Positions 1-64,000 of a DNA stretch of 64,000 nucleotides are shown piece after piece (the stretch's first letter is position 1; each line of letters begins with the position of its first letter). The translations under genes were made by a program, and so were the position numbers. Source of the stretch: Rhizobium leguminosarum (GTDB lineage Bacteria > Pseudomonadota > Alphaproteobacteria > Rhizobiales > Rhizobiaceae); the NCBI RefSeq assembly GCF_001679785.1, contig NZ_CP016286.1:3222001-3286000 (forward strand), in the 5' to 3' direction. The notes below the pieces were generated by a model. It worked only from the letters and a program-made list of their open reading frames with translations, ran no database searches and had not been told where the DNA came from.

Positions 1-1245
<1,245 letters not shown>

Positions 1246-1341
1246 TGAACTCCCCAGCATGGAACAGCCGCCTCATGGCGACCGTCTTATTCGTTTCTAA
1301 CATAGGGTTGCGCCGTGCGATTGCCAAGGCGATCCCCTAAG

Positions 1342-2817
1342 TCAGATGGTTTTTCCGTCAATACTTCTTAAAGGCAGCCTCGCATAGGGCGCCGTCGCGA
1401 AAACCGCCGAAAGCCTATTGGCAAAGATGAAGTCAAATCGTGTCAAAAAGCGGTCGAAGGGTGCGAAATAGGGTGTTTGTTCGACCATGCGGGCAGATTC
1501 CTCAGATAAAGGGGTCCCTTCGGCCGATAACGCCGGCGCCGAAGCGATAGCGCGCCTCCATGCGCCTTTGGGAAAGTCCCTGCCCAACCCTCCCTCATTC
1601 CTGTGCTCGTCACAGGAATCCAGCGCGCCCAACTCCTTGGGCGCGGGAGGCTCTTCACGCATTGTTGAGTCATTCGCCGCGCCGACGCGCGGTGGCTGGA
1701 TTCCTGTGACATCCCTCGGGTTGGACCCGAGGGCGGGAATGAGGGAGTGTCCGGCCTGGGCTTCCACCCCTATAGTCGTTCCAGACCTATTTACGGCCCC
1801 GAACCTTCCATCCCAAACCCCAGCCTCTCCCGGCCGCAGAACCAGGGGCAATATCCCCCGGCTCTCGCGCGCCAGATAAAGCCCGTCGCGCCTGAGATCA
1901 AACACCACCCTGCCGGCGGCCATTCGTCCAAGCCCGCTGCCGGTGGCAAATGTGAGAACCCGCTCCATCTGCGCCCTGCCCGGCACAAACGGCTGCCCAC
2001 CGAAAACGGCTGCCAGACGGGCGAGTACATAGTCGAGGACGAGGCGATCCTGCCGCAACCCATCAGGCATCACCTGCCCGAGCAGGCCGCCGTGAAGCCG
2101 GAAATGACGATCCAGCCATTCAGCTCCTCTGGACGACAGGGCCAGCCGCTCCTCCCAGGCCGCGCCAATATCCTTCTCCATGCCTGCATCAGCCGAAAGC
2201 TGCCGGCGCATCCGCACGCGCTCGTACTTCGTATCCTCGTTGCTAGGATCGTCGATCCACGGCACGCCCCGCTCTTTCAGGAAAGCGCGGATATCTACCC
2301 GGGTGGAAAAAAGAAGCGGCCGTAAAATCCAGAAACGCCGGTCGAAGAGCACCGCATCTGCAATACCGGTCGAAAGCTGCTCCGTTCGCATCCCACGCAT
2401 GGCAAGCGTTTCGCCCTGGTCGTCGAACGTATGGCCCGTAACGATGAGATCGGCTTCGAAACGTTCGGCGGCAGTGGCAAGCAGGCCATAACGTGCCTCT
2501 CGGGCCGCAGCCATGATACCGGTTTTCGGCTTGTCGCCCTGCCAGATCATGATGATGTGGGGAATGCCTAGCGATGCGCAGAGCGCTGCGACTTCACGCG
2601 CCTCGTCTGCGGAGCCGGCGCGCAACGCATGATCGACGGTCGCAGCGCAAAGGGAAATCTTGAGATGGGGCGCGGCCTTCACGGCTTCATCGAGCAGAAG
2701 AAGCAGGCCGGTGGAATCGCTGCCGCCTGATATCGCGACGAGAATGCGCGCAGGGCTTTGAAGCGACGTGAGAAACTGGAGGATCGCCAGTTGAGGCGAT
2801 GCGGCTTCCGGAGACAT
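1342..2817 (-). CDS. tilS: tRNA(Ile)-lysidine synthase TilS
   Basis: Modifies C34 of tRNA-Ile(CAU) to lysidine, an essential cytoplasmic reaction that lets the tRNA read AUA. The 491-residue product has the N-type ATP pyrophosphatase loop SGGSDS near residue 30, followed by the conserved VDHALR and TGHTFDDQGET blocks (about 93 and 150). Residues of roughly 357-410 are not TilS-like: they are encoded by a palindromic repeat (1590-1747) that keeps the frame open. The normal rhizobial-looking C-terminus (APYARLPLRS) resumes afterwards. The gene starts 11 bp after the cpoB stop, so it is probably co-transcribed with the tol-pal genes and ftsH. Confidence 0.94.
   Translation of the reverse strand: MSPEAASPQLAILQFLTSLQSPARILVAISGGSDSTGLLLLLDEAVKAAPHLKISLCAATVDHALRAGSADEAREVAALCASLGIPHIIMIWQGDKPKTGIMAAAREARYGLLATAAERFEADLIVTGHTFDDQGETLAMRGMRTEQLSTGIADAVLFDRRFWILRPLLFSTRVDIRAFLKERGVPWIDDPSNEDTKYERVRMRRQLSADAGMEKDIGAAWEERLALSSRGAEWLDRHFRLHGGLLGQVMPDGLRQDRLVLDYVLARLAAVFGGQPFVPGRAQMERVLTFATGSGLGRMAAGRVVFDLRRDGLYLARESRGILPLVLRPGEAGVWDGRFGAVNRSGTTIGVEAQAGHSLIPALGSNPRDVTGIQPPRVGAANDSTMREEPPAPKELGALDSCDEHRNEGGLGRDFPKGAWRRAIASAPALSAEGTPLSEESARMVEQTPYFAPFDRFLTRFDFIFANRLSAVFATAPYARLPLRSIDGKTI
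1590..1747. repeat. Palindromic repeat element inside tilS
   Basis: The left arm (1590-1624) and the right arm (1695-1747) are inverted copies sharing CTCCCTCATTCC and GTCACAGGAATCCAGC. The right arm has an additional small hairpin. Between them lie two further hairpins (1624-1645 around TCCT, and one near 1678-1692). Arm sequences of this type are a common rhizobial intergenic repeat. Here the element sits within the tilS reading frame on the minus strand and is translated as about 53 residues including SLIPALGSNPRDVTG. The insertion is visible in the sequence; membership of a named repeat family is not established. Confidence 0.8.
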
Positions 2818-2828
2818 TCCGGAAGACC

Positions 2829-3815
2829 TCAGCAGGAGAGGCGCTTCTGTTCGCTCGCAACCTTGCTTATGACGGCACGCGAGGCCTTCGGATAACGCTT
2901 CGACACTTCGCGCAGCGTTGCACAGGCCGTCTCGGTATTGTCGAGGGCGGCAAGCGACATGCCGAGCTTCAGCAGCATTTCCGGCGCCTTTTCCGATGTG
3001 CCGTATTTCTGATGCGCGTTGAGGAAGGTCTTGGCCGACTCATTGTACTTGCCCTGCGAATAGAGCGCTTCGCCGAGCCAGAAATTGGCGTCCGCCGCCC
3101 GCGCACTGCTCGGGTAGCGGGCGATATACTGCGTGAATTCCTGTTCGGCCGTACTGTAATCGCCGGATAGCACGTGGCCATAGGCGGCCTTGTACTGATC
3201 GGCCTCGCTGCCGAGCGAAGCGGTCTGCTGCGGCGTTTTGCGGCTGGCATCGGGAATCGGCCCGGAACCGATCGTGGCGTTTTCGTCGACGCTTCCACCG
3301 ATCGGATTGCCGTTCTGATCGAAATCGATCGAGCCGAGTTCCTTCGGTGGTTGGCCGAGGCCGCTATTCTCCGGCACGCTGGTGGAGGGAGCCGTTTCGG
3401 CTCCCTGCGGTGCTTGGATCACCTTGGCAATGTCGTCGCCGCCGGAGGCTGCCGGAGCAGCATCGGTCTCGCTCTTCTTGACAGGAGCCTTGGCGCCGCC
3501 GCTGGCACCCGTCTTTTCGAGCTGCTGGAAGCGGAATTCATTGTCTTCCTGCTGCTTGCGGATCGTCTCCTGCATCTGCAGAAGCTGAAAGCTCATCTCC
3601 TCGATCCGGCCGTTCAGCTGCCGCAGCTGCTCTTCGAGCTGCTGCACGCGGACCTCCGCATCGCCGCTCTGCACCTTGACGACGGGCGGCGCCGCCTGGT
3701 TTTCCGCGGATCGGCCGCCGAGATGTAGCCCGAAGAACGAGGCCGAATAGGCTGCCCGTTCGCTTCCGGTCACAGCCGCGAGGCACAGCATGCCTGCCAC
3801 GACAAATTTCTTCAT
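2829..3815 (-). CDS. cpoB: Tol-Pal accessory protein CpoB/YbgF
   Basis: Periplasmic protein that couples the Tol-Pal system to peptidoglycan synthesis during envelope constriction. The start at 3815 (MKKFVVAG) gives 328 residues and a clear signal peptide; the longer upstream open frame reads through the terminator after pal and is not likely coding. Residues about 45-95 are a heptad-rich coiled coil (QLEEQLRQLNGRIEEM), then a low-complexity linker, then a C-terminal TPR block (about 205-325) with YKAAYGHVLSGDYSTAEQEF-type repeats. It lies between pal and tilS on the same strand, the usual place in the tol-pal locus. Confidence 0.93.
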   Translation of the reverse strand: MKKFVVAGMLCLAAVTGSERAAYSASFFGLHLGGRSAENQAAPPVVKVQSGDAEVRVQQLEEQLRQLNGRIEEMSFQLLQMQETIRKQQEDNEFRFQQLEKTGASGGAKAPVKKSETDAAPAASGGDDIAKVIQAPQGAETAPSTSVPENSGLGQPPKELGSIDFDQNGNPIGGSVDENATIGSGPIPDASRKTPQQTASLGSEADQYKAAYGHVLSGDYSTAEQEFTQYIARYPSSARAADANFWLGEALYSQGKYNESAKTFLNAHQKYGTSEKAPEMLLKLGMSLAALDNTETACATLREVSKRYPKASRAVISKVASEQKRLSC

Positions 3816-3914
3816 ATGTATCGTCCTGTCCCAGTGATTCTTCGCACCTCGATGGCACGAACAGGAGATTTTTCCAATTGCTTTCAAAAAGCAACGGAGT
3901 CTGGCCAAAGTGTG

Positions 3915-3952
3915 GTCAAAAAGAAAAGGCGGCCCCTGAGCGGGCCGCCTTT
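3915..3952 (-). terminator. Rho-independent terminator after pal
   Basis: Read on the minus strand, an 11-bp perfect stem AAAGGCGGCCC / GGGCCGCCTTT with a short loop is followed by a T-rich run (TTCTTTTT). It sits 27 bp after the pal stop and before the cpoB start, so cpoB may depend on read-through or on its own promoter. Confidence 0.85.
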
Positions 3953-3978
3953 CGAAAAAGCGAATTGTTGCTCGGCAA

Positions 3979-4512
3979 TTACATGCCGGCGCCGCCAAGC
4001 ACGGTAACCGCGCGGCGGTTCTGTGACCAGCAGGAAATATCGTCGCAGACGGCGACCGGACGTTCCTTGCCGTAGGAGATCGTCTTCAGGCGCTGCGCCG
4101 GGACGCCGCGCGAAGCGAGATAGTCCTTGGCGGCAGCCGCACGGCGGGCGCCGAGCGCGAGGTTGTATTCGCGCGTGCCGCGTTCGTCGGCATGGCCTTC
4201 GACGGTGATCTGGTAGTTCGGGTAACGGCCGAGCCACTGGGCCTGACGGTCGAGCGTCTGCGAGGCATCGGCGCGGATCGACGAGGAATCGGTATCGAAG
4301 AAAATGCGGTCGCCGACATTGACTGTGAAGTCCTGGGCCGAGCCCGGCGTTGCAGCGCCGCCAGCACCTGTGCCGAGGCCGAGGTCGCCGGCGCTGTTCG
4401 GCGGCTTCTTGGCGCAGCTTGCGAGCGCAAGGCCGGCGATAAGCGCGATCATGACGGGGTTGCGGGCGAAATTCTGCATGCGGCTCATTGCCGGGGTATG
4501 AATTCGGCTCAT
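3979..4512 (-). CDS. pal: Peptidoglycan-associated lipoprotein Pal
   Basis: Outer-membrane lipoprotein that binds peptidoglycan and TolB. The start at 4512 is chosen because AAGGAG lies 7 bases upstream; it gives 177 residues. There is a signal peptide ending in the lipobox LASC (the Cys is residue 33), a Gly/Ala linker, then an OmpA-like domain from about residue 65 with the conserved GHADERGTREYNLALGARRA block that contacts diaminopimelate. It is transcribed with tolB upstream and ends in a strong terminator. Identity is secure. Confidence 0.97.
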   Translation of the reverse strand: MSRIHTPAMSRMQNFARNPVMIALIAGLALASCAKKPPNSAGDLGLGTGAGGAATPGSAQDFTVNVGDRIFFDTDSSSIRADASQTLDRQAQWLGRYPNYQITVEGHADERGTREYNLALGARRAAAAKDYLASRGVPAQRLKTISYGKERPVAVCDDISCWSQNRRAVTVLGGAGM

Positions 4513-4664
4513 GGCCGGTCTCCTTGCGATTTCATCAGGGTTTCCGGACAGTAACCGCACTCGGTTAACCGCCCCTCAAAGATTATGGTTAACGATTTAC
4601 TGATTTGTCCCTTGGCCGCTCGGTTCCATGACTTTGGGGCGACAAGAAGGCAGCAGCGCATCGC

Positions 4665-5972
4665 CTACTCCATTAGCGGCGACCAGGCCGGGTCGGAGCC
4701 GTAGGTCGGCGTCTTCACGAGCTGCTCGTTGTAACCGGTCAGATCGATCGAATAGAGCTGCGGACCGCCCGACCCCGCCGCCTGGCGGAAGAACATCAGC
4801 ACGCGGCCGTTCGGCGCCCAGGTCGGGCCCTCATTGTGGAAGCCGGTCGTCAGGATGCGCTCGCCGGAACCATCCGGCTTCATCACGCCGATCGAGAACT
4901 TGCCGCCGGCCTGTTTGGTGAAGGCGATAAGATCGCCGCGCGGCGACCAGACCGGCGTCGAATAGGAGCCGTCGCCGAAGGAAATACGGGTCTGGCCCGA
5001 GCCATCCGCGTTCATCACGTAGATCTGCGGCTTTCCGCCCCGGTCGCTTTCGAAGCTGACGCGTGCGCCGTCAGGCGAATAGGAGGGCGACGTGTCGATC
5101 GCCGCCGTCGAGGTCAACCGGGTCGTCGTGCGCGAGCGCAGGTCCATCGTATAGATGTTGGAATTGGCATCCTGCTGCAGGCTCATGATCACCTTCTGAC
5201 CATCAGGCGAGAAGCGCGGCGAGAATGTCATGCCGGGGAAATTGCCGACGACTTCGCGCTGCCCGGTTTCGAGCTGCAGCAGATAGACCCGTGGCTGCTG
5301 GTTGGCAAAGGACATGTAGGTGACTTCCTGCCGGCTCGGCGAGAAGCGCGGCGTCAGCACGAGATCGCTGCCATCCGTCAGCATTCGCACGTTGAAGCCG
5401 TCCTGATCCATGATCGCCAGCTGGCGCTTGCGCTGCTGCTTGGTGCCGGATTCGGAGACGAAGACGACACGGGTGTCGAAATAACCTTCCTCACCGGTGA
5501 TCTGCTTGTAGATCGCATCGGCGATGATGTGAGCCACACGGCGCCAGTTCTCCGGCTGCGTATAGAATTGCTGACCGGTCATCTGCTGTCCGGCAAAAGT
5601 ATCCCACAGGCGGAATTCGGCACGAAGGCGGCCATCCGCTTCCTTGGTAACCCGGCCGGTGACCAACGCCTGGGCATTGATGACCTTCCAGTCCTCGAAG
5701 CGCGGCGAAGCGTCGGGATTAGAAATCTTCTCGATGAAGGCGGTTTTGTTGATGGGTGCGAAGAGACCGGACCGCTGCAAGTCGGCGGCGATGACTTGCG
5801 AGACCTGCGCGCCCATGTCGCCCTGGAAATCAGTCACCGCGATCGGAAGCGGCTGGATATTACCCTTGTTGATATTGATCTCGACAAGCGCGTTCGCCGG
5901 AGTCGTAAAGACTGCGGCCCCGACTAGACCGGCAACGACCATCAGGGCACGGATGAGGGAACACTTGACCAT
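4665..5972 (-). CDS. tolB: Tol-Pal periplasmic protein TolB
   Basis: Periplasmic partner of Pal in the trans-envelope Tol-Pal complex. The 435-residue protein has an N-terminal signal peptide (about 1-28, ANA cleavage), an N-terminal mixed alpha/beta domain, and a six-bladed beta-propeller from about residue 180 with repeated FSPDG / YSPDG / WSPRG / WAPNG blade motifs. Length is normal for the family. It lies between the tolA-like remnant and pal; the 152-bp gap before pal holds no gene. Confidence 0.97.
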
Positions 5973-5995
5973 ATCAAAACAAGCCTTTCAGCACT

Positions 5996-6432
5996 TTATA
6001 GGTTCAGTTGGCTGGCGTCGAAGTACAAAACGACTTCCTTCCAGGCATCGTATTTATCTTTTGGAAGCATCGCGTAAGGAGCTGCACGGACAATTGCGCG
6101 AAGAGCTGCGTCGGTAATGATTTTACGTGTACGTTCGCTGCCACCACTGACCTCCGCGCCGGGAGTTCCGATAATGCGACCGTCCTATCGAGGCGCACAC
6201 GGAACCTTAAATGAACGCTGGCGGCATCCTTCAGGCCCGCAGGAAGGACAAAACGATTTGTGATGGCATTTCGCATCGCATCGATGACGGGCATACTTAA
6301 AATCTTTGCTTTTGAGTCAGTTTTTTCCCGACTCATCGCCTCCGCATGTCCATCAGGCGGCAGTGAGAAAGCAGCCATTAACATCGTCAACGCCCCGATA
6401 GACTTCGCGAAATGGGATAAGCTACTCAACAT
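5996..6432 (-). pseudogene. Frameshifted TolA C-terminal-domain duplicate
   Basis: The ATG at 6432 directly follows the tolA stop codon. The first frame encodes a signal-peptide-like start (MLSSLSHFAKSIGALTMLMA) and a short linker. It then gives VHLRFRVRLD, which matches TolA VHLKVRVQLD. After about position 6186 the homology moves to another frame, giving GGSERTRKIITDAALRAIV, LPKDKYDAWKEV and FDASQL, which match TolA GGPDSTRQALK, LPADKYEGENGW and FDASDL. That second frame stops at 5996. Restoring one base near 6186 would yield one continuous protein of about 144 residues carrying a signal peptide and a TolA/TonB C-terminal domain. It could be a true frameshift or a sequencing error. Confidence 0.75.
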
Positions 6433-7575
6433 TTAGATTCCCAGATCGCTGGCATCGAAGTTGAGATCCAGCTCGTTCCAGCCATTTTCTCCCTCATATT
6501 TGTCTGCAGGCAAATTTTTGAGAGGAGATGATTTCATAACAGCGCGGTAGACACTGCTCTTGAGCGCTTGACGTGTTGAATCCGGCCCGCCTGAAGCAAT
6601 GACCTCGGGATCGCCAACGACATTACCGGCCGGATCAAGTTGAACACGAACCTTAAGATGAACCTCGTTAGCGCCCGCCAACCCGGAAACAACCGTCCAG
6701 TTGCCAGAGATCTGGCCGCGTACGGCATCAATCTCGCTCTGGCTAAGTGCAGCACCACCATTGCTCTTCTTCGCACCAAGCGATGCTTCCTGCGTCGAGC
6801 GCTTCGCACCCCCAGCGGAAGGATCGGTCTTATTCAGCAGCGCAGCAACCTCGTCGGCATTGAAGTCGCTCTTCATCGATGAGGCGGATTTCGCAGTTTC
6901 CTGCTTCTTGTCCGCCTTCTTCTTGTCCGTCGGTGTGTCGGCGGTCTTCGGCTGATCCGCAGTCTTTTCCGGCGGCTTTTCGACGGGCTGCTGTGGTTCC
7001 GGCGGCTTCACCTGCGGCTTGGCGACAGGCGTCGGTACATTGTCCGGCAGCGCCTCGGCATCGGGCTTCGGCGGCTCCTCCGGCTTGGCCTGTTCTTCCG
7101 GCGGTTTTTCCTCGGGCTTCGGCGGCGTCACTTCGACAGGCTTCGGCGGCGGAATTGAAGCGACCTCCTTCGGCTGCTCGACTTCCGTTTCCTCCTTGAC
7201 GATCTCGTTGACGTCATTCGGCTTAGGATCGATCTTCGGCATCGGCTTATCGGTCGAATTCGCCGCGGCAGCCTCAGTATTACTGGGTTTGGCGTTCGGG
7301 ACGGGCGGCGTTTTCATGTCGACATTGTTGTCGCCGGCATTCTCCGCCGGCTGCGGGATCGGCGGCCGCGTCGTCGGCACGGGCGCGGAAGTCTCCTTCT
7401 TCGGAGCCTTCTTGTCGCCTTGCTGCATCTGTGTGATGGATTCCACCGGCACGAGATCGACCGGCATCGCCTCGAAATCCTCTACCTTGAAGGATTCCGG
7501 AGCGCCGAGCGATACCATCGCCCAGGTGAGCACCAGGCCGTGCAAAACAGCAGATGTGATGACACTGGCCTTCAT
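6433..7575 (-). CDS. tolA: Tol-Pal inner-membrane spanning protein TolA
   Basis: Links the TolQ-TolR motor in the inner membrane to TolB/Pal. The 380-residue protein has one N-terminal membrane segment (about 5-24), a long Pro/Lys/Glu-rich periplasm-spanning region (about 50-235, with many PKPEEKPPE-type runs), and a C-terminal globular domain (about 283-380) ending FDASDLGI. It starts 8 bp after tolR. The length and composition fit alphaproteobacterial TolA; the low-complexity middle makes distant similarity there unreliable. Confidence 0.92.
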   Translation of the reverse strand: MKASVITSAVLHGLVLTWAMVSLGAPESFKVEDFEAMPVDLVPVESITQMQQGDKKAPKKETSAPVPTTRPPIPQPAENAGDNNVDMKTPPVPNAKPSNTEAAAANSTDKPMPKIDPKPNDVNEIVKEETEVEQPKEVASIPPPKPVEVTPPKPEEKPPEEQAKPEEPPKPDAEALPDNVPTPVAKPQVKPPEPQQPVEKPPEKTADQPKTADTPTDKKKADKKQETAKSASSMKSDFNADEVAALLNKTDPSAGGAKRSTQEASLGAKKSNGGAALSQSEIDAVRGQISGNWTVVSGLAGANEVHLKVRVQLDPAGNVVGDPEVIASGGPDSTRQALKSSVYRAVMKSSPLKNLPADKYEGENGWNELDLNFDASDLGI

Positions 7576-7583
7576 TTTGCGCG

Positions 7584-8039
7584 CTATTGGTCCTTCTTCT
7601 GCTGCGTCACGAGGCCGATATTCTTGAAGCCTGCGCCCTGAATTCGGGCCATGACATCGGCGATGACGCCATAAGGCGCGGTCGCGTCGCCGCGCACGAA
7701 GATACGTTCGTTATAGCCGGTGGTGGCGATCGCCTCGAGCTTGGCGGCGATCTCCGCGGCTGGGATCGGCGTTTCCTGCAGGAACACCTCGCCGTCATTC
7801 TTGACGGAAATGGTGATCGGCTGCGTCTCGGAATTCAGCGCCTTGGCCTGCGTTTCCGGCAGGTCGATCGGCACGCCGACAGTCATCATCGGTGCCGCGA
7901 CCATGAAGATGATCAAAAGCACCAGCATGACGTCGACGAGCGGCGTCACGTTGATTTCAGAAATCACGGCCCTGTTCCGACCGCCGCGACGACGGCGTCC
8001 GCCGCCCCCGCCGCCATTGCCTCCAACAGCCATACCCAT
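7584..8039 (-). CDS. tolR: Tol-Pal motor protein TolR
   Basis: ExbD/TolR-family proton-channel subunit. The 151-residue product has a Gly/Arg-rich cytoplasmic head (residues 1-25), a single membrane segment (about 35-55) beginning INVTPLVDVMLVLLIIFMV in which the conserved Asp takes part in proton transfer, and a periplasmic C-terminal domain. It follows tolQ by 18 bp and precedes tolA by 8 bp, so the three are certainly one operon. Confidence 0.96.
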   Translation of the reverse strand: MGMAVGGNGGGGGGRRRRGGRNRAVISEINVTPLVDVMLVLLIIFMVAAPMMTVGVPIDLPETQAKALNSETQPITISVKNDGEVFLQETPIPAAEIAAKLEAIATTGYNERIFVRGDATAPYGVIADVMARIQGAGFKNIGLVTQQKKDQ

Positions 8040-8057
8040 GTCAGAATACTCCGTTGG

Positions 8058-8777
8058 TTACTGAGCGGCAGCGCGCGGCTGCAGTTTCTCGTCGATCTGG
8101 CGCGAAAGTATGGCGGAGAATTCATCCGCGAAACCTTCCATGCGGCCCGAGAGCTTGCCGGCATCGGCAGAGAACTTGTTGTAGGCGATAACTGCCGGGA
8201 TAGCCGCGACGAGACCGATCGCGGTGGCAAGCAGCGCTTCGGCGATACCGGGCGCAACCACCGCAAGGTTGGTCGACTTCGAGCCGGCAATCGCCTGGAA
8301 CGAGGTCATGATGCCGACGACCGTACCGAAGAGACCGATGAACGGACCGGCCGAGCCGATGGTCGCGAGCGATCCAAGGCGGGCGCCGAGAAATTCGGTC
8401 TCACGGGCGAGCGTCACGTCCATCGCGCGGTCGATACGCATCTGCAGGCCGATCGGCGAGCGGGCGCCGCGTTCGAAGGATTTCTTCCATTCGCGCATGG
8501 CGGCCACGAAGATTGCCGCGAGCCCTGTATTGTTGCGCTCCGACAGCGAGCGGTAGAGTTCTTCCAGCGACTGGCCCGACCAGAACACCTGTTCGAACTT
8601 GTCGAACTGGCGCCGTGCGCGGCCATAGGCCAGGTATTTGTCGATGACGATCGCCCACGTCCACACCGAGGCCGCGATGAGCCCGAGCATGACGAGCTTG
8701 ACGACGATGCCGGCCTGCATGAAAAGCGACCAGAGGCTGACGTCCGTCGTTGCTGCTGCCAATCCTACTTGTTCCAT
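8058..8777 (-). CDS. tolQ: Tol-Pal motor protein TolQ
   Basis: MotA/TolQ/ExbB-family subunit that forms the proton channel with TolR. The start MEQVGLAAA at 8777 gives 239 residues, the normal length; the longer open frame upstream is not conserved-looking. Three membrane segments are apparent (about 18-40, 130-155 with GLFGTVVGIM, and 170-195 with IAEALLATAIGLVAAIPAV). It is the first gene of tolQ-R-A-B-pal. Confidence 0.96.
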   Translation of the reverse strand: MEQVGLAAATTDVSLWSLFMQAGIVVKLVMLGLIAASVWTWAIVIDKYLAYGRARRQFDKFEQVFWSGQSLEELYRSLSERNNTGLAAIFVAAMREWKKSFERGARSPIGLQMRIDRAMDVTLARETEFLGARLGSLATIGSAGPFIGLFGTVVGIMTSFQAIAGSKSTNLAVVAPGIAEALLATAIGLVAAIPAVIAYNKFSADAGKLSGRMEGFADEFSAILSRQIDEKLQPRAAAQ

Positions 8778-9152
8778 TGGTCCAAAATCCCCGAATCCAA
8801 ACGCCCGGTGCTGGACCGGGCGGCACAAACTGATCTCGCAAGAAGTGTCCGGCGGCCGCCGCCCAAAGCCCTGGTCAAACTTCCAAGCTCATCTTCCGCC
8901 TTCTTGCCGTCAAATTTGGTCAAAGGAAGGCGTGCACCGCACAAACTCCGACTTTCCCAGTAAGACACTATTATGGTTAATAGATCGTTAGTGCCGGACT
9001 GCGACAGTAAGCCTGTGTTTGGAAGATTTCGTTCCATGGATTACTTGACCGGAGCAAGGTCCGGCTGCCGAAAGAGCGCTCATCCTGCGGCGCGGGAATT
9101 CCTTCACATAAAACTCAAGTTCTGACAAGACCTGAATTTCAAGCGAATCTGA
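8778..9152. other. Intergenic region upstream of tolQ
   Basis: This 375-bp gap separates ybgC from tolQ. It should hold the tolQ promoter. One CtrA-like box is annotated separately. The open frame running from 9037 on the minus strand into the tolQ start region has no recognizable content and I do not call it a gene. Confidence 0.6.
8976..8991 (-). promoter_or_regulatory. Possible CtrA-like box upstream of tolQ
   Basis: On the minus strand the sequence reads CTAA-N7-TTAAC, one mismatch from the CtrA consensus TTAA-N7-TTAAC. It lies about 200 bp upstream of the tolQ start. A near-match of this length can occur by chance, so this is only a candidate. Confidence 0.3.
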
Positions 9153-9608
9153 CTACAACGGCGTGCTGCCCTCCAGGAATTTCACCGCCAGTGTTTCCGG
9201 CAGCCGCCTCGGCCGCCCCCGGGCGTTGATGACGGCGATGATCACCTTGGCGGCGATCAGCAGCGTCTCACCCGAGCGAATCTGCTGATTGAGCACCATC
9301 TTGGCGCCGCCGGCTTTTTCCGTATGCGTCAGGATCGTCAGCACATCGTCCATGCGCGCCGGGCTCTTGAAGTCGATCTCCATGCGATGGACGACGAAAA
9401 CCAGCCCCTCCTCGTCGGCGCTGACGAGTTCACGCTGCTCGACGCCGAGGCAGCGCAGATAATCGGTGCGGCCGCGCTCCAGAAAATGCAGGTAGCGGGC
9501 GTGATAGACCAGACCGGAAAAGTCCGTATCTTCATAATAGACCCGCTGAACGAGGCGGTGTCCGGTCTCCGTCAGCTCTCCCGAAATGGAAAAAGGGCGT
9601 TCCGTCAT
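9153..9608 (-). CDS. ybgC: YbgC-type acyl-CoA thioesterase
   Basis: Hotdog-fold acyl-CoA thioesterase of the tol-associated YbgC group, cytoplasmic. The start at 9608 (MTERPFSISG) has GGAG upstream and gives 151 residues; an upstream in-frame start would add 31 unconserved residues. The catalytic block YYEDTDFSGLVYHARYL (about residues 24-40) carries the conserved Asp, and the hotdog helix follows. It is 375 bp upstream of tolQ on the same strand, the usual order, but the gap suggests that tolQ has its own promoter. Confidence 0.93.
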   Translation of the reverse strand: MTERPFSISGELTETGHRLVQRVYYEDTDFSGLVYHARYLHFLERGRTDYLRCLGVEQRELVSADEEGLVFVVHRMEIDFKSPARMDDVLTILTHTEKAGGAKMVLNQQIRSGETLLIAAKVIIAVINARGRPRRLPETLAVKFLEGSTPL

Positions 9609-9727
9609 AATTTTCTCCAAACTGAGGTGCCCTGTTTGGCGCAACGCTTCCCGACAGGCAAGCATTGAATGATTGTCACAATTCCTAACTATTCCCGACA
9701 ACGAGCGACCAATCAGGAGACGATGCG

Positions 9728-10948
9728 ATGAAGATTGCGGTTATGGGCGGAGACGGTTTCATTGGTTGGCCAACGTCGCTGCATCTCTCCGATGCCGGGC
9801 ACGACATCCATATCCTCGACAATCTCTCGCGCCGCTGGATCGACACCGAACTCGGCGTTCAGTCGCTGACCCCGATGGATTCGATCCAGGAGCGCACCCG
9901 CATCTGGCATGCCGAAACCGGGCGCCGCATCCACTTCAATCTGATCGATCTCGCCAAGGATTACGAACTCCTGAAGAACTGGCTTTCCGAACATCGCCCG
10001 GATGCCGTCATCCATTTCGCCGAGCAGCGGGCCGCGCCCTATTCGATGAAGAGCGACCGCCACAAGAATTACACGGTCAACAACAATGTCAGCGCCACGC
10101 ACAACCTGCTGAACGCGCTGACGGAGCTCAATCTCGATACCCATCTCATCCATCTCGGCACCATGGGCGTCTACGGCTATTCGACGGTCGGGGCGGCGAT
10201 CCCCGAGGGTTACCTGCCGGTCGGCATCGAGACTGCTGGCGGCGAGACGGTCAGCCAGGAGATCCTCTATCCCTCCAATCCCGGCTCGATCTACCATATG
10301 ACTAAGTGCCTGGATCAGCTTCTCTTTCAGTTCTACGCGCGGAATGACGGCCTGAGGATCACCGACCTGCACCAGGGCATCGTCTGGGGCACGCATACCG
10401 AGCAGACGCGCCGCCACGCGCAGCTGATCAATCGTTTCGACTATGACGGCGATTATGGCACGGTGCTGAACCGCTTTCTCATCCAGGCGGCGATCGGCTA
10501 TCCGCTGACGGTGCACGGCACCGGCGGCCAGACCCGCGCCTTCATCCACATCCAGGATTCGGTGCGCTGCATCGAGCTGGCGCTGAAAAATCCGCCGGCC
10601 CGCGGCGCCCGCGTCGAGATCTTCAACCAGATGACCGAAACCCACCGGGTGCGCGACCTCGCCGAGATGATCGCCAGGATGAGCGGCGCCAAGATTGCCT
10701 GGCTGCCCAACCCGCGTAAGGAAGCCGCCGAGAACGAGCTGGTTGTCCGGAACGAAAAATTCCGCGATCTCGGCCTCGAACCGATCACGCTGGAAGCGGG
10801 CCTGCTCGGCGAGATCGTCGATGTCGCGAAGAAATTCGCCTATCGCGTCGACCGCTCGCGCGTTCCGGCCGTCTCCGCCTGGACCAAGGACATCGCCGCG
10901 ACGATCAATCACGATCCGGAAGGCAAGCGGCTGAAGTCGGTTTCATGA
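9728..10948 (+). CDS. sqdB: UDP-sulfoquinovose synthase SqdB
   Basis: Converts UDP-glucose and sulfite to UDP-sulfoquinovose, the head-group donor of the sulfolipid SQDG. The 406-residue extended-SDR protein begins with the NAD-binding GGDGFIGW (residues 8-15), has the catalytic TMGVYG Thr and the YHMTK Tyr-Lys pair (about 196), and the SqdB-specific segments RRWIDTELG, AEQRAAPYSMKSD and HQGIVWGTHTEQT. AGGAG lies just upstream of the ATG. It heads a plus-strand operon with sqdD and sqdC, divergent from ybgC. Confidence 0.96.
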   Translation: MKIAVMGGDGFIGWPTSLHLSDAGHDIHILDNLSRRWIDTELGVQSLTPMDSIQERTRIWHAETGRRIHFNLIDLAKDYELLKNWLSEHRPDAVIHFAEQRAAPYSMKSDRHKNYTVNNNVSATHNLLNALTELNLDTHLIHLGTMGVYGYSTVGAAIPEGYLPVGIETAGGETVSQEILYPSNPGSIYHMTKCLDQLLFQFYARNDGLRITDLHQGIVWGTHTEQTRRHAQLINRFDYDGDYGTVLNRFLIQAAIGYPLTVHGTGGQTRAFIHIQDSVRCIELALKNPPARGARVEIFNQMTETHRVRDLAEMIARMSGAKIAWLPNPRKEAAENELVVRNEKFRDLGLEPITLEAGLLGEIVDVAKKFAYRVDRSRVPAVSAWTKDIAATINHDPEGKRLKSVS

Positions 10949-10988
10949 GTGCCGAGAGATGACGAAGGCTAGGAAGGCCGCGGCTTGC

Positions 10989-11150
10989 TCCCCCTTCTCC
11001 CCAGCGGGGAGAAGGTGGCCCGTAGGGTCGGATGAGGGGGCCACACGGCACGCCCTTCATTGCCCTTCGCTCGCGCTCAGCGCAGTCGCTCCTGTCGTCG
11101 CTCACCCCCTCAACCGCCTGCCGGCACCTTCTCCCCGCTGGGGAGAAGAG
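10989..11150. repeat. RIME-like inverted-repeat element between sqdB and sqdD
   Basis: Two inverted half-elements, about 45 bp each, share CTTCTCCCC-AGC-GGGGAGAAG and a GATGAGGGGG-like tail. The left hairpin is at 10993-11015 and the right at 11128-11148; the right half read in reverse complement matches the left half with several differences. About 60 bp of GC-rich spacer lie between them. The architecture resembles rhizobial intergenic mosaic elements. It separates two genes of one operon and could affect read-through or transcript stability. Confidence 0.8.
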
Positions 11151-11215
11151 ACGTGTGGCAACGCCTTGCCGTCTCTCCTTCGCCGGAACAAGATGTATCG
11201 GGGCAGCCGAACCCG

Positions 11216-12040
11216 ATGAACCGTTCGTCCGTCTTCGCCTACATCACACTCGTCACCAATGCCGATTACGCCATGGGCGCGACTGCGCTCGCCCATTCCC
11301 TGCGCCGAACCGGCACCACCGCCGACATCGTCATTCTCCACACCGGCGGTGTCGACAAAGCCATTCTCGCACCCATCGAAGCGCTCGACTGCCGCCTGAT
11401 CGAAGTCGAGCACCTGCCGCTCTCTGCGGCCTTCAACGAACGCCACGCCCGCGGTCAGCTTCATTCGACAGCTCCTTTCACCAAGGGCCGCAAACCGGAT
11501 TTCCATTCGCCGCTCGACAATTTCTGCAAGCTCAGGCTCTGGCAGTTCGTCGAATACCAGCGCTGCGTCTTCATCGACGCCGACGCCCTCGTGCTGAAGA
11601 ACGTCGACAGGCTCTTCCTCTATCCGGAATTTTCCGCCGCCCCCAATGTCTACGAAAGCCTCGCCGACTTCCACCGCATGAATTCCGGAGTCTTCGTCGC
11701 CACGCCCTCGCATGACACGTTCCGGCACATGCTCGAAAGTCTCGACAGGCCGAACGCCTTCTGGCGACGTACCGATCAGACCTTTCTCGAGACGTTCTTC
11801 CCGGATTGGCACGGCTTGCCGGTTTATTTCAACATGCTGCAATATGTATGGTTCACCATGCCGGAGCTTTGGGACTGGAAGAGCATTTCGATCCTGCATT
11901 ACCAGTATGAAAAACCGTGGGAAAAGGATCATCCCAAGGCAGCGCGACTACAACCTTTGATCGATCTGTGGCACCGTTTCCACGATGGCGGCGATGTGCC
12001 TGAGATCACGGCGCTGGACAATCCGGAAGGGGCAGCATGA
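11216..12040 (+). CDS. sqdD: Sulfolipid-cluster glycosyltransferase SqdD
   Basis: Glycosyltransferase proposed to move sulfoquinovose from the UDP sugar onto diacylglycerol. The start MNRSSVFAYI at 11216 gives 274 residues; the longer frame upstream reads through the repeat element. The fold is GT8/glycogenin-like: YITLVTNADYAMGATALAHSL at the N-terminus, then FIDADALVLKN containing the DxD metal motif (about residues 120-124), and MNSGVFVATPS. It overlaps sqdC by 4 bp and lies 267 bp after sqdB, separated by the repeat. Confidence 0.88.
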   Translation: MNRSSVFAYITLVTNADYAMGATALAHSLRRTGTTADIVILHTGGVDKAILAPIEALDCRLIEVEHLPLSAAFNERHARGQLHSTAPFTKGRKPDFHSPLDNFCKLRLWQFVEYQRCVFIDADALVLKNVDRLFLYPEFSAAPNVYESLADFHRMNSGVFVATPSHDTFRHMLESLDRPNAFWRRTDQTFLETFFPDWHGLPVYFNMLQYVWFTMPELWDWKSISILHYQYEKPWEKDHPKAARLQPLIDLWHRFHDGGDVPEITALDNPEGAA

Positions 12041-12954
12041 AGGTACTGGTATCGGGTGGAACGGGTCTCGTCGGCCGGTATGTCGTCGAGGAACTGCTGG
12101 CCGCTGGATATCAGGTGATCGTCGGCGGGCGCCGCGCGCCGCTGCCCCGCCTCTTCTCCCGCCCGGTCGAGTTCGCAGCGCTTTCGCTCGATCCCGACAA
12201 GGATCAGATCGACGTCTTCGACGACGCCTATTTCTTCGTCCACGCCGCCTTCAGCCATGTTCCGGGTAAATATCGCGGCGGCGAGGGCGACGACCCGAAG
12301 ACCTTCCACAGGTTGAACCTCGACGGCACCGTCCGGCTTTTCGAAGCCGCCAAACGCGCCGGCACGCGCCGCTGCGTCTTCCTGTCCAGCCGCGCCGCCT
12401 ACGGCGAACATCCCGAGGCAACCGAACTGACGGAGACGATGCTGGCCAAGCCCGAAACACTCTACGGCCAGATCAAGCTCGATGCCGAACGCGCGCTTGC
12501 CCACCTCTCCACGCCGGGTTTTGCCGGCGTAAGCCTGAGGCCGACCGGCGTCTATGGCGATCTCTCGCCGAACAAATGGGACGGCCTCATCGCCGATTAC
12601 CTCGCCGGCCGGCCGGTTACTGCCCGCCTGGGAACGGAAGTTCACGGCCGCGACCTCGGTCGTGCGGTGAGACTGATGCTGGAGACGGAAAGCACCCGCA
12701 TCTCCGGCGAGGTCTTCAACGTCTCGGACATGTCAGTCGACACGCGCGATATCCTTTCACCCATCCGCCGCGAGACGGGCTGTCGACACGCGCTGCCGGC
12801 CCCTGCCGATAGCGCCGCGCTCAATCCCATGAGCACTGCGAAAATCCGCGCGCTCGGCTGGGCGCCCGGCGGAACCCCTCTATTCGACGAGACGATGCAG
12901 CGGCTGGCCGTTGCGCTGCCTAAATCCCCAAGACACAGGTCCACGCAAGTCTGA
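12037..12954 (+). CDS. sqdC: NAD-dependent epimerase/reductase SqdC-like
   Basis: Extended short-chain dehydrogenase of 305 residues with the N-terminal nucleotide motif GGTGLVGRY (residues 8-16), a catalytic Ser region (VFLSSRAAYG) and YGQIK for the Tyr/Lys pair (about 147-151). The exact reaction in sulfolipid metabolism is not well defined for the family. The assignment as SqdC rests on its position, overlapping sqdD by 4 bp downstream of sqdB, the order known in other alphaproteobacteria. Confidence 0.8.
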   Translation: MKVLVSGGTGLVGRYVVEELLAAGYQVIVGGRRAPLPRLFSRPVEFAALSLDPDKDQIDVFDDAYFFVHAAFSHVPGKYRGGEGDDPKTFHRLNLDGTVRLFEAAKRAGTRRCVFLSSRAAYGEHPEATELTETMLAKPETLYGQIKLDAERALAHLSTPGFAGVSLRPTGVYGDLSPNKWDGLIADYLAGRPVTARLGTEVHGRDLGRAVRLMLETESTRISGEVFNVSDMSVDTRDILSPIRRETGCRHALPAPADSAALNPMSTAKIRALGWAPGGTPLFDETMQRLAVALPKSPRHRSTQV

Positions 12955-13013
12955 CGTTGCAGAATGTGCCCGAATCGCAATCGGGGCCTGAATTAAAAAT
13001 CGGGGAATTGTTC

Positions 13014-13709
13014 ATGCAGGTCGCAACCACGTCTGCCTCCATCATCTTGCGCGGCGCGTCTTCGACGGCAGCCCTATCCGCCCCCGGAAGCGAGACCGAT
13101 CAGGGCGTGCTGAAGCTGCAGCGCGCCACGCAGGCGCTGCAGCAGATGCGCCAGACCTTGGCGAACTCGGGAGACGAGGCCAAGGCGAAGGCGCAACGCA
13201 AGCTCGAAGAGGCAAAACAGGAGTTGGAGATGCTGCGCAGCTCCAACATGGCACCTGAGGTGGTCGCCCGGCTGGCCGCCGAACTGGCGCGCAAGGTCGG
13301 CACCGCCGCCTCCGAATTCGCATCATCAGTCGCGACCGGCAGCCCGGCAACGGCTGTTCCGGTGGATGCAACCACGGCTGCAACAGCAGTCGCGACCAGC
13401 GGGGCCGATGCTGCGCTGACGGATACCGCGGGGGAAACTGCGGCCGGCGAGACCGGTTCGCAGGAACCGGACGCCGCCGCCAACGCCCGCAAGGCCTATG
13501 CGAGCGTCGCCGAGGATGCCCCGAAATTTTCAGGCATTTCGGCCGATGATCGCGAAACGATGGAAGAGTTCAAGGCGGTTGTGCGCGAACTCAAGCAAGT
13601 GCTCGAAAAAGCGATGCGCGATTTGCGGCAGCAGGACCGGCAGGCTGGGGCCAATCTGGCAGGCTTCTCCATCGCCACGGCGACAATACCGACAAGCATC
13701 GTCGTCTGA
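13014..13709 (+). CDS. Ala-rich coiled-coil protein of unknown function
   Basis: I do not recognize this family. The start at 13014 (MQVATTSAS) has CGGGGAA upstream; 231 residues. Residues about 35-85 form a Lys/Glu-rich predicted coiled coil (QRATQALQQMRQTLANSG, AQRKLEEAKQELEMLRSS), then a low-complexity Ala/Thr/Val stretch (about 100-165), then a second charged helix (DRETMEEFKAVVRELKQVLE). There is no signal peptide or membrane segment. It follows sqdC by 59 bp and precedes the folate cyclo-ligase. GC and codon use look native. Confidence 0.68.
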   Translation: MQVATTSASIILRGASSTAALSAPGSETDQGVLKLQRATQALQQMRQTLANSGDEAKAKAQRKLEEAKQELEMLRSSNMAPEVVARLAAELARKVGTAASEFASSVATGSPATAVPVDATTAATAVATSGADAALTDTAGETAAGETGSQEPDAAANARKAYASVAEDAPKFSGISADDRETMEEFKAVVRELKQVLEKAMRDLRQQDRQAGANLAGFSIATATIPTSIVV

Positions 13710-13826
13710 CGACCGCTACCGCAAGCGGGCGAGACGTGAAACGAACGTGATGCTGTCGCATCCTGCATTTGCATCGGACATCCAGCCGTCTATGCTCGGT
13801 CAAATCTCTCAGAACCGGCAGATCCA

Positions 13827-14414
13827 ATGACCGCGAAAGAATTGAAAGCGCAGCTGCGCGACGAACGGCTGTCCGCACGCGACGCCATCCCCGCCGAGAA
13901 ACGCGCCTCCAAAAGCCTCGCAATGGCCGACCATGCCGGCGAGGCCGTCGGTTTTGCGCTGGATACGATCGTCTCCGGCTTCCTGCCGATCCGTTCGGAA
14001 GCCGATATCAGGCCGCTGATGGCGCGCTTTGCCGTGCGCGGTGCGCGGCTCTGCGTGCCGGCGATCCTCGATCGGCAGACCATCGTCTTTCGCGAGCTGG
14101 CGGAAGGTGCGCCCCTCATCGATACCGGTTTCGGCACGGTCGGCCCCGGCTCGGATGCCGCCATTCTTGATCCCGAGATCATGCTGGTGCCGCTTTCGGC
14201 CTTCGATGCCCGCGGCCACCGCATCGGCTACGGCGCCGGCCACTACGACCGCGCCATCAGCCGGCTAAGGCAAAAAGGCCTGCATCCAAAGCTGATCGGC
14301 ATTGCATTCGACTGCCAGGAAGTGGCACATGTGCCCGACGAGCCGCACGACATAAGCCTGGATGCCATCCTGACAGAAAGCGGCCTTCGCTTTTTTGCCT
14401 CTTGGATTGGATAG
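13827..14414 (+). CDS. fau: 5-formyltetrahydrofolate cyclo-ligase
   Basis: ATP-dependent enzyme that converts 5-formyl-THF to 5,10-methenyl-THF, cytoplasmic. The 195-residue product has the N-terminal basic region (LRDERLSARDAIP) and the ATP-binding block RIGYGAGHYDRAI (about 131-143), plus the substrate loop VPLSAFDARG. It is followed after 3 bp by the YmdB-type phosphodiesterase. In many bacteria this gene is next to zapA and 6S RNA; here zapA is about 22 kb away. Confidence 0.94.
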   Translation: MTAKELKAQLRDERLSARDAIPAEKRASKSLAMADHAGEAVGFALDTIVSGFLPIRSEADIRPLMARFAVRGARLCVPAILDRQTIVFRELAEGAPLIDTGFGTVGPGSDAAILDPEIMLVPLSAFDARGHRIGYGAGHYDRAISRLRQKGLHPKLIGIAFDCQEVAHVPDEPHDISLDAILTESGLRFFASWIG

Positions 14415-14417
14415 GGA

Positions 14418-15242
14418 ATGCGGCTGCTTTTTCTGGGTGACATGGTCGGCAAGACGGGACGCACGGCGGTATGGGACCGCCTCCCCGGCCTGGTTTCCGA
14501 CCTCAAGCTCGATTTCGTCATCGTCAACGGCGAGAACGCCGCCGGCGGCTTCGGCATCACCGAGGATATCTTTCTGGAAACGATCAATGCCGGCGCCGAT
14601 GTGGTGACGACGGGCAATCACGTCTGGGACCAGAAGGAAGCCGTCGCTTTTGCCGGCCGCCACGATCAATTCCTGCGTCCCGCCAACTATCCCCAAGGCA
14701 CGCCCGGCCGCGGCTCCGGCCTTTTCTATGCCAGGAACGGCGCGCGTGTGCTCGTTGCCAACGTCATGGGCCGGGTCTTCATGCATCCGGAACTCGACGA
14801 CCCCTTCAAATCGGCGGAGGTCATCCTCGACGCGTGCCCGCTGAAGGAGCAGGCCGACGCGATCATCTTCGATTTCCATGCCGAGGCGACCAGCGAGAAG
14901 CAGTGCTTCGGCCATTTCGTCGACGGCCGCGCCAGCTTCGTCGTCGGCACCCACACGCATGTACCGACCGCCGACGCACAGATCCTGAACGGCGGCACCG
15001 CCTATATGTCGGATGCCGGCATGTGCGGCGACTACGACTCCTCCCTCGGCATGGACAAGGAGGAGCCGCTCAACCGCTTCATCTCCAAGATGCCGAAGGG
15101 CCGCATGGAAGCCGCCAACGGCCCCGCGACGATCTGCGGCGTCGGCGTGGAGATTTCGGATACGACGGGACTTGCCGAAAAGATCGCGCCGCTCCGGCTC
15201 GGGCCGCGGCTGGCCGAAACTCTGCCGGAGTTCTGGCGGTAA
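14418..15242 (+). CDS. ymdB: YmdB-family metallophosphoesterase
   Basis: Dinuclear-metal phosphodiesterase of the TIGR00282/YmdB family; members act on 2',3'-cyclic nucleotides. The 274-residue protein shows the full metal-ligand set: GDMVGKTGR (residues 6-14), VNGENAAGGFGIT, GNHVWDQKE, FHAEATSEK and GTHTHVPTAD. It starts 3 bp after the folate cyclo-ligase, so the pair is co-translated. No signal peptide. The physiological substrate in rhizobia is unknown. Confidence 0.93.
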   Translation: MRLLFLGDMVGKTGRTAVWDRLPGLVSDLKLDFVIVNGENAAGGFGITEDIFLETINAGADVVTTGNHVWDQKEAVAFAGRHDQFLRPANYPQGTPGRGSGLFYARNGARVLVANVMGRVFMHPELDDPFKSAEVILDACPLKEQADAIIFDFHAEATSEKQCFGHFVDGRASFVVGTHTHVPTADAQILNGGTAYMSDAGMCGDYDSSLGMDKEEPLNRFISKMPKGRMEAANGPATICGVGVEISDTTGLAEKIAPLRLGPRLAETLPEFWR

Positions 15243-15329
15243 CAGGCGACGCGCGGCCGTCCAACACGCAATTGTGAGCATCCTCGGTCTGGACCCCTGC
15301 GGCCTCATGCCGCATCCTCCCCGCCATTC

Positions 15330-15377
15330 GCGCATAACCCCGAAAATCGGGATCGATTTTCGGAAAGGATTATGCGC
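15330..15377. repeat. Short palindromic repeat, GCGCATAA type
   Basis: An inverted repeat of about 48 bp: GCGCATAAxCCCGAAAATCG on the left and its near complement CGATTTTCGGAAAGGATTATGCGC on the right. It sits between ymdB and the MBL-fold gene. It shares its general layout with the repeats at 27227, 54159 and 60905. Confidence 0.75.
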
Positions 15378-15411
15378 CGATTGAAGGGTGATAGAGCGCC
15401 GGAGGGGTGGC

Positions 15412-16257
15412 ATGAAGCCGCGATATCTTGTCCTCGCTATCGCATGCCTTGCGGACTTCGCCGCGCCGAATCTTGCCGGGGCACAAGAGCAGCGGCCGCC
15501 GGTCAGCCAGTGCCAGGCAATCGCGCAAACCATCCCCAAAGTGACCTTCGCAAGCTTTTCCGGCGCCCCGCCGCTGGTGCCTGCCGTCTCCGAGGGCGAG
15601 GACGTCAAACTCACCTTCCTCGGCCACTCCACCTTCGCGATCGAGACCCCGGGCGGCATCGTCATCGCGACAGACTATAATGGCTGGTACAGGCCGGCGA
15701 CGATGCCCGACGTCGTGACCATGAACAAGGCCCACTCGACCCACTTCACCTTGGCGCCCGATCCGGGCATCAAGCACGTACTGCACGGGTGGAGCGATGT
15801 TCCGGACGAGAAGGCCAATGTGAATCTGGTCGTCGGCGATGCCTATATCCGCAACGTCACGACGGATATCCGCTTCAGCTATGGCCTCGGCGGCTCGCAC
15901 GAGAACGGCAATTCCATCTTCATCTTCGAGATCGCCGGTCTGTGCATCGGCCATCTCGGCCACCTGCATTACGAACTGACGGATACCCATTATACCGAGA
16001 TCGGCCGCCTCGACGTCGTCATGGTCCCCGTCGATGGCGGCCTGACCATGGGCGCCGACAGCATGAGCCGCGTCATCAAACGGCTACGCTCGTCGCTGAT
16101 CCTGCCGATGCACCGGCGCGGCCCGCCGGTTGAAGCCTTCGTCTCGATGTTCGGCAAGGACTTCGACGTCGCCAATGCGCCCGATGACAGTATCACCGTC
16201 TCGATGCGGACGCTGCCGAAAAAGCCGCTGATCTATGTCTTCAAGGGCGTGCAGTAA
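15412..16257 (+). CDS. Exported MBL-fold (UlaG-like) metal-dependent hydrolase
   Basis: The ATG at 15412 follows GGAGGGG and gives 281 residues. A signal peptide (MKPRYLVLAIACLADFAAPNLAGAQ region, about 1-24) indicates export to the periplasm. The core resembles UlaG-type metallo-beta-lactamase-fold proteins: LTFLGHSTFAIETPGG, then a site MNKAHSTHF where related proteins have HGHxDH, and later GHLGHLHYELT and VPVDGG. The first metal motif is therefore unusual. No function is assigned; substrate unknown. It stands alone between two repeats and a convergent gene. Confidence 0.78.
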   Translation: MKPRYLVLAIACLADFAAPNLAGAQEQRPPVSQCQAIAQTIPKVTFASFSGAPPLVPAVSEGEDVKLTFLGHSTFAIETPGGIVIATDYNGWYRPATMPDVVTMNKAHSTHFTLAPDPGIKHVLHGWSDVPDEKANVNLVVGDAYIRNVTTDIRFSYGLGGSHENGNSIFIFEIAGLCIGHLGHLHYELTDTHYTEIGRLDVVMVPVDGGLTMGADSMSRVIKRLRSSLILPMHRRGPPVEAFVSMFGKDFDVANAPDDSITVSMRTLPKKPLIYVFKGVQ

Positions 16258-16293
16258 TAGAAAGGCCCGGCGTCTCCTTCTGGGCCTCGCGCA

Positions 16294-16797
16294 TCAGGCG
16301 AACTGCAGGTGGCGCTTGATTCCGACATCCGGCATCTTGTCGTCGTCGAGATTGGCCTTGGCGATCTCCCAGCCGAATTTCAGCTTGTTGCCCGTGGAAA
16401 CCCAGATCTCGGCATCGTCGACATGGAGGGACAGCATGGTGAGCTTGGGGTCCTTCTTGCCGCCGTCATACCAGGCCGCGACGATCGAGCTCCAGTATTC
16501 CTCGATCTTGGAGGGGTCGGGATGCACCTCGATCACACCGGCGAGGCAGGCGTGATAGTCGTGATCCTTGCCGATGACACAGAAATGCGCACGGCTGCCG
16601 GGCTTGATGGCGCGCACGATGTCGGCGTCGGTCTTGGTGTAGAACCAGATGGTGTTGGTGGTGGGATCGGCATGCGGCGCCATCGGCTGCATGTGCATGT
16701 CCAGTCCGGAAATTCCGAGCATGCCGGCATGAACATCGTTGACCTGATCCCAGAGCTGACGTGCTGGATGTTCCTGCGCCTCACTGAGACTTGCCAT
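16294..16797 (-). CDS. PPOX-type flavin-binding protein (general stress protein 26-like)
   Basis: The start at 16797 (MASLSEAQEHPARQ) is preceded by AAGGAA and gives 167 residues; a longer frame reaches into the yebC promoter. The split-barrel pyridoxamine-phosphate-oxidase-like fold is suggested by NTIWFYTKTDADIV, SRAHFCVIGKDHDYHACLAGV and IEEYWSSIVAAWYDGGKKDP, the pattern of the stress protein 26 group. It likely binds a flavin; no substrate is known. It converges on the MBL-fold gene and is divergent from yebC. Confidence 0.85.
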   Translation of the reverse strand: MASLSEAQEHPARQLWDQVNDVHAGMLGISGLDMHMQPMAPHADPTTNTIWFYTKTDADIVRAIKPGSRAHFCVIGKDHDYHACLAGVIEVHPDPSKIEEYWSSIVAAWYDGGKKDPKLTMLSLHVDDAEIWVSTGNKLKFGWEIAKANLDDDKMPDVGIKRHLQFA

Positions 16798-16938
16798 GAC
16801 CGTTCCTTTCCGTTGGATGGAGTTCGGTTGAAACGTCATCCCCTCACCTTTGTTCCGAACTGCTTTTTCCTTGAACGGGTGCCGTTTCGCTCTTATAAGG
16901 CGGCCCATTCCGAACAATGAGACGTGAACAGGGGTGCC

Positions 16939-17685
16939 ATGGCTGGCCATTCACAGTTTAAAAACATCATGCACCGCAAAGGCCGTCAGGATGCCGTGCG
17001 GTCGAAAATGTTCTCCAAGCTTGCGCGCGAAATCACCGTTGCCGCAAAGGCCGGCCTGCCCGACCCGACGATGAACGCCCGCCTTCGCCTGGCGATCCAG
17101 AACGCCAAGGCCCAGTCCATGCCGAAAGACAATATCGACCGCGCCATCAAGAAGGCAGCCGGCGCCGACGGCGAAAATTATGATGAAGTCCGCTATGAGG
17201 GCTACGGCCCCGGCGGCACGGCGATCATCGTCGAAGCCCTGACCGACAACCGCAACCGCACCGCCTCCAACGTCCGCTCGAGCTTCACCAAGGCCGGCGG
17301 CGCTCTCGGCGAAACCGGCTCCGTTTCCTTCTCCTTCGACCATGTCGGCGAAATCACCTACAAGCTTTCCGTCGGTGATGCTGACAAGGTGATGGAAGCC
17401 GCGATCGAAGCCGGCGCTGACGACGTCGAGACCGACGAAGACGGCCATTACATCACCTGCGCCTTCGAAGCCCTCGGCGAAGTGGCGAAAGCGCTGGAAT
17501 CGAGCCTCGGCGAAGCCGAAACCGTCAAGGCCGTCTGGCGCGCCCAGAACAACGTGCCGGTAGACGAGGAAAAAGCCCAGTCGCTGCTGAAACTCATCGA
17601 CAGCCTGGAAGACGACGACGACGTGCAGAACGTCTATTCCAACTTCGAGGTCTCGGAAGAAGTGCTGGCGAAGCTCTCGGCCTGA
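16939..17685 (+). CDS. yebC: YebC/PmpR-family DNA-binding or translation-associated regulator
   Basis: The ATG at 16939 ([18 protein letters not shown]) gives 248 residues, the standard length. Conserved blocks include the N-terminal [26 protein letters not shown] (about 92-110) and [12 protein letters not shown]. The family is described as transcriptional regulators, and also as factors that relieve ribosome stalling. The gene is single and ends in a strong hairpin. An open frame starting 15 bp earlier with GTG is less likely than this start. Confidence 0.95.
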
Positions 17686-17703
17686 TCTCCTCAGGCAGGC
17701 ATC

Positions 17704-17738
17704 AAATAAAAACCCGGCACAACGCCGGGTTTTTATTT
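17704..17738. terminator. Bidirectional rho-independent terminator
   Basis: A perfect hairpin AAATAAAAACCCGGC / GCCGGGTTTTTATTT around a CACAA-type loop. Its A/T tails on both sides let it end transcription of yebC and of the convergent luciferase-like gene. Confidence 0.93.
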
Positions 17739-17779
17739 GCCGGAAAGATGGCGCCGTCGGAGTGCGCCTTGCGTAGATC

Positions 17780-18781
<1,002 letters not shown>

Positions 18782-18908
18782 GGGAAACCTGCCGGGCAGT
18801 TGAACGATGCCGTCTATGTAGGTTCGCGTCCGCACCATTCCAAACCATCCGCGCAAACAAAAAAGGCCGCGCGAGCGCGACCCCCTGTGCAAGATCAGAA
18901 GCAATCAT

Positions 18909-21224
18909 TTACCGATGACGGCGCAGCATATGCACCTCAGCGCTCGGCTTGTGGTGGCCGGGCGGCAGCGTGAAATTGCCGAGCTGGCGATCCATTTCCA
19001 GGGCTTCGGTCGCCAGCCGGTGGATCGCCGCCGTCGTCTCCTCGACCATCGAGGCGTTCTGCTGCGTCATCGCGTCGAGTTCGGCAACGGCGCTATTGAT
19101 CTCGCGCAGCGTATTGGCCTCCTCGCGGGTCGCACTCATGATCTCGTTGATCTGCCCGTTGATCGCCTCGACATGGGCGCCGATGCCCGTCAGCGCGACG
19201 CCCGCTTTTTCCACCAGCGTAACGCCGCTTTCGACCTCATACGTCGATTTCTGCAGCAGGCTGGAAATCTCCTTGGCGGCACTCGATGAGCGCTGGGCCA
19301 GCTCGCGCACTTCCATGGCGACGACGGCGAAGCCCTTGCCGGATTCACCGGCGCGCGCCGCCTCGACGCCGGCATTGAGCGCCAGGAGGTTCGTCTGGAA
19401 GGCGATGTCGTCGATGACGGAGATGATCGTGTTGATCTGGCGCGAGGAGGCCTGGATTGCCTCCATCGCCGCGATCGTCTCGCGCATGATCTGGCCTGAG
19501 CCGGTCGTCTCCTTCTTGGCGTCGCGGGCGATGCGCTCGGCCTGTTCGGCCCGCTCGATCTGCCGGCGGACCGACTGTGTGATGGCGCTGATCGCAGTCG
19601 CCGTCTCGGTGATCGAGCCGGCCTGGCGCTCGGTGCGCCCGGCAAGTTCGTCGGCGCCGGTGCGCATCTCCTCGGAGCCGGCGCGCACCGCCATCGAGTT
19701 GCCGCCGATGGCCGTCATGGTTTCGCTGAGCGTCGCCAGCGCCTCGTTGAAATTGACGCGCAGGCTTTCGAGCTCGTTCGGGAAGCGGGTATCGATCTGA
19801 TAGGCGAGATCGCCGTTCGCCAGATGATGCAGGCCTTCGTCGAGCGCCTCGACCACCTGCTGCAGCGTCTTCGCCTCAGCCTCGCGCTCGGCAAGGTTCT
19901 GCTGACGGTCGTGCTCGGCCTGCAGGCGCGTCTCTTCGCTGGCGGCTTCGAGTTCGCGGCTTTCGATCAGCGAGTGGCGAAAGCGGTCGAGCGCATTGGC
20001 CATCGTGCCGATCTCGTCCTTGCGGTTCAGGCTGCCGATCTCGCTGTCGAGTTTGCCGTCGGCGACATCGCGGGTGACGCCGGCAAGCCGCGCAAGCGGC
20101 GAAAACAGCAAATTGGTGACGAGCCCGGTCGCGATCGCCATGACGACGAGCACGCCGATGCCGATCATCGTCAGCAGGGTGGCGATCTCGATCGAGCCGG
20201 CATTGAGCTCGCTCAACAGCACACTCTCGACCACGAGGAAGCGGTCGCCGCGATAGTCGATGCCGCGGACATAGGCGCGGGCCGCGCCGTCCGCCCTATC
20301 GAAATCGGCAACCGTCATCGTCGAACTGGCAAGCGCGCTCTTGATGAAGGTGAAGGGTGTCGCATCGAGCGTCGCAAGCTTACCGCTTCCGTCGAGACCG
20401 ATGGCGGAACCATCGCCGGAGACGATCGCCGCCCGCGCCGTGCTGCCCCGGACGATGCCCTTGGCAAGGATGCCGGAGACGATGTCGTCGCGCACCTTGA
20501 AAAGAATGATTCCCTTGGCCGCTCCGAGCTTAATGATCGGCACCGCATAGAAGATCGCCGATTTGCCGCTGGCGGCATCGACGCGAAGGCCGGAAAAGCC
20601 TGTCGGCGCGGCGTCATCGGTCGCCTTGGCGGTATTCTCGATCGCCTTGGCGAAAGCGATGCCGGCGCCGGTTGCCTTCCAGGCGTCCGACTTCAGGTTC
20701 TCGGCGAAGTCGTCTTCCTTCTTGTAGGAATAGAGCACGGTACCTTCGAGGTCGGCGATCAGCAGATCGCTGAAGGCGGTATCCTCAAGGTCGCGAGCGA
20801 CTTCGCCCTGTGTCTTCTCATGGTTCGAATAGTAAAAGCCGCTCGGCTCTTCCGGCTTCATGAGCTTCTCGCGCTGATCTGCCGGGTTGGGATTGCCCGA
20901 TATGAAAACCTTCTTCAGCTCGGCGCGGGCGTCGCCCGAGGTCTTCTCGATCGTCTTCCAGCCGCTCTTTAGGCTGGTGATCGACATCTGCAGCGCCTCG
21001 ATACGCGCGATGGAATTGGCCTGGTTTTCAAGCTGCGTCAGCTGATCCTGCAGCATGTCGCCGCGAAAGATCAGCACGCTTTCCTTGGCCTTCAGCGCCT
21101 GCTCGTCGGAAATGCGGCTGCTGGCGAAATAGGCAAGCACATCAATGACCGCGATCGACAGCACGGTCAGCAAAATGAATGTGGCGATGACCTTAAAGGA
21201 CAGGGATTGAAATCTCCGAGCCAT
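18909..21224 (-). CDS. Methyl-accepting chemotaxis protein with periplasmic sensor domain
   Basis: The start MARRFQSLSF at 21224 gives 771 residues. Two membrane segments (about 10-30 and 350-375) bracket a periplasmic Cache-like sensor domain of about 310 residues. HAMP follows (about 375-430), then a long coiled-coil and the signalling hairpin with [30 protein letters not shown]. The C-terminus (HMLRRHR) lacks an NWETF-type CheR/CheB tether. No other chemotaxis gene is adjacent, so it is an orphan receptor; the ligand is unknown. Confidence 0.95.
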   Translation of the reverse strand: MARRFQSLSFKVIATFILLTVLSIAVIDVLAYFASSRISDEQALKAKESVLIFRGDMLQDQLTQLENQANSIARIEALQMSITSLKSGWKTIEKTSGDARAELKKVFISGNPNPADQREKLMKPEEPSGFYYSNHEKTQGEVARDLEDTAFSDLLIADLEGTVLYSYKKEDDFAENLKSDAWKATGAGIAFAKAIENTAKATDDAAPTGFSGLRVDAASGKSAIFYAVPIIKLGAAKGIILFKVRDDIVSGILAKGIVRGSTARAAIVSGDGSAIGLDGSGKLATLDATPFTFIKSALASSTMTVADFDRADGAARAYVRGIDYRGDRFLVVESVLLSELNAGSIEIATLLTMIGIGVLVVMAIATGLVTNLLFSPLARLAGVTRDVADGKLDSEIGSLNRKDEIGTMANALDRFRHSLIESRELEAASEETRLQAEHDRQQNLAEREAEAKTLQQVVEALDEGLHHLANGDLAYQIDTRFPNELESLRVNFNEALATLSETMTAIGGNSMAVRAGSEEMRTGADELAGRTERQAGSITETATAISAITQSVRRQIERAEQAERIARDAKKETTGSGQIMRETIAAMEAIQASSRQINTIISVIDDIAFQTNLLALNAGVEAARAGESGKGFAVVAMEVRELAQRSSSAAKEISSLLQKSTYEVESGVTLVEKAGVALTGIGAHVEAINGQINEIMSATREEANTLREINSAVAELDAMTQQNASMVEETTAAIHRLATEALEMDRQLGNFTLPPGHHKPSAEVHMLRRHR

Positions 21225-21468
21225 GTACGACGAACCCCTTCTGAACGCACCTGCCAAGCGCGGGCACGCAGCGCATGCCTGATCAACTGGCCTATAAACA
21301 GAACATCGGGGGCTTAAATCCTCGCGAAAAGAAGCCCCCTCGTATTCGATGACTAGAATTCAGGCATCTGTTTTAATTCGCGGTAAATGGCGGGGCCGAA
21401 ATCCGGGAACGTTTTTGTTTTGTTCACATATCAATGGCAGTTATTTCGCAATGGCTATAGGTTGAACC

Positions 21469-21978
21469 ATGCAAAATACGATTCGCATCGTCGGTATCGA
21501 TCCCGGGCTTCGCCGCACCGGCTGGGGAATCATCGAGACATCAGGCAATTCCCTGCGGTTTGTGGCATCCGGAACCGTGACCTCCGATGGAGACATGGAC
21601 CTTGCCTCCCGCCTTTGCCAATTGCACGACGGCCTGGCGGAGATCGTCCACAGCTATAAGCCGGATGAGGCGGCCGTCGAACAGACCTTCGTCAACAAGG
21701 ATGCGGTGGCGACCCTGAAGCTTGGTCAGGCCCGCGGCATTGCCATGCTGGTGCCGGCGCGCGCCGGGCTGCCGGTCTCCGAATATGCCCCGAACGCCGT
21801 GAAGAAGGCCGTCATCGGCGTCGGCCATGGCGAAAAGCAACAGATCCACATGATGTTGAAGATCCTGATGCCGAAGGTCGAATTCAAGGGCAACGACGCC
21901 GCCGACGCCTTGGCGATCGCCATCTGCCATGCGCATAATCGCGGCAGCAACCGAATGCGGCAGGCATTGGCCGGATAG
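21469..21978 (+). CDS. ruvC: Holliday junction resolvase RuvC
   Basis: Dimeric endonuclease that cleaves Holliday junctions with RuvAB. The 169-residue product has the catalytic acidic set in order: [12 protein letters not shown] (Asp at about residue 9), [10 protein letters not shown] (Glu near 68) and [15 protein letters not shown] (two Asp near 141-144). A modest RBS precedes the ATG. It is first in a ruvC-A-B order that is interrupted by two toxin-antitoxin pairs. Confidence 0.98.
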
Positions 21979-21985
21979 CTTGTTC

Positions 21986-22018
21986 TTGACTTGTTCCATT
22001 GGTAAGGATAATTCTTAC
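21986..22018 (+). promoter_or_regulatory. Promoter and operator candidate of the first toxin-antitoxin pair
   Basis: A -35-like TTGACT at 21986-21991 and a -10-like ATAATT at 22008-22013 are 16 bp apart. The inverted repeat GTAAG-N7-CTTAC (22002-22006 and 22014-22018) overlaps the -10. An AT-rich autoregulatory operator over the promoter is expected for an AbrB-type antitoxin. A strong AAGGAG follows before the antitoxin ATG. Confidence 0.55.
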
Positions 22019-22035
22019 TTTGAAGGAGCAACAAG

Positions 22036-22287
22036 ATGCGAGTTACGTCCAAAGGCCAGGTCACCATTCCTCGTGATCTCAGGGAACTTGTCGGCATCGA
22101 GGCCAACAGCGAGGTCATTTTCTCGATAGAGGGCGGCAAGCTCGTTCTCTCGCCGAAGAACGGCAAGCAGGAGATCGAGGATCGGGGCCGCCTGGATCGT
22201 TTTATACAGACGATCCGTCGTCTCGAGGGCACTGGCGATCAGGAGATTGATGCCGAAGACCTTATGTCGATGACCCGTGATCGCTGA
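22036..22287 (+). CDS. AbrB/VapB-type antitoxin (pair 1, between ruvC and ruvA)
   Basis: An 83-residue protein. The N-terminus MRVTSKGQVTIPRDLRELVGI is the swapped-hairpin SpoVT/AbrB DNA-binding domain (about 1-45). The rest is a charged tail that would wrap the toxin (QEIEDRGRLDRFIQTIRR). It is preceded by AAGGAG and an AT-rich promoter with an inverted repeat, and its stop codon overlaps the toxin start by 1 base (TGATG). It should neutralise the PIN toxin and repress the operon. Confidence 0.9.
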   Translation: MRVTSKGQVTIPRDLRELVGIEANSEVIFSIEGGKLVLSPKNGKQEIEDRGRLDRFIQTIRRLEGTGDQEIDAEDLMSMTRDR

Positions 22288-22700
22288 TGGCCACACTTGT
22301 CGATACGAACATACTTGTCGATCTGGCCGTGGTCGGTTCGGACTGGCACGGTTGGTCGCGTCGAAAGATGCTTGACGTCTTCAAAGACGGTCCTGTCCTC
22401 ATAAACCCGATCATCTATTCCGAATTTTCCGTTCGGTACGACGACGTGGACGAAGTCGATCGACTGCTGCCGCAGGAAGAATTCCGCCGCGAAAATCTGC
22501 CTTGGCCGGCTGCATTCGCCGCTGCTGCGGCCTTCCGGCTTTACCGTCGCGCCGGCGGTGGGCGCGAACGGGTATTGCCCGATTTCTTCATCGGCGCGCA
22601 TGCGGCGATAAGGGGCTACAGAATTTTGACCCGCGATCCCAGCGGATACCGCTCCTATTTCCCCTCCGTTGACCTTATAACCCCCGAAACGCATCCTTGA
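22287..22700 (+). CDS. PIN-domain (VapC-type) ribonuclease toxin (pair 1)
   Basis: A 137-residue PIN-domain protein with the four expected acidic residues: Asp6 in VDTNIL, Glu46 in IYSEFS, Asp99 in LPDFFIGAHA, and Asp117 in TRDPSGY. VapC-type toxins cut specific tRNAs or rRNA in a Mg-dependent way; the target here is unknown. The gene ends 15 bp before the ruvA start, so the pair occupies the ruvC-ruvA junction and ruvA may be read from its promoter. Confidence 0.9.
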   Translation: MATLVDTNILVDLAVVGSDWHGWSRRKMLDVFKDGPVLINPIIYSEFSVRYDDVDEVDRLLPQEEFRRENLPWPAAFAAAAAFRLYRRAGGGRERVLPDFFIGAHAAIRGYRILTRDPSGYRSYFPSVDLITPETHP

Positions 22701-22715
22701 GAGAGACCACGACCC

Positions 22716-23330
22716 ATGATCGGCAAGCTGAAAGGCACCATAGACGAGATCGGCGAAGACTATGTGCTCGTCGATGTGCACGGCGTCTGCTACGTCGCCT
22801 ATTGCTCGGCCCGCACCCTGTCGAAAATCGGCTCGGCAGGCGAGGCCTGCGTGCTGTTCATCGAGACCTATGTGCGCGAGGACCAGTTGAAGCTCTTCGG
22901 TTTCATGACGGCACTGGAGCGGGAATGGTTCAATCTGCTCCAGAGCGTCCAAGGCGTCGGCGCCAAGGTAGCGCTCGCCGTGCTCTCGACGCTGACGCCA
23001 GGCGAACTTGCCAATGCGATTGCCCTGCAGGACCGCGCCGCCGTCTCGCGTGCGCCGGGCGTCGGTCCCAAAGTGGCGATGCGCCTCGTCACCGAGCTCA
23101 AGAACCGAGCGCCGGCCTTTGCCGGGGAAGCGATCAATATCGCCCTCAAGCAGGAACTCGGCGAAGGGGTCGCGGCCGCGCCTGTCGCCGATGCGGTTTC
23201 CGCGCTGACCAACCTCGGCTATTCCCGCGACCAGGCGGCAAATGCGATTGCCGCGGCAATGAAGACGGCCGGCGAAGGTGCCGACAGCGCCAAGCTGATC
23301 CGGCTAGGGTTGAAGGAACTGGCGCGGTAG
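22716..23330 (+). CDS. ruvA: Holliday junction branch migration protein RuvA
   Basis: Tetrameric junction-binding subunit of RuvAB. The 204-residue product begins [12 protein letters not shown], has the OB-fold N-terminal domain, two helix-hairpin-helix segments ([18 protein letters not shown] and [17 protein letters not shown], about 70-125), and a C-terminal domain III that contacts RuvB ([13 protein letters not shown]). Length and motifs are normal. It is flanked on both sides by toxin-antitoxin pairs. Confidence 0.98.
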
Positions 23331-23360
23331 AGTAGGATGAATTGTCATTTTTTCCGCTGA

Positions 23361-23390
23361 TTGACAAATTTTCCAACCAACACATGAAAA
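23361..23390 (+). promoter_or_regulatory. Promoter candidate of the second toxin-antitoxin pair
   Basis: A perfect -35 hexamer TTGACA lies at 23361-23366 in an AT-rich stretch, with -10-like sequence near 23384-23390 (only a weak match). The preceding AATTGTCA (about 23340-23347) is a near inverted copy of TGACAAATT. This region between ruvA and the antitoxin is clearly richer in A+T than the ruv genes. Confidence 0.4.
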
Positions 23391-23405
23391 TAGGATTTCT
23401 GTTCA

Positions 23406-23690
23406 ATGCGGGGAGAATTTACGCTTTCACCCAAAGGCCAGATAACGCTTCCGAAAGAGCTCCGGGACACGCTCGGCCTTCAGCCCGGCGATCAGCTTGT
23501 TTTCTCCATCATCGATGGAGAGGTCGTGATTACACCGAAATCGATCAACTTCAATGATCTCGCCGGCCTTCTGGGATCGCCTCCAAATGGTCGTGCTTCC
23601 CTGGAGGAGATCGACGCAACCGTCACCGACGCTGCGGGCAGCGATGTGGTCAACGAAGCCACGCGGTCGAAATCGGATGTAGCGGCATGA
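23406..23690 (+). CDS. AbrB/VapB-type antitoxin (pair 2, between ruvA and ruvB)
   Basis: A 94-residue protein with an N-terminal AbrB/SpoVT DNA-binding domain (FTLSPKGQITLPKELRDTLGL, then QPGDQLVFSI) and a C-terminal tail rich in Asp, Ser and Ala. It is not a close copy of the first antitoxin, so this is probably a separate acquisition and not a tandem duplication. Its last codons overlap the toxin start by 4 bp (ATGA). Confidence 0.88.
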   Translation: MRGEFTLSPKGQITLPKELRDTLGLQPGDQLVFSIIDGEVVITPKSINFNDLAGLLGSPPNGRASLEEIDATVTDAAGSDVVNEATRSKSDVAA

Positions 23691-24091
23691 TGGCCTATGG
23701 CTTGGATACAAACGTCCTGCTGAGGCTCATCGTCGACGATGATCCAGAGCAAAGGGCGGCCGCCCTGAAATTCGGTGAAGGCATCGGCAGGGATTATCGT
23801 GGATTTCTCTCCTTGCTGAACCTCTTGGAACTGGATTGGGCGTTGCGCGCACGGTTCGGCTTCAAGAAAAAGGATGTTGTCGAGGCAATCGGCAAGTTGA
23901 CACGCGTCAGGGGATTGGACATCGAGAACCAGACCCTCGTTATCAAGGCCCTGAGGGCCGTGGAAACGCGAAACGCCGATTTTGCCGATGCCTTGATCGG
24001 CTACCGCGCCGCGGATGAGGGATGCCAGGCGACCAAGACATTTGACCGGCACGCGTTCAAGACCGTGCCAGGTATGGAGCTTCTTTCATGA
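23687..24091 (+). CDS. PIN-domain (VapC-type) ribonuclease toxin (pair 2)
   Basis: A 134-residue PIN-domain protein with Asp7 in [10 protein letters not shown], Glu48 in LLELDWAL, Asp98/Asp101 in [10 protein letters not shown] and Asp120 in TFDRHA. That is the full acidic pocket expected of an active ribonuclease. It differs clearly from the pair-1 toxin. Its stop codon overlaps the ruvB start (ATGA at 24088-24091), so ruvB translation is probably coupled to translation of the toxin. Confidence 0.9.
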
Positions 24092-25128
24092 GCGAATCCG
24101 CCCGCCTGATATCGCCGGAAAAGCGGGGCGAAGACCTTGATATCACGTTGCGCCCGCAATCGCTGGACGAGTTCACCGGCCAGGCGGAAGCGCGCGCCAA
24201 TCTCAAGGTCTTCATCGAGGCGGCGAAAAACCGCGGCGAAGCGCTGGACCATGTGCTCTTCGTCGGGCCGCCCGGCCTCGGTAAGACGACGCTGGCGCAG
24301 ATCATGGCCAAAGAGCTCGGCGTCAACTTTCGCTCGACGTCGGGCCCTGTTATCGCCAAGGCCGGCGATCTCGCTGCCCTGCTCACCAATCTCGAGGAGC
24401 GCGACGTGCTCTTCATCGACGAAATCCATCGCCTCAATCCGGCCGTCGAGGAAATCCTCTATCCGGCCATGGAAGATTTCCAGCTCGACCTCATCATCGG
24501 GGAAGGCCCTGCCGCTCGCTCGGTGAAGATCGACCTGTCGAAATTCACGCTGGTGGCGGCCACCACCCGCCTCGGCCTGTTGACGACGCCGCTGCGTGAC
24601 CGCTTTGGCATTCCGGTGCGCCTGAGCTTCTACACCGTCGAGGAGCTGGAACTGATCGTGCGCCGTGGCGCGCGGCTGATGAACCTGCCGATCACCGAGG
24701 AGGGCGCCCGCGAGATCGCAAGACGCGCCCGCGGCACCCCGCGCATCGCCGGCCGGCTGCTGCGGCGCGTGCGCGATTTCGCCGAGGTGGCAAGGGCGGA
24801 AGCCGTCACCCGCGAGATCGCCGACGAGGCGCTGACCCGCCTGCTGGTCGACAATGTCGGCTTCGACCAGCTCGACAAACGTTACCTCAACATGATCGCC
24901 GTCAATTTCGGCGGCGGTCCAGTCGGCATCGAAACCATTGCCGCCGGCCTTTCCGAGCCGCGCGACGCGATCGAGGACATCATCGAGCCCTACATGATCC
25001 AGCAAGGTTTCATCCAGCGCACGCCACGCGGCCGTGTTCTGACCGCAATCGCGTGGAAACATCTGGGAATGCAACCGCCCAAGGATATGGAGGCTGCGCA
25101 GTTCCGGCTGTTCCAGGAGGACAACTGA
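24088..25128 (+). CDS. ruvB: Holliday junction helicase motor RuvB
   Basis: AAA+ hexameric motor that drives branch migration. The 346-residue product has Walker [10 protein letters not shown] (about 61-69), Walker [10 protein letters not shown], sensor 1 (LVAATTRLG), the arginine finger region (PLRDRFGI), sensor 2 ([16 protein letters not shown]) and a winged-helix C-terminus (IQRTPRGR). The length is normal. Its ATG overlaps the stop of the second PIN toxin; the next gene starts immediately at its stop. Confidence 0.98.
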
Positions 25129-26031
25129 GTGATCACCCGCCGCGGATTTTTCAAGGTTCTGGGCGGCGGTGTCGCAGGCGTCATGTCGCTCGGTGGTTAC
25201 GCCTTCGCCTATGAACCGCTCGCGCGGCTCGCCATCACCCGCTACCAGCTGACGCCTCCGGGATGGACCCCGGGGCTCAAGCTGCGCGTCGTGGCGCTCG
25301 CCGATCTCCATGCCTGCGAACCCTGGATGTCGGCAAGCCGCATTGCCGCGATCTGCCACAGGGCGAATGAACTTGAAGGCGACGTCACCGTCCTGCTCGG
25401 CGATTATGCCGCCGGCATGAACATGGTGACGCAGTACGTGCATTCGAGCCAATGGTCGAAGGCGCTCGCCACCTTGCAGGCCCCTCTCGGCGTCCATGCG
25501 GTCATGGGCAACCATGATTGGTGGGAGGATAGGACCGCCCAGAAGAACGGCGGGATGGAAACATTCGGACACCGGGCCCTCGCCGACGTCGGCATCCCGG
25601 TCTATGGCAACCGCGCCGTTCGGCTCGAAAAGGATGGCCGCGGCTTCTGGCTGGCAGGCCTCGAAGATCAGCTGGCGCTTCTGCCCGGCCGGAAATGGCG
25701 TCGCACACATATGCGCGGCCTCGACGATCTCGATGGAACGATGGCTCAGGTGACGGACGATGCGCCCGTCATTCTGCTCGCCCATGAGCCCGATATCTTT
25801 CCGCGCGTGCCCGAGCGTGTCTCGCTGACGCTATCGGGCCACACGCATGGCGGACAGATCCGCCTCCTCGGCCGTTCGCCGATCGTGCCCTCGCGTTACG
25901 GCAACCGCTACGCCTATGGCCATATGATCGAGGAGGGGCGTAATATCATCGTTTCCGGCGGCCTCGGCTGCTCCATCGCACCGGTGCGCTTCGGCGTGCC
26001 GCCGGAAATTGTCGTGATCGATCTTGGATAA
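25129..26031 (+). CDS. YkuE-like metallophosphoesterase with Tat-type signal
   Basis: GTG start directly after the ruvB stop. The N-terminus MITRRGFFKVLGGG is a twin-arginine-type signal, so the 300-residue protein is probably exported folded or anchored. Metallophosphoesterase ligands are visible in order: ADLHACEPW, LLGDYAAG, MGNHDWWED, LLAHEPDIF and SGHTHGGQ. YkuE-like enzymes act on lipid or nucleotide phosphates; the substrate here is unknown. It is translationally adjacent to ruvB and to the Nudix gene 7 bp downstream. Confidence 0.9.
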   Translation: MITRRGFFKVLGGGVAGVMSLGGYAFAYEPLARLAITRYQLTPPGWTPGLKLRVVALADLHACEPWMSASRIAAICHRANELEGDVTVLLGDYAAGMNMVTQYVHSSQWSKALATLQAPLGVHAVMGNHDWWEDRTAQKNGGMETFGHRALADVGIPVYGNRAVRLEKDGRGFWLAGLEDQLALLPGRKWRRTHMRGLDDLDGTMAQVTDDAPVILLAHEPDIFPRVPERVSLTLSGHTHGGQIRLLGRSPIVPSRYGNRYAYGHMIEEGRNIIVSGGLGCSIAPVRFGVPPEIVVIDLG

Positions 26032-26038
26032 GAATGGC

Positions 26039-26551
26039 ATGGCCAAGCGCACTCTCATCCGCCTGAATGCGGGCGCTGAGCGTTTCAACTATCGCATCGC
26101 CGGCCTCGGCTTTCGCGACGGCCACGTGCTCGTCCACCGCGCCGTGCATGAGCCCTTCTGGACCTTTCCAGGCGGCAGGGCGGAAATCGGCGAGACGTCG
26201 GAGGAAACACTGAAACGGGAGATGGTGGAAGAACTGGGCGTTGAGGTGACCGTCCATCGCTTGCTGTGGATCGTCGAGAACTTCTTCCGCTACGAACAGC
26301 GCGACTGGCATGAACTCGGTCTCTATTACCTGATGGACCTCCCGCCGGAATTCCCCTTTTTGTCCGGCGAGATCATCCATCGCGTCGAGGACGGCGACAA
26401 CCATCTCGAGTTCAAATGGGTGCCGGCAACGCGTAATGCCCTGTGCGCACTCGACATCCCGCCCTATTTCATCTCCGATGAAATCGAAAACCTTCCCGTT
26501 GTGCCACGTCATCTCGTCTGGCGGGACGGCGATCTCGACGGCAAAGACTGA
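26039..26551 (+). CDS. Nudix hydrolase
   Basis: The ATG at 26039 (MAKRTLIRLN) gives 170 residues; an alternative TTG 15 bp earlier overlaps the upstream gene. The Nudix box GRAEIGETSEETLKREMVEELG (Gly, the REx2EE core and the final Gly are all present) begins near residue 44. It should hydrolyse a nucleoside diphosphate linked to another moiety; the substrate is not predictable. It is probably the last gene of the ruv operon. Confidence 0.92.
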   Translation: MAKRTLIRLNAGAERFNYRIAGLGFRDGHVLVHRAVHEPFWTFPGGRAEIGETSEETLKREMVEELGVEVTVHRLLWIVENFFRYEQRDWHELGLYYLMDLPPEFPFLSGEIIHRVEDGDNHLEFKWVPATRNALCALDIPPYFISDEIENLPVVPRHLVWRDGDLDGKD

Positions 26552-26552
26552 T

Positions 26553-26594
26553 GTTACGACGTCCTTTGCGCCTCAAAAGGCGCCCGGTGCTGTA
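26553..26594. repeat. Short palindromic repeat, GCGTCCTTTGCGC type
   Basis: About 40 bp containing GTCCTTTGCGCCT-CAAA-AGGCGC and outer complementary ends TACGAC / GTGCTGTA. Related copies are at 32426, 50697 and 56525. It directly follows the Nudix gene and could form a transcript-end hairpin. Confidence 0.7.
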
Positions 26595-26624
26595 GCCAAA
26601 AGCGCTTAAAGAGGAGATGCGCCG

Positions 26625-27188
26625 ATGCCGACCTTCGATCCTGTCAGGCCATTCCGCAAACTTGCCTATAACAACGCCCTCGCCAACCGCCGGCTACTTC
26701 AGGCCTGCGCGACTTTAAAGCCTGGAGAATTCGAAGCGCCACGCTCCAGCTTCTTCCCCTCGATCAAGGAAACCTTGAACCATATCATCACGGTCGACTG
26801 GTTCTATGTCGACGGCCTGGAAGGCGGCACGCTCGGGCTCAAGGCCTTCGAGGTAGACGAACCGTTCGATGACGTTTCCTCGCTGGCAGAAGCGCAGGCG
26901 AAGGTCGATCAGCGCCTGACGGCGCTTTGCGATGCCCTGACGCCGGAGAGGCTCACCTCGACCATCAGCCTCCATCGCGGCGACCGCATCCAGGAGGAGC
27001 GGATGGAGGACGTGCTCGCCCACCTCTTCCAGCATCAGACCCATCATCGCGGACAGGTGCATTCGATGCTGTCCGGCACTAGCGTCGCTCCGCCGCAACT
27101 CGACGAATTCATCGTTGCCGACGATGCCCGCTTCCGCGGCAGCGAGCTTATAGATCTCGGCTGGAGCGAAGAGAAGCTGATGCGTTAG
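26625..27188 (+). CDS. DinB-family protein
   Basis: A 187-residue four-helix-bundle protein of the DinB/YfiT superfamily. The metal-binding His triad is suggested by LNHIITVDWFYVDGL (about residue 48) and LFQHQTHHRGQVHSML (about 129-146). Family members are thiol-dependent transferases or stress proteins; the function here is not known. RBS AGAGGAG precedes the ATG. It converges on atvA with a palindromic repeat between them. Confidence 0.9.
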   Translation: MPTFDPVRPFRKLAYNNALANRRLLQACATLKPGEFEAPRSSFFPSIKETLNHIITVDWFYVDGLEGGTLGLKAFEVDEPFDDVSSLAEAQAKVDQRLTALCDALTPERLTSTISLHRGDRIQEERMEDVLAHLFQHQTHHRGQVHSMLSGTSVAPPQLDEFIVADDARFRGSELIDLGWSEEKLMR

Positions 27189-27226
27189 CGCGTCCTGCGG
27201 GCCGCGAGTGCGTAAGTCTCTATTTG

Positions 27227-27269
27227 ATGCATGTCGTGCAAAACCGCTGCATAGTTTGGGCGACATGCA
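27227..27269. repeat. Short palindromic repeat, ATGCATGTCG type
   Basis: An inverted repeat with outer arms ATGCATGTCG / CGACATGCAT and an internal CAAAACCGCTGCA segment. It is related to the copies at 54159 and 60905, which share (T/C)GxAGCGGTTTT. It lies between two convergent genes and may act as a terminator for both. Confidence 0.75.
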
Positions 27270-28652
27270 TTAATTCTGCAGCCGCTTCTTCAGCCCGTCG
27301 ATGATTGTCTTAGTGAGAAGATCGTAATTCTCGTCGAAGTGATGATCGCCGGGCAGTTCGATGACCTCGGCGCCGCTATCCTTCAGCGCCGGACAAGCAA
27401 CATCGTCATCGTCGTCCTTGCCGTAGATACATTGGACGAGCTTCGGATCGATGTTCTTCAGATCGCCGACGGGATCACCTGCCGCCCCTTCCGTCTTCTG
27501 GCCGAGCCAGCCGAGAACGGAGATGACGTAGTCGACTTCATGCGAAAGCGACAGCAGCGACAATTGCGCCACCGCCGACTTTTCGGCTGGCTTGAGGAGT
27601 TGGTAGGTGGCTGGCACGACGTCGGCGCCGAAGGAATAACCGACGAGCAGCACGTGCTTCACCTTCCACTGCTTGCGGTAGAAATCGATGATCTTCGAAA
27701 GATCGGCGGCGGTCTCCTCCGGCTTGCGCTCCGACCAGAAATAGTGGAGCGAATCGACGCCGACGACCGGAATACCTTCCTTCTGCAGCGTGCCGCCGAC
27801 CTCCTTGTCGATGTCGCGCCAGCCGCCGTCGCCGGAATAGATCACCGCCATCGTATCGAAGGCCGGCGTTGCCTCGAGCACCGCCAGCGGCAGGCCAAGC
27901 GGGTTGCCGAAAGCGCCGGAGGCGGTGACGAGATCGTCGAGCGTATCGGCAAACGCCGTCTGCGCATCGTCGGTGGAATCGCGGATCTCGATCTCGTCAT
28001 GGGCCTTCTTCAGCGCCTCGGCATGCGCCCGGCCATCCTTATTGGCATCAGGCGTAAAGACGGTAATGATCGGGTCCGGCAGGATGCCGTCGCTAAGGCC
28101 ATAGACCGTGCGTTCGCCGACCACCTGCTTGGACGCCGGCGTGCAAAGCTCCTTGGCAAGCGGAATGCCGGCGACCGGATTAACGGCAAGTGTCTGGCCG
28201 ATGGTCGCATCCGGTGTTTGCGCGGTGATCGCCAGCGCCAAGGCCCCGCCCTCGCCGATGCCGGCGACGATCGGCAGGTGATAGGCGCTGTTGCCGGTCG
28301 CGCGCTGCACCTGCTGGCTCAGCGATTCAATGTCCGACACCATATAGACGCAGCCGTCGTTGAGGCTGACGTCGTAGCGGCTGAGCGCCTGGATATAGGA
28401 TGGAAAGTCGACGCCGATGACGACGGCGCCTTCGGCGACCAACCTGTCGGCTTCGCCCTTCTCATAGTCGCCCCAGCCGGCCGCATCCGAGATCAGCATC
28501 ACCGTGCCCTTCACCTCCCCTTCTGGCAGGAAGATGTGCGGCGACGGAATGAGCCCGGTTTCGAATCTCTGCGTGGTTTCCTCGGCGGCATCAGCCGGTG
28601 CGGCCGCGAGCATGCAGGCGCATGCCGTGGCAAGAAGGATTGTCCTGATCAT
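27270..28652 (-). CDS. atvA: AcvB/AtvA-family periplasmic lysyl-PG hydrolase/virulence protein
   Basis: Homolog of Agrobacterium AcvB and Rhizobium tropici AtvA. It has a signal peptide (MIRTILLATACACMLAAAPADAA region) and two alpha/beta-hydrolase-like halves: an N-terminal one with AGIGEGGALAL (about 131-141) and a C-terminal VirJ-like one with the nucleophile elbow VGYSFGADV (about 341) and the late PGDHHFDENYD His. AcvB is reported to hydrolyse lysyl-phosphatidylglycerol, balancing the synthase encoded next to it. It overlaps lpiA by 4 bp. Of 460 residues, the usual length. Confidence 0.92.
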   Translation of the reverse strand: MIRTILLATACACMLAAAPADAAEETTQRFETGLIPSPHIFLPEGEVKGTVMLISDAAGWGDYEKGEADRLVAEGAVVIGVDFPSYIQALSRYDVSLNDGCVYMVSDIESLSQQVQRATGNSAYHLPIVAGIGEGGALALAITAQTPDATIGQTLAVNPVAGIPLAKELCTPASKQVVGERTVYGLSDGILPDPIITVFTPDANKDGRAHAEALKKAHDEIEIRDSTDDAQTAFADTLDDLVTASGAFGNPLGLPLAVLEATPAFDTMAVIYSGDGGWRDIDKEVGGTLQKEGIPVVGVDSLHYFWSERKPEETAADLSKIIDFYRKQWKVKHVLLVGYSFGADVVPATYQLLKPAEKSAVAQLSLLSLSHEVDYVISVLGWLGQKTEGAAGDPVGDLKNIDPKLVQCIYGKDDDDDVACPALKDSGAEVIELPGDHHFDENYDLLTKTIIDGLKKRLQN

Positions 28653-31255
28653 TTTCTCACTACCCCTTTCAATCCGCCCCCGATTAGAAATGTCGCGTCC
28701 ATCAACGCGATCATCGGATTGCCTCCTCCGGAGACTGCAAGATAGCGCGGTTGCCAGTGCGGATGAAACTTGGATTTGAATGCCCGAAGGCCTTTGAAGT
28801 TATAGAAGCGCTCGCCGTGTTCGAAGACGGTGCTGCCGATGCGGTCCCAGACAGGCGCCGCCTCGCGTTTCGACATGCCGGAGAGAGGCGCCATGCCGAG
28901 GTTGAAGTGGGTGAAACCCTGCCCGCGCAGATATTCCATGATCTGCACGAAGAGAAAGTCCATCGAGCCCTTCGGCGCGTCCGGCGAGAAGCGCATGAGA
29001 TCGATCGTGCCCTCCTGTCTGGATTCGGTCACGAGGATATTGGCGAAAGCGACGATCCTGCCGTCCTTTTTCAGGATGCCGACCGGCTGCGAGGAGACAT
29101 AATCGGAATCGAAAGCGCCGAGCGAGAAGCCCTTTTCCTTGGCATTGTGATGCTCGAGCCAGGCCGTCGAAACGGCGGCTAGATCATCGATGACCGAAGA
29201 CAGGTCCTGCGGTTCGACCACGGCGAATTCCAGCCCGTCGCGCTGGGCGCGGCTTGCCGTCTGGCGAAGGTTCGCCCATTTGCCGCCCTTCATCTCGAAG
29301 GTCCTGAGATCGGCCACCGCCAGTTCGCCGAGCTTGAAGGCGCGAAGGCCGGCATCGGCGCAATGGGACAGCAGCGCCGGCGATATCTGGTAGAACACGG
29401 CCCGGCAGCCGGCGGCACGCGCGGCTTCGACGAAACGCCAGACGAGTTCCTGCACGGCGCGATGGTCGCCGACCGGATCGAACAGCGCGATCCAAGAGCG
29501 CCCCTGCCGACCGTACATAATGAAAGCATCGCGGTTTTCCGAGAACATGATGCTCTTGTCGCCCATGCGCACCAGATTGGCGTCGGCATTGCCCTGCTTC
29601 ATGACGATCTCGACGGCGCGCGCCAGCGCCTCGTCCGTCGCCGGTTCCGGCCGGAAGGTCGCCGGCCGGAGCAGGCTGAAGACGGCGATCGCCGACGAGA
29701 TGATGGTAATGCCGAGGACGGCGCGCAACCCGCGCGGCGCCTCGGCGGTGAACTCGAACTGCCACCAGAGCTGGTTGCTGTATTCGACGTCGCGATAGAC
29801 GAAGAGCAGGATGACGACGGCGCCGACGACGATGACGGCGATCGCCATCAGCCAGGACGCCGTCAGCGCCTGGTTGAGCAGCGAAGCCTGGCGGGTAAAG
29901 AGCCGGCGGCTGACGAAAAGCCCGAAGATGAGGAAGGCGAGAAAAGCGGCTTCGACGAGCGCGATCGCCTTCAGCAGCGACAAAGTCAGCGCGGCAAGCG
30001 CCGAGAACACGGCCACCCACCAGGCGCCGTCGAGCCGCTGGCCGAGGCCGCGCGCGGCGACGACGAGTGCCAGCCCCAGCAGGCTGGAGAGGAAATGCGC
30101 CCCTTCGACCATCGGCAGCGGCAGATAGTTGGAGAGGAATTCGAGGTTCTGGTCCGGCGTCGGCGTGACGCTGGAAAACACCAGCATGACGCCGAGCAGC
30201 AGCGCGAGAGCCGACAGCAGCTGCGGCATCAGCCGTCCGCCGATGCGCCGCACACTGGAGGCGGCCGGATGATCGACGAAGCGCCGCAGCTCCGCCGCCG
30301 AGACCGCGAGCACGGCGATCAGCAGCGGCAGCACATGGTAGACCAGCCGGTAGAGCACCAGCGATCCGAGCACGGCATCGATGTTCACCGCGCTGCCGAG
30401 CGAGGCGATGATCACGGTTTCGAACACGCCGAGCCCGGCCGGAACATGGCTGAGCACGCCGAGTCCGACTGCGATCGCATAGACGGCGAGGAAGACCGGC
30501 CAGCCGATGGCCGTCTGCGGCAGCAGCACGTAAAGCACGGACGCCGAGGCGGCGATATCGAAGGCGGTAACGAGGAACTGCCGCGACCAGGTACGCGAAT
30601 CCGGCAGGCGGATTGCCACAGGGCCAAGATCGAGCACGCGCCCGTCACGGCCGATAATCATCACCGCGCCCAGAATGGCGACGATCGAACCGGCGATCAA
30701 CCGCAGGAGGAAGGCACTGACCCCGATCAGCGGGCCGATCTCGTCGGCGATGACGATGAGGGCGATCGCCGCAACGCCCGCGAGCCCGAGACCGAAGGAC
30801 AGCGTGACGAAGGCGATAATGCGGCCGATATCCTCCGGCGAGAGCCCGAGGCGCGTATAAGCGCGGTAGCGGATCGCGCCGCCCGAAAGCGCGCCGAAAC
30901 CGGCGGTATTGCCGACCGCATAAGCGCTGAACGCCGTCAGCGCCACATGCGGAAAGGGCAGCTTCTTGCCGATATATTCGATGGCGTTGAGGTCGTAGAA
31001 GATCAGCGCGAGGAAACTGAGCGCCGTGAAGAACAGCGCAAGCAGGATCGCGCTCGGCCTGGTCGCCGCCAGCGCACCGACGACGTCGTCATAGCGCACC
31101 TCGTTGGTGAGCTGCATGATCGCGTAACCGACGAGGCAGAAGACCACGAGTGACGCGGCTGCCAACAACGGCGTTCTGTACCGTCTGAATAGCCCGCGAA
31201 AAGAAAACCCGCCGTCCGTTTCTTCGATATTTTCCAAATTGCCGTGACCCGACAT
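28649..31255 (-). CDS. lpiA: Lysyl-phosphatidylglycerol synthase/flippase LpiA (MprF-type)
   Basis: Bifunctional inner-membrane protein that transfers lysine from Lys-tRNA to phosphatidylglycerol and flips the product. The 868-residue protein has a large N-terminal multi-spanning region (about 14 segments within residues 25-530, with GFGALSGGAIRYRAY) and a C-terminal cytosolic synthase domain (about 540-868) with MGDKSIMFSENRDAFIMYG and FNLGMAPLSGM. Such genes raise resistance to cationic peptides and acid. It forms a two-gene operon with atvA; the 234-bp upstream gap should hold the promoter. Confidence 0.95.
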   Translation of the reverse strand: MSGHGNLENIEETDGGFSFRGLFRRYRTPLLAAASLVVFCLVGYAIMQLTNEVRYDDVVGALAATRPSAILLALFFTALSFLALIFYDLNAIEYIGKKLPFPHVALTAFSAYAVGNTAGFGALSGGAIRYRAYTRLGLSPEDIGRIIAFVTLSFGLGLAGVAAIALIVIADEIGPLIGVSAFLLRLIAGSIVAILGAVMIIGRDGRVLDLGPVAIRLPDSRTWSRQFLVTAFDIAASASVLYVLLPQTAIGWPVFLAVYAIAVGLGVLSHVPAGLGVFETVIIASLGSAVNIDAVLGSLVLYRLVYHVLPLLIAVLAVSAAELRRFVDHPAASSVRRIGGRLMPQLLSALALLLGVMLVFSSVTPTPDQNLEFLSNYLPLPMVEGAHFLSSLLGLALVVAARGLGQRLDGAWWVAVFSALAALTLSLLKAIALVEAAFLAFLIFGLFVSRRLFTRQASLLNQALTASWLMAIAVIVVGAVVILLFVYRDVEYSNQLWWQFEFTAEAPRGLRAVLGITIISSAIAVFSLLRPATFRPEPATDEALARAVEIVMKQGNADANLVRMGDKSIMFSENRDAFIMYGRQGRSWIALFDPVGDHRAVQELVWRFVEAARAAGCRAVFYQISPALLSHCADAGLRAFKLGELAVADLRTFEMKGGKWANLRQTASRAQRDGLEFAVVEPQDLSSVIDDLAAVSTAWLEHHNAKEKGFSLGAFDSDYVSSQPVGILKKDGRIVAFANILVTESRQEGTIDLMRFSPDAPKGSMDFLFVQIMEYLRGQGFTHFNLGMAPLSGMSKREAAPVWDRIGSTVFEHGERFYNFKGLRAFKSKFHPHWQPRYLAVSGGGNPMIALMDATFLIGGGLKGVVRK

Positions 31256-31489
31256 CTCGTACCTGTCGCAACTGCCAGCGTGGCGGGAATCATTTCAGAT
31301 GACGTAACATAAGAGGCATAGAAGCTCTATGAAGCCATGCCGCCGCTACCCCACCTCGCCCTTTGCGCCTCAATCATCCTCAATTGGGGCGAATTTGCGC
31401 AGGTGGGCGTCGCGGCACATTGCATTTTCGTAAGCTTCGGCAGAGCCTTGCCCCCGATGGAGATTTGAGACGCGGGAGAACGGTTCGAT

Positions 31490-31867
31490 ATGCAGGGTGA
31501 TGCGGCCTTCGTAATACTTGCCCTCGGACGTCTGCTGCTGGGCGGCCTCTATGTCGCTGGCGGCATTCATCATTTTTTCGTCATCGTGCCGCTGACCGAC
31601 GCGATCGAAGCCCGCGGCGTCCCTTTTGCGAAAGGAGTGCTGGTCTTGGGCAGCATGTTCCAGATCGTCGCCGGCATCCTGCTGATGCTCGGCCTTTTCG
31701 TCACGACAGCGGCATTCGGTCTCATCATCTTCACGCTGGCGGCCACCGTCATGCTGCTGAATTTCTGGGACATGCAGGGAACGGCGCGCGACAGCGCGAT
31801 CAATACCTGGAAAACCAACATGGCGATCATCGGCGGCCTGCTGATCGCAGCCGCCGGCGCGATGTAA
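31490..31867 (+). CDS. DoxX-family membrane protein
   Basis: A 125-residue protein with four predicted membrane helices (about 7-25, 48-68, 73-93, 105-124). The N-terminal GRLLLGGLYVAGGIHHFF and central VLGSMFQIVAGILLMLG fit the DoxX/YphA group. The biochemical role is unknown. It is a single gene divergent from lpiA. Confidence 0.85.
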   Translation: MQGDAAFVILALGRLLLGGLYVAGGIHHFFVIVPLTDAIEARGVPFAKGVLVLGSMFQIVAGILLMLGLFVTTAAFGLIIFTLAATVMLLNFWDMQGTARDSAINTWKTNMAIIGGLLIAAAGAM

Positions 31868-31873
31868 GGCGGT

Positions 31874-32388
31874 TCATGCCGCCGGCTCGGCGCCCGCCCG
31901 GACATGCGCGGCGTAGCGCGCGACGGCAGCATCCACCTCCGCGTCGCGATCGCCTGCCACCTGCACCGTCGGCACGGCAGATTCGATGCCGTTTTCCTTG
32001 AAGGCATTGCGGATCATCGCCAGCGCATTGCGGCGGATGACGAATTGCTCGCCGGGCTTCGTCATCATCGACTGAATCACCGCCCAGCCGAAAATGAATA
32101 GATGACGAAAGTCGCACAGCGCCGGTACCAGAACAATGCGACCGTCGGCCCGGGCATGATCGCAGCGGTGATACGCTGCCGTTCTTCCTCCACCCTCGTC
32201 AGCCCGATGAGATCGACCAGCACGCCGCCGAAGCAGATCGTAAAGCACTGGACGAGGAGCGCGACGACGCAGACGATCGCGATGCTCTGGCTGAGCGGTG
32301 GCCAGCTGAGGCTGAGAAGTGTCAGCACCGTTGCCGCCGCGAAGATCAATGCCGGGATGAGGCGCGGCGCGAGATGGAAGCCCGCCAT
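31874..32388 (-). pseudogene. Remnant of a mechanosensitive (MscS-type) channel gene
   Basis: Two minus-strand open pieces in different frames overlap here. The downstream piece ends with SMMTKPGEQFVIRRNALAMI and ENGIESAVPTVQVAG, which resemble the C-terminus of MscS-family channels. The upstream piece (from 32388) encodes two or three hydrophobic segments (LIPALIFAAATVLTLLSLSW, SIAIVCVVALLVQCFTICFGG) and stops after a frameshift near 32100-32180. Most of the MscS beta and alpha-beta domains are missing. No intact start-to-stop protein can be drawn, so I call it decayed; the assignment rests mainly on the C-terminal part. Confidence 0.55.
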
Positions 32389-32425
32389 CTGCGCCGCCTG
32401 ACAGCGTCGGCTATGACGGCGCGCG

Positions 32426-32468
32426 CTACAGCGCCACGCGTCTTTTCGAGAGCCGCGGGGCGCTGTAG
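32426..32468. repeat. Short palindromic repeat, CTACAGCGCC type
   Basis: Outer arms CTACAGCGCC / GGCGCTGTAG are perfectly complementary and enclose an imperfect CGCGTCTTTTCGAGAGCCGCG hairpin core. It lies just after the gnd stop on the minus strand and could serve as its terminator. Same family as 26553, 50697 and 56525. Confidence 0.75.
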
Positions 32469-32481
32469 CACTTTAATTGGT

Positions 32482-33513
32482 TTAGGATTTCGCGGCCGGC
32501 TTTTCCACGTGGCCGCCGAAGCCCGCGCGCATTGCCGACAGCACCTTGTTGGCGAATTCGTCATTGTCGCGCGAGGAGAAACGGCCGTAGAGCGCAGCAC
32601 TCAGCACCGGCGTCGGCACGCTTTCGTCAATTGCCGCCATGATCGTCCAGCGGCCTTCGCCGCTGTCCGAGACGCGGCCGGCATATTTCGAAAGTGCGGG
32701 ATCGGCATGCAGCGCATCGGCGGTGAGATCGAGCAGCCAGGAGGTGATGACGCTGCCGCGGCGCCAGACTTCGGCGACATCCTGCAGGTTGAAGTCATAT
32801 TGGAAATGTTCCGGATGAGCTAGCGGCGCGGTTTCCGCATCGGCCTCGTGCGAAGCAGCGCCGATATTGGCGTGTTTCAGGATATTGATACCTTCGGCAT
32901 AGGCGGCCATCAGGCCGTATTCGATGCCGTTATGCACCATCTTGACGAAATGACCGGCACCATGCGGGCCACAATGCAGGTAACCCTGTTCCGCGGTGCT
33001 GACCGCAGCCGCTTCGGGGCTCCGGTTCGGCGAGGCTTCGGTCTTGCCGACGCCGGGCGCCAGCGTCGCGAAGATCGGGGAAAGGTGTTCAACGATGCCC
33101 TTCTCGCCGCCGATCATCAGGCAATAACCGCGCTCGAGGCCGAAGACGCCACCGCTGGTGCCGACATCGACATAGTGGATGCCCTTGGTGATGAGGTCGG
33201 CGCCGCGGCGGATATCGTCATGATAATAGGAGTTGCCGCCGTCGATGACGATATCGCCATTCTCAAGCAGCGGCACCAGGCTCGCCAGTACCTTGTCGAC
33301 GATCGCCGCCGGCAGCATCAGCCAGATCGCGCGCGGATGGGCGAGCTTCGAGACGAATTCCGCGAGCGAAGCACTGCCGATCGCGCCGAGGCCTGCGAGC
33401 TCGGCAACGCTTTCCGGCCTTGCGTCGTAGACAACGCATTCGTGACCGCCTCGCATCAAGCGCTGGACCATATAATTGCCCATGCGGCCCAAACCAACCA
33501 TGCCAAGCTGCAT
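32482..33513 (-). CDS. gnd: 6-phosphogluconate dehydrogenase (decarboxylating), short form
   Basis: Oxidises 6-phosphogluconate to ribulose-5-phosphate with CO2 release. The start MQLGMVGLGRMGNYM at 33513 has GGAG upstream and gives 343 residues, the short GndA/YqeC-type form. The Rossmann motif GLGRMG is at residues 7-12; the substrate/catalytic segments are DVGTSGGVFGLERGY and HCGPHGAGHFVKMVHNGIEYG. It is not next to zwf or pgl in this window. Convergent neighbours separate it from the tkt cluster. Confidence 0.94.
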   Translation of the reverse strand: MQLGMVGLGRMGNYMVQRLMRGGHECVVYDARPESVAELAGLGAIGSASLAEFVSKLAHPRAIWLMLPAAIVDKVLASLVPLLENGDIVIDGGNSYYHDDIRRGADLITKGIHYVDVGTSGGVFGLERGYCLMIGGEKGIVEHLSPIFATLAPGVGKTEASPNRSPEAAAVSTAEQGYLHCGPHGAGHFVKMVHNGIEYGLMAAYAEGINILKHANIGAASHEADAETAPLAHPEHFQYDFNLQDVAEVWRRGSVITSWLLDLTADALHADPALSKYAGRVSDSGEGRWTIMAAIDESVPTPVLSAALYGRFSSRDNDEFANKVLSAMRAGFGGHVEKPAAKS

Positions 33514-33611
33514 AATGAATCTCCTGGAAACCGAAATGAAGTATCGAATCCGGAAATTAGCACCCGCGGTGTGACAGGCAAGCGAAGTCTCGGTCATATT
33601 GACGAATGCGA

Positions 33612-33965
33612 CTATTGCGCCTCGCGCACCAGATGCACGATACCGGCCGGATTGACGATCCAGGCGCCGCGCAGATCCTCCGGCAACGCCTCGATCGGAT
33701 CGCAGCGAATGACACCTGCCGTTTCGAGATGCGCGGTAGCCCTCTCGAGATCCGGTGTCATCAACTCCAGCCAGAGTTCCGCCTGGCTCATCGCCGGCAC
33801 CTCGTCGATCCAGAGCCGGATCGGCCCGAGAGCGAACAGCGCCGCATCACCTTCGCCGATCTGCTTGAGGCCGATGACATCGCGATAGAAGGCGACCGTC
33901 GCCTGATACTGGTGCAGCGGCACCTTCATCGCAATATCGACGCCGCCATAAAGAAGTTCCGTCAT
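33612..33965 (-). CDS. VOC-family (glyoxalase-like) protein
   Basis: A 117-residue vicinal-oxygen-chelate protein starting MTELLYGGVDIAMKV with GGAGAAAGG upstream. The two beta-alpha-beta-beta-beta modules are represented by VPLHQYQATVAFYRDVIGLK and TAHLETAGVIRCDPIE; AELWLELMTPDLE contributes a possible metal ligand. No substrate is predictable. It lies 11 bp downstream of the SRPBCC gene and is probably under the same ArsR-type control. Confidence 0.83.
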   Translation of the reverse strand: MTELLYGGVDIAMKVPLHQYQATVAFYRDVIGLKQIGEGDAALFALGPIRLWIDEVPAMSQAELWLELMTPDLERATAHLETAGVIRCDPIEALPEDLRGAWIVNPAGIVHLVREAQ

Positions 33966-33976
33966 GACCTTTCTCC

Positions 33977-34459
33977 TCAAACGTCCGGCGCGCTGGCCGG
34001 CTCACCCTTCATTTCGCTGAGGAACATGCCTTCGCGCAGATTGATGCCATATTCGACGAAGGCCTTCATGCTGCAGAGCATCTGCGTCCAGCCTTCGCAG
34101 TTGAGATAGGTGCCGCGCCGGCCGGCCTCGTCCTCGCGCCAGCCGCTCTCGGCAATCGTCACCAGCGTGCCACCATCCTCCAGCGGCTTGAAGTCCATCT
34201 CCACCAGCGTCTTGTAGGTCGCCTTGTCTTCGCCAGTGCCGCCATCCCAGCGCAGGACGATGCGGCTTTCCGGCACCAGATCGACGACCTCGACCGGCGC
34301 ATCCTTCCACCAGGTCACCGTCGTGCCCTTCACGAGCGGCGCGCTCGCTCCGCCGATCGTGGTGAAATAGCTGCTGAGTTTCTTCGGGTTGACGACGGCG
34401 TCGAAAACCTCTGCGACGGGGCGGCCGATACGGCCGGAAACGCGGATTCCAAGAGACAT
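33977..34459 (-). CDS. SRPBCC/AHSA1-domain protein
   Basis: The start MSLGIRVSGRIGRPV at 34459 has GGAG upstream and gives 160 residues. It is a START-like AHSA1-type protein: GRPVAEVFDAVVNPKKLSSYFTT at the N-terminus, a central WWKDAPVEVVDLVPESRIVLRW, and a C-terminal GWTQMLCSMKAFVEYG helix. Proteins of this type are commonly divergent from a small ArsR-family repressor, as here. The ligand is unknown. Confidence 0.88.
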   Translation of the reverse strand: MSLGIRVSGRIGRPVAEVFDAVVNPKKLSSYFTTIGGASAPLVKGTTVTWWKDAPVEVVDLVPESRIVLRWDGGTGEDKATYKTLVEMDFKPLEDGGTLVTIAESGWREDEAGRRGTYLNCEGWTQMLCSMKAFVEYGINLREGMFLSEMKGEPASAPDV

Positions 34460-34496
34460 GACACTTCTCCTCTTCTCCATTGTGCCTGGCACCATT

Positions 34497-34516
34497 ATGT
34501 TATAAAAATATAACAT
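34497..34516. promoter_or_regulatory. Perfect palindromic operator of the ArsR-type regulator
   Basis: ATGTTATA-AAAA-TATAACAT is a perfect 8-bp inverted repeat around AAAA. It lies in the 55-bp gap between the divergent SRPBCC and ArsR-type genes, and its right end includes the first two bases of the regulator ATG. A repressor bound here would block both directions. Confidence 0.7.
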
Positions 34517-34847
34517 GTCAAGCGAATCAACCGACGACCCCGTTTTCAAGGCGCTGGCGCATCATCGCCGCCGCGAAATCCTCGATCTGCTCAAGGAGGG
34601 TCCCCGAACCACAGGGACCCTTTGCGAGATGTTTCCGCAGATGGATCGCTGTACGGTGATGCTGCATCTGAAGGTGCTGGAAGAGGCTGACCTGGTCATC
34701 GCCAGGAAGGAAGGCCGCGAGCGCTGGAACCACCTGAATAGCCTGCCGATCAAACACATCTATGACCGCTGGATCAGCGCCTATGCCGGCCATTCCTTGT
34801 CGATTCTCGACCGGCTGAAGGGCGACCTCGATGGGCAGCCCGAATAA
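34515..34847 (+). CDS. ArsR-family winged-helix repressor
   Basis: A 110-residue protein with FKALAHHRRREILDLLKEGP (about 10-29) and the recognition-helix region MDRCTVMLHLKVLEEADLV (about 44-62), followed by the wing. No cysteine-rich metal site (ELCVCDL-type) is present, so it probably senses something other than a thiophilic metal. The palindrome at 34497-34516 runs into its start codon and no Shine-Dalgarno sequence is visible, so the message may be leaderless or nearly so. Confidence 0.9.
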   Translation: MSSESTDDPVFKALAHHRRREILDLLKEGPRTTGTLCEMFPQMDRCTVMLHLKVLEEADLVIARKEGRERWNHLNSLPIKHIYDRWISAYAGHSLSILDRLKGDLDGQPE

Positions 34848-34923
34848 TGATCCAGCCGCCTAACAGCTTGCCGGCCGGTCAGCCGAAGCCTTATGCTGGC
34901 CAAAACGGCACGGGATCAGGCAA

Positions 34924-35460
34924 ATGACGATATCGGGCGCCGGCTTACGCCGCATGCGGCTGCTGCGCAGCATGAAGCAGGAACATCTCGCCGAACTCGT
35001 CGGCGTCAACCAGGCGACGGTATCGCGCTGGGAGCGCGATCAGCTCGCTCTCTCGGGCGAACAGGCCATCAAACTGGAACGGATTTTCGCCTCCCCGCAA
35101 TATGCAGCAGTCGATGCGGCGCTGAAGCGGCTGGTCGAGGATTCCGTCCGGCCGGTGCATCTGATCTGCGACCGCACCCACCGTCTGCTCTCCGCCTCTC
35201 GCCCACGACAGGCGGAGTGGCGGGCGCCGCTCGGCGCCTTTCTCGGCCGTTCTCTGTTCTCCTATGCCTCCGCCGAAATCGCCGCCACCGAGCAGTCGCT
35301 GGAGGAGCGCGGCTGGCATGAGGGCAGGCTCTCGTCGTTGACCCTCGATACCGGCGCCAACGGCAATGCGCTGCTGCCGATCGCCGCCGGCCGCGTGACC
35401 TGGGAACGGATCATGCTTTCCGACGGCAGCACCGGCCGCCTTGTTACGACCATCGGCTGA
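34924..35460 (+). CDS. XRE-family HTH regulator with C-terminal domain
   Basis: A 178-residue protein with a Cro/CI-type helix-turn-helix in residues about 5-55 (LRRMRLLRSMKQEHLAEL, VNQATVSRWERDQ). The C-terminal half (about 75-178) is an unassigned, probably PAS-like, sensing domain (VHLICDRTHRLLSASRP). It is unrelated to the upstream ArsR gene, 76 bp away. It may control the SDR gene that follows. Confidence 0.83.
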   Translation: MTISGAGLRRMRLLRSMKQEHLAELVGVNQATVSRWERDQLALSGEQAIKLERIFASPQYAAVDAALKRLVEDSVRPVHLICDRTHRLLSASRPRQAEWRAPLGAFLGRSLFSYASAEIAATEQSLEERGWHEGRLSSLTLDTGANGNALLPIAAGRVTWERIMLSDGSTGRLVTTIG

Positions 35461-35485
35461 GCCTCAAGCTTTCCTGCACGCCCAT

Positions 35486-35498
35486 GCATAATTTATGC
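35486..35498. promoter_or_regulatory. Small inverted repeat upstream of the SDR gene
   Basis: GCATAA-T-TTATGC is a perfect 6-bp inverted repeat located about 60 bp upstream of the SDR start and 26 bp after the XRE regulator stop. It might be an operator, but it is short. Confidence 0.35.
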
Positions 35499-35557
35499 GT
35501 TGTCTGAAAACCTTAGTCTTTATAGCGTCCGCCGCCGAACGGTCAGGAGACGATGTG

Positions 35558-36565
35558 ATGACGATATTGGTAACGGGAAGTGCCGGCCATCTCGGAGAGG
35601 CGCTGATGCGAACCTTGAGGGCGGAAAGCCGCTGGGTGCGCGGCATCGATATCAAGCCCTCGGCTTTTACCGACATGGTCGGCTCGATCAATGATCGCGC
35701 CTTCGTCCGGCAGGCAATGTCAGGCATCAGCCACGTCATCCATGCCGCAACGCTGCACAAGCCGCATGTGGCAACCCACGGCAATTACGATTTCCTCGAC
35801 ACCAATATCGCCGGCACCCTCAGCCTGCTGGAAGAAGCGGTCGCCGCAGGCGTTGCAAGTTTCGTCTTCACCAGCACCACTAGCACCTTCGGCGCGGCAT
35901 TGACGCCGGCTGCCGGCGAACCGGCGGCATGGGTGACCGAGGACGTGCTTCCCGTCGCGAAAAACATCTACGGCGTGACGAAACTCGCCGCCGAAGGTCT
36001 GTGCGAACTCTTCGCCCGCAAATCCGGCCTGCCGGTGGTCATTCTCAGAACGTCGCGCTTCTTCCCCGAAAACGACGACGATCCTGACATTCGCAACGGC
36101 TATTCGGCAGAGAATGCCCAGGCCAACGAGCTTCTTCACCGCCGCGTCGATATCAGCGACGTGGTCGGCGCCCATCTGCTGGCGCTCGAAAAGGCGCCGG
36201 CAATCGGCTTTGGCCGCTACATCATCTCCGCCACGACGCCGTTTTCGGCAAGTGATCTCGCCGCGATCCGGCGCGATGCGCCTCACGTCGTCGAACGACT
36301 GTTCCCAGGTGCAGGCGCCCTTTACGCATCACACGGCTGGAAGATGTTTCCTTCGCTCGACCGTGTCTATGTCAACGAACGCGCAAGACGGGAACTCGGC
36401 TGGCGGCCGCGATATGATTTCCGTTTCGTGCTTGATTGCCTGCGCGACAACAGGGAGTGGCGAAGCCCTTTGGCGCTGAATGTCGGCTCCAAGGGCTATC
36501 ACGACGAGGTCTTCGCCGAAGGGCCGTACCCGGTATGCCAAGGACAAGACGACGATCGCCGCTGA
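35558..36565 (+). CDS. NAD(P)-dependent epimerase/dehydratase (extended SDR)
   Basis: The ATG at 35558 follows AGGAGACG and gives 335 residues. The nucleotide motif TGSAGHLGEAL is at residues 6-16; the catalytic Ser/Thr region is FTSTTSTFGA, and YGVTKLAAE gives the Tyr-Lys pair (about 141-145). RTSRFFPENDDDPD follows. The substrate, probably a sugar nucleotide or related compound, is unknown. Confidence 0.88.
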   Translation: MTILVTGSAGHLGEALMRTLRAESRWVRGIDIKPSAFTDMVGSINDRAFVRQAMSGISHVIHAATLHKPHVATHGNYDFLDTNIAGTLSLLEEAVAAGVASFVFTSTTSTFGAALTPAAGEPAAWVTEDVLPVAKNIYGVTKLAAEGLCELFARKSGLPVVILRTSRFFPENDDDPDIRNGYSAENAQANELLHRRVDISDVVGAHLLALEKAPAIGFGRYIISATTPFSASDLAAIRRDAPHVVERLFPGAGALYASHGWKMFPSLDRVYVNERARRELGWRPRYDFRFVLDCLRDNREWRSPLALNVGSKGYHDEVFAEGPYPVCQGQDDDRR

Positions 36566-36644
36566 GAGCGAAATCGTTGCTCTTTCCGACAAGAACCTTC
36601 CTGATGCTCGCTGTCGATCCGGCGTCTTCGCTGAAAATAGAAGG

Positions 36645-36805
36645 AAAGGGTGCGATCCACGACCACCGATGGATGTTTACGATCCTGGGTGCCTACAAAC
36701 GTAGGTGGGCGCCGTGTGTCCAGGCCCACGGGCCTGGCCAGGGACAGCTCCCTTTGGATCGAGTATGGCCCCAGGGATTGTGGTTCCTGTCGAGAGGCGC
36801 AGACC
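36645..36805 (-). ncRNA. ssrS: Candidate 6S RNA (ssrS)
   Basis: Read on the minus strand just downstream of zapA, the usual position for 6S RNA. The ends pair: GGAACCAC near 36788 with GTGGTC near 36660, then ATCC-TGGGGCC with GGCACCCAGGAT. A large internal bubble follows, with a small hairpin CCTAC-GTTT-GTAGG on its 3' side and an apical CCAGGCCC-GT-GGGCCTGG stem. This closing stem / bubble / terminal hairpin plan fits 6S. An AT-rich TATATA (about 36814-36820) could be the -10, placing the 5' end near 36805. Ends are approximate and identity is inferred. Confidence 0.6.
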
Positions 36806-36867
36806 GCATGCCGATATATAAGGTCGTTTGCGCCGACGCGCCAGTGGCAGCAGCAAGCCGTCCTTAT

Positions 36868-37254
36868 TTAATTGAGATCAATTGAGTTCGGGGCGGACCG
36901 GCCGTTCAGCTTGTCGGTGATGCCGCGGATGCGGCTCGAAACCTCACTGAGCGCCGCGGCTAGGTTTTCCTCGGTGCGGGCGGTCGCCGCAAGCACCGTA
37001 TCGCGGTTGCCGCGCAGCGACTCGAGCTCGGATTCCAATCCAGCGACGCGGCGCGTGAGTTCGGAAATTTCATCCACAACCATGATGCCGGCCATGACGG
37101 TGATCCTGAGATCGCCGATTTCCCCGAACTGATCCTTGAGATGGCCGACATAGCCGTCGAAGCGGTTGGCGAGATCGGTCAGGTGATCCTCCTGCCCTTC
37201 TTCGCAGGCCATACGATAGGCCTTGCCGTCGATCGTTACCGTCACCTGCGCCAT
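36868..37254 (-). CDS. zapA: Cell division protein ZapA
   Basis: FtsZ-ring bundling protein. The 128-residue product begins MAQVTVTIDGKAYRMACEEGQEDHL (ZapA beta-hairpin head, about 1-60, with DLANRFDGYV) and continues as a long coiled coil with VAGLESELESLRGNRD. It is preceded by a DUF4164 coiled-coil gene 15 bp upstream and followed by the 6S RNA candidate. Confidence 0.93.
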   Translation of the reverse strand: MAQVTVTIDGKAYRMACEEGQEDHLTDLANRFDGYVGHLKDQFGEIGDLRITVMAGIMVVDEISELTRRVAGLESELESLRGNRDTVLAATARTEENLAAALSEVSSRIRGITDKLNGRSAPNSIDLN

Positions 37255-37269
37255 GCCAAACTCTTTCTA

Positions 37270-37545
37270 TCAGCGATCCAGAACCGCGCGGATCGTTTCC
37301 ATGGCCGTCACCAGCCGCCGCGAGACCTCGCGATTGACCTCTTCCAGCCGGTTGGCGCGGAATTCGGCCTGGTCGAGCTCCTGCGCCAGCCGGGAGCGAT
37401 CGGCATGCACGCGCCGCACCTCGCCCTCGATCTCGCCCTGCTCCCGCTGGCGCTCGACGCGCATGTCGACGGCGTTTTCGAGGCTCGAAATCGCCTGTCT
37501 CAGCTCGTTGAGCGCTGCTTCCATGGTTTTGCCTGTGGGCATCAT
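37270..37545 (-). CDS. DUF4164-type coiled-coil protein
   Basis: A 91-residue protein almost entirely helical and charged (LNELRQAISSLENAVDMRV, SRLAQELDQAEFRANRLEEV). It is the protein usually found upstream of zapA in rhizobia, so a cell-division link is plausible but unproven. Two adjacent ATGs (37545, 37542) follow GGAAAGG, and a third (37524) is also possible; I took the first. It is 15 bp upstream of zapA and divergent from tkt. Confidence 0.82.
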   Translation of the reverse strand: MMPTGKTMEAALNELRQAISSLENAVDMRVERQREQGEIEGEVRRVHADRSRLAQELDQAEFRANRLEEVNREVSRRLVTAMETIRAVLDR

Positions 37546-37779
37546 GCCTTTCCGATTCCCGCGCAGGATCCGCGAATCGGCGCTCCGCACCGATCCTGTG
37601 ATTTCAAGAGGATATGCCGCTCGTAAACGGCCCGTCAATAAATCCCGTCACCTGCCCACCGGCCTATCCTGTGGATGAGCGTTTTACACATGCCCGTCAC
37701 ATCAGATTCGTCATTTGTACAATCGCGCGATCAAATGTCAAAAATCGCCGCTGCACGCCCGGATTTGGCCTGCCATTTA

Positions 37780-37807
37780 TTGACTTGCCCGTCCCAACTG
37801 CTATGTC
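37780..37807 (+). promoter_or_regulatory. tkt: Promoter candidate for tkt
   Basis: TTGACT at 37780-37785 and TATGTC at 37802-37807 are separated by 16 bp, 72 bp upstream of the tkt ATG. The -35 match is good and the -10 match is moderate. Confidence 0.4.
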
Positions 37808-37878
37808 TCTGCCGCTTTCACTCGATGGTCTTGGAGGCTCGAGGCCATCCCCCGACACCCGGAACTTGCGGAAAAGCC

Positions 37879-39852
37879 ATGACCTCTCCCGAACAACACG
37901 ACCGGATGGCGAATGCGATCCGTTTTCTCGCCATGGACGCCGTTGAAAAGGCGAACTCCGGCCACCCGGGCATGCCGATGGGCATGGCTGACGTGGCGAC
38001 GGTCCTGTTCACCAAATATCTGAAGTTCGATCCGAAGAAGCCACACTGGCCGAACCGCGATCGCTTCGTGCTGTCGGCAGGCCATGGCTCGATGCTGCTT
38101 TATTCGCTGCTTTATCTGACCGGCTACCCTGACATGACGATCGAGGATCTGAAGCAGTTCCGTCAGCTCGGCTCGAAGACCGCCGGCCATCCGGAATACG
38201 GTCATGCGACCGGCATCGAAACGACGACCGGTCCGCTCGGCCAGGGTATCGCCAATTCCGTCGGCATGGCGATTGCCGAACGCAAGCTGCGCGAGGAGTT
38301 CGGCTCCGATCTCCAGGATCACTATACCTATGCGATCTGCGGCGACGGCTGCCTGATGGAAGGCATCAGCCACGAAGCCATCGCGCTCGCCGGCCATCTG
38401 AAGCTCAACAAGCTCGTCCTGTTCTGGGACAATAACTCGATCACCATCGACGGCGCCGTCTCGCTGTCGGATTCCACCGACCAGGTCGCCCGCTTCAAGG
38501 CCGTTCACTGGAACACGATCGAGATCGACGGTCATGATCAGGCCGCCATCGCCGCCGCGATCGAAGCTGCCCACAAGTCCGACCGCCCGACCTTCATCGC
38601 CTGCAAGACGATCATCGGCTTTGGCGCCCCGAACAAGGCCGGTACCCACAAAGTCCACGGCAACCCGCTCGGCGCCGAGGAAATCGCCGCCACCCGCAAG
38701 GCGCTGAACTGGGAAGCAGAAGCCTTCGTCATCCCCCCGGACGTCCTTGACAGCTGGCGTGCAGCCGGCGCCCGCTCCGTCGAGCTCGTCAAGTCTTGGG
38801 AAGACGGCCTCGCCAAGGCTCCGGCCCGGGCTGAGTTCACCCGCCGCATGGCAGGCGAGCTGCCGGAAGGTTTCGACGCCGCGATCAGCGCATACAAGAA
38901 GAAGCTCGCCGAGACCAAGCCGACTGTTGCGACCCGCAAGGCTTCGGAAGACGCGCTCGAGGTCATCAATGGCTTCCTCCCGGAAACGCTCGGCGGCTCC
39001 GCCGATCTGACGCCGTCGAACAACACCAAGACCAGCCAGATGCATTCGATCACCCCGACGGATTTCGCCGGTCGTTACATGCATTGGGGCATCCGCGAGC
39101 ATGGCATGGCGTCTGCCATGAACGGCATTGCGCTGCATGGCGGCCTCATCCCCTATAGCGGCGGCTTCCTGATCTTCTCGGATTATTGCCGCCCGCCGAT
39201 CCGCCTTGCTTCGCTGATGGGCATCCGCGTCATTCACGTCCTGACGCATGACTCGATCGGCGTCGGCGAAGACGGCCCGACGCACCAGCCGGTCGAACAG
39301 CTCGCCGGTCTGCGCGCCATCCCGAACCTGATGGTCTTCCGTCCGGCCGACGCCACCGAGACGGCGGAATGCTGGCAGATCGCTATCAAGACACACAACC
39401 GTCCTTCAGGCCTTGCTCTAACGCGTCAGAACCTCACGGCGGCCCGCACCGAATACAGCGAAAAGAACCTCTGCGAACAGGGCGCCTACACGCTGGCCGG
39501 CAATGCCGACGCCAAGGTGACGATCTTTGCTTCCGGCTCGGAAGTCGAAATCGCCGTTGCGGTGCGTAACGCACTCGAAGCCAAGGGCGTCACCGTCCGC
39601 GTCGTATCGGTTCCCTGCACGGAACTGTTCTTCGAGCAGCCGGAAGCCTATCGCAAGGAAATTCTCGGCAACTCGCCGGTCAAGATCGCCGTCGAAGCCG
39701 CCGTTCGCGAAGGCTGGGATGCGTTCATTGGACCGGAAGGTACCTTTATCGGCATGAAGAGCTTCGGCGCTTCCGGCCCGGTCAAGGAAGTTTACAAGCA
39801 TTTCGGCATCACCGCCGACGCCGTCGTTGCGGCCGCCGAAGCAAAGCTTTAA
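37879..39852 (+). CDS. tkt: Transketolase
   Basis: Thiamine-diphosphate enzyme of the pentose phosphate and Calvin-type sugar rearrangements. The start [15 protein letters not shown] at 37879 gives 657 residues, normal for the family; 68 upstream in-frame codons lack transketolase similarity. Visible motifs are [13 protein letters not shown] (about 27-39), [14 protein letters not shown], the ThDP site [13 protein letters not shown] with WDNNSITID, and the pyrimidine domain [18 protein letters not shown]. It heads the tkt-gap-pgk-fba cluster. Confidence 0.97.
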
Positions 39853-39933
39853 TGAGGGCGCCTTGAGGCGCTCTCCATCTCCTCAATTCCAGGCCCTCGC
39901 TATCGGGCCCTACTCTATCGGGAGTGAATGAAC

Positions 39934-40944
39934 ATGACAGTCAAGGTTGCCATCAACGGTTTCGGCCGCATCGGCCGCAACGTCCTTCGCGCCATCGTCG
40001 AATCCGGCCGCACCGACATCGAAGTCGTCGCCATCAACGATCTCGGCCCGGTTGAAACCAACGCCCACCTGCTGCGCTACGACTCGATCCACGGCCGCTT
40101 CCCGGCAACGGTGAAGGTCGAGGGCGACACGATTATCGTCGGCAACGGCAAGCCGATCAAGGTCACGGCGATCAAGGATCCGGCAACGCTCCCGCACCGC
40201 GAACTCGGCGTCGACATCGCGATGGAATGCACCGGCATCTTCACCGCCCGCGACAAGGCTGCCGCTCACCTGACGGCCGGCGCCAAACGCGTCATCGTCT
40301 CGGCGCCTGCCGATGGTGCCGACCTCACGGTCGTCTTCGGCGTCAACCATGACCAGCTCACCAAGGAGCACTTGGTTATCTCCAACGCGTCCTGCACCAC
40401 CAACTGCCTGGTGCCGGTCGTGAAGGTTCTCGACGACGCCGTCGGCATTGACCACGGCTTCATGACGACCATCCACTCCTACACCGGCGACCAGCCGACG
40501 CTCGACACGATGCACAAGGACCTGTATCGCGCCCGCGCTGCTGCCCTCTCGATGATCCCGACCTCGACGGGTGCAGCCAAGGCAGTCGGCCTCGTTCTGC
40601 CGCATCTGAAAGGCAAGCTCGACGGCACCTCGATCCGCGTTCCGACCCCGAACGTTTCGGTCGTCGACTTCAAGTTCGTCTCCAAGAAGGCGACCAGCGT
40701 TGGCGAAATCAACGAAGCCATCATGGCTGCTGCAAACGGCAAGCTGAAGGGTATCCTCGGCTACACCGACGAGCCGCTCGTCTCCCGTGACTTCAACCAC
40801 GACAGCCACTCCTCAATCCTCGCAACCGATCAGACCAAGGTCATGGAAGGCAACTTCGTGCGCGTCCTGTCCTGGTACGACAACGAGTGGGGCTTCTCCA
40901 GCCGCATGTCCGACACGGCAGTCGCTTTCGCCAAGCTCATCTGA
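39934..40944 (+). CDS. gap: Glyceraldehyde-3-phosphate dehydrogenase
   Basis: NAD(P)-dependent glycolytic/gluconeogenic enzyme. The second ATG (39934, [16 protein letters not shown]) is preferred because GGGAG is 9 bases away, while only 3 bases separate it from the first ATG; this gives the usual 336 residues. The catalytic Cys is in [12 protein letters not shown] (about 151-162), followed by [11 protein letters not shown], and the C-terminal [12 protein letters not shown]. It lies about 80 bp after tkt and is followed by a terminator. Confidence 0.97.
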
Positions 40945-40967
40945 GCGCTCTTGAGGCATCGACATGC

Positions 40968-40996
40968 AAGCGGCCCGGGAAACCGGGCCGCTTTTT
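40968..40996 (+). terminator. Rho-independent terminator after gap
   Basis: An 11-bp stem AAGCGGCCCGG / CCGGGCCGCTT with a GAAA loop is followed by a run of T (CTTTTTG). It ends the tkt-gap transcript. Confidence 0.9.
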
Positions 40997-41194
40997 GTTG
41001 CCGTGCCTCCAAACGAAGCCAGCTTTCCCGCACTGGCATCTTTTCGCCCATTGCCTGGAAGAGATCTGTTAGAATACGTCACCCTGGACATTCCAAAATG
41101 CCCAGTTTCCTCACGCCGCATCGGCCACCGGCCAGGTACGGAACGCCAATACCGTGCGGTAGCACTGTCGCCCGCATGAAAATGAGAGAGATGG

Positions 41195-41509
41195 ATGGAT
41201 TACTTTACCGTTGAAATCGCCGGCCGCGCCGTTGCCAGTTTTCGCTCGGAAAATCACGAGGAAGCGACGCATTTCTTCGAGGCTGAAGACTTTCGCGACG
41301 ATCTGACCGTCCTGGAATCCGAAGGCAAACCTCTTTGGGACCGCAAAGCGGCCCTGAGCTTGCGCAAGGCAACGGCCGAGGAAGCAAGTGAAGTCGAGCA
41401 CGCCTATGAATTCGACGACGATCCCGAACGGACGATCGAGGACGAGTTCGTCGTGTTCCTGGTCCCGGTCGAGGATCTGACCGACGAGGGCGAGGACACA
41501 GAAGACTGA
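41195..41509 (+). CDS. Small acidic hypothetical protein
   Basis: A 104-residue, strongly acidic protein (MDYFTVEIAGRAVASFRSEN at the start; EFDDDPERTIEDEFVV and a Glu/Asp-rich tail). No membrane segment or known motif is seen. The ATG follows GAGAGATG. It lies between gap and a second small gene, in the glycolytic cluster. I do not recognize a family. Confidence 0.75.
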   Translation: MDYFTVEIAGRAVASFRSENHEEATHFFEAEDFRDDLTVLESEGKPLWDRKAALSLRKATAEEASEVEHAYEFDDDPERTIEDEFVVFLVPVEDLTDEGEDTED

Positions 41510-41660
41510 GCGCCAATCCGCACCGGTTTCGAAGCCATATCGAAGCGACGAATTCGATAGGCTTCGCTGCACGGGTTGGCAATCCGCTGGGCAAGCGTGC
41601 TAGATTGAGGAAATGCGCAGCACTGCACAATGGCTAAAATGAGCCAAGTGGAGGTGATAA

Positions 41661-41840
41661 ATGGCAGAGGCACAAAAACGCTTGTCCCAAACCACCCTCA
41701 AACGGCGGCAACGGTTTCACCCCAAGCGGGACGTCAGACCTGCCGTGTTGGCAAAGGCTAATCGTCTGGTCATCTGGGTTGCCGCGTTCATTGGCCTCTC
41801 GTTTCTCGCCATCGTCATACTTCAGGAAGTGTTGGGATAA
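41661..41840 (+). CDS. 59-residue single-span membrane protein
   Basis: Small gene below 60 codons with an unusually strong RBS (GGAGGTGATAA directly before the ATG). The protein starts MAEAQKRLSQTTLKRRQ, has a basic cytoplasmic segment, and ends with one hydrophobic helix (about 36-56: LVIWVAAFIGLSFLAIVIL) before a short tail. Codon composition is native. Function unknown. Confidence 0.75.
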   Translation: MAEAQKRLSQTTLKRRQRFHPKRDVRPAVLAKANRLVIWVAAFIGLSFLAIVILQEVLG

Positions 41841-42335
41841 CAGAGCAAGGCCCCGGCCGGCCGCTTCCGGCACAACCGACAGCCGGCTGCTCTCGCTGGG
41901 CGGCCGGCATGTCCACCCGATATCGAAATATCTCAGCGCTCATTTCCCCCCCTCCGCATCCGCGCCTGCAATCCATTCTTCCCGTCATCGGACAAGGCAA
42001 ACGGGCCGGGTGAAAGGAGGAGCGTGTCTTATTCTGTTGCCATTCGCAGATACCGGCAGGAAAAATCCATGCCTGTCTTTTTTGCCCTGCTCTTGCCTGA
42101 TTTTCCTATACATTCCTTATAGAGAATTTCTCCCGTAGCATTCCGTGTCGGTTGGCCGTCCGGCAGCCGTTCAGCAGCATGAAGCAGCATCGCGACGAGG
42201 TTAAGCCGCAAGGCCTACCCTTCTCTGACGTTTTGCCGTTTACTGACGGATCGCCGCGTGTGACGGAGGGGTTGAATAGAGGCGGATCGGCCGGGGCGGC
42301 TGTGTTCGCGAAGAAGTCGATGGAAAGGGGTGGGC
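41841..42335. other. Intergenic region upstream of the antiporter
   Basis: About 495 bp without a convincing gene. It begins with GC-rich self-complementary sequence (CCGGCCGGCC / GGCGGCCGGC, about 41853-41908) that may terminate the small gene. It contains an AT-richer part (about 42030-42130) with TTGCCT and CTTATA 17 bp apart that could be the antiporter promoter. I see no recognizable riboswitch, though the long leader leaves room for one. Confidence 0.5.
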
Positions 42336-44210
42336 ATGGAAGCGTTCTATATCGTGGTGCTGGTTTCGACGGCGCTCGTGCTTCTTGCCGCATTTTCGAG
42401 CCTGCTCGCCTTCCGCTTCGGCGCCCCCCTGCTGCTGCTCTTCCTGATGATCGGCCTTGCTGCCGGCGTCGATGGCCTCGGCATCGAGTTCAGCAACAAT
42501 TATCTCGCCTATATTCTCGGCTCCATCGCGCTGGCCATCATCCTCTTCGATTCCGGCTTCGGCACGCCGATGCAGGCCTTCCGGCTGGCGGCCGTGCCCT
42601 CTCTGGCGCTCGCCTCGGTCGGTGTGCTGATCACCGCCTCGCTCTTTGCTTTCGCAGCGATGTGGCTTTTGAATTTCACCTGGCTGGAAGGACTGCTGCT
42701 CGGCTCGATCGTCGCGTCGACGGATGCCGCCGCCGTCTTCTTCCTGTTGCGCATCGGCGGCATCAACATCCGCGACAAGGTGCGCTCGACGCTGGAAGTC
42801 GAATCCGGCACCAACGACCCAATGGCAATCTTCCTCACCATCGCCCTCGTCGAGGTGCTGGCGAGCGGCGAGCGTTATGCCGGCATCAATATCGGTATGC
42901 TCGCCATGTTCGTGCAGCAGATGGGCCTCGGCGTCATTCTCGGCCTGCTCGGCGGCATGATGATCGTGCTGATCGTCAGCAAGCTCGATACCGATCGCGG
43001 CCTGACGCCGATCTTCGTGCTGGCGCTCGCTCTTCTCGTCTTCTCCTTCACCGGCGCGGTCGGCGGCAGCGGCTTCCTCGCCGTCTATGTCGCCGGCATC
43101 TACGCCGGAAACCGGAAGATGCAGGCGATCGGCACCATCAAGCGCTTCCAGGACGGCATGACCTGGCTGGCGCAGATCATCATGTTCCTGGTGCTCGGCC
43201 TGCTCGCCACGCCGTCGCAATTCCCTGTCATCATCGTGCCGGCCATCCTGCTCGCCCTCTTCCTGATCTTCGTCGCCCGGCCGTTGGCGATCTGGCTGTC
43301 GCTGCTTCCCTTCGATTACACGCAGCAGGAAATCGGCTTCGTTGCCTGGGTCGGCCTGCGCGGCGCCGTCTCCATCCTGCTTGCCATCATGCCCATCCTC
43401 GGCGGGCTTGAGAACGGCCAGATCTATTTCAATACCGCCTTCATCATCGTGCTGGTCTCGCTGCTCCTCCAGGGCTGGACGATCAAACCCGTCGCCAAGA
43501 AGCTCGGGCTGATCATTCCGCCGCGCATCGGCGCCGTCGACAAGGTCGAGGTCGACCTGCCGGGCGCAGCCAACCACGAACTGCTCTCCTACCGCGTCAT
43601 CAAGGATAGCCCGGTGCTGCGCGGCGAGCGCATTCCGCGCTGGGCGACACCCTCGCTCGTCATCCGCGACGGCAAGTCGATGCGTTATCAATATGCCGGG
43701 CGGCTGCGCGAGCACGATCTCGTCTACCTCTTCATCGTGCCGAGCTATTCCCGCCTGCTCGACCGGCTCTTCGCCAGCCGGGCGCCTGTTGATGACGACG
43801 ATGCCGAATTCTTCGGGGCCTTCGCGCTCTCTCCCGCCCGCCCCGCCGCCGATCTCGACGCCGCCTATGGCCCCGGCCTGCTCAACGAATCCGAAAAGGG
43901 CCTGACGATCGCCGAATTGATGCGCCAGCGTCTCGGCGGCAAGGCCGACTATGCTGACCGCGTCCGCCTCGGCTCGATCATCCTCATCGTCCGCGATCTC
44001 GACGAGCACGATCACATCACCTCCGTCGGCATGTCGCTCGAAGCAGTCGAACCGGCAATTACGCTGCCGATCTTCCTCAATCTCAAGGACATCATCCAGC
44101 GCATCCGCGACCGGTTGAACGGACGCCGGAACCGGGAAACCGCAGCTTCCGAAAGCACACCGAAACCACCGGCCGGACGCCACGAAGGCACACGCGAAAA
44201 CGGCCGCTGA
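42336..44210 (+). CDS. Cation/proton antiporter (NhaP2/CvrA-type, CPA1)
   Basis: The ATG at 42336 follows AAGGGG and gives 624 residues. About 12 membrane helices occupy residues 1-395, including the [17 protein letters not shown] and [13 protein letters not shown] segments with the conserved Asp pair of CPA1 transporters. The C-terminal cytosolic part (about 410-600) has a TrkA-C-like regulatory domain ([20 protein letters not shown]) and a CorC/HlyC-like end. It probably exchanges K+ or Na+ for protons. It is unusual company in a glycolytic cluster, sitting between gap and pgk. Confidence 0.9.
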
Positions 44211-44280
44211 ACGCCTTGCGTCTCGAATGATCCTTGCTATGTTCGGCGCAACTTTCGCCAACCACGACAGGATCCTCCCC

Positions 44281-45483
44281 ATGCCTTCTTTCAAGACCCT
44301 CGACGATCTTTCCGACATCCGCGGCAAGCGCGTTCTCGTCCGCGTCGACCTCAATGTCCCGGTGAAAGACGGCAAGGTCACCGATACGACGCGCATCGAG
44401 CGTGTGGCGCCGACGATCCTCGAATTGTCCGAAAAAGGTGCCAAGGTGATCCTGCTCGCCCATTTTGGCCGGCCGAAGGATGGCCCTTCGCCGGATCTGT
44501 CGCTGTCGTTGATCGCCCCTTCCGTCGAGGAAGTGCTTGATCATGCCGTGCTGACGGCCTCCGACTGCATCGGCGAAGCCGCCGCCTCCGCCGTCGCCGC
44601 GATGAATGACGGCGACATCCTGCTTCTGGAAAACACCCGCTTCCACAAGGGCGAGGAAAAGAACGACCCCGACTTCACCAACGCGCTTGCCGCCAACGGC
44701 GACATCTACGTCAACGACGCCTTTTCGGCCGCCCACCGCGCCCATGCCTCGACCGAAGGTCTTGCCCACCACCTGCCGGCCTATGCCGGCCGCACCATGC
44801 AGGCCGAGCTGGAAGCGTTGGAAAAGGGCCTCGGTGATCCCGCTCGCCCCGTCGTCGCGATTGTCGGCGGCGCCAAGGTCTCCACCAAGATCGACCTGTT
44901 GATGAACCTCGTGAAGAAGGTCGATGCGCTCGTCATCGGCGGCGGCATGGCCAATACCTTCATCGCCGCCCGCGGCACCAATGTCGGCAAGTCGCTCTGC
45001 GAACATGATCTCGCCGAGACCGCCAAGCAGATCATGATCGAGGCCGCCACCGCCGGCTGCGCCATCATCCTGCCGGAGGATGGCGTGATCGCTCGCGAGT
45101 TCAAGGCGGGTGCCGCCAACGAGACGGTCGATATCAACGCCATTCCTGCCGATGCCATGGTGCTCGATGTCGGCCCGAAATCCGTTGAGGCCATCAATGC
45201 CTGGATCGAGCGCGCCGCAACCCTGGTCTGGAACGGCCCGCTTGGTGCCTTCGAGATCGAACCCTTCGATGCTGCAACGGTCGCTGCCGCGAAATATGCT
45301 GCTGGGCGCACCGTAGCCGGCAAGCTCGCCTCCGTTGCCGGCGGCGGCGATACCGTCTCGGCGCTCAACCATGCCGGCGTTGCCGACGATTTCACCTATG
45401 TCTCGACCGCCGGCGGCGCCTTCCTCGAATGGATGGAAGGCAAAGAGCTTCCCGGCGTCGCCGTCCTCAACGCCGCCGGATAG
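44281..45483 (+). CDS. pgk: Phosphoglycerate kinase
   Basis: Reversibly transfers the acyl phosphate of 1,3-bisphosphoglycerate to ADP. The start [13 protein letters not shown] at 44281 gives 400 residues. Signatures are [15 protein letters not shown] (about 17-31), [41 protein letters not shown] and the C-terminal nucleotide loop [12 protein letters not shown]. It lies 70 bp after the antiporter and ends in a terminator. Confidence 0.97.
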
Positions 45484-45519
45484 TCGGCGCGAGTGATTCC
45501 GCAGATTTTACATGCGGAT

Positions 45520-45555
45520 AGACCGTGGAAGAAAAACAGCTTCCGCGGTCTTTTG
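45520..45555 (+). terminator. Rho-independent terminator after pgk
   Basis: A 12-bp stem AGACCGTGGAAG / CTTCCGCGGTCT with one wobble pair, an AAAAACA-type loop and a TTTT tail, 36 bp after the pgk stop. Confidence 0.85.
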
Positions 45556-45585
45556 CTCAGATGATGAAAAAAATCCCAAATTTTC

Positions 45586-45612
45586 AAACGATTGAATTGG
45601 ATTCAATCGTTT
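45586..45612. promoter_or_regulatory. Perfect 12-bp inverted repeat upstream of fba
   Basis: Arms AAACGATTGAAT (45586-45597) and ATTCAATCGTTT (45601-45612) are exact inverted copies around TGG, about 97 bp upstream of the aldolase start. The AT-rich symmetric sequence with no T tail looks like an operator and not a terminator. A central-carbon regulator is a reasonable guess; the binding protein is unknown. Confidence 0.65.
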
Positions 45613-45708
45613 CAATGACTTAGCCTTCCATTTTCCTCGCTATCAACTTCTGTTATCCGCGTTCTATATTCCTCAAGTGCCGATGTTTATTGTTGTGGAG
45701 AGAACGAA

Positions 45709-46734
45709 ATGAGCGAACGACTGGAAGACATTGCAGTGCAGATGGTTGCGGGCGGCCGGGGGCTGCTCGCCGCCGATGAATCGACCTCCACCATCAAGAA
45801 GCGTTTCGACACGATCAACCTCGAATCGACCGAAACGAGCCGGCGGGACTACCGGGAGATGCTCTTCCGTTCCGACGAGGCGATGAAAAAATATATCTCC
45901 GGCGTCATCCTCTTCGAAGAGACGTTGTTCCAAAAGGCCGCGGACGGCACGCCCTTCGTCGATATCATCCGCGCAGCCGGCGCCATCCCCGGTATCAAGG
46001 TCGATACCGGCGCCAAGCCGATGGCCAAATATCCCGCTGAAACCATCACCGAAGGCCTCGACGGCCTCGGCGAGCGCCTCGCCAGATATTATGAAGCCGG
46101 CGCCCGCTTCGCCAAGTGGCGCGGCGTCATCGCCATCTCGTCAACCTTGCCGACCCGCGGTTCCGTCCGCGCCAACGCTCAGGCGCTTGCTCGTTATGCC
46201 GCACTTTGCCAGGAAGCCGGGATCGTTCCGATCGTCGAGCCGGAATGCCTGATGGACGGCAAACCGGGCGACCACAATATCGACCGCTGCGCCGAAGTGA
46301 CCGAATCCACGCTGCGCATCGTTTTCGAGGAACTGGCCGATGCCCGTGTCAACCTCGAAGGCATGATCCTCAAGCCGAACATGGTGATCGACGGCAAGAA
46401 CGCCCGCAAGGCCTCGGTCGCGGAAGTTGCCGAACGCACCGTCAAGGTACTGAAGGCGACGGTTCCGCCCGCTGTTCCCGGCATCGCCTTCCTCTCCGGT
46501 GGCCAGACGACCGAAGAAGCGACAGCCCATCTTTCGGCGATCAATGCCAGCGGCGACCTGCCGTGGTTCGTCACCTTCTCCTACGGCCGCGCCCTGCAGG
46601 ACAGCGCGCTCCGGGCCTGGAACGGCAAGCAGGAAAACGTCGCTGCCGGCCAACGCGAATTCACCCACCGCGCCGAGATGAACAGCCTCGCCGCCAAGGG
46701 CAACTGGAAGAAAGACCTGGAAAAGGCCGCCTGA
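45709..46734 (+). CDS. fba: Class I fructose-bisphosphate aldolase
   Basis: Schiff-base aldolase that splits or forms fructose-1,6-bisphosphate. The 341-residue protein is of the class I (eukaryote-like) type: AGGRGLLAADESTSTIKKRF near the N-terminus, FEETLFQKAADGTPF, PIVEPECLMDG, and the Schiff-base Lys in MILKPNMVIDG (about 220). GGAGAG precedes the ATG. It lies 225 bp after pgk, with its own probable operator region, so it may be regulated separately from pgk. Confidence 0.96.
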   Translation: MSERLEDIAVQMVAGGRGLLAADESTSTIKKRFDTINLESTETSRRDYREMLFRSDEAMKKYISGVILFEETLFQKAADGTPFVDIIRAAGAIPGIKVDTGAKPMAKYPAETITEGLDGLGERLARYYEAGARFAKWRGVIAISSTLPTRGSVRANAQALARYAALCQEAGIVPIVEPECLMDGKPGDHNIDRCAEVTESTLRIVFEELADARVNLEGMILKPNMVIDGKNARKASVAEVAERTVKVLKATVPPAVPGIAFLSGGQTTEEATAHLSAINASGDLPWFVTFSYGRALQDSALRAWNGKQENVAAGQREFTHRAEMNSLAAKGNWKKDLEKAA

Positions 46735-46884
46735 GCTTTTGGAGCTTTGAACTAATGGGCAGAGAGCGGCGAACGCAGCTTCCTGCCCTCTCTCCTTCCC
46801 TCTCATTGTCACGGCGACAAGAAACCGCTTCGTTCCGCGAAAAACCGTGATTACTCATAGCGCCCTGTCACAACGGGAGTCGCC

Positions 46885-47808
46885 ATGAACACCCTCTCCT
46901 ACGTCACCGTCGATGTCTTCACCTCCACCCGCTTCGAGGGCAATCCGCTTGCCGTCATCTCCGATGCGCGCAGTCTGAGCGATGCGGCGATGCAAAAGAT
47001 CGCCACCGAGTTCAATTATTCCGAAGTCACCTTCGTCCTGCCGCCGGAAAACCCGCAAAATTCCGCCCGCGTGCGCATCTTCACCCCGACGATGGAAATA
47101 CCCTTTGCCGGACATCCGAACGTCGGCACCGCCTATGTGCTCGGCCAGCAGGCGGAGATTTTCGGCAAGCCGGTCGGCGATACGCTGCGTTTCGAAGAAA
47201 AGGCCGGCATCGTCGAAGTCAGCCTGAAACGCAGCGGCGGAAAGGTTGCTGCTGCCGCCATCCGCGCGCCGCAGCCGCTGACGATCGGCGACACCATCGC
47301 CGCGGAAACCATCGCCGGCTGCGTCTCGCTCGACCCCGGTGTCATCGTCAGCACCACCCATGCCCCGGTCTTTGCATCCGTCGGCCTGAATTTCGCCGTT
47401 GCAGAAGTGAACGGTCTCGAGGCGCTGGCCGCCGTCCGCCCAAACCTTGCCGGGTTCCAGGCAGCTGCTGGCCGTCAGGCGACGAGCGGCCACGACTTCT
47501 CGCTCTTCCTCTATGTGAGGACAGCCGAAAATCCGTGGAATATTCGCGCCCGCATGTTCGCGCCCCTCGACAACGTGCCCGAAGATCCGGCAACGGGCAG
47601 CGCGTCAGCGGCGCTTGGTGCCTATCTCGTCTCGCTTGCGCCGGAGGCCGATATGAACGCCCGCATCACCATTGAACAGGGCGTCGAAATGGGCCGCCGC
47701 AGCGTCATCACCCTTGATGTCGTGAAATCCGACGGCATCGTCACCGATGTCGTCATCTCGGGAGGCTGCGTTTCCGTCATGCGCGGAGAAATTAGCTTGC
47801 AAGACTGA
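46885..47808 (+). CDS. PhzF-family isomerase-like protein
   Basis: A 307-residue protein of the PhzF/diaminopimelate-epimerase fold. Family blocks are TSTRFEGNPLAVI (about 11-23), FNYSEVTFVLPP with the catalytic Glu, FAGHPNVGTAYVLG, and DPATGSASAALGAYL (about 232-246). Function outside phenazine producers is generally unknown, and no phenazine genes are present here. A GGGAG RBS precedes it. It follows fba by 150 bp. Confidence 0.92.
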   Translation: MNTLSYVTVDVFTSTRFEGNPLAVISDARSLSDAAMQKIATEFNYSEVTFVLPPENPQNSARVRIFTPTMEIPFAGHPNVGTAYVLGQQAEIFGKPVGDTLRFEEKAGIVEVSLKRSGGKVAAAAIRAPQPLTIGDTIAAETIAGCVSLDPGVIVSTTHAPVFASVGLNFAVAEVNGLEALAAVRPNLAGFQAAAGRQATSGHDFSLFLYVRTAENPWNIRARMFAPLDNVPEDPATGSASAALGAYLVSLAPEADMNARITIEQGVEMGRRSVITLDVVKSDGIVTDVVISGGCVSVMRGEISLQD

Positions 47809-47853
47809 CAGTCGCAGCTCGGACCGTACCCCTGCGCTAGAGGTAGTCCGGGG

Positions 47854-48018
47854 CTATATCAGGAAATCGCGCGAAAGCAGAGCCACTGCCCAGACGGCGA
47901 ACGCGATCAGCGCGAGCTTCCAGAAATCCATTCGCCGCCTGAGGCCGGGAAGCCCGAGCGGCTTGATCACTTGTATCGCCATGGCAAGGATGAGCAGCAA
48001 GGCTATCAGCTTTGTCAT
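47854..48018 (-). CDS. 54-residue two-span membrane protein
   Basis: A small minus-strand gene below 60 codons, starting MTKLIALLLILAMAIQVIK, with a second hydrophobic segment WKLALIAFAVWAVALLS and a stop after DFLI. A short basic loop (GLRRRMD) separates the two helices. The RBS is weak (GGAAAAAATAAAG). The coherent two-helix pattern supports coding; function unknown. Confidence 0.65.
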   Translation of the reverse strand: MTKLIALLLILAMAIQVIKPLGLPGLRRRMDFWKLALIAFAVWAVALLSRDFLI

Positions 48019-48190
48019 GCTTTATTTTTTCCGTTTTTCGGAATGTCACAGGACGGACATTTTTCCGCGCGAACAAGAGGATCTCGACACGCCGTAAAGA
48101 CATTCCGGGGCACAATCAATCATCTTGAGGCTGGGCTGACGCAGGTCCTGCCTTATGTCATTGCAAATCGCTAAGACCGAGTCTGGGGAA

Positions 48191-49489
48191 ATGAAGAGAA
48201 ATCTGCTGTCCGTCGCCGCGCTGCTCTTTGGCACGCTCTTCCTTTTCATGGGCAACGGCCTGCAGGGCATCCTGCTTCCGGTGCGCGGCAATCTCGAAGG
48301 CTACGGAACGACGACGCTTGGCCTGCTCGGCACCTCATGGGCCGGGGGCTTCGTCATCGGCTGCCTGGTTGCGCCGAAGATCGTGCGCCGCGTCGGCCAT
48401 GTGCGTGCCTTTTCCGGCTTCATCTCGATCATCGCCATCATTGCGCTGGTCAGCGGCATCATCATCGATCCGATCTGGTGGGTGGTCCTGCGCGCCGTCA
48501 CCGGCTTCTCCACCGCCGGCACGTCGATGATCATCGAAAGCTGGCTGAATGAGCGCGCCAGCAACGAGAGCCGCGGCGCGATCTTCTCGCTCTATATCGG
48601 CATCACACTCATCGGCGTCGTCGGCGGCCAGATGATGATCCCGCTCGAGGATGTGCGCACACCGGTGCTGTTCATGATCTGCGGCATCTTCTATTGCATC
48701 GCCATGCTGCCGACGACGCTGTCGACCGCCGCTTCGCCGCAGCCGCTGAAGGCGGTGCGCCTCGATCTGCCGGCGCTCTATCGCAATTCGCCGGTCTCCT
48801 GCCTCGGTATTCTGCTCGTCGGTATCGCCAACGGTGCCTACGGCACGCTCGGCGCCGTCTTCGGCGCCGGCGCCGGCCTGTCCGACACCAGCATCGCCGT
48901 CATGATGAGCGCCACCATCTTCGCCGGGGCGGTGATGCAGCTGCCGGCCGGCCGGCTTTCCGATCGCATCGACCGGCGTTACGTGCTCGCCGCCATGTCG
49001 GGGATCGCCGCCCTTGCTGGCCTGCTGATCTTCTTGCTCCACCCGACGTCCCCCGCTTTGCTGATCGGGCTCGTCGTCCTTTACGGCGCAGTGGCAAATA
49101 CGCTCTATCCGATCGCCGTCGCCCACGCGAACGACTTCGCGGCGTCAGAGGATTTCGTCAAGGTCTCCGGCGGCCTGCTGCTGCTCTATGGCATCGGCAC
49201 GGTGATCGGCCCGACGCTCAGCGGTCCCGTCATGTCGGCGATCACGCCGCATGCGCTTTTCCTCGTCACCGCCATCGCCCATGTGCTGATCACCGTTTAT
49301 GCCATCATCAGGAGCCGCATCCGGGCCGCGGTCCCCGCCAGCGACCGCGACGCCTACACGACGATCCCGACCGGCACCTCGGCGATCCTGACACCGCAAA
49401 GCATGTCGCTTGCCGATCGCGGCGCCGGCAAACCTTTCGAAACCGGAAAGTCTCCCGAAAGCGACGATCCTGCTGTAAAGTTTGGTTAG
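48191..49489 (+). CDS. Major facilitator superfamily transporter
   Basis: A 12-helix MFS protein. The start MKRNLLSVAALLFGT at 48191 gives 432 residues; an upstream ATG at 48155 is also possible, and the Shine-Dalgarno signals do not settle the choice. The typical loop 2-3 motif appears as GCLVAPKIVRRVGHVRAF and the second-half equivalent as AGRLSDRIDRRYVLA. The C-terminal tail (from about 385) is hydrophilic. Substrate unknown. Confidence 0.88.
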   Translation: MKRNLLSVAALLFGTLFLFMGNGLQGILLPVRGNLEGYGTTTLGLLGTSWAGGFVIGCLVAPKIVRRVGHVRAFSGFISIIAIIALVSGIIIDPIWWVVLRAVTGFSTAGTSMIIESWLNERASNESRGAIFSLYIGITLIGVVGGQMMIPLEDVRTPVLFMICGIFYCIAMLPTTLSTAASPQPLKAVRLDLPALYRNSPVSCLGILLVGIANGAYGTLGAVFGAGAGLSDTSIAVMMSATIFAGAVMQLPAGRLSDRIDRRYVLAAMSGIAALAGLLIFLLHPTSPALLIGLVVLYGAVANTLYPIAVAHANDFAASEDFVKVSGGLLLLYGIGTVIGPTLSGPVMSAITPHALFLVTAIAHVLITVYAIIRSRIRAAVPASDRDAYTTIPTGTSAILTPQSMSLADRGAGKPFETGKSPESDDPAVKFG

Positions 49490-49510
49490 GCAGCGAACGG
49501 AGGACGAACC

Positions 49511-49702
49511 ATGAGCTTCATCGATGATGACCGGCCGCAGAAGAAAGTCGCCCACGAGATCGGCGCCGATCTCTCCATGCTTTCGGTCGACGAATTGAAG
49601 GCGCGGGTGGAATTGCTGAAGACGGAGATCGCCCGTCTCGAGGCCGAGGCCGCCCGCAAAGCCTCCGGGCGGCAGGCGGCGGAAAGCTTCTTCCGCTCGT
49701 GA
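49511..49702 (+). CDS. DUF1192-type small protein
   Basis: A 63-residue, soluble, mostly helical protein: MSFIDDDRPQKKVAHEIG, then LSVDELKARVELLKTEIARLE. The opening DDDRP and the helical end fit the DUF1192 group widespread in Alphaproteobacteria, function unknown. AACGGAGGACG provides the RBS. It sits 21 bp after the MFS gene and upstream of the rcdA regulatory region. Confidence 0.88.
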   Translation: MSFIDDDRPQKKVAHEIGADLSMLSVDELKARVELLKTEIARLEAEAARKASGRQAAESFFRS

Positions 49703-49776
49703 CCCGATAAAAACCCCGAAAAACAAGGCTATAGGCGGATGAAATAGCCCGCCTCAAGTCTTAATCCGGCACAATA

Positions 49777-49791
49777 TTAATAAAATATTAA
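49777..49791 (+). promoter_or_regulatory. CtrA-type box (TTAA-N7-TTAA), distal
   Basis: TTAA-TAAAATA-TTAA matches the two CtrA half-sites with 7-bp spacing. The stretch is AT-rich, so a chance match is possible. It is about 300 bp upstream of rcdA. Confidence 0.4.
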
Positions 49792-49889
49792 GCTTTATAA
49801 GGTATTACTGTATTCATCCGGATTTCCTCTGGATCTCAGACAGTTTTCCAAGCGGTGAATTGGTCTGATTTTTCTCCCTGTTTTACCTT

Positions 49890-49917
49890 GAGAGCCGCGT
49901 TTGCGGCTCTTCTTTTT
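49890..49917 (+). terminator. Hairpin terminator of an unassigned transcript
   Basis: AGAGCCGC-GT-TT-GCGGCTCT followed by TCTTTTT is a good rho-independent terminator. It lies 188 bp after the DUF1192 stop and upstream of rcdA, so it may end a long 3' leader of the DUF1192 transcript or a small RNA encoded in 49703-49890. Confidence 0.75.
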
Positions 49918-49952
49918 CCTATGGCCGGCGCACTTCCACGAAACTGTGGAGA

Positions 49953-49967
49953 TTAACCCTTTCTTAA
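49953..49967 (+). promoter_or_regulatory. CtrA-type box (TTAA-N7-TTAA) upstream of rcdA
   Basis: TTAA-CCCTTTC-TTAA has both half-sites at the correct 7-bp spacing, 127 bp upstream of the rcdA ATG and after the hairpin terminator. Direct CtrA control of rcdA is known in Caulobacter and reported in Sinorhizobium. Confidence 0.6.
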
Positions 49968-50093
49968 GAAACGGCTTGCGCATTTGGGCTAATGATACCA
50001 TCTTAAAGTCATAAAGACCCGGCCTGGAAACTTTTCCATCGGAACCGGCGTTACCTGAATATATGTAGCTGCGTGCGAACAGGGACTATTGCG

Positions 50094-50609
50094 ATGTCGG
50101 AAGTTGGATTGAACACGATCAGTTTTGCAGGTCGCGCCGCTGCATCTTCGCAGTTCAAGGCACTGTATGCGGAAGGCATGTCGCTGGTCGAAGAGACCGC
50201 CGCCTATCTCGACGGTCAGGGCCGCGCCGCTTCCAAGGTTCTGCCGCGGATGGCCTCGGTTCTCTACGCCGCGGAATCGATGCGTCTCACCACCCGCCTC
50301 ATGCAGATGGCCTCCTGGCTGCTGTTGCAGCGCGCCGTCAACAATGGCGAAATGTCTCGCGATCAGGTGCTGGCTGAAAAGAACAAGGTTCGCCTCGACG
50401 GCTTCAACGTCGACCGCGCCGCGCCCGGCTGGGGCGACCTGCCGGAATCCTTCCGCGACCTCGTCGAACGCTCGCTGCGTCTGCAGAACCGCATTGCCCT
50501 GCTCGACCGCGAGATCTACCGCCCGTCCGAAGCGGTGATCGTTCACGATAATCAGAACAGCGTCCAGGCCCAGCTTTCCCTGCTGCAGACTGCCTTCGGC
50601 AACAACTGA
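50094..50609 (+). CDS. rcdA: RcdA-family regulator of CtrA degradation (DUF1465)
   Basis: Adaptor-type cell-cycle protein that, with CpdR and PopA in Caulobacter, helps ClpXP degrade CtrA. The start MSEVGLNTISFAGR at 50094 gives 171 residues, the normal length. DUF1465 features include FKALYAEGMSLVEETAAYLDG, ESMRLTTRLMQMASWLLLQRAV (the helical core) and the C-terminal SLRLQNRIALLDREIYRP. A CtrA-type box lies upstream and a terminator downstream, so it is a single-gene unit. Confidence 0.88.
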   Translation: MSEVGLNTISFAGRAAASSQFKALYAEGMSLVEETAAYLDGQGRAASKVLPRMASVLYAAESMRLTTRLMQMASWLLLQRAVNNGEMSRDQVLAEKNKVRLDGFNVDRAAPGWGDLPESFRDLVERSLRLQNRIALLDREIYRPSEAVIVHDNQNSVQAQLSLLQTAFGNN

Positions 50610-50633
50610 CCGGACCTGCAAGAATTCGAATAC

Positions 50634-50665
50634 AAACCGGCTGCGTCTTGCGCGGCCGGTTTTTT
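50634..50665 (+). terminator. Rho-independent terminator after rcdA
   Basis: AACCGGC / GCCGGTT stem with a GC-rich loop and a TTTTTTG tail, 25 bp after the rcdA stop. Confidence 0.85.
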
Positions 50666-50696
50666 GTTTGCCGCTGAACGCCGGCATCCCTCCAGC

Positions 50697-50732
50697 TTCC
50701 TTTGCGCGTCTGAAAAGACGCGCAGCACAGTA
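50697..50732. repeat. Short palindromic repeat, GCGTCCTTTGCGC type
   Basis: CTTTGCGCGTCT-GAAA-AGACGCGC-type hairpin with a partly matching outer arm (GCACAGTAA where other copies have GCGCTGTAA). It lies between rcdA and rpmE. Related to 26553, 32426 and 56525. Confidence 0.7.
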
Positions 50733-50747
50733 AGCCGTTGCAAACGC

Positions 50748-50771
50748 AAAAAAGCCCGGCAAAACCGGGCT
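50748..50771 (-). terminator. Rho-independent terminator after rpmE
   Basis: On the minus strand AGCCCGG-TTTT-GCCGGGCT is followed by TTTTTT. It lies about 30 bp after the rpmE stop. Confidence 0.9.
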
Positions 50772-50800
50772 CTCTTCGAATTCCGTCGAGCAGGAGCGAT

Positions 50801-51022
50801 TTAGAGGCCGAGGCCGCCGAAACGCTTGTTGAACTTGGAGACGCGGCCACCGCGGTCCATGAGCTGCTGGTTGCCGCCGGTCCAGGCCGGATGCGACTTG
50901 GAATCGATTTCGAGGTTCATGACAGCGCCTTCCGAACCCCAGGTCGAGCGGGTTTCGTACTCAGTGCCATCGGTCATGACCACCTTGATCATGTGATATT
51001 CGGGATGGATGCCTGCTTTCAT
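50801..51022 (-). CDS. rpmE: 50S ribosomal protein L31
   Basis: Ribosomal large-subunit protein. The start [19 protein letters not shown] at 51022 gives 73 residues with conserved [33 protein letters not shown]. No Cys is present, so it is the zinc-free (C-minus) form. It is a single gene with its own terminator, divergent from the ABC exporter. Confidence 0.96.
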
Positions 51023-51214
51023 AACAATCTTCCTGCGATACCGGAGTTCAATTTGCCGCATGCAGTTGCGGCCAACGAACCGATTGAATAAATGAAGCCG
51101 CAGTCGGATGGCTACGGCTTCCCATTAGGATGCGGTGCCTATACATGAAGGACGCCTAGATAACAAGAGCCAACAGGCCGCATTGCGCGGGTCCTGCGGG
51201 CGATCGGAGACGAT

Positions 51215-53017
51215 TTGGCAGAGCAGGCACGGGCTGAGAAAAACAAGACGCGATCGCTGCGACCGCTCGGCAGGCTGACGCCCTATGTCATGCGTTATCG
51301 CGGCCTGGTGGCCGGTGCGCTGATGTCGCTGGCGCTTGCCGCCATCACCTCGCTGGCGCTGCCGCTCGCCGTGCGTCGGATGATCGATCACGGCTTCACC
51401 CAGTCCGACGGCCGCTTCATCAACAGCTACTTCGCCATGCTGATGGTCATGGCCATCGTGCTCGCGGTCGCCAGCGCACTGCGCTATTATTTCGTCATCA
51501 CCATCGGCGAGCGCATCGTCGCCGATCTTCGCCGCGATGTCTTTTCCCATGTGACCCGGCTGTCGCCCTCCTTTTTCGACGTCAATCAATCCGGTGAGAT
51601 CGTCTCGCGGCTGACCGCCGATACGACGCAGATCAAGTCCGCCGTCGGCGCCACCGCCTCGGTGGCGCTCAGGAACTTCATCCTCTGTATCGGCGCCATG
51701 GGCATGATGATCGTCACCTCGCCGAAGCTTTCGAGCCTCGTCATCGGAGCGATCCCGCTGATCGTCTTCCCGCTCGTCGCCTTCGGCCGCTCGGTGCGCA
51801 AGCGCTCACGCGCCGCCCAGGATACGCTCGCCGATGCCTCCGCCTTCGCCAACGAGACGATCGCCGCGACCCGCACAGTCCAGGCCTTCAACGGCGAGGA
51901 TGCCGCAGCGACGCGTTACGGCACCGCCGTCGAGTCCGCCTACGAGGCGGCCCGCGCCGCCATCCGCTCCCGCGCGCTGCTAACCGGGATCGCCATCACG
52001 CTGATCTTCGGCAGCGTCGTCGCCGTGCTCTGGGTCGGCGCCCATAGCGTGCTTGCCGGCACGCTTTCGGCCGGCACGCTCGGCCAGTTCCTGCTCTATG
52101 CCGTCATCACCGCCGGTTCGCTGGGCGCGCTGTCGGAGGTCTGGGGTGAGCTCTCGCAGGCAGCCGGTGCCGCAGACCGGCTGACCGAGCTTCTCGACGA
52201 GGTCTCGCCGATCGCAGCCCCCGCCAGCCCTGAGCCGCTTCCGTCGCCCAGCCGTGGCCGTGTCGAATTTTCCGGCGTGCACTTTGCCTATCCCTCGCGC
52301 CCCGGCAAATCGGCGCTGCATGGCTTAAGCTTCGCAATCACGCCAGGTGAGACCGTCGCCATCGTCGGCCCTTCCGGTGCCGGCAAGAGCACCGTATTCT
52401 CGCTGCTGCTGCGCTTCTACGATCCGCAGCAGGGCAGCGTGAAGATCGACGGTGTCGACGCGCAGCTGACAACGCCTGATGAGCTGCGCCAGCGCATCGC
52501 CATCGTGCCGCAGGACGTCACCATCTTTGCCGCCTCGATCCATGACAACATCGCCTTCGGCCGTCCCGGCGCCTCGCGTGACGAGGTCCGCGCCGCGGCT
52601 CTTGCCGCGCAGGCCGACGAATTCATCGCCCGGCTGGACCAGGGCTACGAGACCGAGGTCGGCGAACGCGGCATCACTCTGTCAGGCGGCCAGCGCCAAC
52701 GCATCGCCATTGCCCGCGCCATCCTGAAGAACGCGCCCGTGCTGCTGCTTGACGAGGCAACCTCCGCGCTTGACGCCGAAAGCGAGACGCTGGTGCAGAA
52801 GGCGCTTGACGGTCTGGTGGACGGCCGCACGACGCTCGTCATCGCCCATCGCCTGGCAACGGTGCTGAAAGCCGACCGCATTCTCGTCATGGATCAGGGC
52901 CGGGTCGTCGAAGAGGGCACGCATCAGAGCCTGATCCGCCACGGCGGCATCTATGCGCGGCTGGCGCGGCTGCAATTCGACGCCGCCAACGAGGATGTGC
53001 TCGCTGCCGCGAAATAG
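51215..53017 (+). CDS. ABC exporter (fused permease and ATPase, MsbA-like)
   Basis: TTG start at 51215 supported by CGGAGACGAT immediately upstream; 600 residues. A six-helix exporter domain (about 20-320) is followed by an ATPase domain with Walker A GPSGAGKST (about 387-395), signature LSGGQRQR, Walker B VLLLDEATSALDAE and the H-loop IAHRLAT. It works as a homodimer. Candidate substrates are lipids, peptides or drugs; none is indicated by the neighbours. Confidence 0.93.
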   Translation: MAEQARAEKNKTRSLRPLGRLTPYVMRYRGLVAGALMSLALAAITSLALPLAVRRMIDHGFTQSDGRFINSYFAMLMVMAIVLAVASALRYYFVITIGERIVADLRRDVFSHVTRLSPSFFDVNQSGEIVSRLTADTTQIKSAVGATASVALRNFILCIGAMGMMIVTSPKLSSLVIGAIPLIVFPLVAFGRSVRKRSRAAQDTLADASAFANETIAATRTVQAFNGEDAAATRYGTAVESAYEAARAAIRSRALLTGIAITLIFGSVVAVLWVGAHSVLAGTLSAGTLGQFLLYAVITAGSLGALSEVWGELSQAAGAADRLTELLDEVSPIAAPASPEPLPSPSRGRVEFSGVHFAYPSRPGKSALHGLSFAITPGETVAIVGPSGAGKSTVFSLLLRFYDPQQGSVKIDGVDAQLTTPDELRQRIAIVPQDVTIFAASIHDNIAFGRPGASRDEVRAAALAAQADEFIARLDQGYETEVGERGITLSGGQRQRIAIARAILKNAPVLLLDEATSALDAESETLVQKALDGLVDGRTTLVIAHRLATVLKADRILVMDQGRVVEEGTHQSLIRHGGIYARLARLQFDAANEDVLAAAK

Positions 53018-53159
53018 CCGGCGCGCACTTCTCCCGCCAACAGCGACTAAAGTTTGAACCCGCCGCGCTTCTCTGCGGTTGTCTTTCGCGCGTCCCGCCC
53101 TAAGCTCTTCATTCCCCGGGTGGGGATATCGCTGCTGAAATCCTTGGGAGGAGATAGGA

Positions 53160-54152
53160 ATGGCGCTTTCCGATATGACGCGACGTGCGGGCCTTGCGCT
53201 CGGTTTCGGTATGCTTGCGGCCATTGCCGTCGGCGCCTCTGCCACCGCTGCAGATTTTCCCGATCGCGCGATCACCATGGTCGTGCCCTTCGCGGCCGGC
53301 GGCTCGACCGATGTCGTCGCCCGCATCGTCGCGCAGAAGATGTCGGAGGATCTCGGCCAACAGGTGATCGTCCAGAACGTCGCCGGCGCCGGCGGCAATC
53401 TCGGCGCCGGTAACGTCGCCCGCGCCGAACCGGACGGCTACACCATCCTGATGGGCACGGTCGCGACCCACGCCCTCAATCCGCTGATCCTGAAATCGAC
53501 GCCATATGACGCCGAAAAGGATTTCGCACCGATCTCGCTGCTCGTCGTCGTGCCGAATGTGCTGGTCGTCAATCCGGAACTGCCGGCAAAGACCGTGCAG
53601 GAACTGGTCGCCCTGCTGAAGGCCGAGCCCGACAAATACAGCTACGCCTCATCGGGCAACGGCACGCCTTTGCATCTTTCCGGCGAACTCTTCAAGTCCA
53701 TGGCCGGCGTCAGCATGCAACACATCCCCTATAAGGGTGCTGGTCCGGCATTGAACGACGTCATCGGCAACCAGGTGCCGATCATGTTCGACAACCTGCC
53801 CTCCTCGTCGAGCCACATCAAGGCCGGCACTCTGCGGGCGCTGGCAGTGACCACGGCCGAGCGCGCGCCCTCCTTCCCCGACGTACCGACCGTCGCCGAG
53901 TCAGGCATTCCAGGTTACGAGACCTATACCTGGAACGCGCTTTTCGCCCCGGCCACGACGCCGAGCGAGGTCGTGACGCGCCTCAACGCCTCGGCTAAAA
54001 AGGCGCTCGCCGACCCAGCCGTCGCGGAACGGATGAAAGAATTCAGCGCCACCATCGTCGGCTCGACGCCGGAGGAACTCGCCGCCCATGTGAAGGCCGA
54101 ACTCGCCAAATGGGGACCGGTCGTCAAGGGCGCAAACATCCAGATGGAGTGA
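53160..54152 (+). CDS. Bug-family (TctC-like) periplasmic solute-binding protein
   Basis: A 330-residue exported protein with a signal peptide (about 1-32, ending AAD) and the tripartite-tricarboxylate-receptor fold: ITMVVPFAAGGSTDVVAR (about 38-55), VQNVAGAGGNLGAGNVARAEPDGYTIL, and HIPYKGAGPALNDVIG. These proteins bind carboxylates and usually work with TctA/TctB membrane partners, none of which is encoded nearby. GGAGGAG lies upstream. Confidence 0.92.
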   Translation: MALSDMTRRAGLALGFGMLAAIAVGASATAADFPDRAITMVVPFAAGGSTDVVARIVAQKMSEDLGQQVIVQNVAGAGGNLGAGNVARAEPDGYTILMGTVATHALNPLILKSTPYDAEKDFAPISLLVVVPNVLVVNPELPAKTVQELVALLKAEPDKYSYASSGNGTPLHLSGELFKSMAGVSMQHIPYKGAGPALNDVIGNQVPIMFDNLPSSSSHIKAGTLRALAVTTAERAPSFPDVPTVAESGIPGYETYTWNALFAPATTPSEVVTRLNASAKKALADPAVAERMKEFSATIVGSTPEELAAHVKAELAKWGPVVKGANIQME

Positions 54153-54158
54153 TGCCAA

Positions 54159-54208
54159 AGCATGATGCCGAAAAGTGTGAGCGGTTTTCGGATGACATCA
54201 TGCTCTAC
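54159..54208. repeat. Short palindromic repeat, GCATGATGCCGAAAAG type
   Basis: Outer arms AGCATGATG / CATCATGCT, inner CCGAAAAGTGTGAGCGGTTTTCGG. It belongs with the copies at 27227 and 60905 by the shared xGCGGTTTTxGGATGAC core. Sequence 54209-54415 after it holds nothing I can identify. Confidence 0.75.
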
Positions 54209-54415
54209 TCTTTAATTGAGAACAGGATTCAGATTTTAGGCTGGCCGGGGCATAGGCGCCGGCGCCCTCATTCGCTTGCGTCCAATGGAAACGGTGACAA
54301 TTGGACGCTAAGCAACCCAATCCTGATTAAGGCAGTGGAAAAGCTCGCCATTTTGATCTAGCCTCCGCTAAGCTGATGGTTGCAATTCAGCATTTTGGGA
54401 TTTCGGGAGACATCT

Positions 54416-54604
54416 ATGTATAAATTCGAAGTCTATAAGGACAAGGGCGGGGAGTTCCGCTTCCGCTTCAAAGCATCGAACGGGGAAGCCATGTTCTCGT
54501 CGGAGGGCTACAAGGCGAAGGCGTCCGCCATGAGTGCCATCGAATCCATCAAGAAGAACACGCCAAGCGCCGAGATCGTCGACCAGACGAAGGCCGAATC
54601 CTGA
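54416..54604 (+). CDS. YegP-family (DUF1508) small protein
   Basis: A 62-residue protein starting MYKFEVYKDKGGEFRFRFKASNG, followed by MFSSEGYKAKASAMSAIESIKKN, the typical DUF1508 repeat unit (one copy here; some members have two). GGGAGACATCT precedes the ATG. Function unknown; possibly nucleic-acid associated. Confidence 0.9.
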   Translation: MYKFEVYKDKGGEFRFRFKASNGEAMFSSEGYKAKASAMSAIESIKKNTPSAEIVDQTKAES

Positions 54605-54874
54605 GCAGACCGGCAGCGGCGGCGTGATTGCCGCCCTGCCCTTTCGCGCCCGTAAGCAGCGCCGGCGCCCTTGAGCCAGGCTCGCTTGCTTGCGATTTTC
54701 GGCGCCATTTTTCTTTTTCGCATATTTTTTGAAAGCCATGTCGAAACGACCGGTGGCCGCGCCTCATTGTTTCGGAACGGCCATGCCGCTCCGCCGGGCT
54801 TTACGGTTTTCGGAATCTCGATCCCCGCTATCGGCATGCCCGGATCAACGCAACAACGAGATCAGGAGTTTTCC

Positions 54875-55213
54875 ATGCAATATGCTCTCATCATTCGCGA
54901 AGCCGCCGAGGACTTCGCTCGCCGTGGCGATCCCACCTACCGCGACGGCTGGGTCGCCTACAGCCAGGCGCTCGCCCAGGCCGGGATCATGACTGGCGGC
55001 GCCGGGCTGACGGGCCCTGAAACCGGCACGATCGTGCGCCGCAAAGGCGAGGACCATGATGTGCAGGACGGCCCCTATCCGGACGGCAAGGAACAGCTCG
55101 GCGGTTTCTATCTGATCGACGTCCCCGACATGGACACCGCGCTCGAATGGGCGACCCGCGTTCCGATCTCCGACAAGGGTTCGGTCGAGGTGCGCCCGCG
55201 CCTGCAGATGTGA
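54875..55213 (+). CDS. YCII/DGPF-domain protein linked to an ECF sigma factor
   Basis: The ATG at 54875 after AGGAG gives 112 residues (MQYALIIREAAEDFARRGDP). The DGPF-like signature reads DGPYPDGKEQLGGFYLI (about 70-86), ending VEVRPRLQM. Proteins of this type are found next to ECF42 sigma factors and are considered part of their module. It ends 7 bp before the sigma gene. Confidence 0.9.
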   Translation: MQYALIIREAAEDFARRGDPTYRDGWVAYSQALAQAGIMTGGAGLTGPETGTIVRRKGEDHDVQDGPYPDGKEQLGGFYLIDVPDMDTALEWATRVPISDKGSVEVRPRLQM

Positions 55214-55220
55214 GGTGGCA

Positions 55221-56465
55221 ATGCCGCTCGATGCCGGACGCGCTGCCGAAAAGGTGGCGCGTCAGTCCTACGGCAAGCTGATCGCCTTTCTCGCCGCCCG
55301 CTCGCGCGACGTGCCGGCGGCAGAGGATGCATTGTCGGAAGCGCTGGCTTCGGCGCTTCGCGTCTGGCCGGAACGCGGCATTCCCCGCAATCCGGAAGCC
55401 TGGCTGGTGGTGGCTGCCCGCCGCAACCTCATGCAGGCGGCCCGCCACCGCACCGTCGAGGCCAATGCACAAACGACGATATCGGTCGCCTTCGAGGAGG
55501 CGGAGGAACGCATGAATGCGGCCGGCAGTGCCGTCTTTCCCGATGAGCGGCTCAAACTGCTCTTCGCCTGCACCCATCCCACCATCGACAGCTCCGTGCA
55601 TACGGCGCTGATGCTGCAGACCGTTCTCGGCATCGAGGCGAGAACCATCGCACGGACCTTCGTCGTTTCGCCAGAAACAATAAGCCAGCGGCTGGTGCGG
55701 GCCAAGGTGAAGATCCGCGATGCCGGCATTCCCTTCGCCGTCCCGCCTCGCCCCGCCTTGCCCGGGCGGTTGGCGGCGGTGCTTTCGGCGATCTACGCGG
55801 CTTACGGTCTTGGCTGGGACGGTCTCGATGGCGAGGAAGAGCGCCATTCGCTCGCCGGCGAGGCGATCTGGCTCGGCCGTGCGCTTCTGGCGGTGCTGCC
55901 GAACGAGCCGGAAGCGATCGGCCTGCTGTCGCTGATGCTCCACTGCGAAGCCCGCCGCAGCGCCCGGCGCGACGATAGCGGCCGATATGTGCCGCTGGAC
56001 GAGCAGGATGCGGCCGCGTGGAACGCGATCATGATTGCCGAGGCGGATGCACTGCTGCGCAAGGCCGGCAGCTTCGACCGTTTCGGCCCCTTCCAGTGCC
56101 AAGCGGCGATCCAATCCGTGCATGCAGCGCGCCGGCTGTCGGGAACGACCGACTGGCAGGCGCTGACGACACTCTACGCAGCGCTGGTGATGATGAAGCC
56201 GATGCTGGGTGCGCGTGTCAGCCAGGCTGCGGTGATCGGCAGGGCCTCGAGCGCCACTGCCGGCCTGGAGCAACTCGACAAGCTCGATCCGCGCGACATC
56301 GCAAGCTACCAGCCCTACTGGGCGGTGCGTGCCTTTCTCCTGACCAAGGCCGGCGATGATACCGCGGCAGCCGATGCCTATATGACAGCCATCGGCCTCA
56401 GCGACAGCCCCGCCGTGCGCGATTTTCTCACCGGCCGGCTAAAGGACGCGTGGCAGGCGATATGA
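55221..56465 (+). CDS. ECF42-type sigma factor with C-terminal extension
   Basis: The ATG at 55221 has GAGG at a good distance and gives 414 residues. The N-terminal half is sigma-70 region 2 (AARSRDVPAAEDALSEALASALRVW, then PEAWLVVAARRNLMQAARHR) and region 4 (LFACTHPTIDSSVHTALML, VSPETISQRLVRAKVKIRD). The C-terminal 220 residues are a helical TPR-like extension (DGLDGEEERHSLAGEAIWLGRALLA, FQCQAAIQSVHAAR) typical of ECF42. No anti-sigma gene is adjacent, so control probably acts through the extension. Confidence 0.9.
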   Translation: MPLDAGRAAEKVARQSYGKLIAFLAARSRDVPAAEDALSEALASALRVWPERGIPRNPEAWLVVAARRNLMQAARHRTVEANAQTTISVAFEEAEERMNAAGSAVFPDERLKLLFACTHPTIDSSVHTALMLQTVLGIEARTIARTFVVSPETISQRLVRAKVKIRDAGIPFAVPPRPALPGRLAAVLSAIYAAYGLGWDGLDGEEERHSLAGEAIWLGRALLAVLPNEPEAIGLLSLMLHCEARRSARRDDSGRYVPLDEQDAAAWNAIMIAEADALLRKAGSFDRFGPFQCQAAIQSVHAARRLSGTTDWQALTTLYAALVMMKPMLGARVSQAAVIGRASSATAGLEQLDKLDPRDIASYQPYWAVRAFLLTKAGDDTAAADAYMTAIGLSDSPAVRDFLTGRLKDAWQAI

Positions 56466-56470
56466 GGCCA

Positions 56471-56514
56471 CTGCATAATTCCTTAAATCGGAGCCGATTT
56501 AAGGAATTATGCAG
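56471..56514. repeat. Perfect 44-bp palindrome
   Basis: Two 21-bp arms (56471-56491 and 56494-56514) are exact inverted copies around AG. The arms start CTGCATAATTCC and contain TTTAAGG-type AT-rich sequence. It lies 5 bp after the sigma gene and directly before a repeat of the GCGTCC type. Confidence 0.95.
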
Positions 56515-56524
56515 CAATTCAGAG

Positions 56525-56569
56525 TGTTACAGCGTCCTTTGCGCGTCCGAAAGACGCGCGGCGCTGTAA
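56525..56569. repeat. Short palindromic repeat, GTTACAGCGTCC type
   Basis: Hairpin with inner GCGCGTC-CGAAA-GACGCGC and outer TTACAGCG / CGCTGTAA arms. Same family as 26553, 32426 and 50697. It ends next to the stop of the MotB-like gene on the opposite strand. Confidence 0.85.
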
Positions 56570-57601
56570 TCACTTCTCGGTCAGCTTCAGCTCGATGCGG
56601 CGGTTGGTAGAGCGCGCATCCGGCGTATCGCCAGGCGCGATCGGCTGGAACTCGCCGAAGCCGGCGGCAACCAGCCGGTCGGCCGGCACGCCCTGTGCGA
56701 TCAGGAACTTGACGACCGAAATCGCGCGCGCCGAGGAGAGTTCCCAATTGTCGCGATAGCGGCCCGTTCCGCCAAGCGGCACATTGTCGGTATGGCCATC
56801 GACGCGCAGCACCCAGTTAATCTCGGGCGGAATTTCCTTGGCAAGATCGAGAAGGGCGCTAGCAAGCTTCGCCATCTCGGTCCGCCCCTCCGGGTTGAGA
56901 TCGGCGCCGCCCGAGGGAAACAGCACTTCCGACTGGAAAACGAACCGGTCGCCGACGATGCGGATATTTTCGCGGTCCGAAAGGATCTCGCGCAGACGGC
57001 CGAAGAAGTCGGAGCGGTAGCGGTTCAGCTCCTGCACGCGCGCGGCGAGCGCCACGTTGAGGCGGCTGCCGAGATCGGCGATCTTGGTCTGCGAGACCCG
57101 GTCTTTCTCCTCCGACGCCTGAAGGGCTGCTTCGACGGCGGCGATCTGGCTGCGAAGCGCTGCGATCTGCTGGTTCAGCAGTTCGACCTGGCTGAGCGCC
57201 CGTTCGCTCACCTGCTTCTGCTGGTCGAGCTCCTGCGTCATCGCCCCGATCCGCTTTTGCGCCGCATCCTGGCCGCCCGAACCGGCATTCAGCAGCGCCT
57301 GCAGCCGCGACCGGTCACCTTCGGCACTGGCAAGCGAGGCCTGCAGATTGGCGACCGAATCCTGGAGATCCTGATTGCTGCCCTTTTCAAGCGCAAGAAG
57401 CTGCGTCAGCTCGTTGATCTGACTGTTGAGACGATTGAGCACCTCATCGCGTCCGCTAATCTCGCGGCTGAGGATGAATTGCCCGACGACAAAGACCGTC
57501 AGCAGGAACATGATAGAAATGAGCAGCGTCGACAGCGCGTCGACGAAACCCGGCCAGTAATCCACCGTGCGTTCGCGGCGCCGGTTGCGGGCAAGAGCCA
57601 T
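56570..57601 (-). CDS. MotB/OmpA-like peptidoglycan-binding motor-type protein
   Basis: A 343-residue protein with one membrane segment (about 20-43, within DALSTLLISIMFLLTVFVV, whose leading Asp corresponds to the MotB proton-path Asp). A long periplasmic coiled coil (about 50-190) with many Gln/Ala heptads follows, then a C-terminal OmpA-like domain (VDGHTDNVPLGGTG; NRRIELKL). It pairs with the MotA/TolQ-type gene 3 bp upstream. It is not a canonical flagellar MotB because of the long coiled coil. Confidence 0.85.
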   Translation of the reverse strand: MALARNRRRERTVDYWPGFVDALSTLLISIMFLLTVFVVGQFILSREISGRDEVLNRLNSQINELTQLLALEKGSNQDLQDSVANLQASLASAEGDRSRLQALLNAGSGGQDAAQKRIGAMTQELDQQKQVSERALSQVELLNQQIAALRSQIAAVEAALQASEEKDRVSQTKIADLGSRLNVALAARVQELNRYRSDFFGRLREILSDRENIRIVGDRFVFQSEVLFPSGGADLNPEGRTEMAKLASALLDLAKEIPPEINWVLRVDGHTDNVPLGGTGRYRDNWELSSARAISVVKFLIAQGVPADRLVAAGFGEFQPIAPGDTPDARSTNRRIELKLTEK

Positions 57602-57604
57602 GGC

Positions 57605-58708
57605 TTACTTGCCCTCGCTCTTTTCTGCGTGGCTGGCGCGGTCGCGCAAGCGCTCGCCCCTCTCGCCGCCGCGCTCCTGCACGCCGATGCGTTCGGCAAG
57701 CCGGTCGAGCGTGCGACGCATCGCCTTGGCCTCGTCCTGCTGCGCCTCGATCCAGTCGCGCAGCATCTGCTGCTCGTTGCGCATGTTCTTGACGAGGCCT
57801 TGAATGCCTTCGGCAAGGCTTGCCATGGCGGCGACGGAGCGCTGGCTGCCGGCGCCGCCCTCTTCGGAGACCTTACGCAGATAATCGGAGAGCGCGCGCA
57901 TGTCGTCCGAGGAAGCGCCGGAAACGGCCTCGAGAGCTGGGGCAAGATCGGAGCCGACATCCGTGACCGAGGACAGCCAGTTTTCCAGCTCCATGTAGAA
58001 GCGGTTTTGCGCGCGGCCGGCCTGCAGGTCGAGGAAGCCGAGAATGAGCGAACCGGAAAGGCCGAGCAGCGAGGAGGAAAACGCCTGGCCCATGCCCGAA
58101 AGCGGCGTGGAAAGCCCTTCCTTCAGCGCCGAGAGCACGTCTCCGGTGCCGTTCGAGCCGGCATCGAGGGACTGGATGACAATGCTGATCGAACCGATCG
58201 TGCCGATGAGGCCCCAGAAGGTGCCGAGCAGGCCGAGGAAGACCAAGAGGCCGATCAGGTAGCGCGAAACGTCGCGCGATTCGTCGAGGCGGGTGGCGAT
58301 CGAATCGAGGATCGAGCGCAGCGCCGTCGTCGACAGTGCCAGTGAGGACTTGCGGCTGCCGAGCAGCGCCCGCATTGGCGCAAGCAGCCGCGGATTGCGG
58401 TTGACCTTGTCGGCGCTGCCGGCGGCGCGGAAGGAATTAAACCAGCGCACCTCGGGGCGAAGCGCCAGTACATGATTGAAAACAAGGATGATTCCGACCG
58501 CGAGAACGCCGAGGATCAGGCCGTTGAGGCCCGGGTTGTGCATGAAGGCGGTTTGCGTCTGCCGGAAAAGGATGGCGGCGATAAAGCCGACGATGACGAG
58601 GAAAAGCAGCATCGTCCAGAGGAAGGGCATGGGGCTCGAAAGCCTGTAGGCATAAGTGCCCGCCGTCTTTTCGGTGGAGCCGATCTCCGCCACATTCACA
58701 TTTTCCAT
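57605..58708 (-). CDS. MotA/TolQ/ExbB-like proton-channel protein
   Basis: A 367-residue inner-membrane protein. Two N-terminal membrane segments (about 28-50 and 63-82) and two further ones (about 150-185 with YLIGLLVFLGLLGTFWGLIGTIGSI, and 215-240 with PLSGMGQAFSSSLLGLSGSLILGF) flank a cytoplasmic loop. This arrangement is that of MotA/TolQ/ExbB stator subunits. The C-terminal tail is charged (RLRDRASHAEKSEGK). It should form a proton-driven complex with the downstream OmpA-like partner; the role of that complex is unknown. Confidence 0.82.
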   Translation of the reverse strand: MENVNVAEIGSTEKTAGTYAYRLSSPMPFLWTMLLFLVIVGFIAAILFRQTQTAFMHNPGLNGLILGVLAVGIILVFNHVLALRPEVRWFNSFRAAGSADKVNRNPRLLAPMRALLGSRKSSLALSTTALRSILDSIATRLDESRDVSRYLIGLLVFLGLLGTFWGLIGTIGSISIVIQSLDAGSNGTGDVLSALKEGLSTPLSGMGQAFSSSLLGLSGSLILGFLDLQAGRAQNRFYMELENWLSSVTDVGSDLAPALEAVSGASSDDMRALSDYLRKVSEEGGAGSQRSVAAMASLAEGIQGLVKNMRNEQQMLRDWIEAQQDEAKAMRRTLDRLAERIGVQERGGERGERLRDRASHAEKSEGK

Positions 58709-58820
58709 AGGTTACGCAGCCTCCGGATTCCCTGCTGGCGGAGACTAGAACAACATTGTGCCGAATTGAAGTATGCCGGGGAGAAAACCGTGACTTTACA
58801 ACAGCCAGATTTTCGTTCGG

Positions 58821-59621
58821 TCACTTGGCGGGAACCGGCCGCTTGACGACTTCGATCAGCGCCTTGTGGATAATCTCGTTGCCGGCGACGATGGTGCCGC
58901 TCTCCAGCATCGTTGCGCCTCCGTCCCAATCGGTGGCGAAACCGCCAGCTTCACGGATGAGCAGGATGCCGGCCGCCATGTCCCACGGCGCAAGCTCGGC
59001 CTCCCAGAAACCGTCGAACCGCCCGGCCGCGACATAGGCAAGATCAAGCGTCGGCGAGCCCAGGCGCCGGATGCCTGCCACTTCGCCCATTACGTGGCGA
59101 AGCTCGACCAGGAACTTGCCGTGATTGCGCTTGCCGAGAGCCGGCACGCCACAGCCGATGACGCAATCCGACAGCGCCCGGCGCGCGGCGACGCGCAGGC
59201 GCCGGTCGTTAAGGAAGGCGCCGCCGCCGCGCTCGGCGGTATAGAGCTCGTCGGTCGCCGGATTGAAGACGACGGCGGCAACGATCTCGCCGTTGCGCTC
59301 GAGAGCGACCGAGACCGCGAAGGCTGGGATGCCGTGCAAAAAGTTCGTCGTGCCGTCGAGCGGGTCGACGATCCAGCGATGCGCACCGTCCGTGCCCTTG
59401 ATTTCCTCACTTTCCTCGCCGAGGAAGCCATAGGTCGGACGCGCCTTCAGTAGCTCTTCCCTGACGATCTTTTCGGCCTTGCGATCGGCGGTGGAAACGA
59501 AATCGCCCGGCCCCTTCACGGAAACCTGCAGGTTCTGCACTTCGCCGAAATCACGCCCCAGCGATTTTCCTGCCTTGAGGGCAGCCTGAACCATGACATT
59601 GAGAAGAGCTGAACGAGCCAT
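58821..59621 (-). CDS. Inositol monophosphatase family protein
   Basis: Li-sensitive-type phosphatase fold. The start MARSALLNVMVQAALKAG at 59621 gives 266 residues. Metal ligands are visible in GEESEEIKG (about 66-74), WIVDPLDGTTNFLHGIPAFAVSV (about 82-104) and WEAELAPWDMAAGILL. The enzyme hydrolyses inositol-1-phosphate or related sugar phosphates. It is single, between the MotA-like gene and cheB. Confidence 0.94.
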   Translation of the reverse strand: MARSALLNVMVQAALKAGKSLGRDFGEVQNLQVSVKGPGDFVSTADRKAEKIVREELLKARPTYGFLGEESEEIKGTDGAHRWIVDPLDGTTNFLHGIPAFAVSVALERNGEIVAAVVFNPATDELYTAERGGGAFLNDRRLRVAARRALSDCVIGCGVPALGKRNHGKFLVELRHVMGEVAGIRRLGSPTLDLAYVAAGRFDGFWEAELAPWDMAAGILLIREAGGFATDWDGGATMLESGTIVAGNEIIHKALIEVVKRPVPAK

Positions 59622-59864
59622 CGGGCATTTTCCTTGGGACTGATACGAGGTCCGCGCTGCCAGGGGCGGGAAGTGTCCCTGAACATGCATGACATGCAGC
59701 GCTGCATAGATTGGCGGCCTCAAGACCACAAAATCGCGGAAATTTCAAGGGGAGGCGCGCATGGCTGACCTGCGGCGCCAGAAACCGCCGATCTTATTCT
59801 GGACGGAACAACTCCGACGGCATCTTCGAATACTTGCGGCTTGCACGATTCCGTTGAAACCGAC
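59622..59864. other. Intergenic region between the phosphatase and cheB
   Basis: 243 bp with no convincing gene or hairpin. The ATG at 59761 opens only a short frame with no recognizable content. Confidence 0.5.
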
Positions 59865-60893
59865 TTAAAACTTCTGCTGCGTCATCAGCACTTCACGAGC
59901 AATCTGATCGAGCGGCAGGACCCGGTCGACGCCGCCTATGGCGATCGCCTCCTTCGGCATGCCGAAAACAACGGAACTCGCCTCGTCCTGCGCCACCGTG
60001 TAGGCGCCGGTCTGGTGCATTTCCAGCATGCCGCGCGCGCCGTCGTCGCCCATGCCGGTCATGATGATCCCCATGGCGTTCGAGCCGGCCGAGCGCGCCG
60101 CCGAGCGGAAGAGCACGTCGACGGAAGGCCGGTGTCGCGACACCAGAGGCCCGGTCTTGACGCTCACATAGTAGCGCGCACCCTGGCGTTCGAGCAGCAT
60201 GTGCTTGTCGCCTGGCGCGATCAGCACATGGCCGCGCAGCACCGGATCGCCATCGACGGCTTCCTTGACCTCGACCTCGCAGAGCCCGTTCAACCGCTTG
60301 GCGAAGGCGGCGGTGAATTTCTCCGGCATATGCTGGACGATCACCATGCCAGGCGCATTGGCCGGCAGTTCTTCCAGGAACTCGCGCAGTGCTTCGGTGC
60401 CGCCGGTGGAGGCGCCGACGCAGACGACCATCTCGGTCGTCTTCGCCATGGCCCGCCCCGTCGGCGGCGGCAGCATCACATCCGCGGTCAGCTTCTTGGC
60501 AGGCCCCTCCACTGAGACGGAGCGGATGGTTCCGGCGGCGCGGCGGACGTTGGAAAGCCGTGCATGCGAGGCGCTCTTGACGACTTCGCGAATGCGCATC
60601 GCGTCGTCGGAAAGGCTGTCAGCGGCGCCGATCTTCGATTTCAGGATGACGTCGACGGGGATCGGCCGTTGCGACATCAACTTGCGCAGGAAGGTGATGC
60701 CATCCATGCGCGGCATCTCCACATCGAGCGTGATGACATCGGGGATCTCTTCCTGCAACTTCCGCGCCGCCATGAACGGGTCGGATGCGACCGCCATGAT
60801 CTCGATATCGGGATCCTGCTCCAGCACATGGGTCAGCGTCTGGCGGATGCTGGCGGAATCGTCGATGATGAGAACGCGGATTTTCTTAGCCAT
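59865..60893 (-). CDS. cheB: Chemotaxis methylesterase CheB with shortened receiver domain
   Basis: Demethylates or deamidates receptors. The start [15 protein letters not shown] at 60893 gives 342 residues; the longer frame upstream reads through the repeat. The receiver has D11-D12 and phospho-acceptor D57 ([10 protein letters not shown]). After QRPIPV (residue 80) it jumps directly to DVILKSKIG, where other CheB proteins have about 23 more residues (V-M-x-SSLT...GA-I/V). The conserved Thr/Ser is therefore missing, while the Lys is retained. The methylesterase domain is complete: [19 protein letters not shown] and [11 protein letters not shown]. The sequence change may make activity less dependent on phosphorylation. 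Confidence 0.93.
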
Positions 60894-60904
60894 AAGTGCC
60901 CCTA

Positions 60905-60954
60905 ATGCATGCCAGTCCAGAAGTGCGCAGCGGTTTTGGGATGACGGGATGCGC
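60905..60954. repeat. Short palindromic repeat between cheB and cheR
   Basis: GCATGCC-AGTCCAGAAGTGCGCAGCGGTTTTGGGATGAC-GGGATGCG. Same family as 54159 (GCGGTTTTxGGATGAC core) and 27227. It fills most of the 62-bp gap between two genes of the chemotaxis operon. Confidence 0.75.
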
Positions 60955-60955
60955 C

Positions 60956-61813
60956 TTAGCTGCGCTGGAACACCGTATTCGAGACCTGCTTCAACGGCAG
61001 ATCGAAGCCGGTGATCGATTCGGAATGACCGATGAACATATAGCCGCCCTTCGCCAGGCAATCACAGAGGCGGTTGAGAACACCGGCCTGAGTCTGCTTG
61101 TCGAAGTAGATTAGCACGTTGCGGCAGAAGATGACGTGCATCGGTTCGCCGATCGCGTATTTCTCGTCCATCAGGTTCATACGGGCAAAACCGATCTTGC
61201 TGCGCAGTTTCGGCGTGATGCGCACCTCCCGCCGACCCGGCTGCTTGGCCGTCAGCACGTATTTGCGCTGCAGGTCGCGCGGCACGGGTGCGATCAAATC
61301 TTCCGGATAGATGCCACGGCGCGCCGTCTGCAGAACGTCGGTGGAAAGGTCGGTCGCCAGCACGCTGTAGGAGACGTCGTTGCGGCCTTCGGCAAACTCC
61401 GCCAGCACCATGGCCATCGTGTAGGGTTCCGCCCCCGTCGAGCAAGCCGCACTCCAAGTGCGGATAGTCCGCACGCCGCTATTGGTGATCGCCGGCAACG
61501 CCACGCTCTGCAGGTAGTCGAAATGCTTGGCTTCGCGGAAGAAGTCGGTCTTGTTCGTCGTCACCACGTCGATGAGGTAGACGGTTTCCTGGGCGAGGCC
61601 ATCCTCATTAAACAGGAAGTCGCAATAATCGTCGAATGTCGCGTGGTTGGTTGCGCGAAGGCGGCGCCTCAACCGGCCTTCGAGCATCGTCAGCTTGGTT
61701 GGCGGCATCTTGATGCCGCTATAGTCGTAGATGAACCGGGCAAGCTTGTCGAAATTGCGCTTGCTGATCCGGTCGCCCGGCAATTGGGTTTCCACCGCTG
61801 CTGCCATACCCAT
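60956..61813 (-). CDS. cheR: Chemotaxis methyltransferase CheR
   Basis: SAM-dependent enzyme that methylates receptor glutamates. The 285-residue protein has the N-terminal helical domain ([26 protein letters not shown], about 27-52) and the catalytic domain with [30 protein letters not shown] (SAM site, about 118-134), and [12 protein letters not shown]. It follows cheW by 30 bp. No CheA is encoded in the visible part of the cluster. Confidence 0.96.
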
Positions 61814-61843
61814 AGAATGCAGTACTCCGAGTTGATGCGCGGA

Positions 61844-62326
61844 TCAGGCCGCCGATTGCAGTGCCGAGGCATCCTCGCGCGACAGCAAGCGTGCAAGATC
61901 GATGATGACGACAAAACCGTTTTCACGGCGAACGACGCCGGCGATATAGTCCGAGCGCCAGCGCACGCCGATATCGGGCGCCGCCTCGATCTGCTCACGC
62001 CGGAACGGCGTGACCTCGAAGACCCGGTCGGCCACGAGGCCGAGCGTCAGCAGCCGGCTTTCCATCGGCACGTCGAGCACGAGCACGCGCGTGTGCGGCG
62101 TCGGCACGGTCTTCGTCATGCCGAGCTTCAAGCGAAGATCGATCGTCGGCACGCCCTGCCCGCGCACGTCGCGCAGACCGAGCAAATAGTCGGGACCATT
62201 CGGAATCTTGAAGGCCTCCGCATAGTCGAGGATTTCCCGCACCACCTCAACCGGCACCGCGAAGATCTCGTCGCCGAGGCTGAAGGTCACGAATTGCGCT
62301 TCCAGGGAGGTCGTGGCCATGATCAT
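61844..62326 (-). CDS. cheW: Chemotaxis adaptor CheW
   Basis: Couples CheA to receptors. The start [24 protein letters not shown] at 62326 overlaps the receptor stop by 4 bp (ATGA) and has GGAAAGCGC just upstream; 160 residues. CheW blocks are [40 protein letters not shown] and [23 protein letters not shown]. The gene order mcp-cheW-cheR-cheB on the minus strand suggests one receptor-signalling unit. Confidence 0.96.
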
Positions 62327-64000
62327 GCGCTTTCCTTGAATTCGGCGTCCCCATCATCGGGACCGCCCATGGAGAGATCGAGAGCGAAGCCTTTCGCCCG
62401 CGCCTGCTGACCGGCGACGCTGTTGGCGGCTGGTTTTTTGGCCCCCGGCTTGCGCGCGGTGGCCGGAGCCGGACTGCGCACCGTCATCCTGGCAGCTGGC
62501 GTGCGGTCACGGCGGCCGCCCGCCATATCGACCTTGAAGAAGGCGATCGACGTCTGCAGTTCCTCGGCCTGGGAGGCGAGCTCTTCCGAGGTTGCGGACA
62601 TCTGCTCGGAGGCGCCGGCATTCTGCTGCGTTACCTTGTCGAGCTGCTGGATCGCCTCGTTGATCTGCGAGGCGCCGATATCCTGTTCGCGGCAGGCAGC
62701 GCTGATCTCGGAGACCAGTTCCGCCGTCTTGCGGATGTCGGGTACCAGGCGGCCGAGCATGTCGCCCGCTTCCTGGGCGGCTTTGACAGTATCACCGGAC
62801 ATCGCGCCGATTTCGGCAGCGGCCGACTGGCTGCGCTCGGCAAGCTTGCGCACCTCCGAAGCGACGACCGCAAAACCCTTGCCATGCTCGCCGGCACGAG
62901 CGGCTTCGACGGCAGCGTTGAGAGCGAGAAGGTCTGTCTGGCGGGCGATCTCCTGGACGATGCCGATCTTCTGGGCAATCGTGCGCATCGCATCGACAGC
63001 GCGAGAGACGGCTTCGCCGCTGGCTTCGGCATCCTTGGCCGACTGGCGGGCGATCTTTTCTGTCTGTGCAGCGTTGTCGGCGTTCTGCTTGATGTTGGCG
63101 GCCATCTCTTCCATCGAGGCGGATGCTTCTTCGGCCGATGCGGCCTGTTCGGTGGCGCCCTGCGACACCTGCTCGGAGCTCGAGGACAGTTCCTGGCTGC
63201 CGGCCGAGACATTCTCAGCGGCGGCGATCGCATCGGCGACGACGCCGCGCAGGCGCTCGACCATCTGCTCCAGCGCGATGCCGAGCATATCCTTCTCCGA
63301 AAGGGGCTTCGGAGAGACAGTCAGGTCGCCGTTCGAGATCTGGTTGGCGATCGTTGCGGTAGTGCGCAGGTTCGCCGTCATCCGGCTCATCGAATGGACG
63401 AGATCGCGGATTTCGTCGTTGCTCTTGTGCTCGATGTTCTGTTCGAGATCGCCGATGCTGACGGCATCGGCAAGGTTGACGGCGCGCTTCAGGCCGCGCG
63501 AAATGTTGAGCAGGATCCAGATCGCTGCTGCCGACGAGACGATGATCAGGCCGATCGTCATCATGACAAGCAGATTGCGTGACCGCGCATACTGGTCGTT
63601 GGTGGCGGCGTCGGTTTCGGCGACATTGCCGGTCACCGTGTCGTTCAGCTTAGTGAGGATGCCGAGAAGCTGGGTCGTCACCTGCTGGCCTTCGCCCATC
63701 GAGATGACGCCGGCCCGAGCGTTGGACTCCGTCGTGTTCTGCGTGGCGAGACCGGCGACGCGATCCTGCAGCGCTGTCCACTTGCCGTAGAGATCGCCGA
63801 ACTGGCCCATGCCATTCCTGATATCAGGGTCTTCCGAAGCAGCGAGGCGAGCCTGCAATGTCTTGATCTGCTCGCGCTGCTGCGAGATCTCATCGACATA
63901 ACCGGCGATCTTGGTCGGATCGGTGTTGATGATCGCATCCTTTTCGGCGCGGATCGAGCGCATCACGGCATCGGAGAGATCGCCGGAATCACGCAGATTG
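62323..64000 (-). CDS. Methyl-accepting chemotaxis protein (partial, N-terminus off window)
   Basis: Open to the window edge; its start lies beyond 64000 (an internal Met at 63966 is not the start). At least 559 residues are in view. They include the end of a four-helix ligand-binding region, a membrane segment ([21 protein letters not shown]), HAMP (about 95 residues after it), and the signalling hairpin [32 protein letters not shown]. The C-terminus ([11 protein letters not shown]) has no NWETF tether. It is translationally coupled to cheW. Confidence 0.95.

Follow-up and report, generated by a model that had tools for sequence, protein, structure and literature searches.

Organisation of the ruv locus

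The window analysed here is a 64,000-nucleotide stretch of Rhizobium leguminosarum contig NZ_CP016286.1 (positions 3,222,001 to 3,286,000). The genes of its ruv operon are interrupted by two vapBC toxin-antitoxin pairs, giving the order ruvC, vapBC pair 1, ruvA, vapBC pair 2, ruvB, as described in the first-pass annotation. All seven open reading frames are intact and lie on the forward strand. The features, in coordinates of the window, are:

21411..21425, +, near-LexA box GTTTTTGTTTTGTTC upstream of ruvC, one mismatch to GTTCN7GTTC
21469..21978, +, ruvC (PF02075, 154 bits; TIGR00228)
21982..21996, +, perfect LexA box GTTCTTGACTTGTTC, 3 bp past the ruvC stop codon (motif match)
21986..21991, +, -35-like TTGACT within the LexA box (by eye)
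22002..22018, +, imperfect palindrome GTAAGGATAATTCTTAC, candidate VapB1 operator over the candidate -10
22007..22012, +, candidate -10 GATAAT, spacer of 15 to TTGACT (by eye)
22036..22287, +, vapB1, antitoxin 1, AbrB/MazE-fold, 83 aa (open reading frame and profile matches)
22287..22700, +, vapC1, PIN toxin 1, 137 aa, type T1 (profile match, conserved acids, AlphaFold pLDDT 95.1)
22716..23330, +, ruvA (TIGR00084)
23361..23366, +, -35-like TTGACA before vapB2, with no exact LexA box here
23406..23690, +, vapB2, antitoxin 2, AbrB/MazE-fold, 94 aa (open reading frame and profile matches)
23687..24091, +, vapC2, PIN toxin 2, 134 aa, type T3 (profile match, conserved acids, AlphaFold pLDDT 96.7)
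24076..24079, +, GGAG, likely ruvB ribosome-binding site, within the tail of vapC2
24088..25128, +, ruvB (NF000868, TIGR00635)

Toxin and antitoxin proteins

Antitoxins 1 and 2 match the MazE_antitoxin profile (45.5 and 47.0 bits) and toxins 1 and 2 the PIN profile (31.9 and 36.3 bits), all above the Pfam cut-offs. In both pairs the antitoxin gene lies upstream on the same strand and overlaps the toxin gene, by 1 bp in pair 1 and by 4 bp in pair 2. The PIN acids D6, E46, D99 and D117 of toxin 1 are kept in 128, 127, 123 and 127 of 128 homologues respectively, while D7, E48, D101 and D120 of toxin 2 are each kept in all 51; with the intact reading frames, this agrees with the earlier statement that all four proteins retain their key residues. 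Searches of the PDB with single sequences found no match for either toxin, and searches with profiles found matches for both. The best match of toxin 1 is VapBC2 of Rickettsia felis (3zvk), and its predicted fold aligns with those of solved VapCs with TM scores of 0.72-0.74 for the top four matches; the match of the toxin 2 fold to solved VapCs is weak (TM 0.49, rmsd 11). The toxins represent different PIN families, with a mean identity of 18% between the clusters that hold them. As the two pairs are thus unrelated, the first-pass reading of them as separate acquisitions is upheld.

The median dN/dS ranges from 0.055 to 0.142 in the four main cassette types and from 0.055 to 0.104 for the toxins, with a value of 0.074 for ruvA. 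Taken with recurrence across the genus, this purifying selection means that the content of both junctions is more than chance.

Occurrence of the cassettes across genomes

A pair was scored as intact when any AbrB match accompanied a PIN match 120 aa or more in length. On this definition, a pair lies between ruvC and ruvA in 110 of 147 genomes and between ruvA and ruvB in 38, with both junctions occupied in 30 and neither in 27. The rows analysed leave out G127, in which ruvA and ruvB were not found (contig end), and five loci that did not give all three ruv hits (L260, L262, L268, L272 and L276). In two of the 110 first-junction cassettes (L111 and L096) the antitoxin frame is just 55 or 59 aa. 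Most ruv operons of the genus are interrupted, and the earlier supposition that most rhizobial ruv operons are contiguous does not hold. Pair 1 is widespread and pair 2 patchy, so the full order is conserved only in part; as both pairs are intact in 30 genomes, the arrangement is not rare. A vapBC pair adjoining ruvA has already been published for R. leguminosarum 3841 (PMC11406972).

The cassette toxins, 128 at the first junction and 51 at the second, share no cluster between junctions, and all 405 cassette-matching open reading frames lie on the ruv strand. Neither cassette family was found in 29 examined loci of other families. Fourfold-site divergence within cassette types, compared with that of the ruv genes, shows the cassette on average tracking ruv in close pairs. 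Among 2928 pairs in four types, the cassette distance is less than a third of the ruv distance in 12 and more than twice it in 29, and it is possible that some cassettes have moved without the ruv genes; the comparison fits both inheritance and exchange. Phylogenetic counts use a tree built from the ruv genes themselves, leaving out L124 (identical to another locus) and 15 named loci identical to existing rows.

The LexA box and candidate promoter of pair 1

The exact LexA motif GTTCN7GTTC, as given for Caulobacter (PMC9578287, PMC12700426), is present at 125 of 128 intact ruvC-ruvA cassettes, three lacking it, against 1 of 73 empty junctions; within the genus, the figures are 109 of 110 intact against 0 of 34 empty. 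Over 19 phylogenetically independent pairs, scored in a narrower interval than the 125/128 count, the box followed the presence of the cassette in 16.7 and ran counter to it in 0.3, with 2.0 showing no difference (median p 3e-5). Same-family pairs outside ruv, checked over a fixed 280-bp leader, have an exact box in none of 20 cases and a VapB-type palindrome in 19; hence it is the ruv location that the box accompanies. An alternative origin of the box, as an old cassette-independent promoter of ruvAB, was rejected, the box being missing from empty junctions. The source genome carries an exact LexA box upstream of lexA; recA has one-mismatch sites only. The 250 bp before ruvC also hold a site with at most one mismatch in 66 of 75 loci, and in most of these the site is the GTTTTTGTTTTGTTC motif, about 58 bp from the gene.

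The pair-1 palindrome has 6-8 of 8 base pairs matched in 54 of 55 box-bearing T1 leaders, at an identical offset in 53. Both -35-like sequences that the annotation had placed upstream of the pairs are present (TTGACT at 21986-21991 and TTGACA at 23361-23366), although an automated sigma-70 scan called no promoter at either cassette. The 15-bp spacer of the candidate -10 is short. Among 206 rows, no ruvA-ruvB junction had an exact LexA box, so that pair 2 is without one, and an inverted-repeat search of the pair-2 leader returned just weak or short arms.

The LexA box over the -35 and the VapB-type palindrome over the candidate -10 make it probable that pair 1 starts from an SOS-inducible promoter that LexA and VapB would both repress. 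This promoter would drive vapBC1, the downstream ruvA, and vapBC2-ruvB, with the result that DNA damage would raise the levels of antitoxin, toxin and branch-migration helicase at once, and toxin left unbound would cleave RNA, slowing growth during repair. That toxin dosage is tied to DNA repair, as suggested in the annotation, is likely, and the box is stronger evidence for it than any offered there.

Published INSeq data from R. leguminosarum 3841 place vapB, vapC, ruvA, ruvB and recA in a 22-gene core attachment set, vapB having fewer than six insertion sites (PMC11406972). Since ruvC is not in the core attachment table (PMC11406972), this set fits a single unit with a promoter after ruvC. 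The absence of ruvC from the table may be due to the authors' filtering.

Toxin tails at the ruvA-ruvB junction

The PIN stop codon overlaps the ruvB start codon by 4 bp in 48 of 51 second-junction cassettes, as ATGA in the source genome, and a GGAA or GGAG counterpart of the ruvB ribosome-binding site is present in the intact and remnant junctions inspected. With the likely start signals of ruvB lying inside the toxin gene, translation of ruvB is probably coupled to that of vapC2. By a tail motif defined after inspection of the tails, the toxin's last codons are retained in every one of the 37 ruvA-ruvB gaps that exceed 83 bp and hold no intact genes, and in 1 of 69 gaps of 83 bp or less. The 37 gaps with tails sit mostly close together on the tree, most of them in one clade, implying few loss events. 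The 68 short gaps without the motif show that ruvB can manage without a toxin tail. The suggestion that deleting a cassette would harm ruv expression thus finds support in the tails kept beside ruvB in the long gaps, but not in the many genomes from which whole cassettes are absent. Neither these tails nor the LexA box at pair 1 featured in the first-pass annotation.

Origin and role of the cassettes

The reading judged most probable, from the arrangement of genes and motifs, is that vapBC1-ruvA(B) forms a damage-inducible unit under repression by both LexA and VapB, derived from cassettes that would have been lost and replaced over time, with second-junction remnants keeping the tail that serves ruvB. 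A considerably less probable account, though one of some weight, sees the pairs as selfish addiction modules, persisting since the ruv site is always transcribed, with a LexA box that is incidental or left from a former ruvAB promoter and of no consequence for the toxin. Their patchy presence (at least 17 and at least 15 changes in the genus), the several unrelated allele types at each junction, the recognisable remnants of loss and the relatives on plasmids of many proteobacteria would all be expected of such modules. This is difficult to reconcile with a box that is tied to the cassette rather than to ruvA across the intact and empty junctions of the genus, and is missing from all 20 relatives outside ruv; strict sorting by junction and a single orientation would also be unexpected if insertion were random.

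Less probable again is that the pairs have been domesticated without toxicity, and are kept solely to provide ruvA and ruvB with a promoter and a translation leader. Toxin tails do persist as a ruvB leader where the other parts of the cassette are missing, vapC insertions fall in the same INSeq set as ruvA and ruvB (PMC11406972), and vapB apparently escaped removal as a required gene from the input library, as far as that account allows this to be deduced (PMC11406972). A leader role alone is nevertheless hard to square with the low toxin dN/dS, and the catalytic acids are conserved, in 51 of 51 cases at the second junction. Ordinary repeated insertion of VapBC pairs, with a chance link to ruv and SOS, has in its favour that such pairs are common, the source genome having 22 PIN matches; the complete sorting of 179 cassette toxins by junction already contradicts it, and with the absence of both families from the 29 examined loci of other families and the conserved LexA box at pair 1 it is very improbable.

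Comparison with known systems

The cassettes resemble the AbrB-type VapBCs of Shigella flexneri, R. felis (VapBC2) and other solved systems in their overlapping AbrB-fold antitoxin and PIN toxin genes, conserved acids and, at pair 1, palindrome before vapB, and solved VapCs are the best structural matches of toxin 1. They differ in the low identity of toxin 1 to these proteins (12-25%), in lying within the ruv operon and in the LexA box at pair 1. In higBA-higX of Caulobacter crescentus both LexA and the antitoxin regulate the toxin-antitoxin promoter, and the downstream gene is driven mainly from that LexA-dependent promoter, but HigBA belongs to another toxin-antitoxin family and the downstream gene encodes a transcription factor (PMC13384398). 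SymE/SymR of Escherichia coli likewise has an SOS-induced, LexA-repressed toxin gene; unlike the ruv cassettes it is controlled by a cis-encoded antisense RNA, and that description does not assign it to a recombination operon (PMC1891008). A further precedent is RL3987-RL3990 of R. leguminosarum 3841, where vapB-vapC lies directly upstream of ruvA-ruvB; the passages on this locus treat one strain and one pair, with no mention of the LexA box, the second junction, a comparison between genomes or remnants (PMC11406972).

Implications

A broader proposal, which could as easily prove wrong as right, is that in the Rhizobiaceae and their relatives a LexA-gated toxin-antitoxin pair has come to serve the Holliday-junction helicase genes as their promoter module. 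Damage would induce the antitoxin, the growth-slowing RNase and RuvAB as one unit, the helicase would need toxin-gene sequence both for its transcription (pair 1) and for its start signals (pair 2), and divergent cassettes, one family per junction, would alternate in what amounts to a two-slot cassette locus. The vague question of why chromosomes keep so many VapBC pairs becomes testable at a fixed place, where close relatives differ in the presence of a pair and, with it, of an SOS-type box, upstream of the gene for a core repair enzyme. Damage tolerance can be compared directly in natural strains that have the cassette, lack it or carry its remnants, and the surviving toxin tails suggest a way in which host gene expression comes to depend on an inserted module.

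Organisation of the ruv locus

The gene order proposed in the first-pass annotation, with a vapB (AbrB/MazE-fold antitoxin) and vapC (PIN toxin) pair at each internal junction of the ruv operon, is borne out by gene coordinates and family assignments. Two of the 22 PIN matches in the 8.57 Mb genome are the toxins of this locus.

21469-21978, plus strand: ruvC, by family assignment
21982-21996, plus strand: LexA box GTTCTTGACTTGTTC, a perfect GTTCN7GTTC match three bases 3' of the ruvC stop
22002-22018, plus strand: palindrome overlying the candidate -10 of the vapB1 leader
22036-22287, plus strand: vapB1, by family assignment
22287-22700, plus strand: vapC1, by family assignment
22716-23330, plus strand: ruvA, by family assignment
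23406-23690, plus strand: vapB2, by family assignment
23687-24091, plus strand: vapC2, its stop codon overlapping the ruvB start (ATGA)
24088-25128, plus strand: ruvB, by family assignment

The PIN catalytic acids are conserved in the cassette toxins. Structural modelling supports a VapC fold for toxin 1; toxin 2 gives a confident predicted model, yet superposes weakly on PDB entries, and its profile matches chain PcrIIC1, on our own reading PIN-type.

Distribution of cassettes

RuvC, RuvA and RuvB were sought in 148 genomes of the genus, and both junctions were read in 147, the window included; G127 was left out, RuvA and RuvB being absent at a contig end. Cassettes were classed as intact when the PIN match spanned 120 aa or more and any AbrB match was present, which admits two (L111, L096) with antitoxin frames of just 55 and 59 aa. 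Junction lengths are bimodal. Empty ruvC-ruvA gaps (35 genomes) measure 12-77 bp, and those holding a cassette 546-762 bp, mostly ~725-760. Between ruvA and ruvB the spacing is 66-172 bp where no genes can be recognised, 706-758 bp where a cassette is present and 231-265 bp in the three genomes that have a toxin fragment; G071 and G114, with two tandem pairs each, reach 1568 bp. These tandem AbrB-PIN pairs lie at loci L131 (G071; toxin clusters T4 and T5) and L174 (G114), a stop breaking one of the toxins in the latter.

At the first junction 110 cassettes are intact and 2 broken, the other 35 genomes being empty; at the second, 38 are intact and 3 broken, and 106 genomes lack a recognised gene. 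Both junctions are intact in 30 genomes and both empty in 27 of the 147, so the data lend no support to the earlier statement that most ruv operons of rhizobia are uninterrupted. Similarity to RuvB retrieved 80 named loci, of which 75 were kept after five were dropped for a missing gene (15 have ruv identical to rows already counted): 31 are empty at both junctions, 24 have the first cassette only, 8 the second only, 8 both, and 4 (L264, L271, L280, L228) carry other content in a junction, with no recognised PIN or AbrB. Cassettes are present in Ciceribacter, Shinella, Martelella, Mesorhizobium, Nitratireductor and Agrobacterium bohemicum loci, and absent from the sampled Bradyrhizobium, Brucella, Bartonella and Phyllobacterium loci. 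A search of loci in other families of the class, limited to the best 29 of the 103 other genomes having RuvA, found neither cassette family. Measurable gaps there do not exceed ~74 bp, except for one ruvC-ruvA gap of 452 bp, with gap values for minus-strand loci carrying an inverted sign, and ruvB was not found in two of the 29 loci.

Junction-specific families and their history

The 179 toxins of intact cassettes in 206 non-identical rows form 17 clusters at 60% identity, none common to both junctions: 128 toxins occur only at ruvC-ruvA and 51 only at ruvA-ruvB. Between the ten largest clusters, identity is 33-55% for types at the same junction and 13-18% for types at different junctions. Close relatives often carry differing types, or none. 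On the ruv-gene tree, the genus needs a minimum of 17 changes in presence at the first junction, or 45 if every type is distinguished, and for the second junction the figures are 15 and 26; over all rows, first-junction presence needs 30 changes, against 53-66 in 50 shuffles.

When close pairs of one type are compared, the cassettes on average diverge at fourfold sites in step with ruv; of 2928 pairs, 12 lie far below ruv divergence and 29 far above it. Given this agreement and the few outliers, the cassettes appear for the most part long established, and it is possible that some moved separately from ruv. Median dN/dS for the four main types is 0.055-0.104 in toxins and 0.075-0.142 in antitoxins, compared with 0.048 for RuvC, 0.074 for RuvA and 0.038 for RuvB; these ratios show purifying selection on both cassette proteins.

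Remnants of lost cassettes

The genus has 106 ruvA-ruvB gaps without recognised genes. Those above 83 bp, 37 in number and 100-172 bp in length, all end in an in-frame toxin C-terminus such as KRIPGMEPLT, whose stop overlaps the ruvB ATG; so does one of the 69 gaps of 83 bp or less. The tail motif was defined only after tails had been seen, but in 36 of the 37, and in two shorter gaps, a stretch of 21-148 bp matches the DNA of an intact cassette at its 3' end. Toxin 3' remnants of 48-66 bp also precede ruvA in G109, G123, G054 and G085, and three empty ruvC-ruvA junctions retain a 16 bp piece of cassette leader rather than the toxin 3' end. Judging from these tails and matches, many gene-less junctions are scars of cassette loss, the part retained at the second junction being that adjoining ruvB. 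Few losses would lie behind the 37 tails, since the loci bearing them are mostly adjacent on the tree.

Of 51 intact second-junction cassettes, 48 have a 4 bp overlap between the toxin stop and ruvB, and nearly all of the intact cassettes listed have GGAG or GGAA within the last toxin codons. The 68 short gaps without a tail nevertheless show that, by this comparison, the tail is not obligatory for ruvB.

A LexA box accompanies the first cassette

GTTCN7GTTC is the LexA box as described for Caulobacter in the excerpted text of two sources (PMC9578287, PMC12700426), and the vapB1 leader has its -35-like element inside the copy after ruvC. With the scan starting 70 bp ahead of the ruvC stop, an exact box is found in 125 of 128 intact first-junction cassettes versus 1 of 73 empty junctions (L244, in which the opening 19 bp of a cassette leader recur), or, in the genus alone, 109 of 110 versus 0 of 34. 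Over 19 phylogenetically independent pairs, 16.7 vary in the same direction, 0.3 in the opposite one and 2.0 show no difference (median p 3e-5, narrower scan window), and the association thus survives phylogenetic pairing of the sequences. The exact box is absent, in either orientation, from 20 pair-1 relatives outside ruv, picked from the non-ruv matches listed, of which 19 have a VapB-type palindrome; it is also absent from every ruvA-ruvB junction (206 rows). In most of these relatives (L289-L308) the palindrome is GTAATAC...GTATTAC, with wider arm spacing than in ruv copies of cluster T0.

As a positive control, an exact box lies ~50 bp upstream of the lexA start in the same genome, in reverse orientation; recA has one-mismatch sites only. 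A near-box upstream of ruvC is conserved, and the Caulobacter ruvCAB operon is upregulated on damage according to excerpted review text (PMC9578287).

Elsewhere in the window, an exact match, GTTCAGAAGGGGTTC (21232-21246, minus), stands at the start of a divergent gene (18909-21257, minus), which we take to be a chemotaxis receptor. The site is repeated in R. laguerreae locus L277, with similar sites in L211 and L213, and may reflect chance or an SOS link. For GTTCTTGNNNTGTTC there are just two other sites genome-wide, one of them L309 (G000:C1:804-818, minus), near the start of an open frame; a gene close to it is presumably moaB.

Implications for ruv expression

In R. leguminosarum 3841 ruvA-ruvB is directly preceded by the pair RL3987-RL3988, and the 22-gene core attachment set includes vapB, vapC, ruvA, ruvB and also recA; ruvC is missing from the core attachment table, and vapB had fewer than six insertion sites in that study (PMC11406972, excerpted text). 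We take this to reflect polarity on ruvAB, with transcription starting at a promoter after ruvC; the authors themselves do not offer this interpretation in that excerpt. Among papers judged by title and the start of the abstract, many subscription papers lying outside this coverage, nothing was found on TA pairs recurring in the ruv operon or on a LexA box there.

Binding, induction, toxicity and coupling at the ruv cassettes are what we infer from these patterns. Pair 1 would most likely place ruvA(B) in a unit that is induced by damage and repressed by both LexA and VapB1, control that would resemble that of Caulobacter higBA-higX by LexA and HigA, as outlined in part of one report (PMC13384398). 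Sinorhizobium meliloti VapC10 cuts two tRNASer, according to excerpted text (PMC10945364), and free VapC from the ruv cassettes would cleave RNA, slowing growth during RuvAB action.
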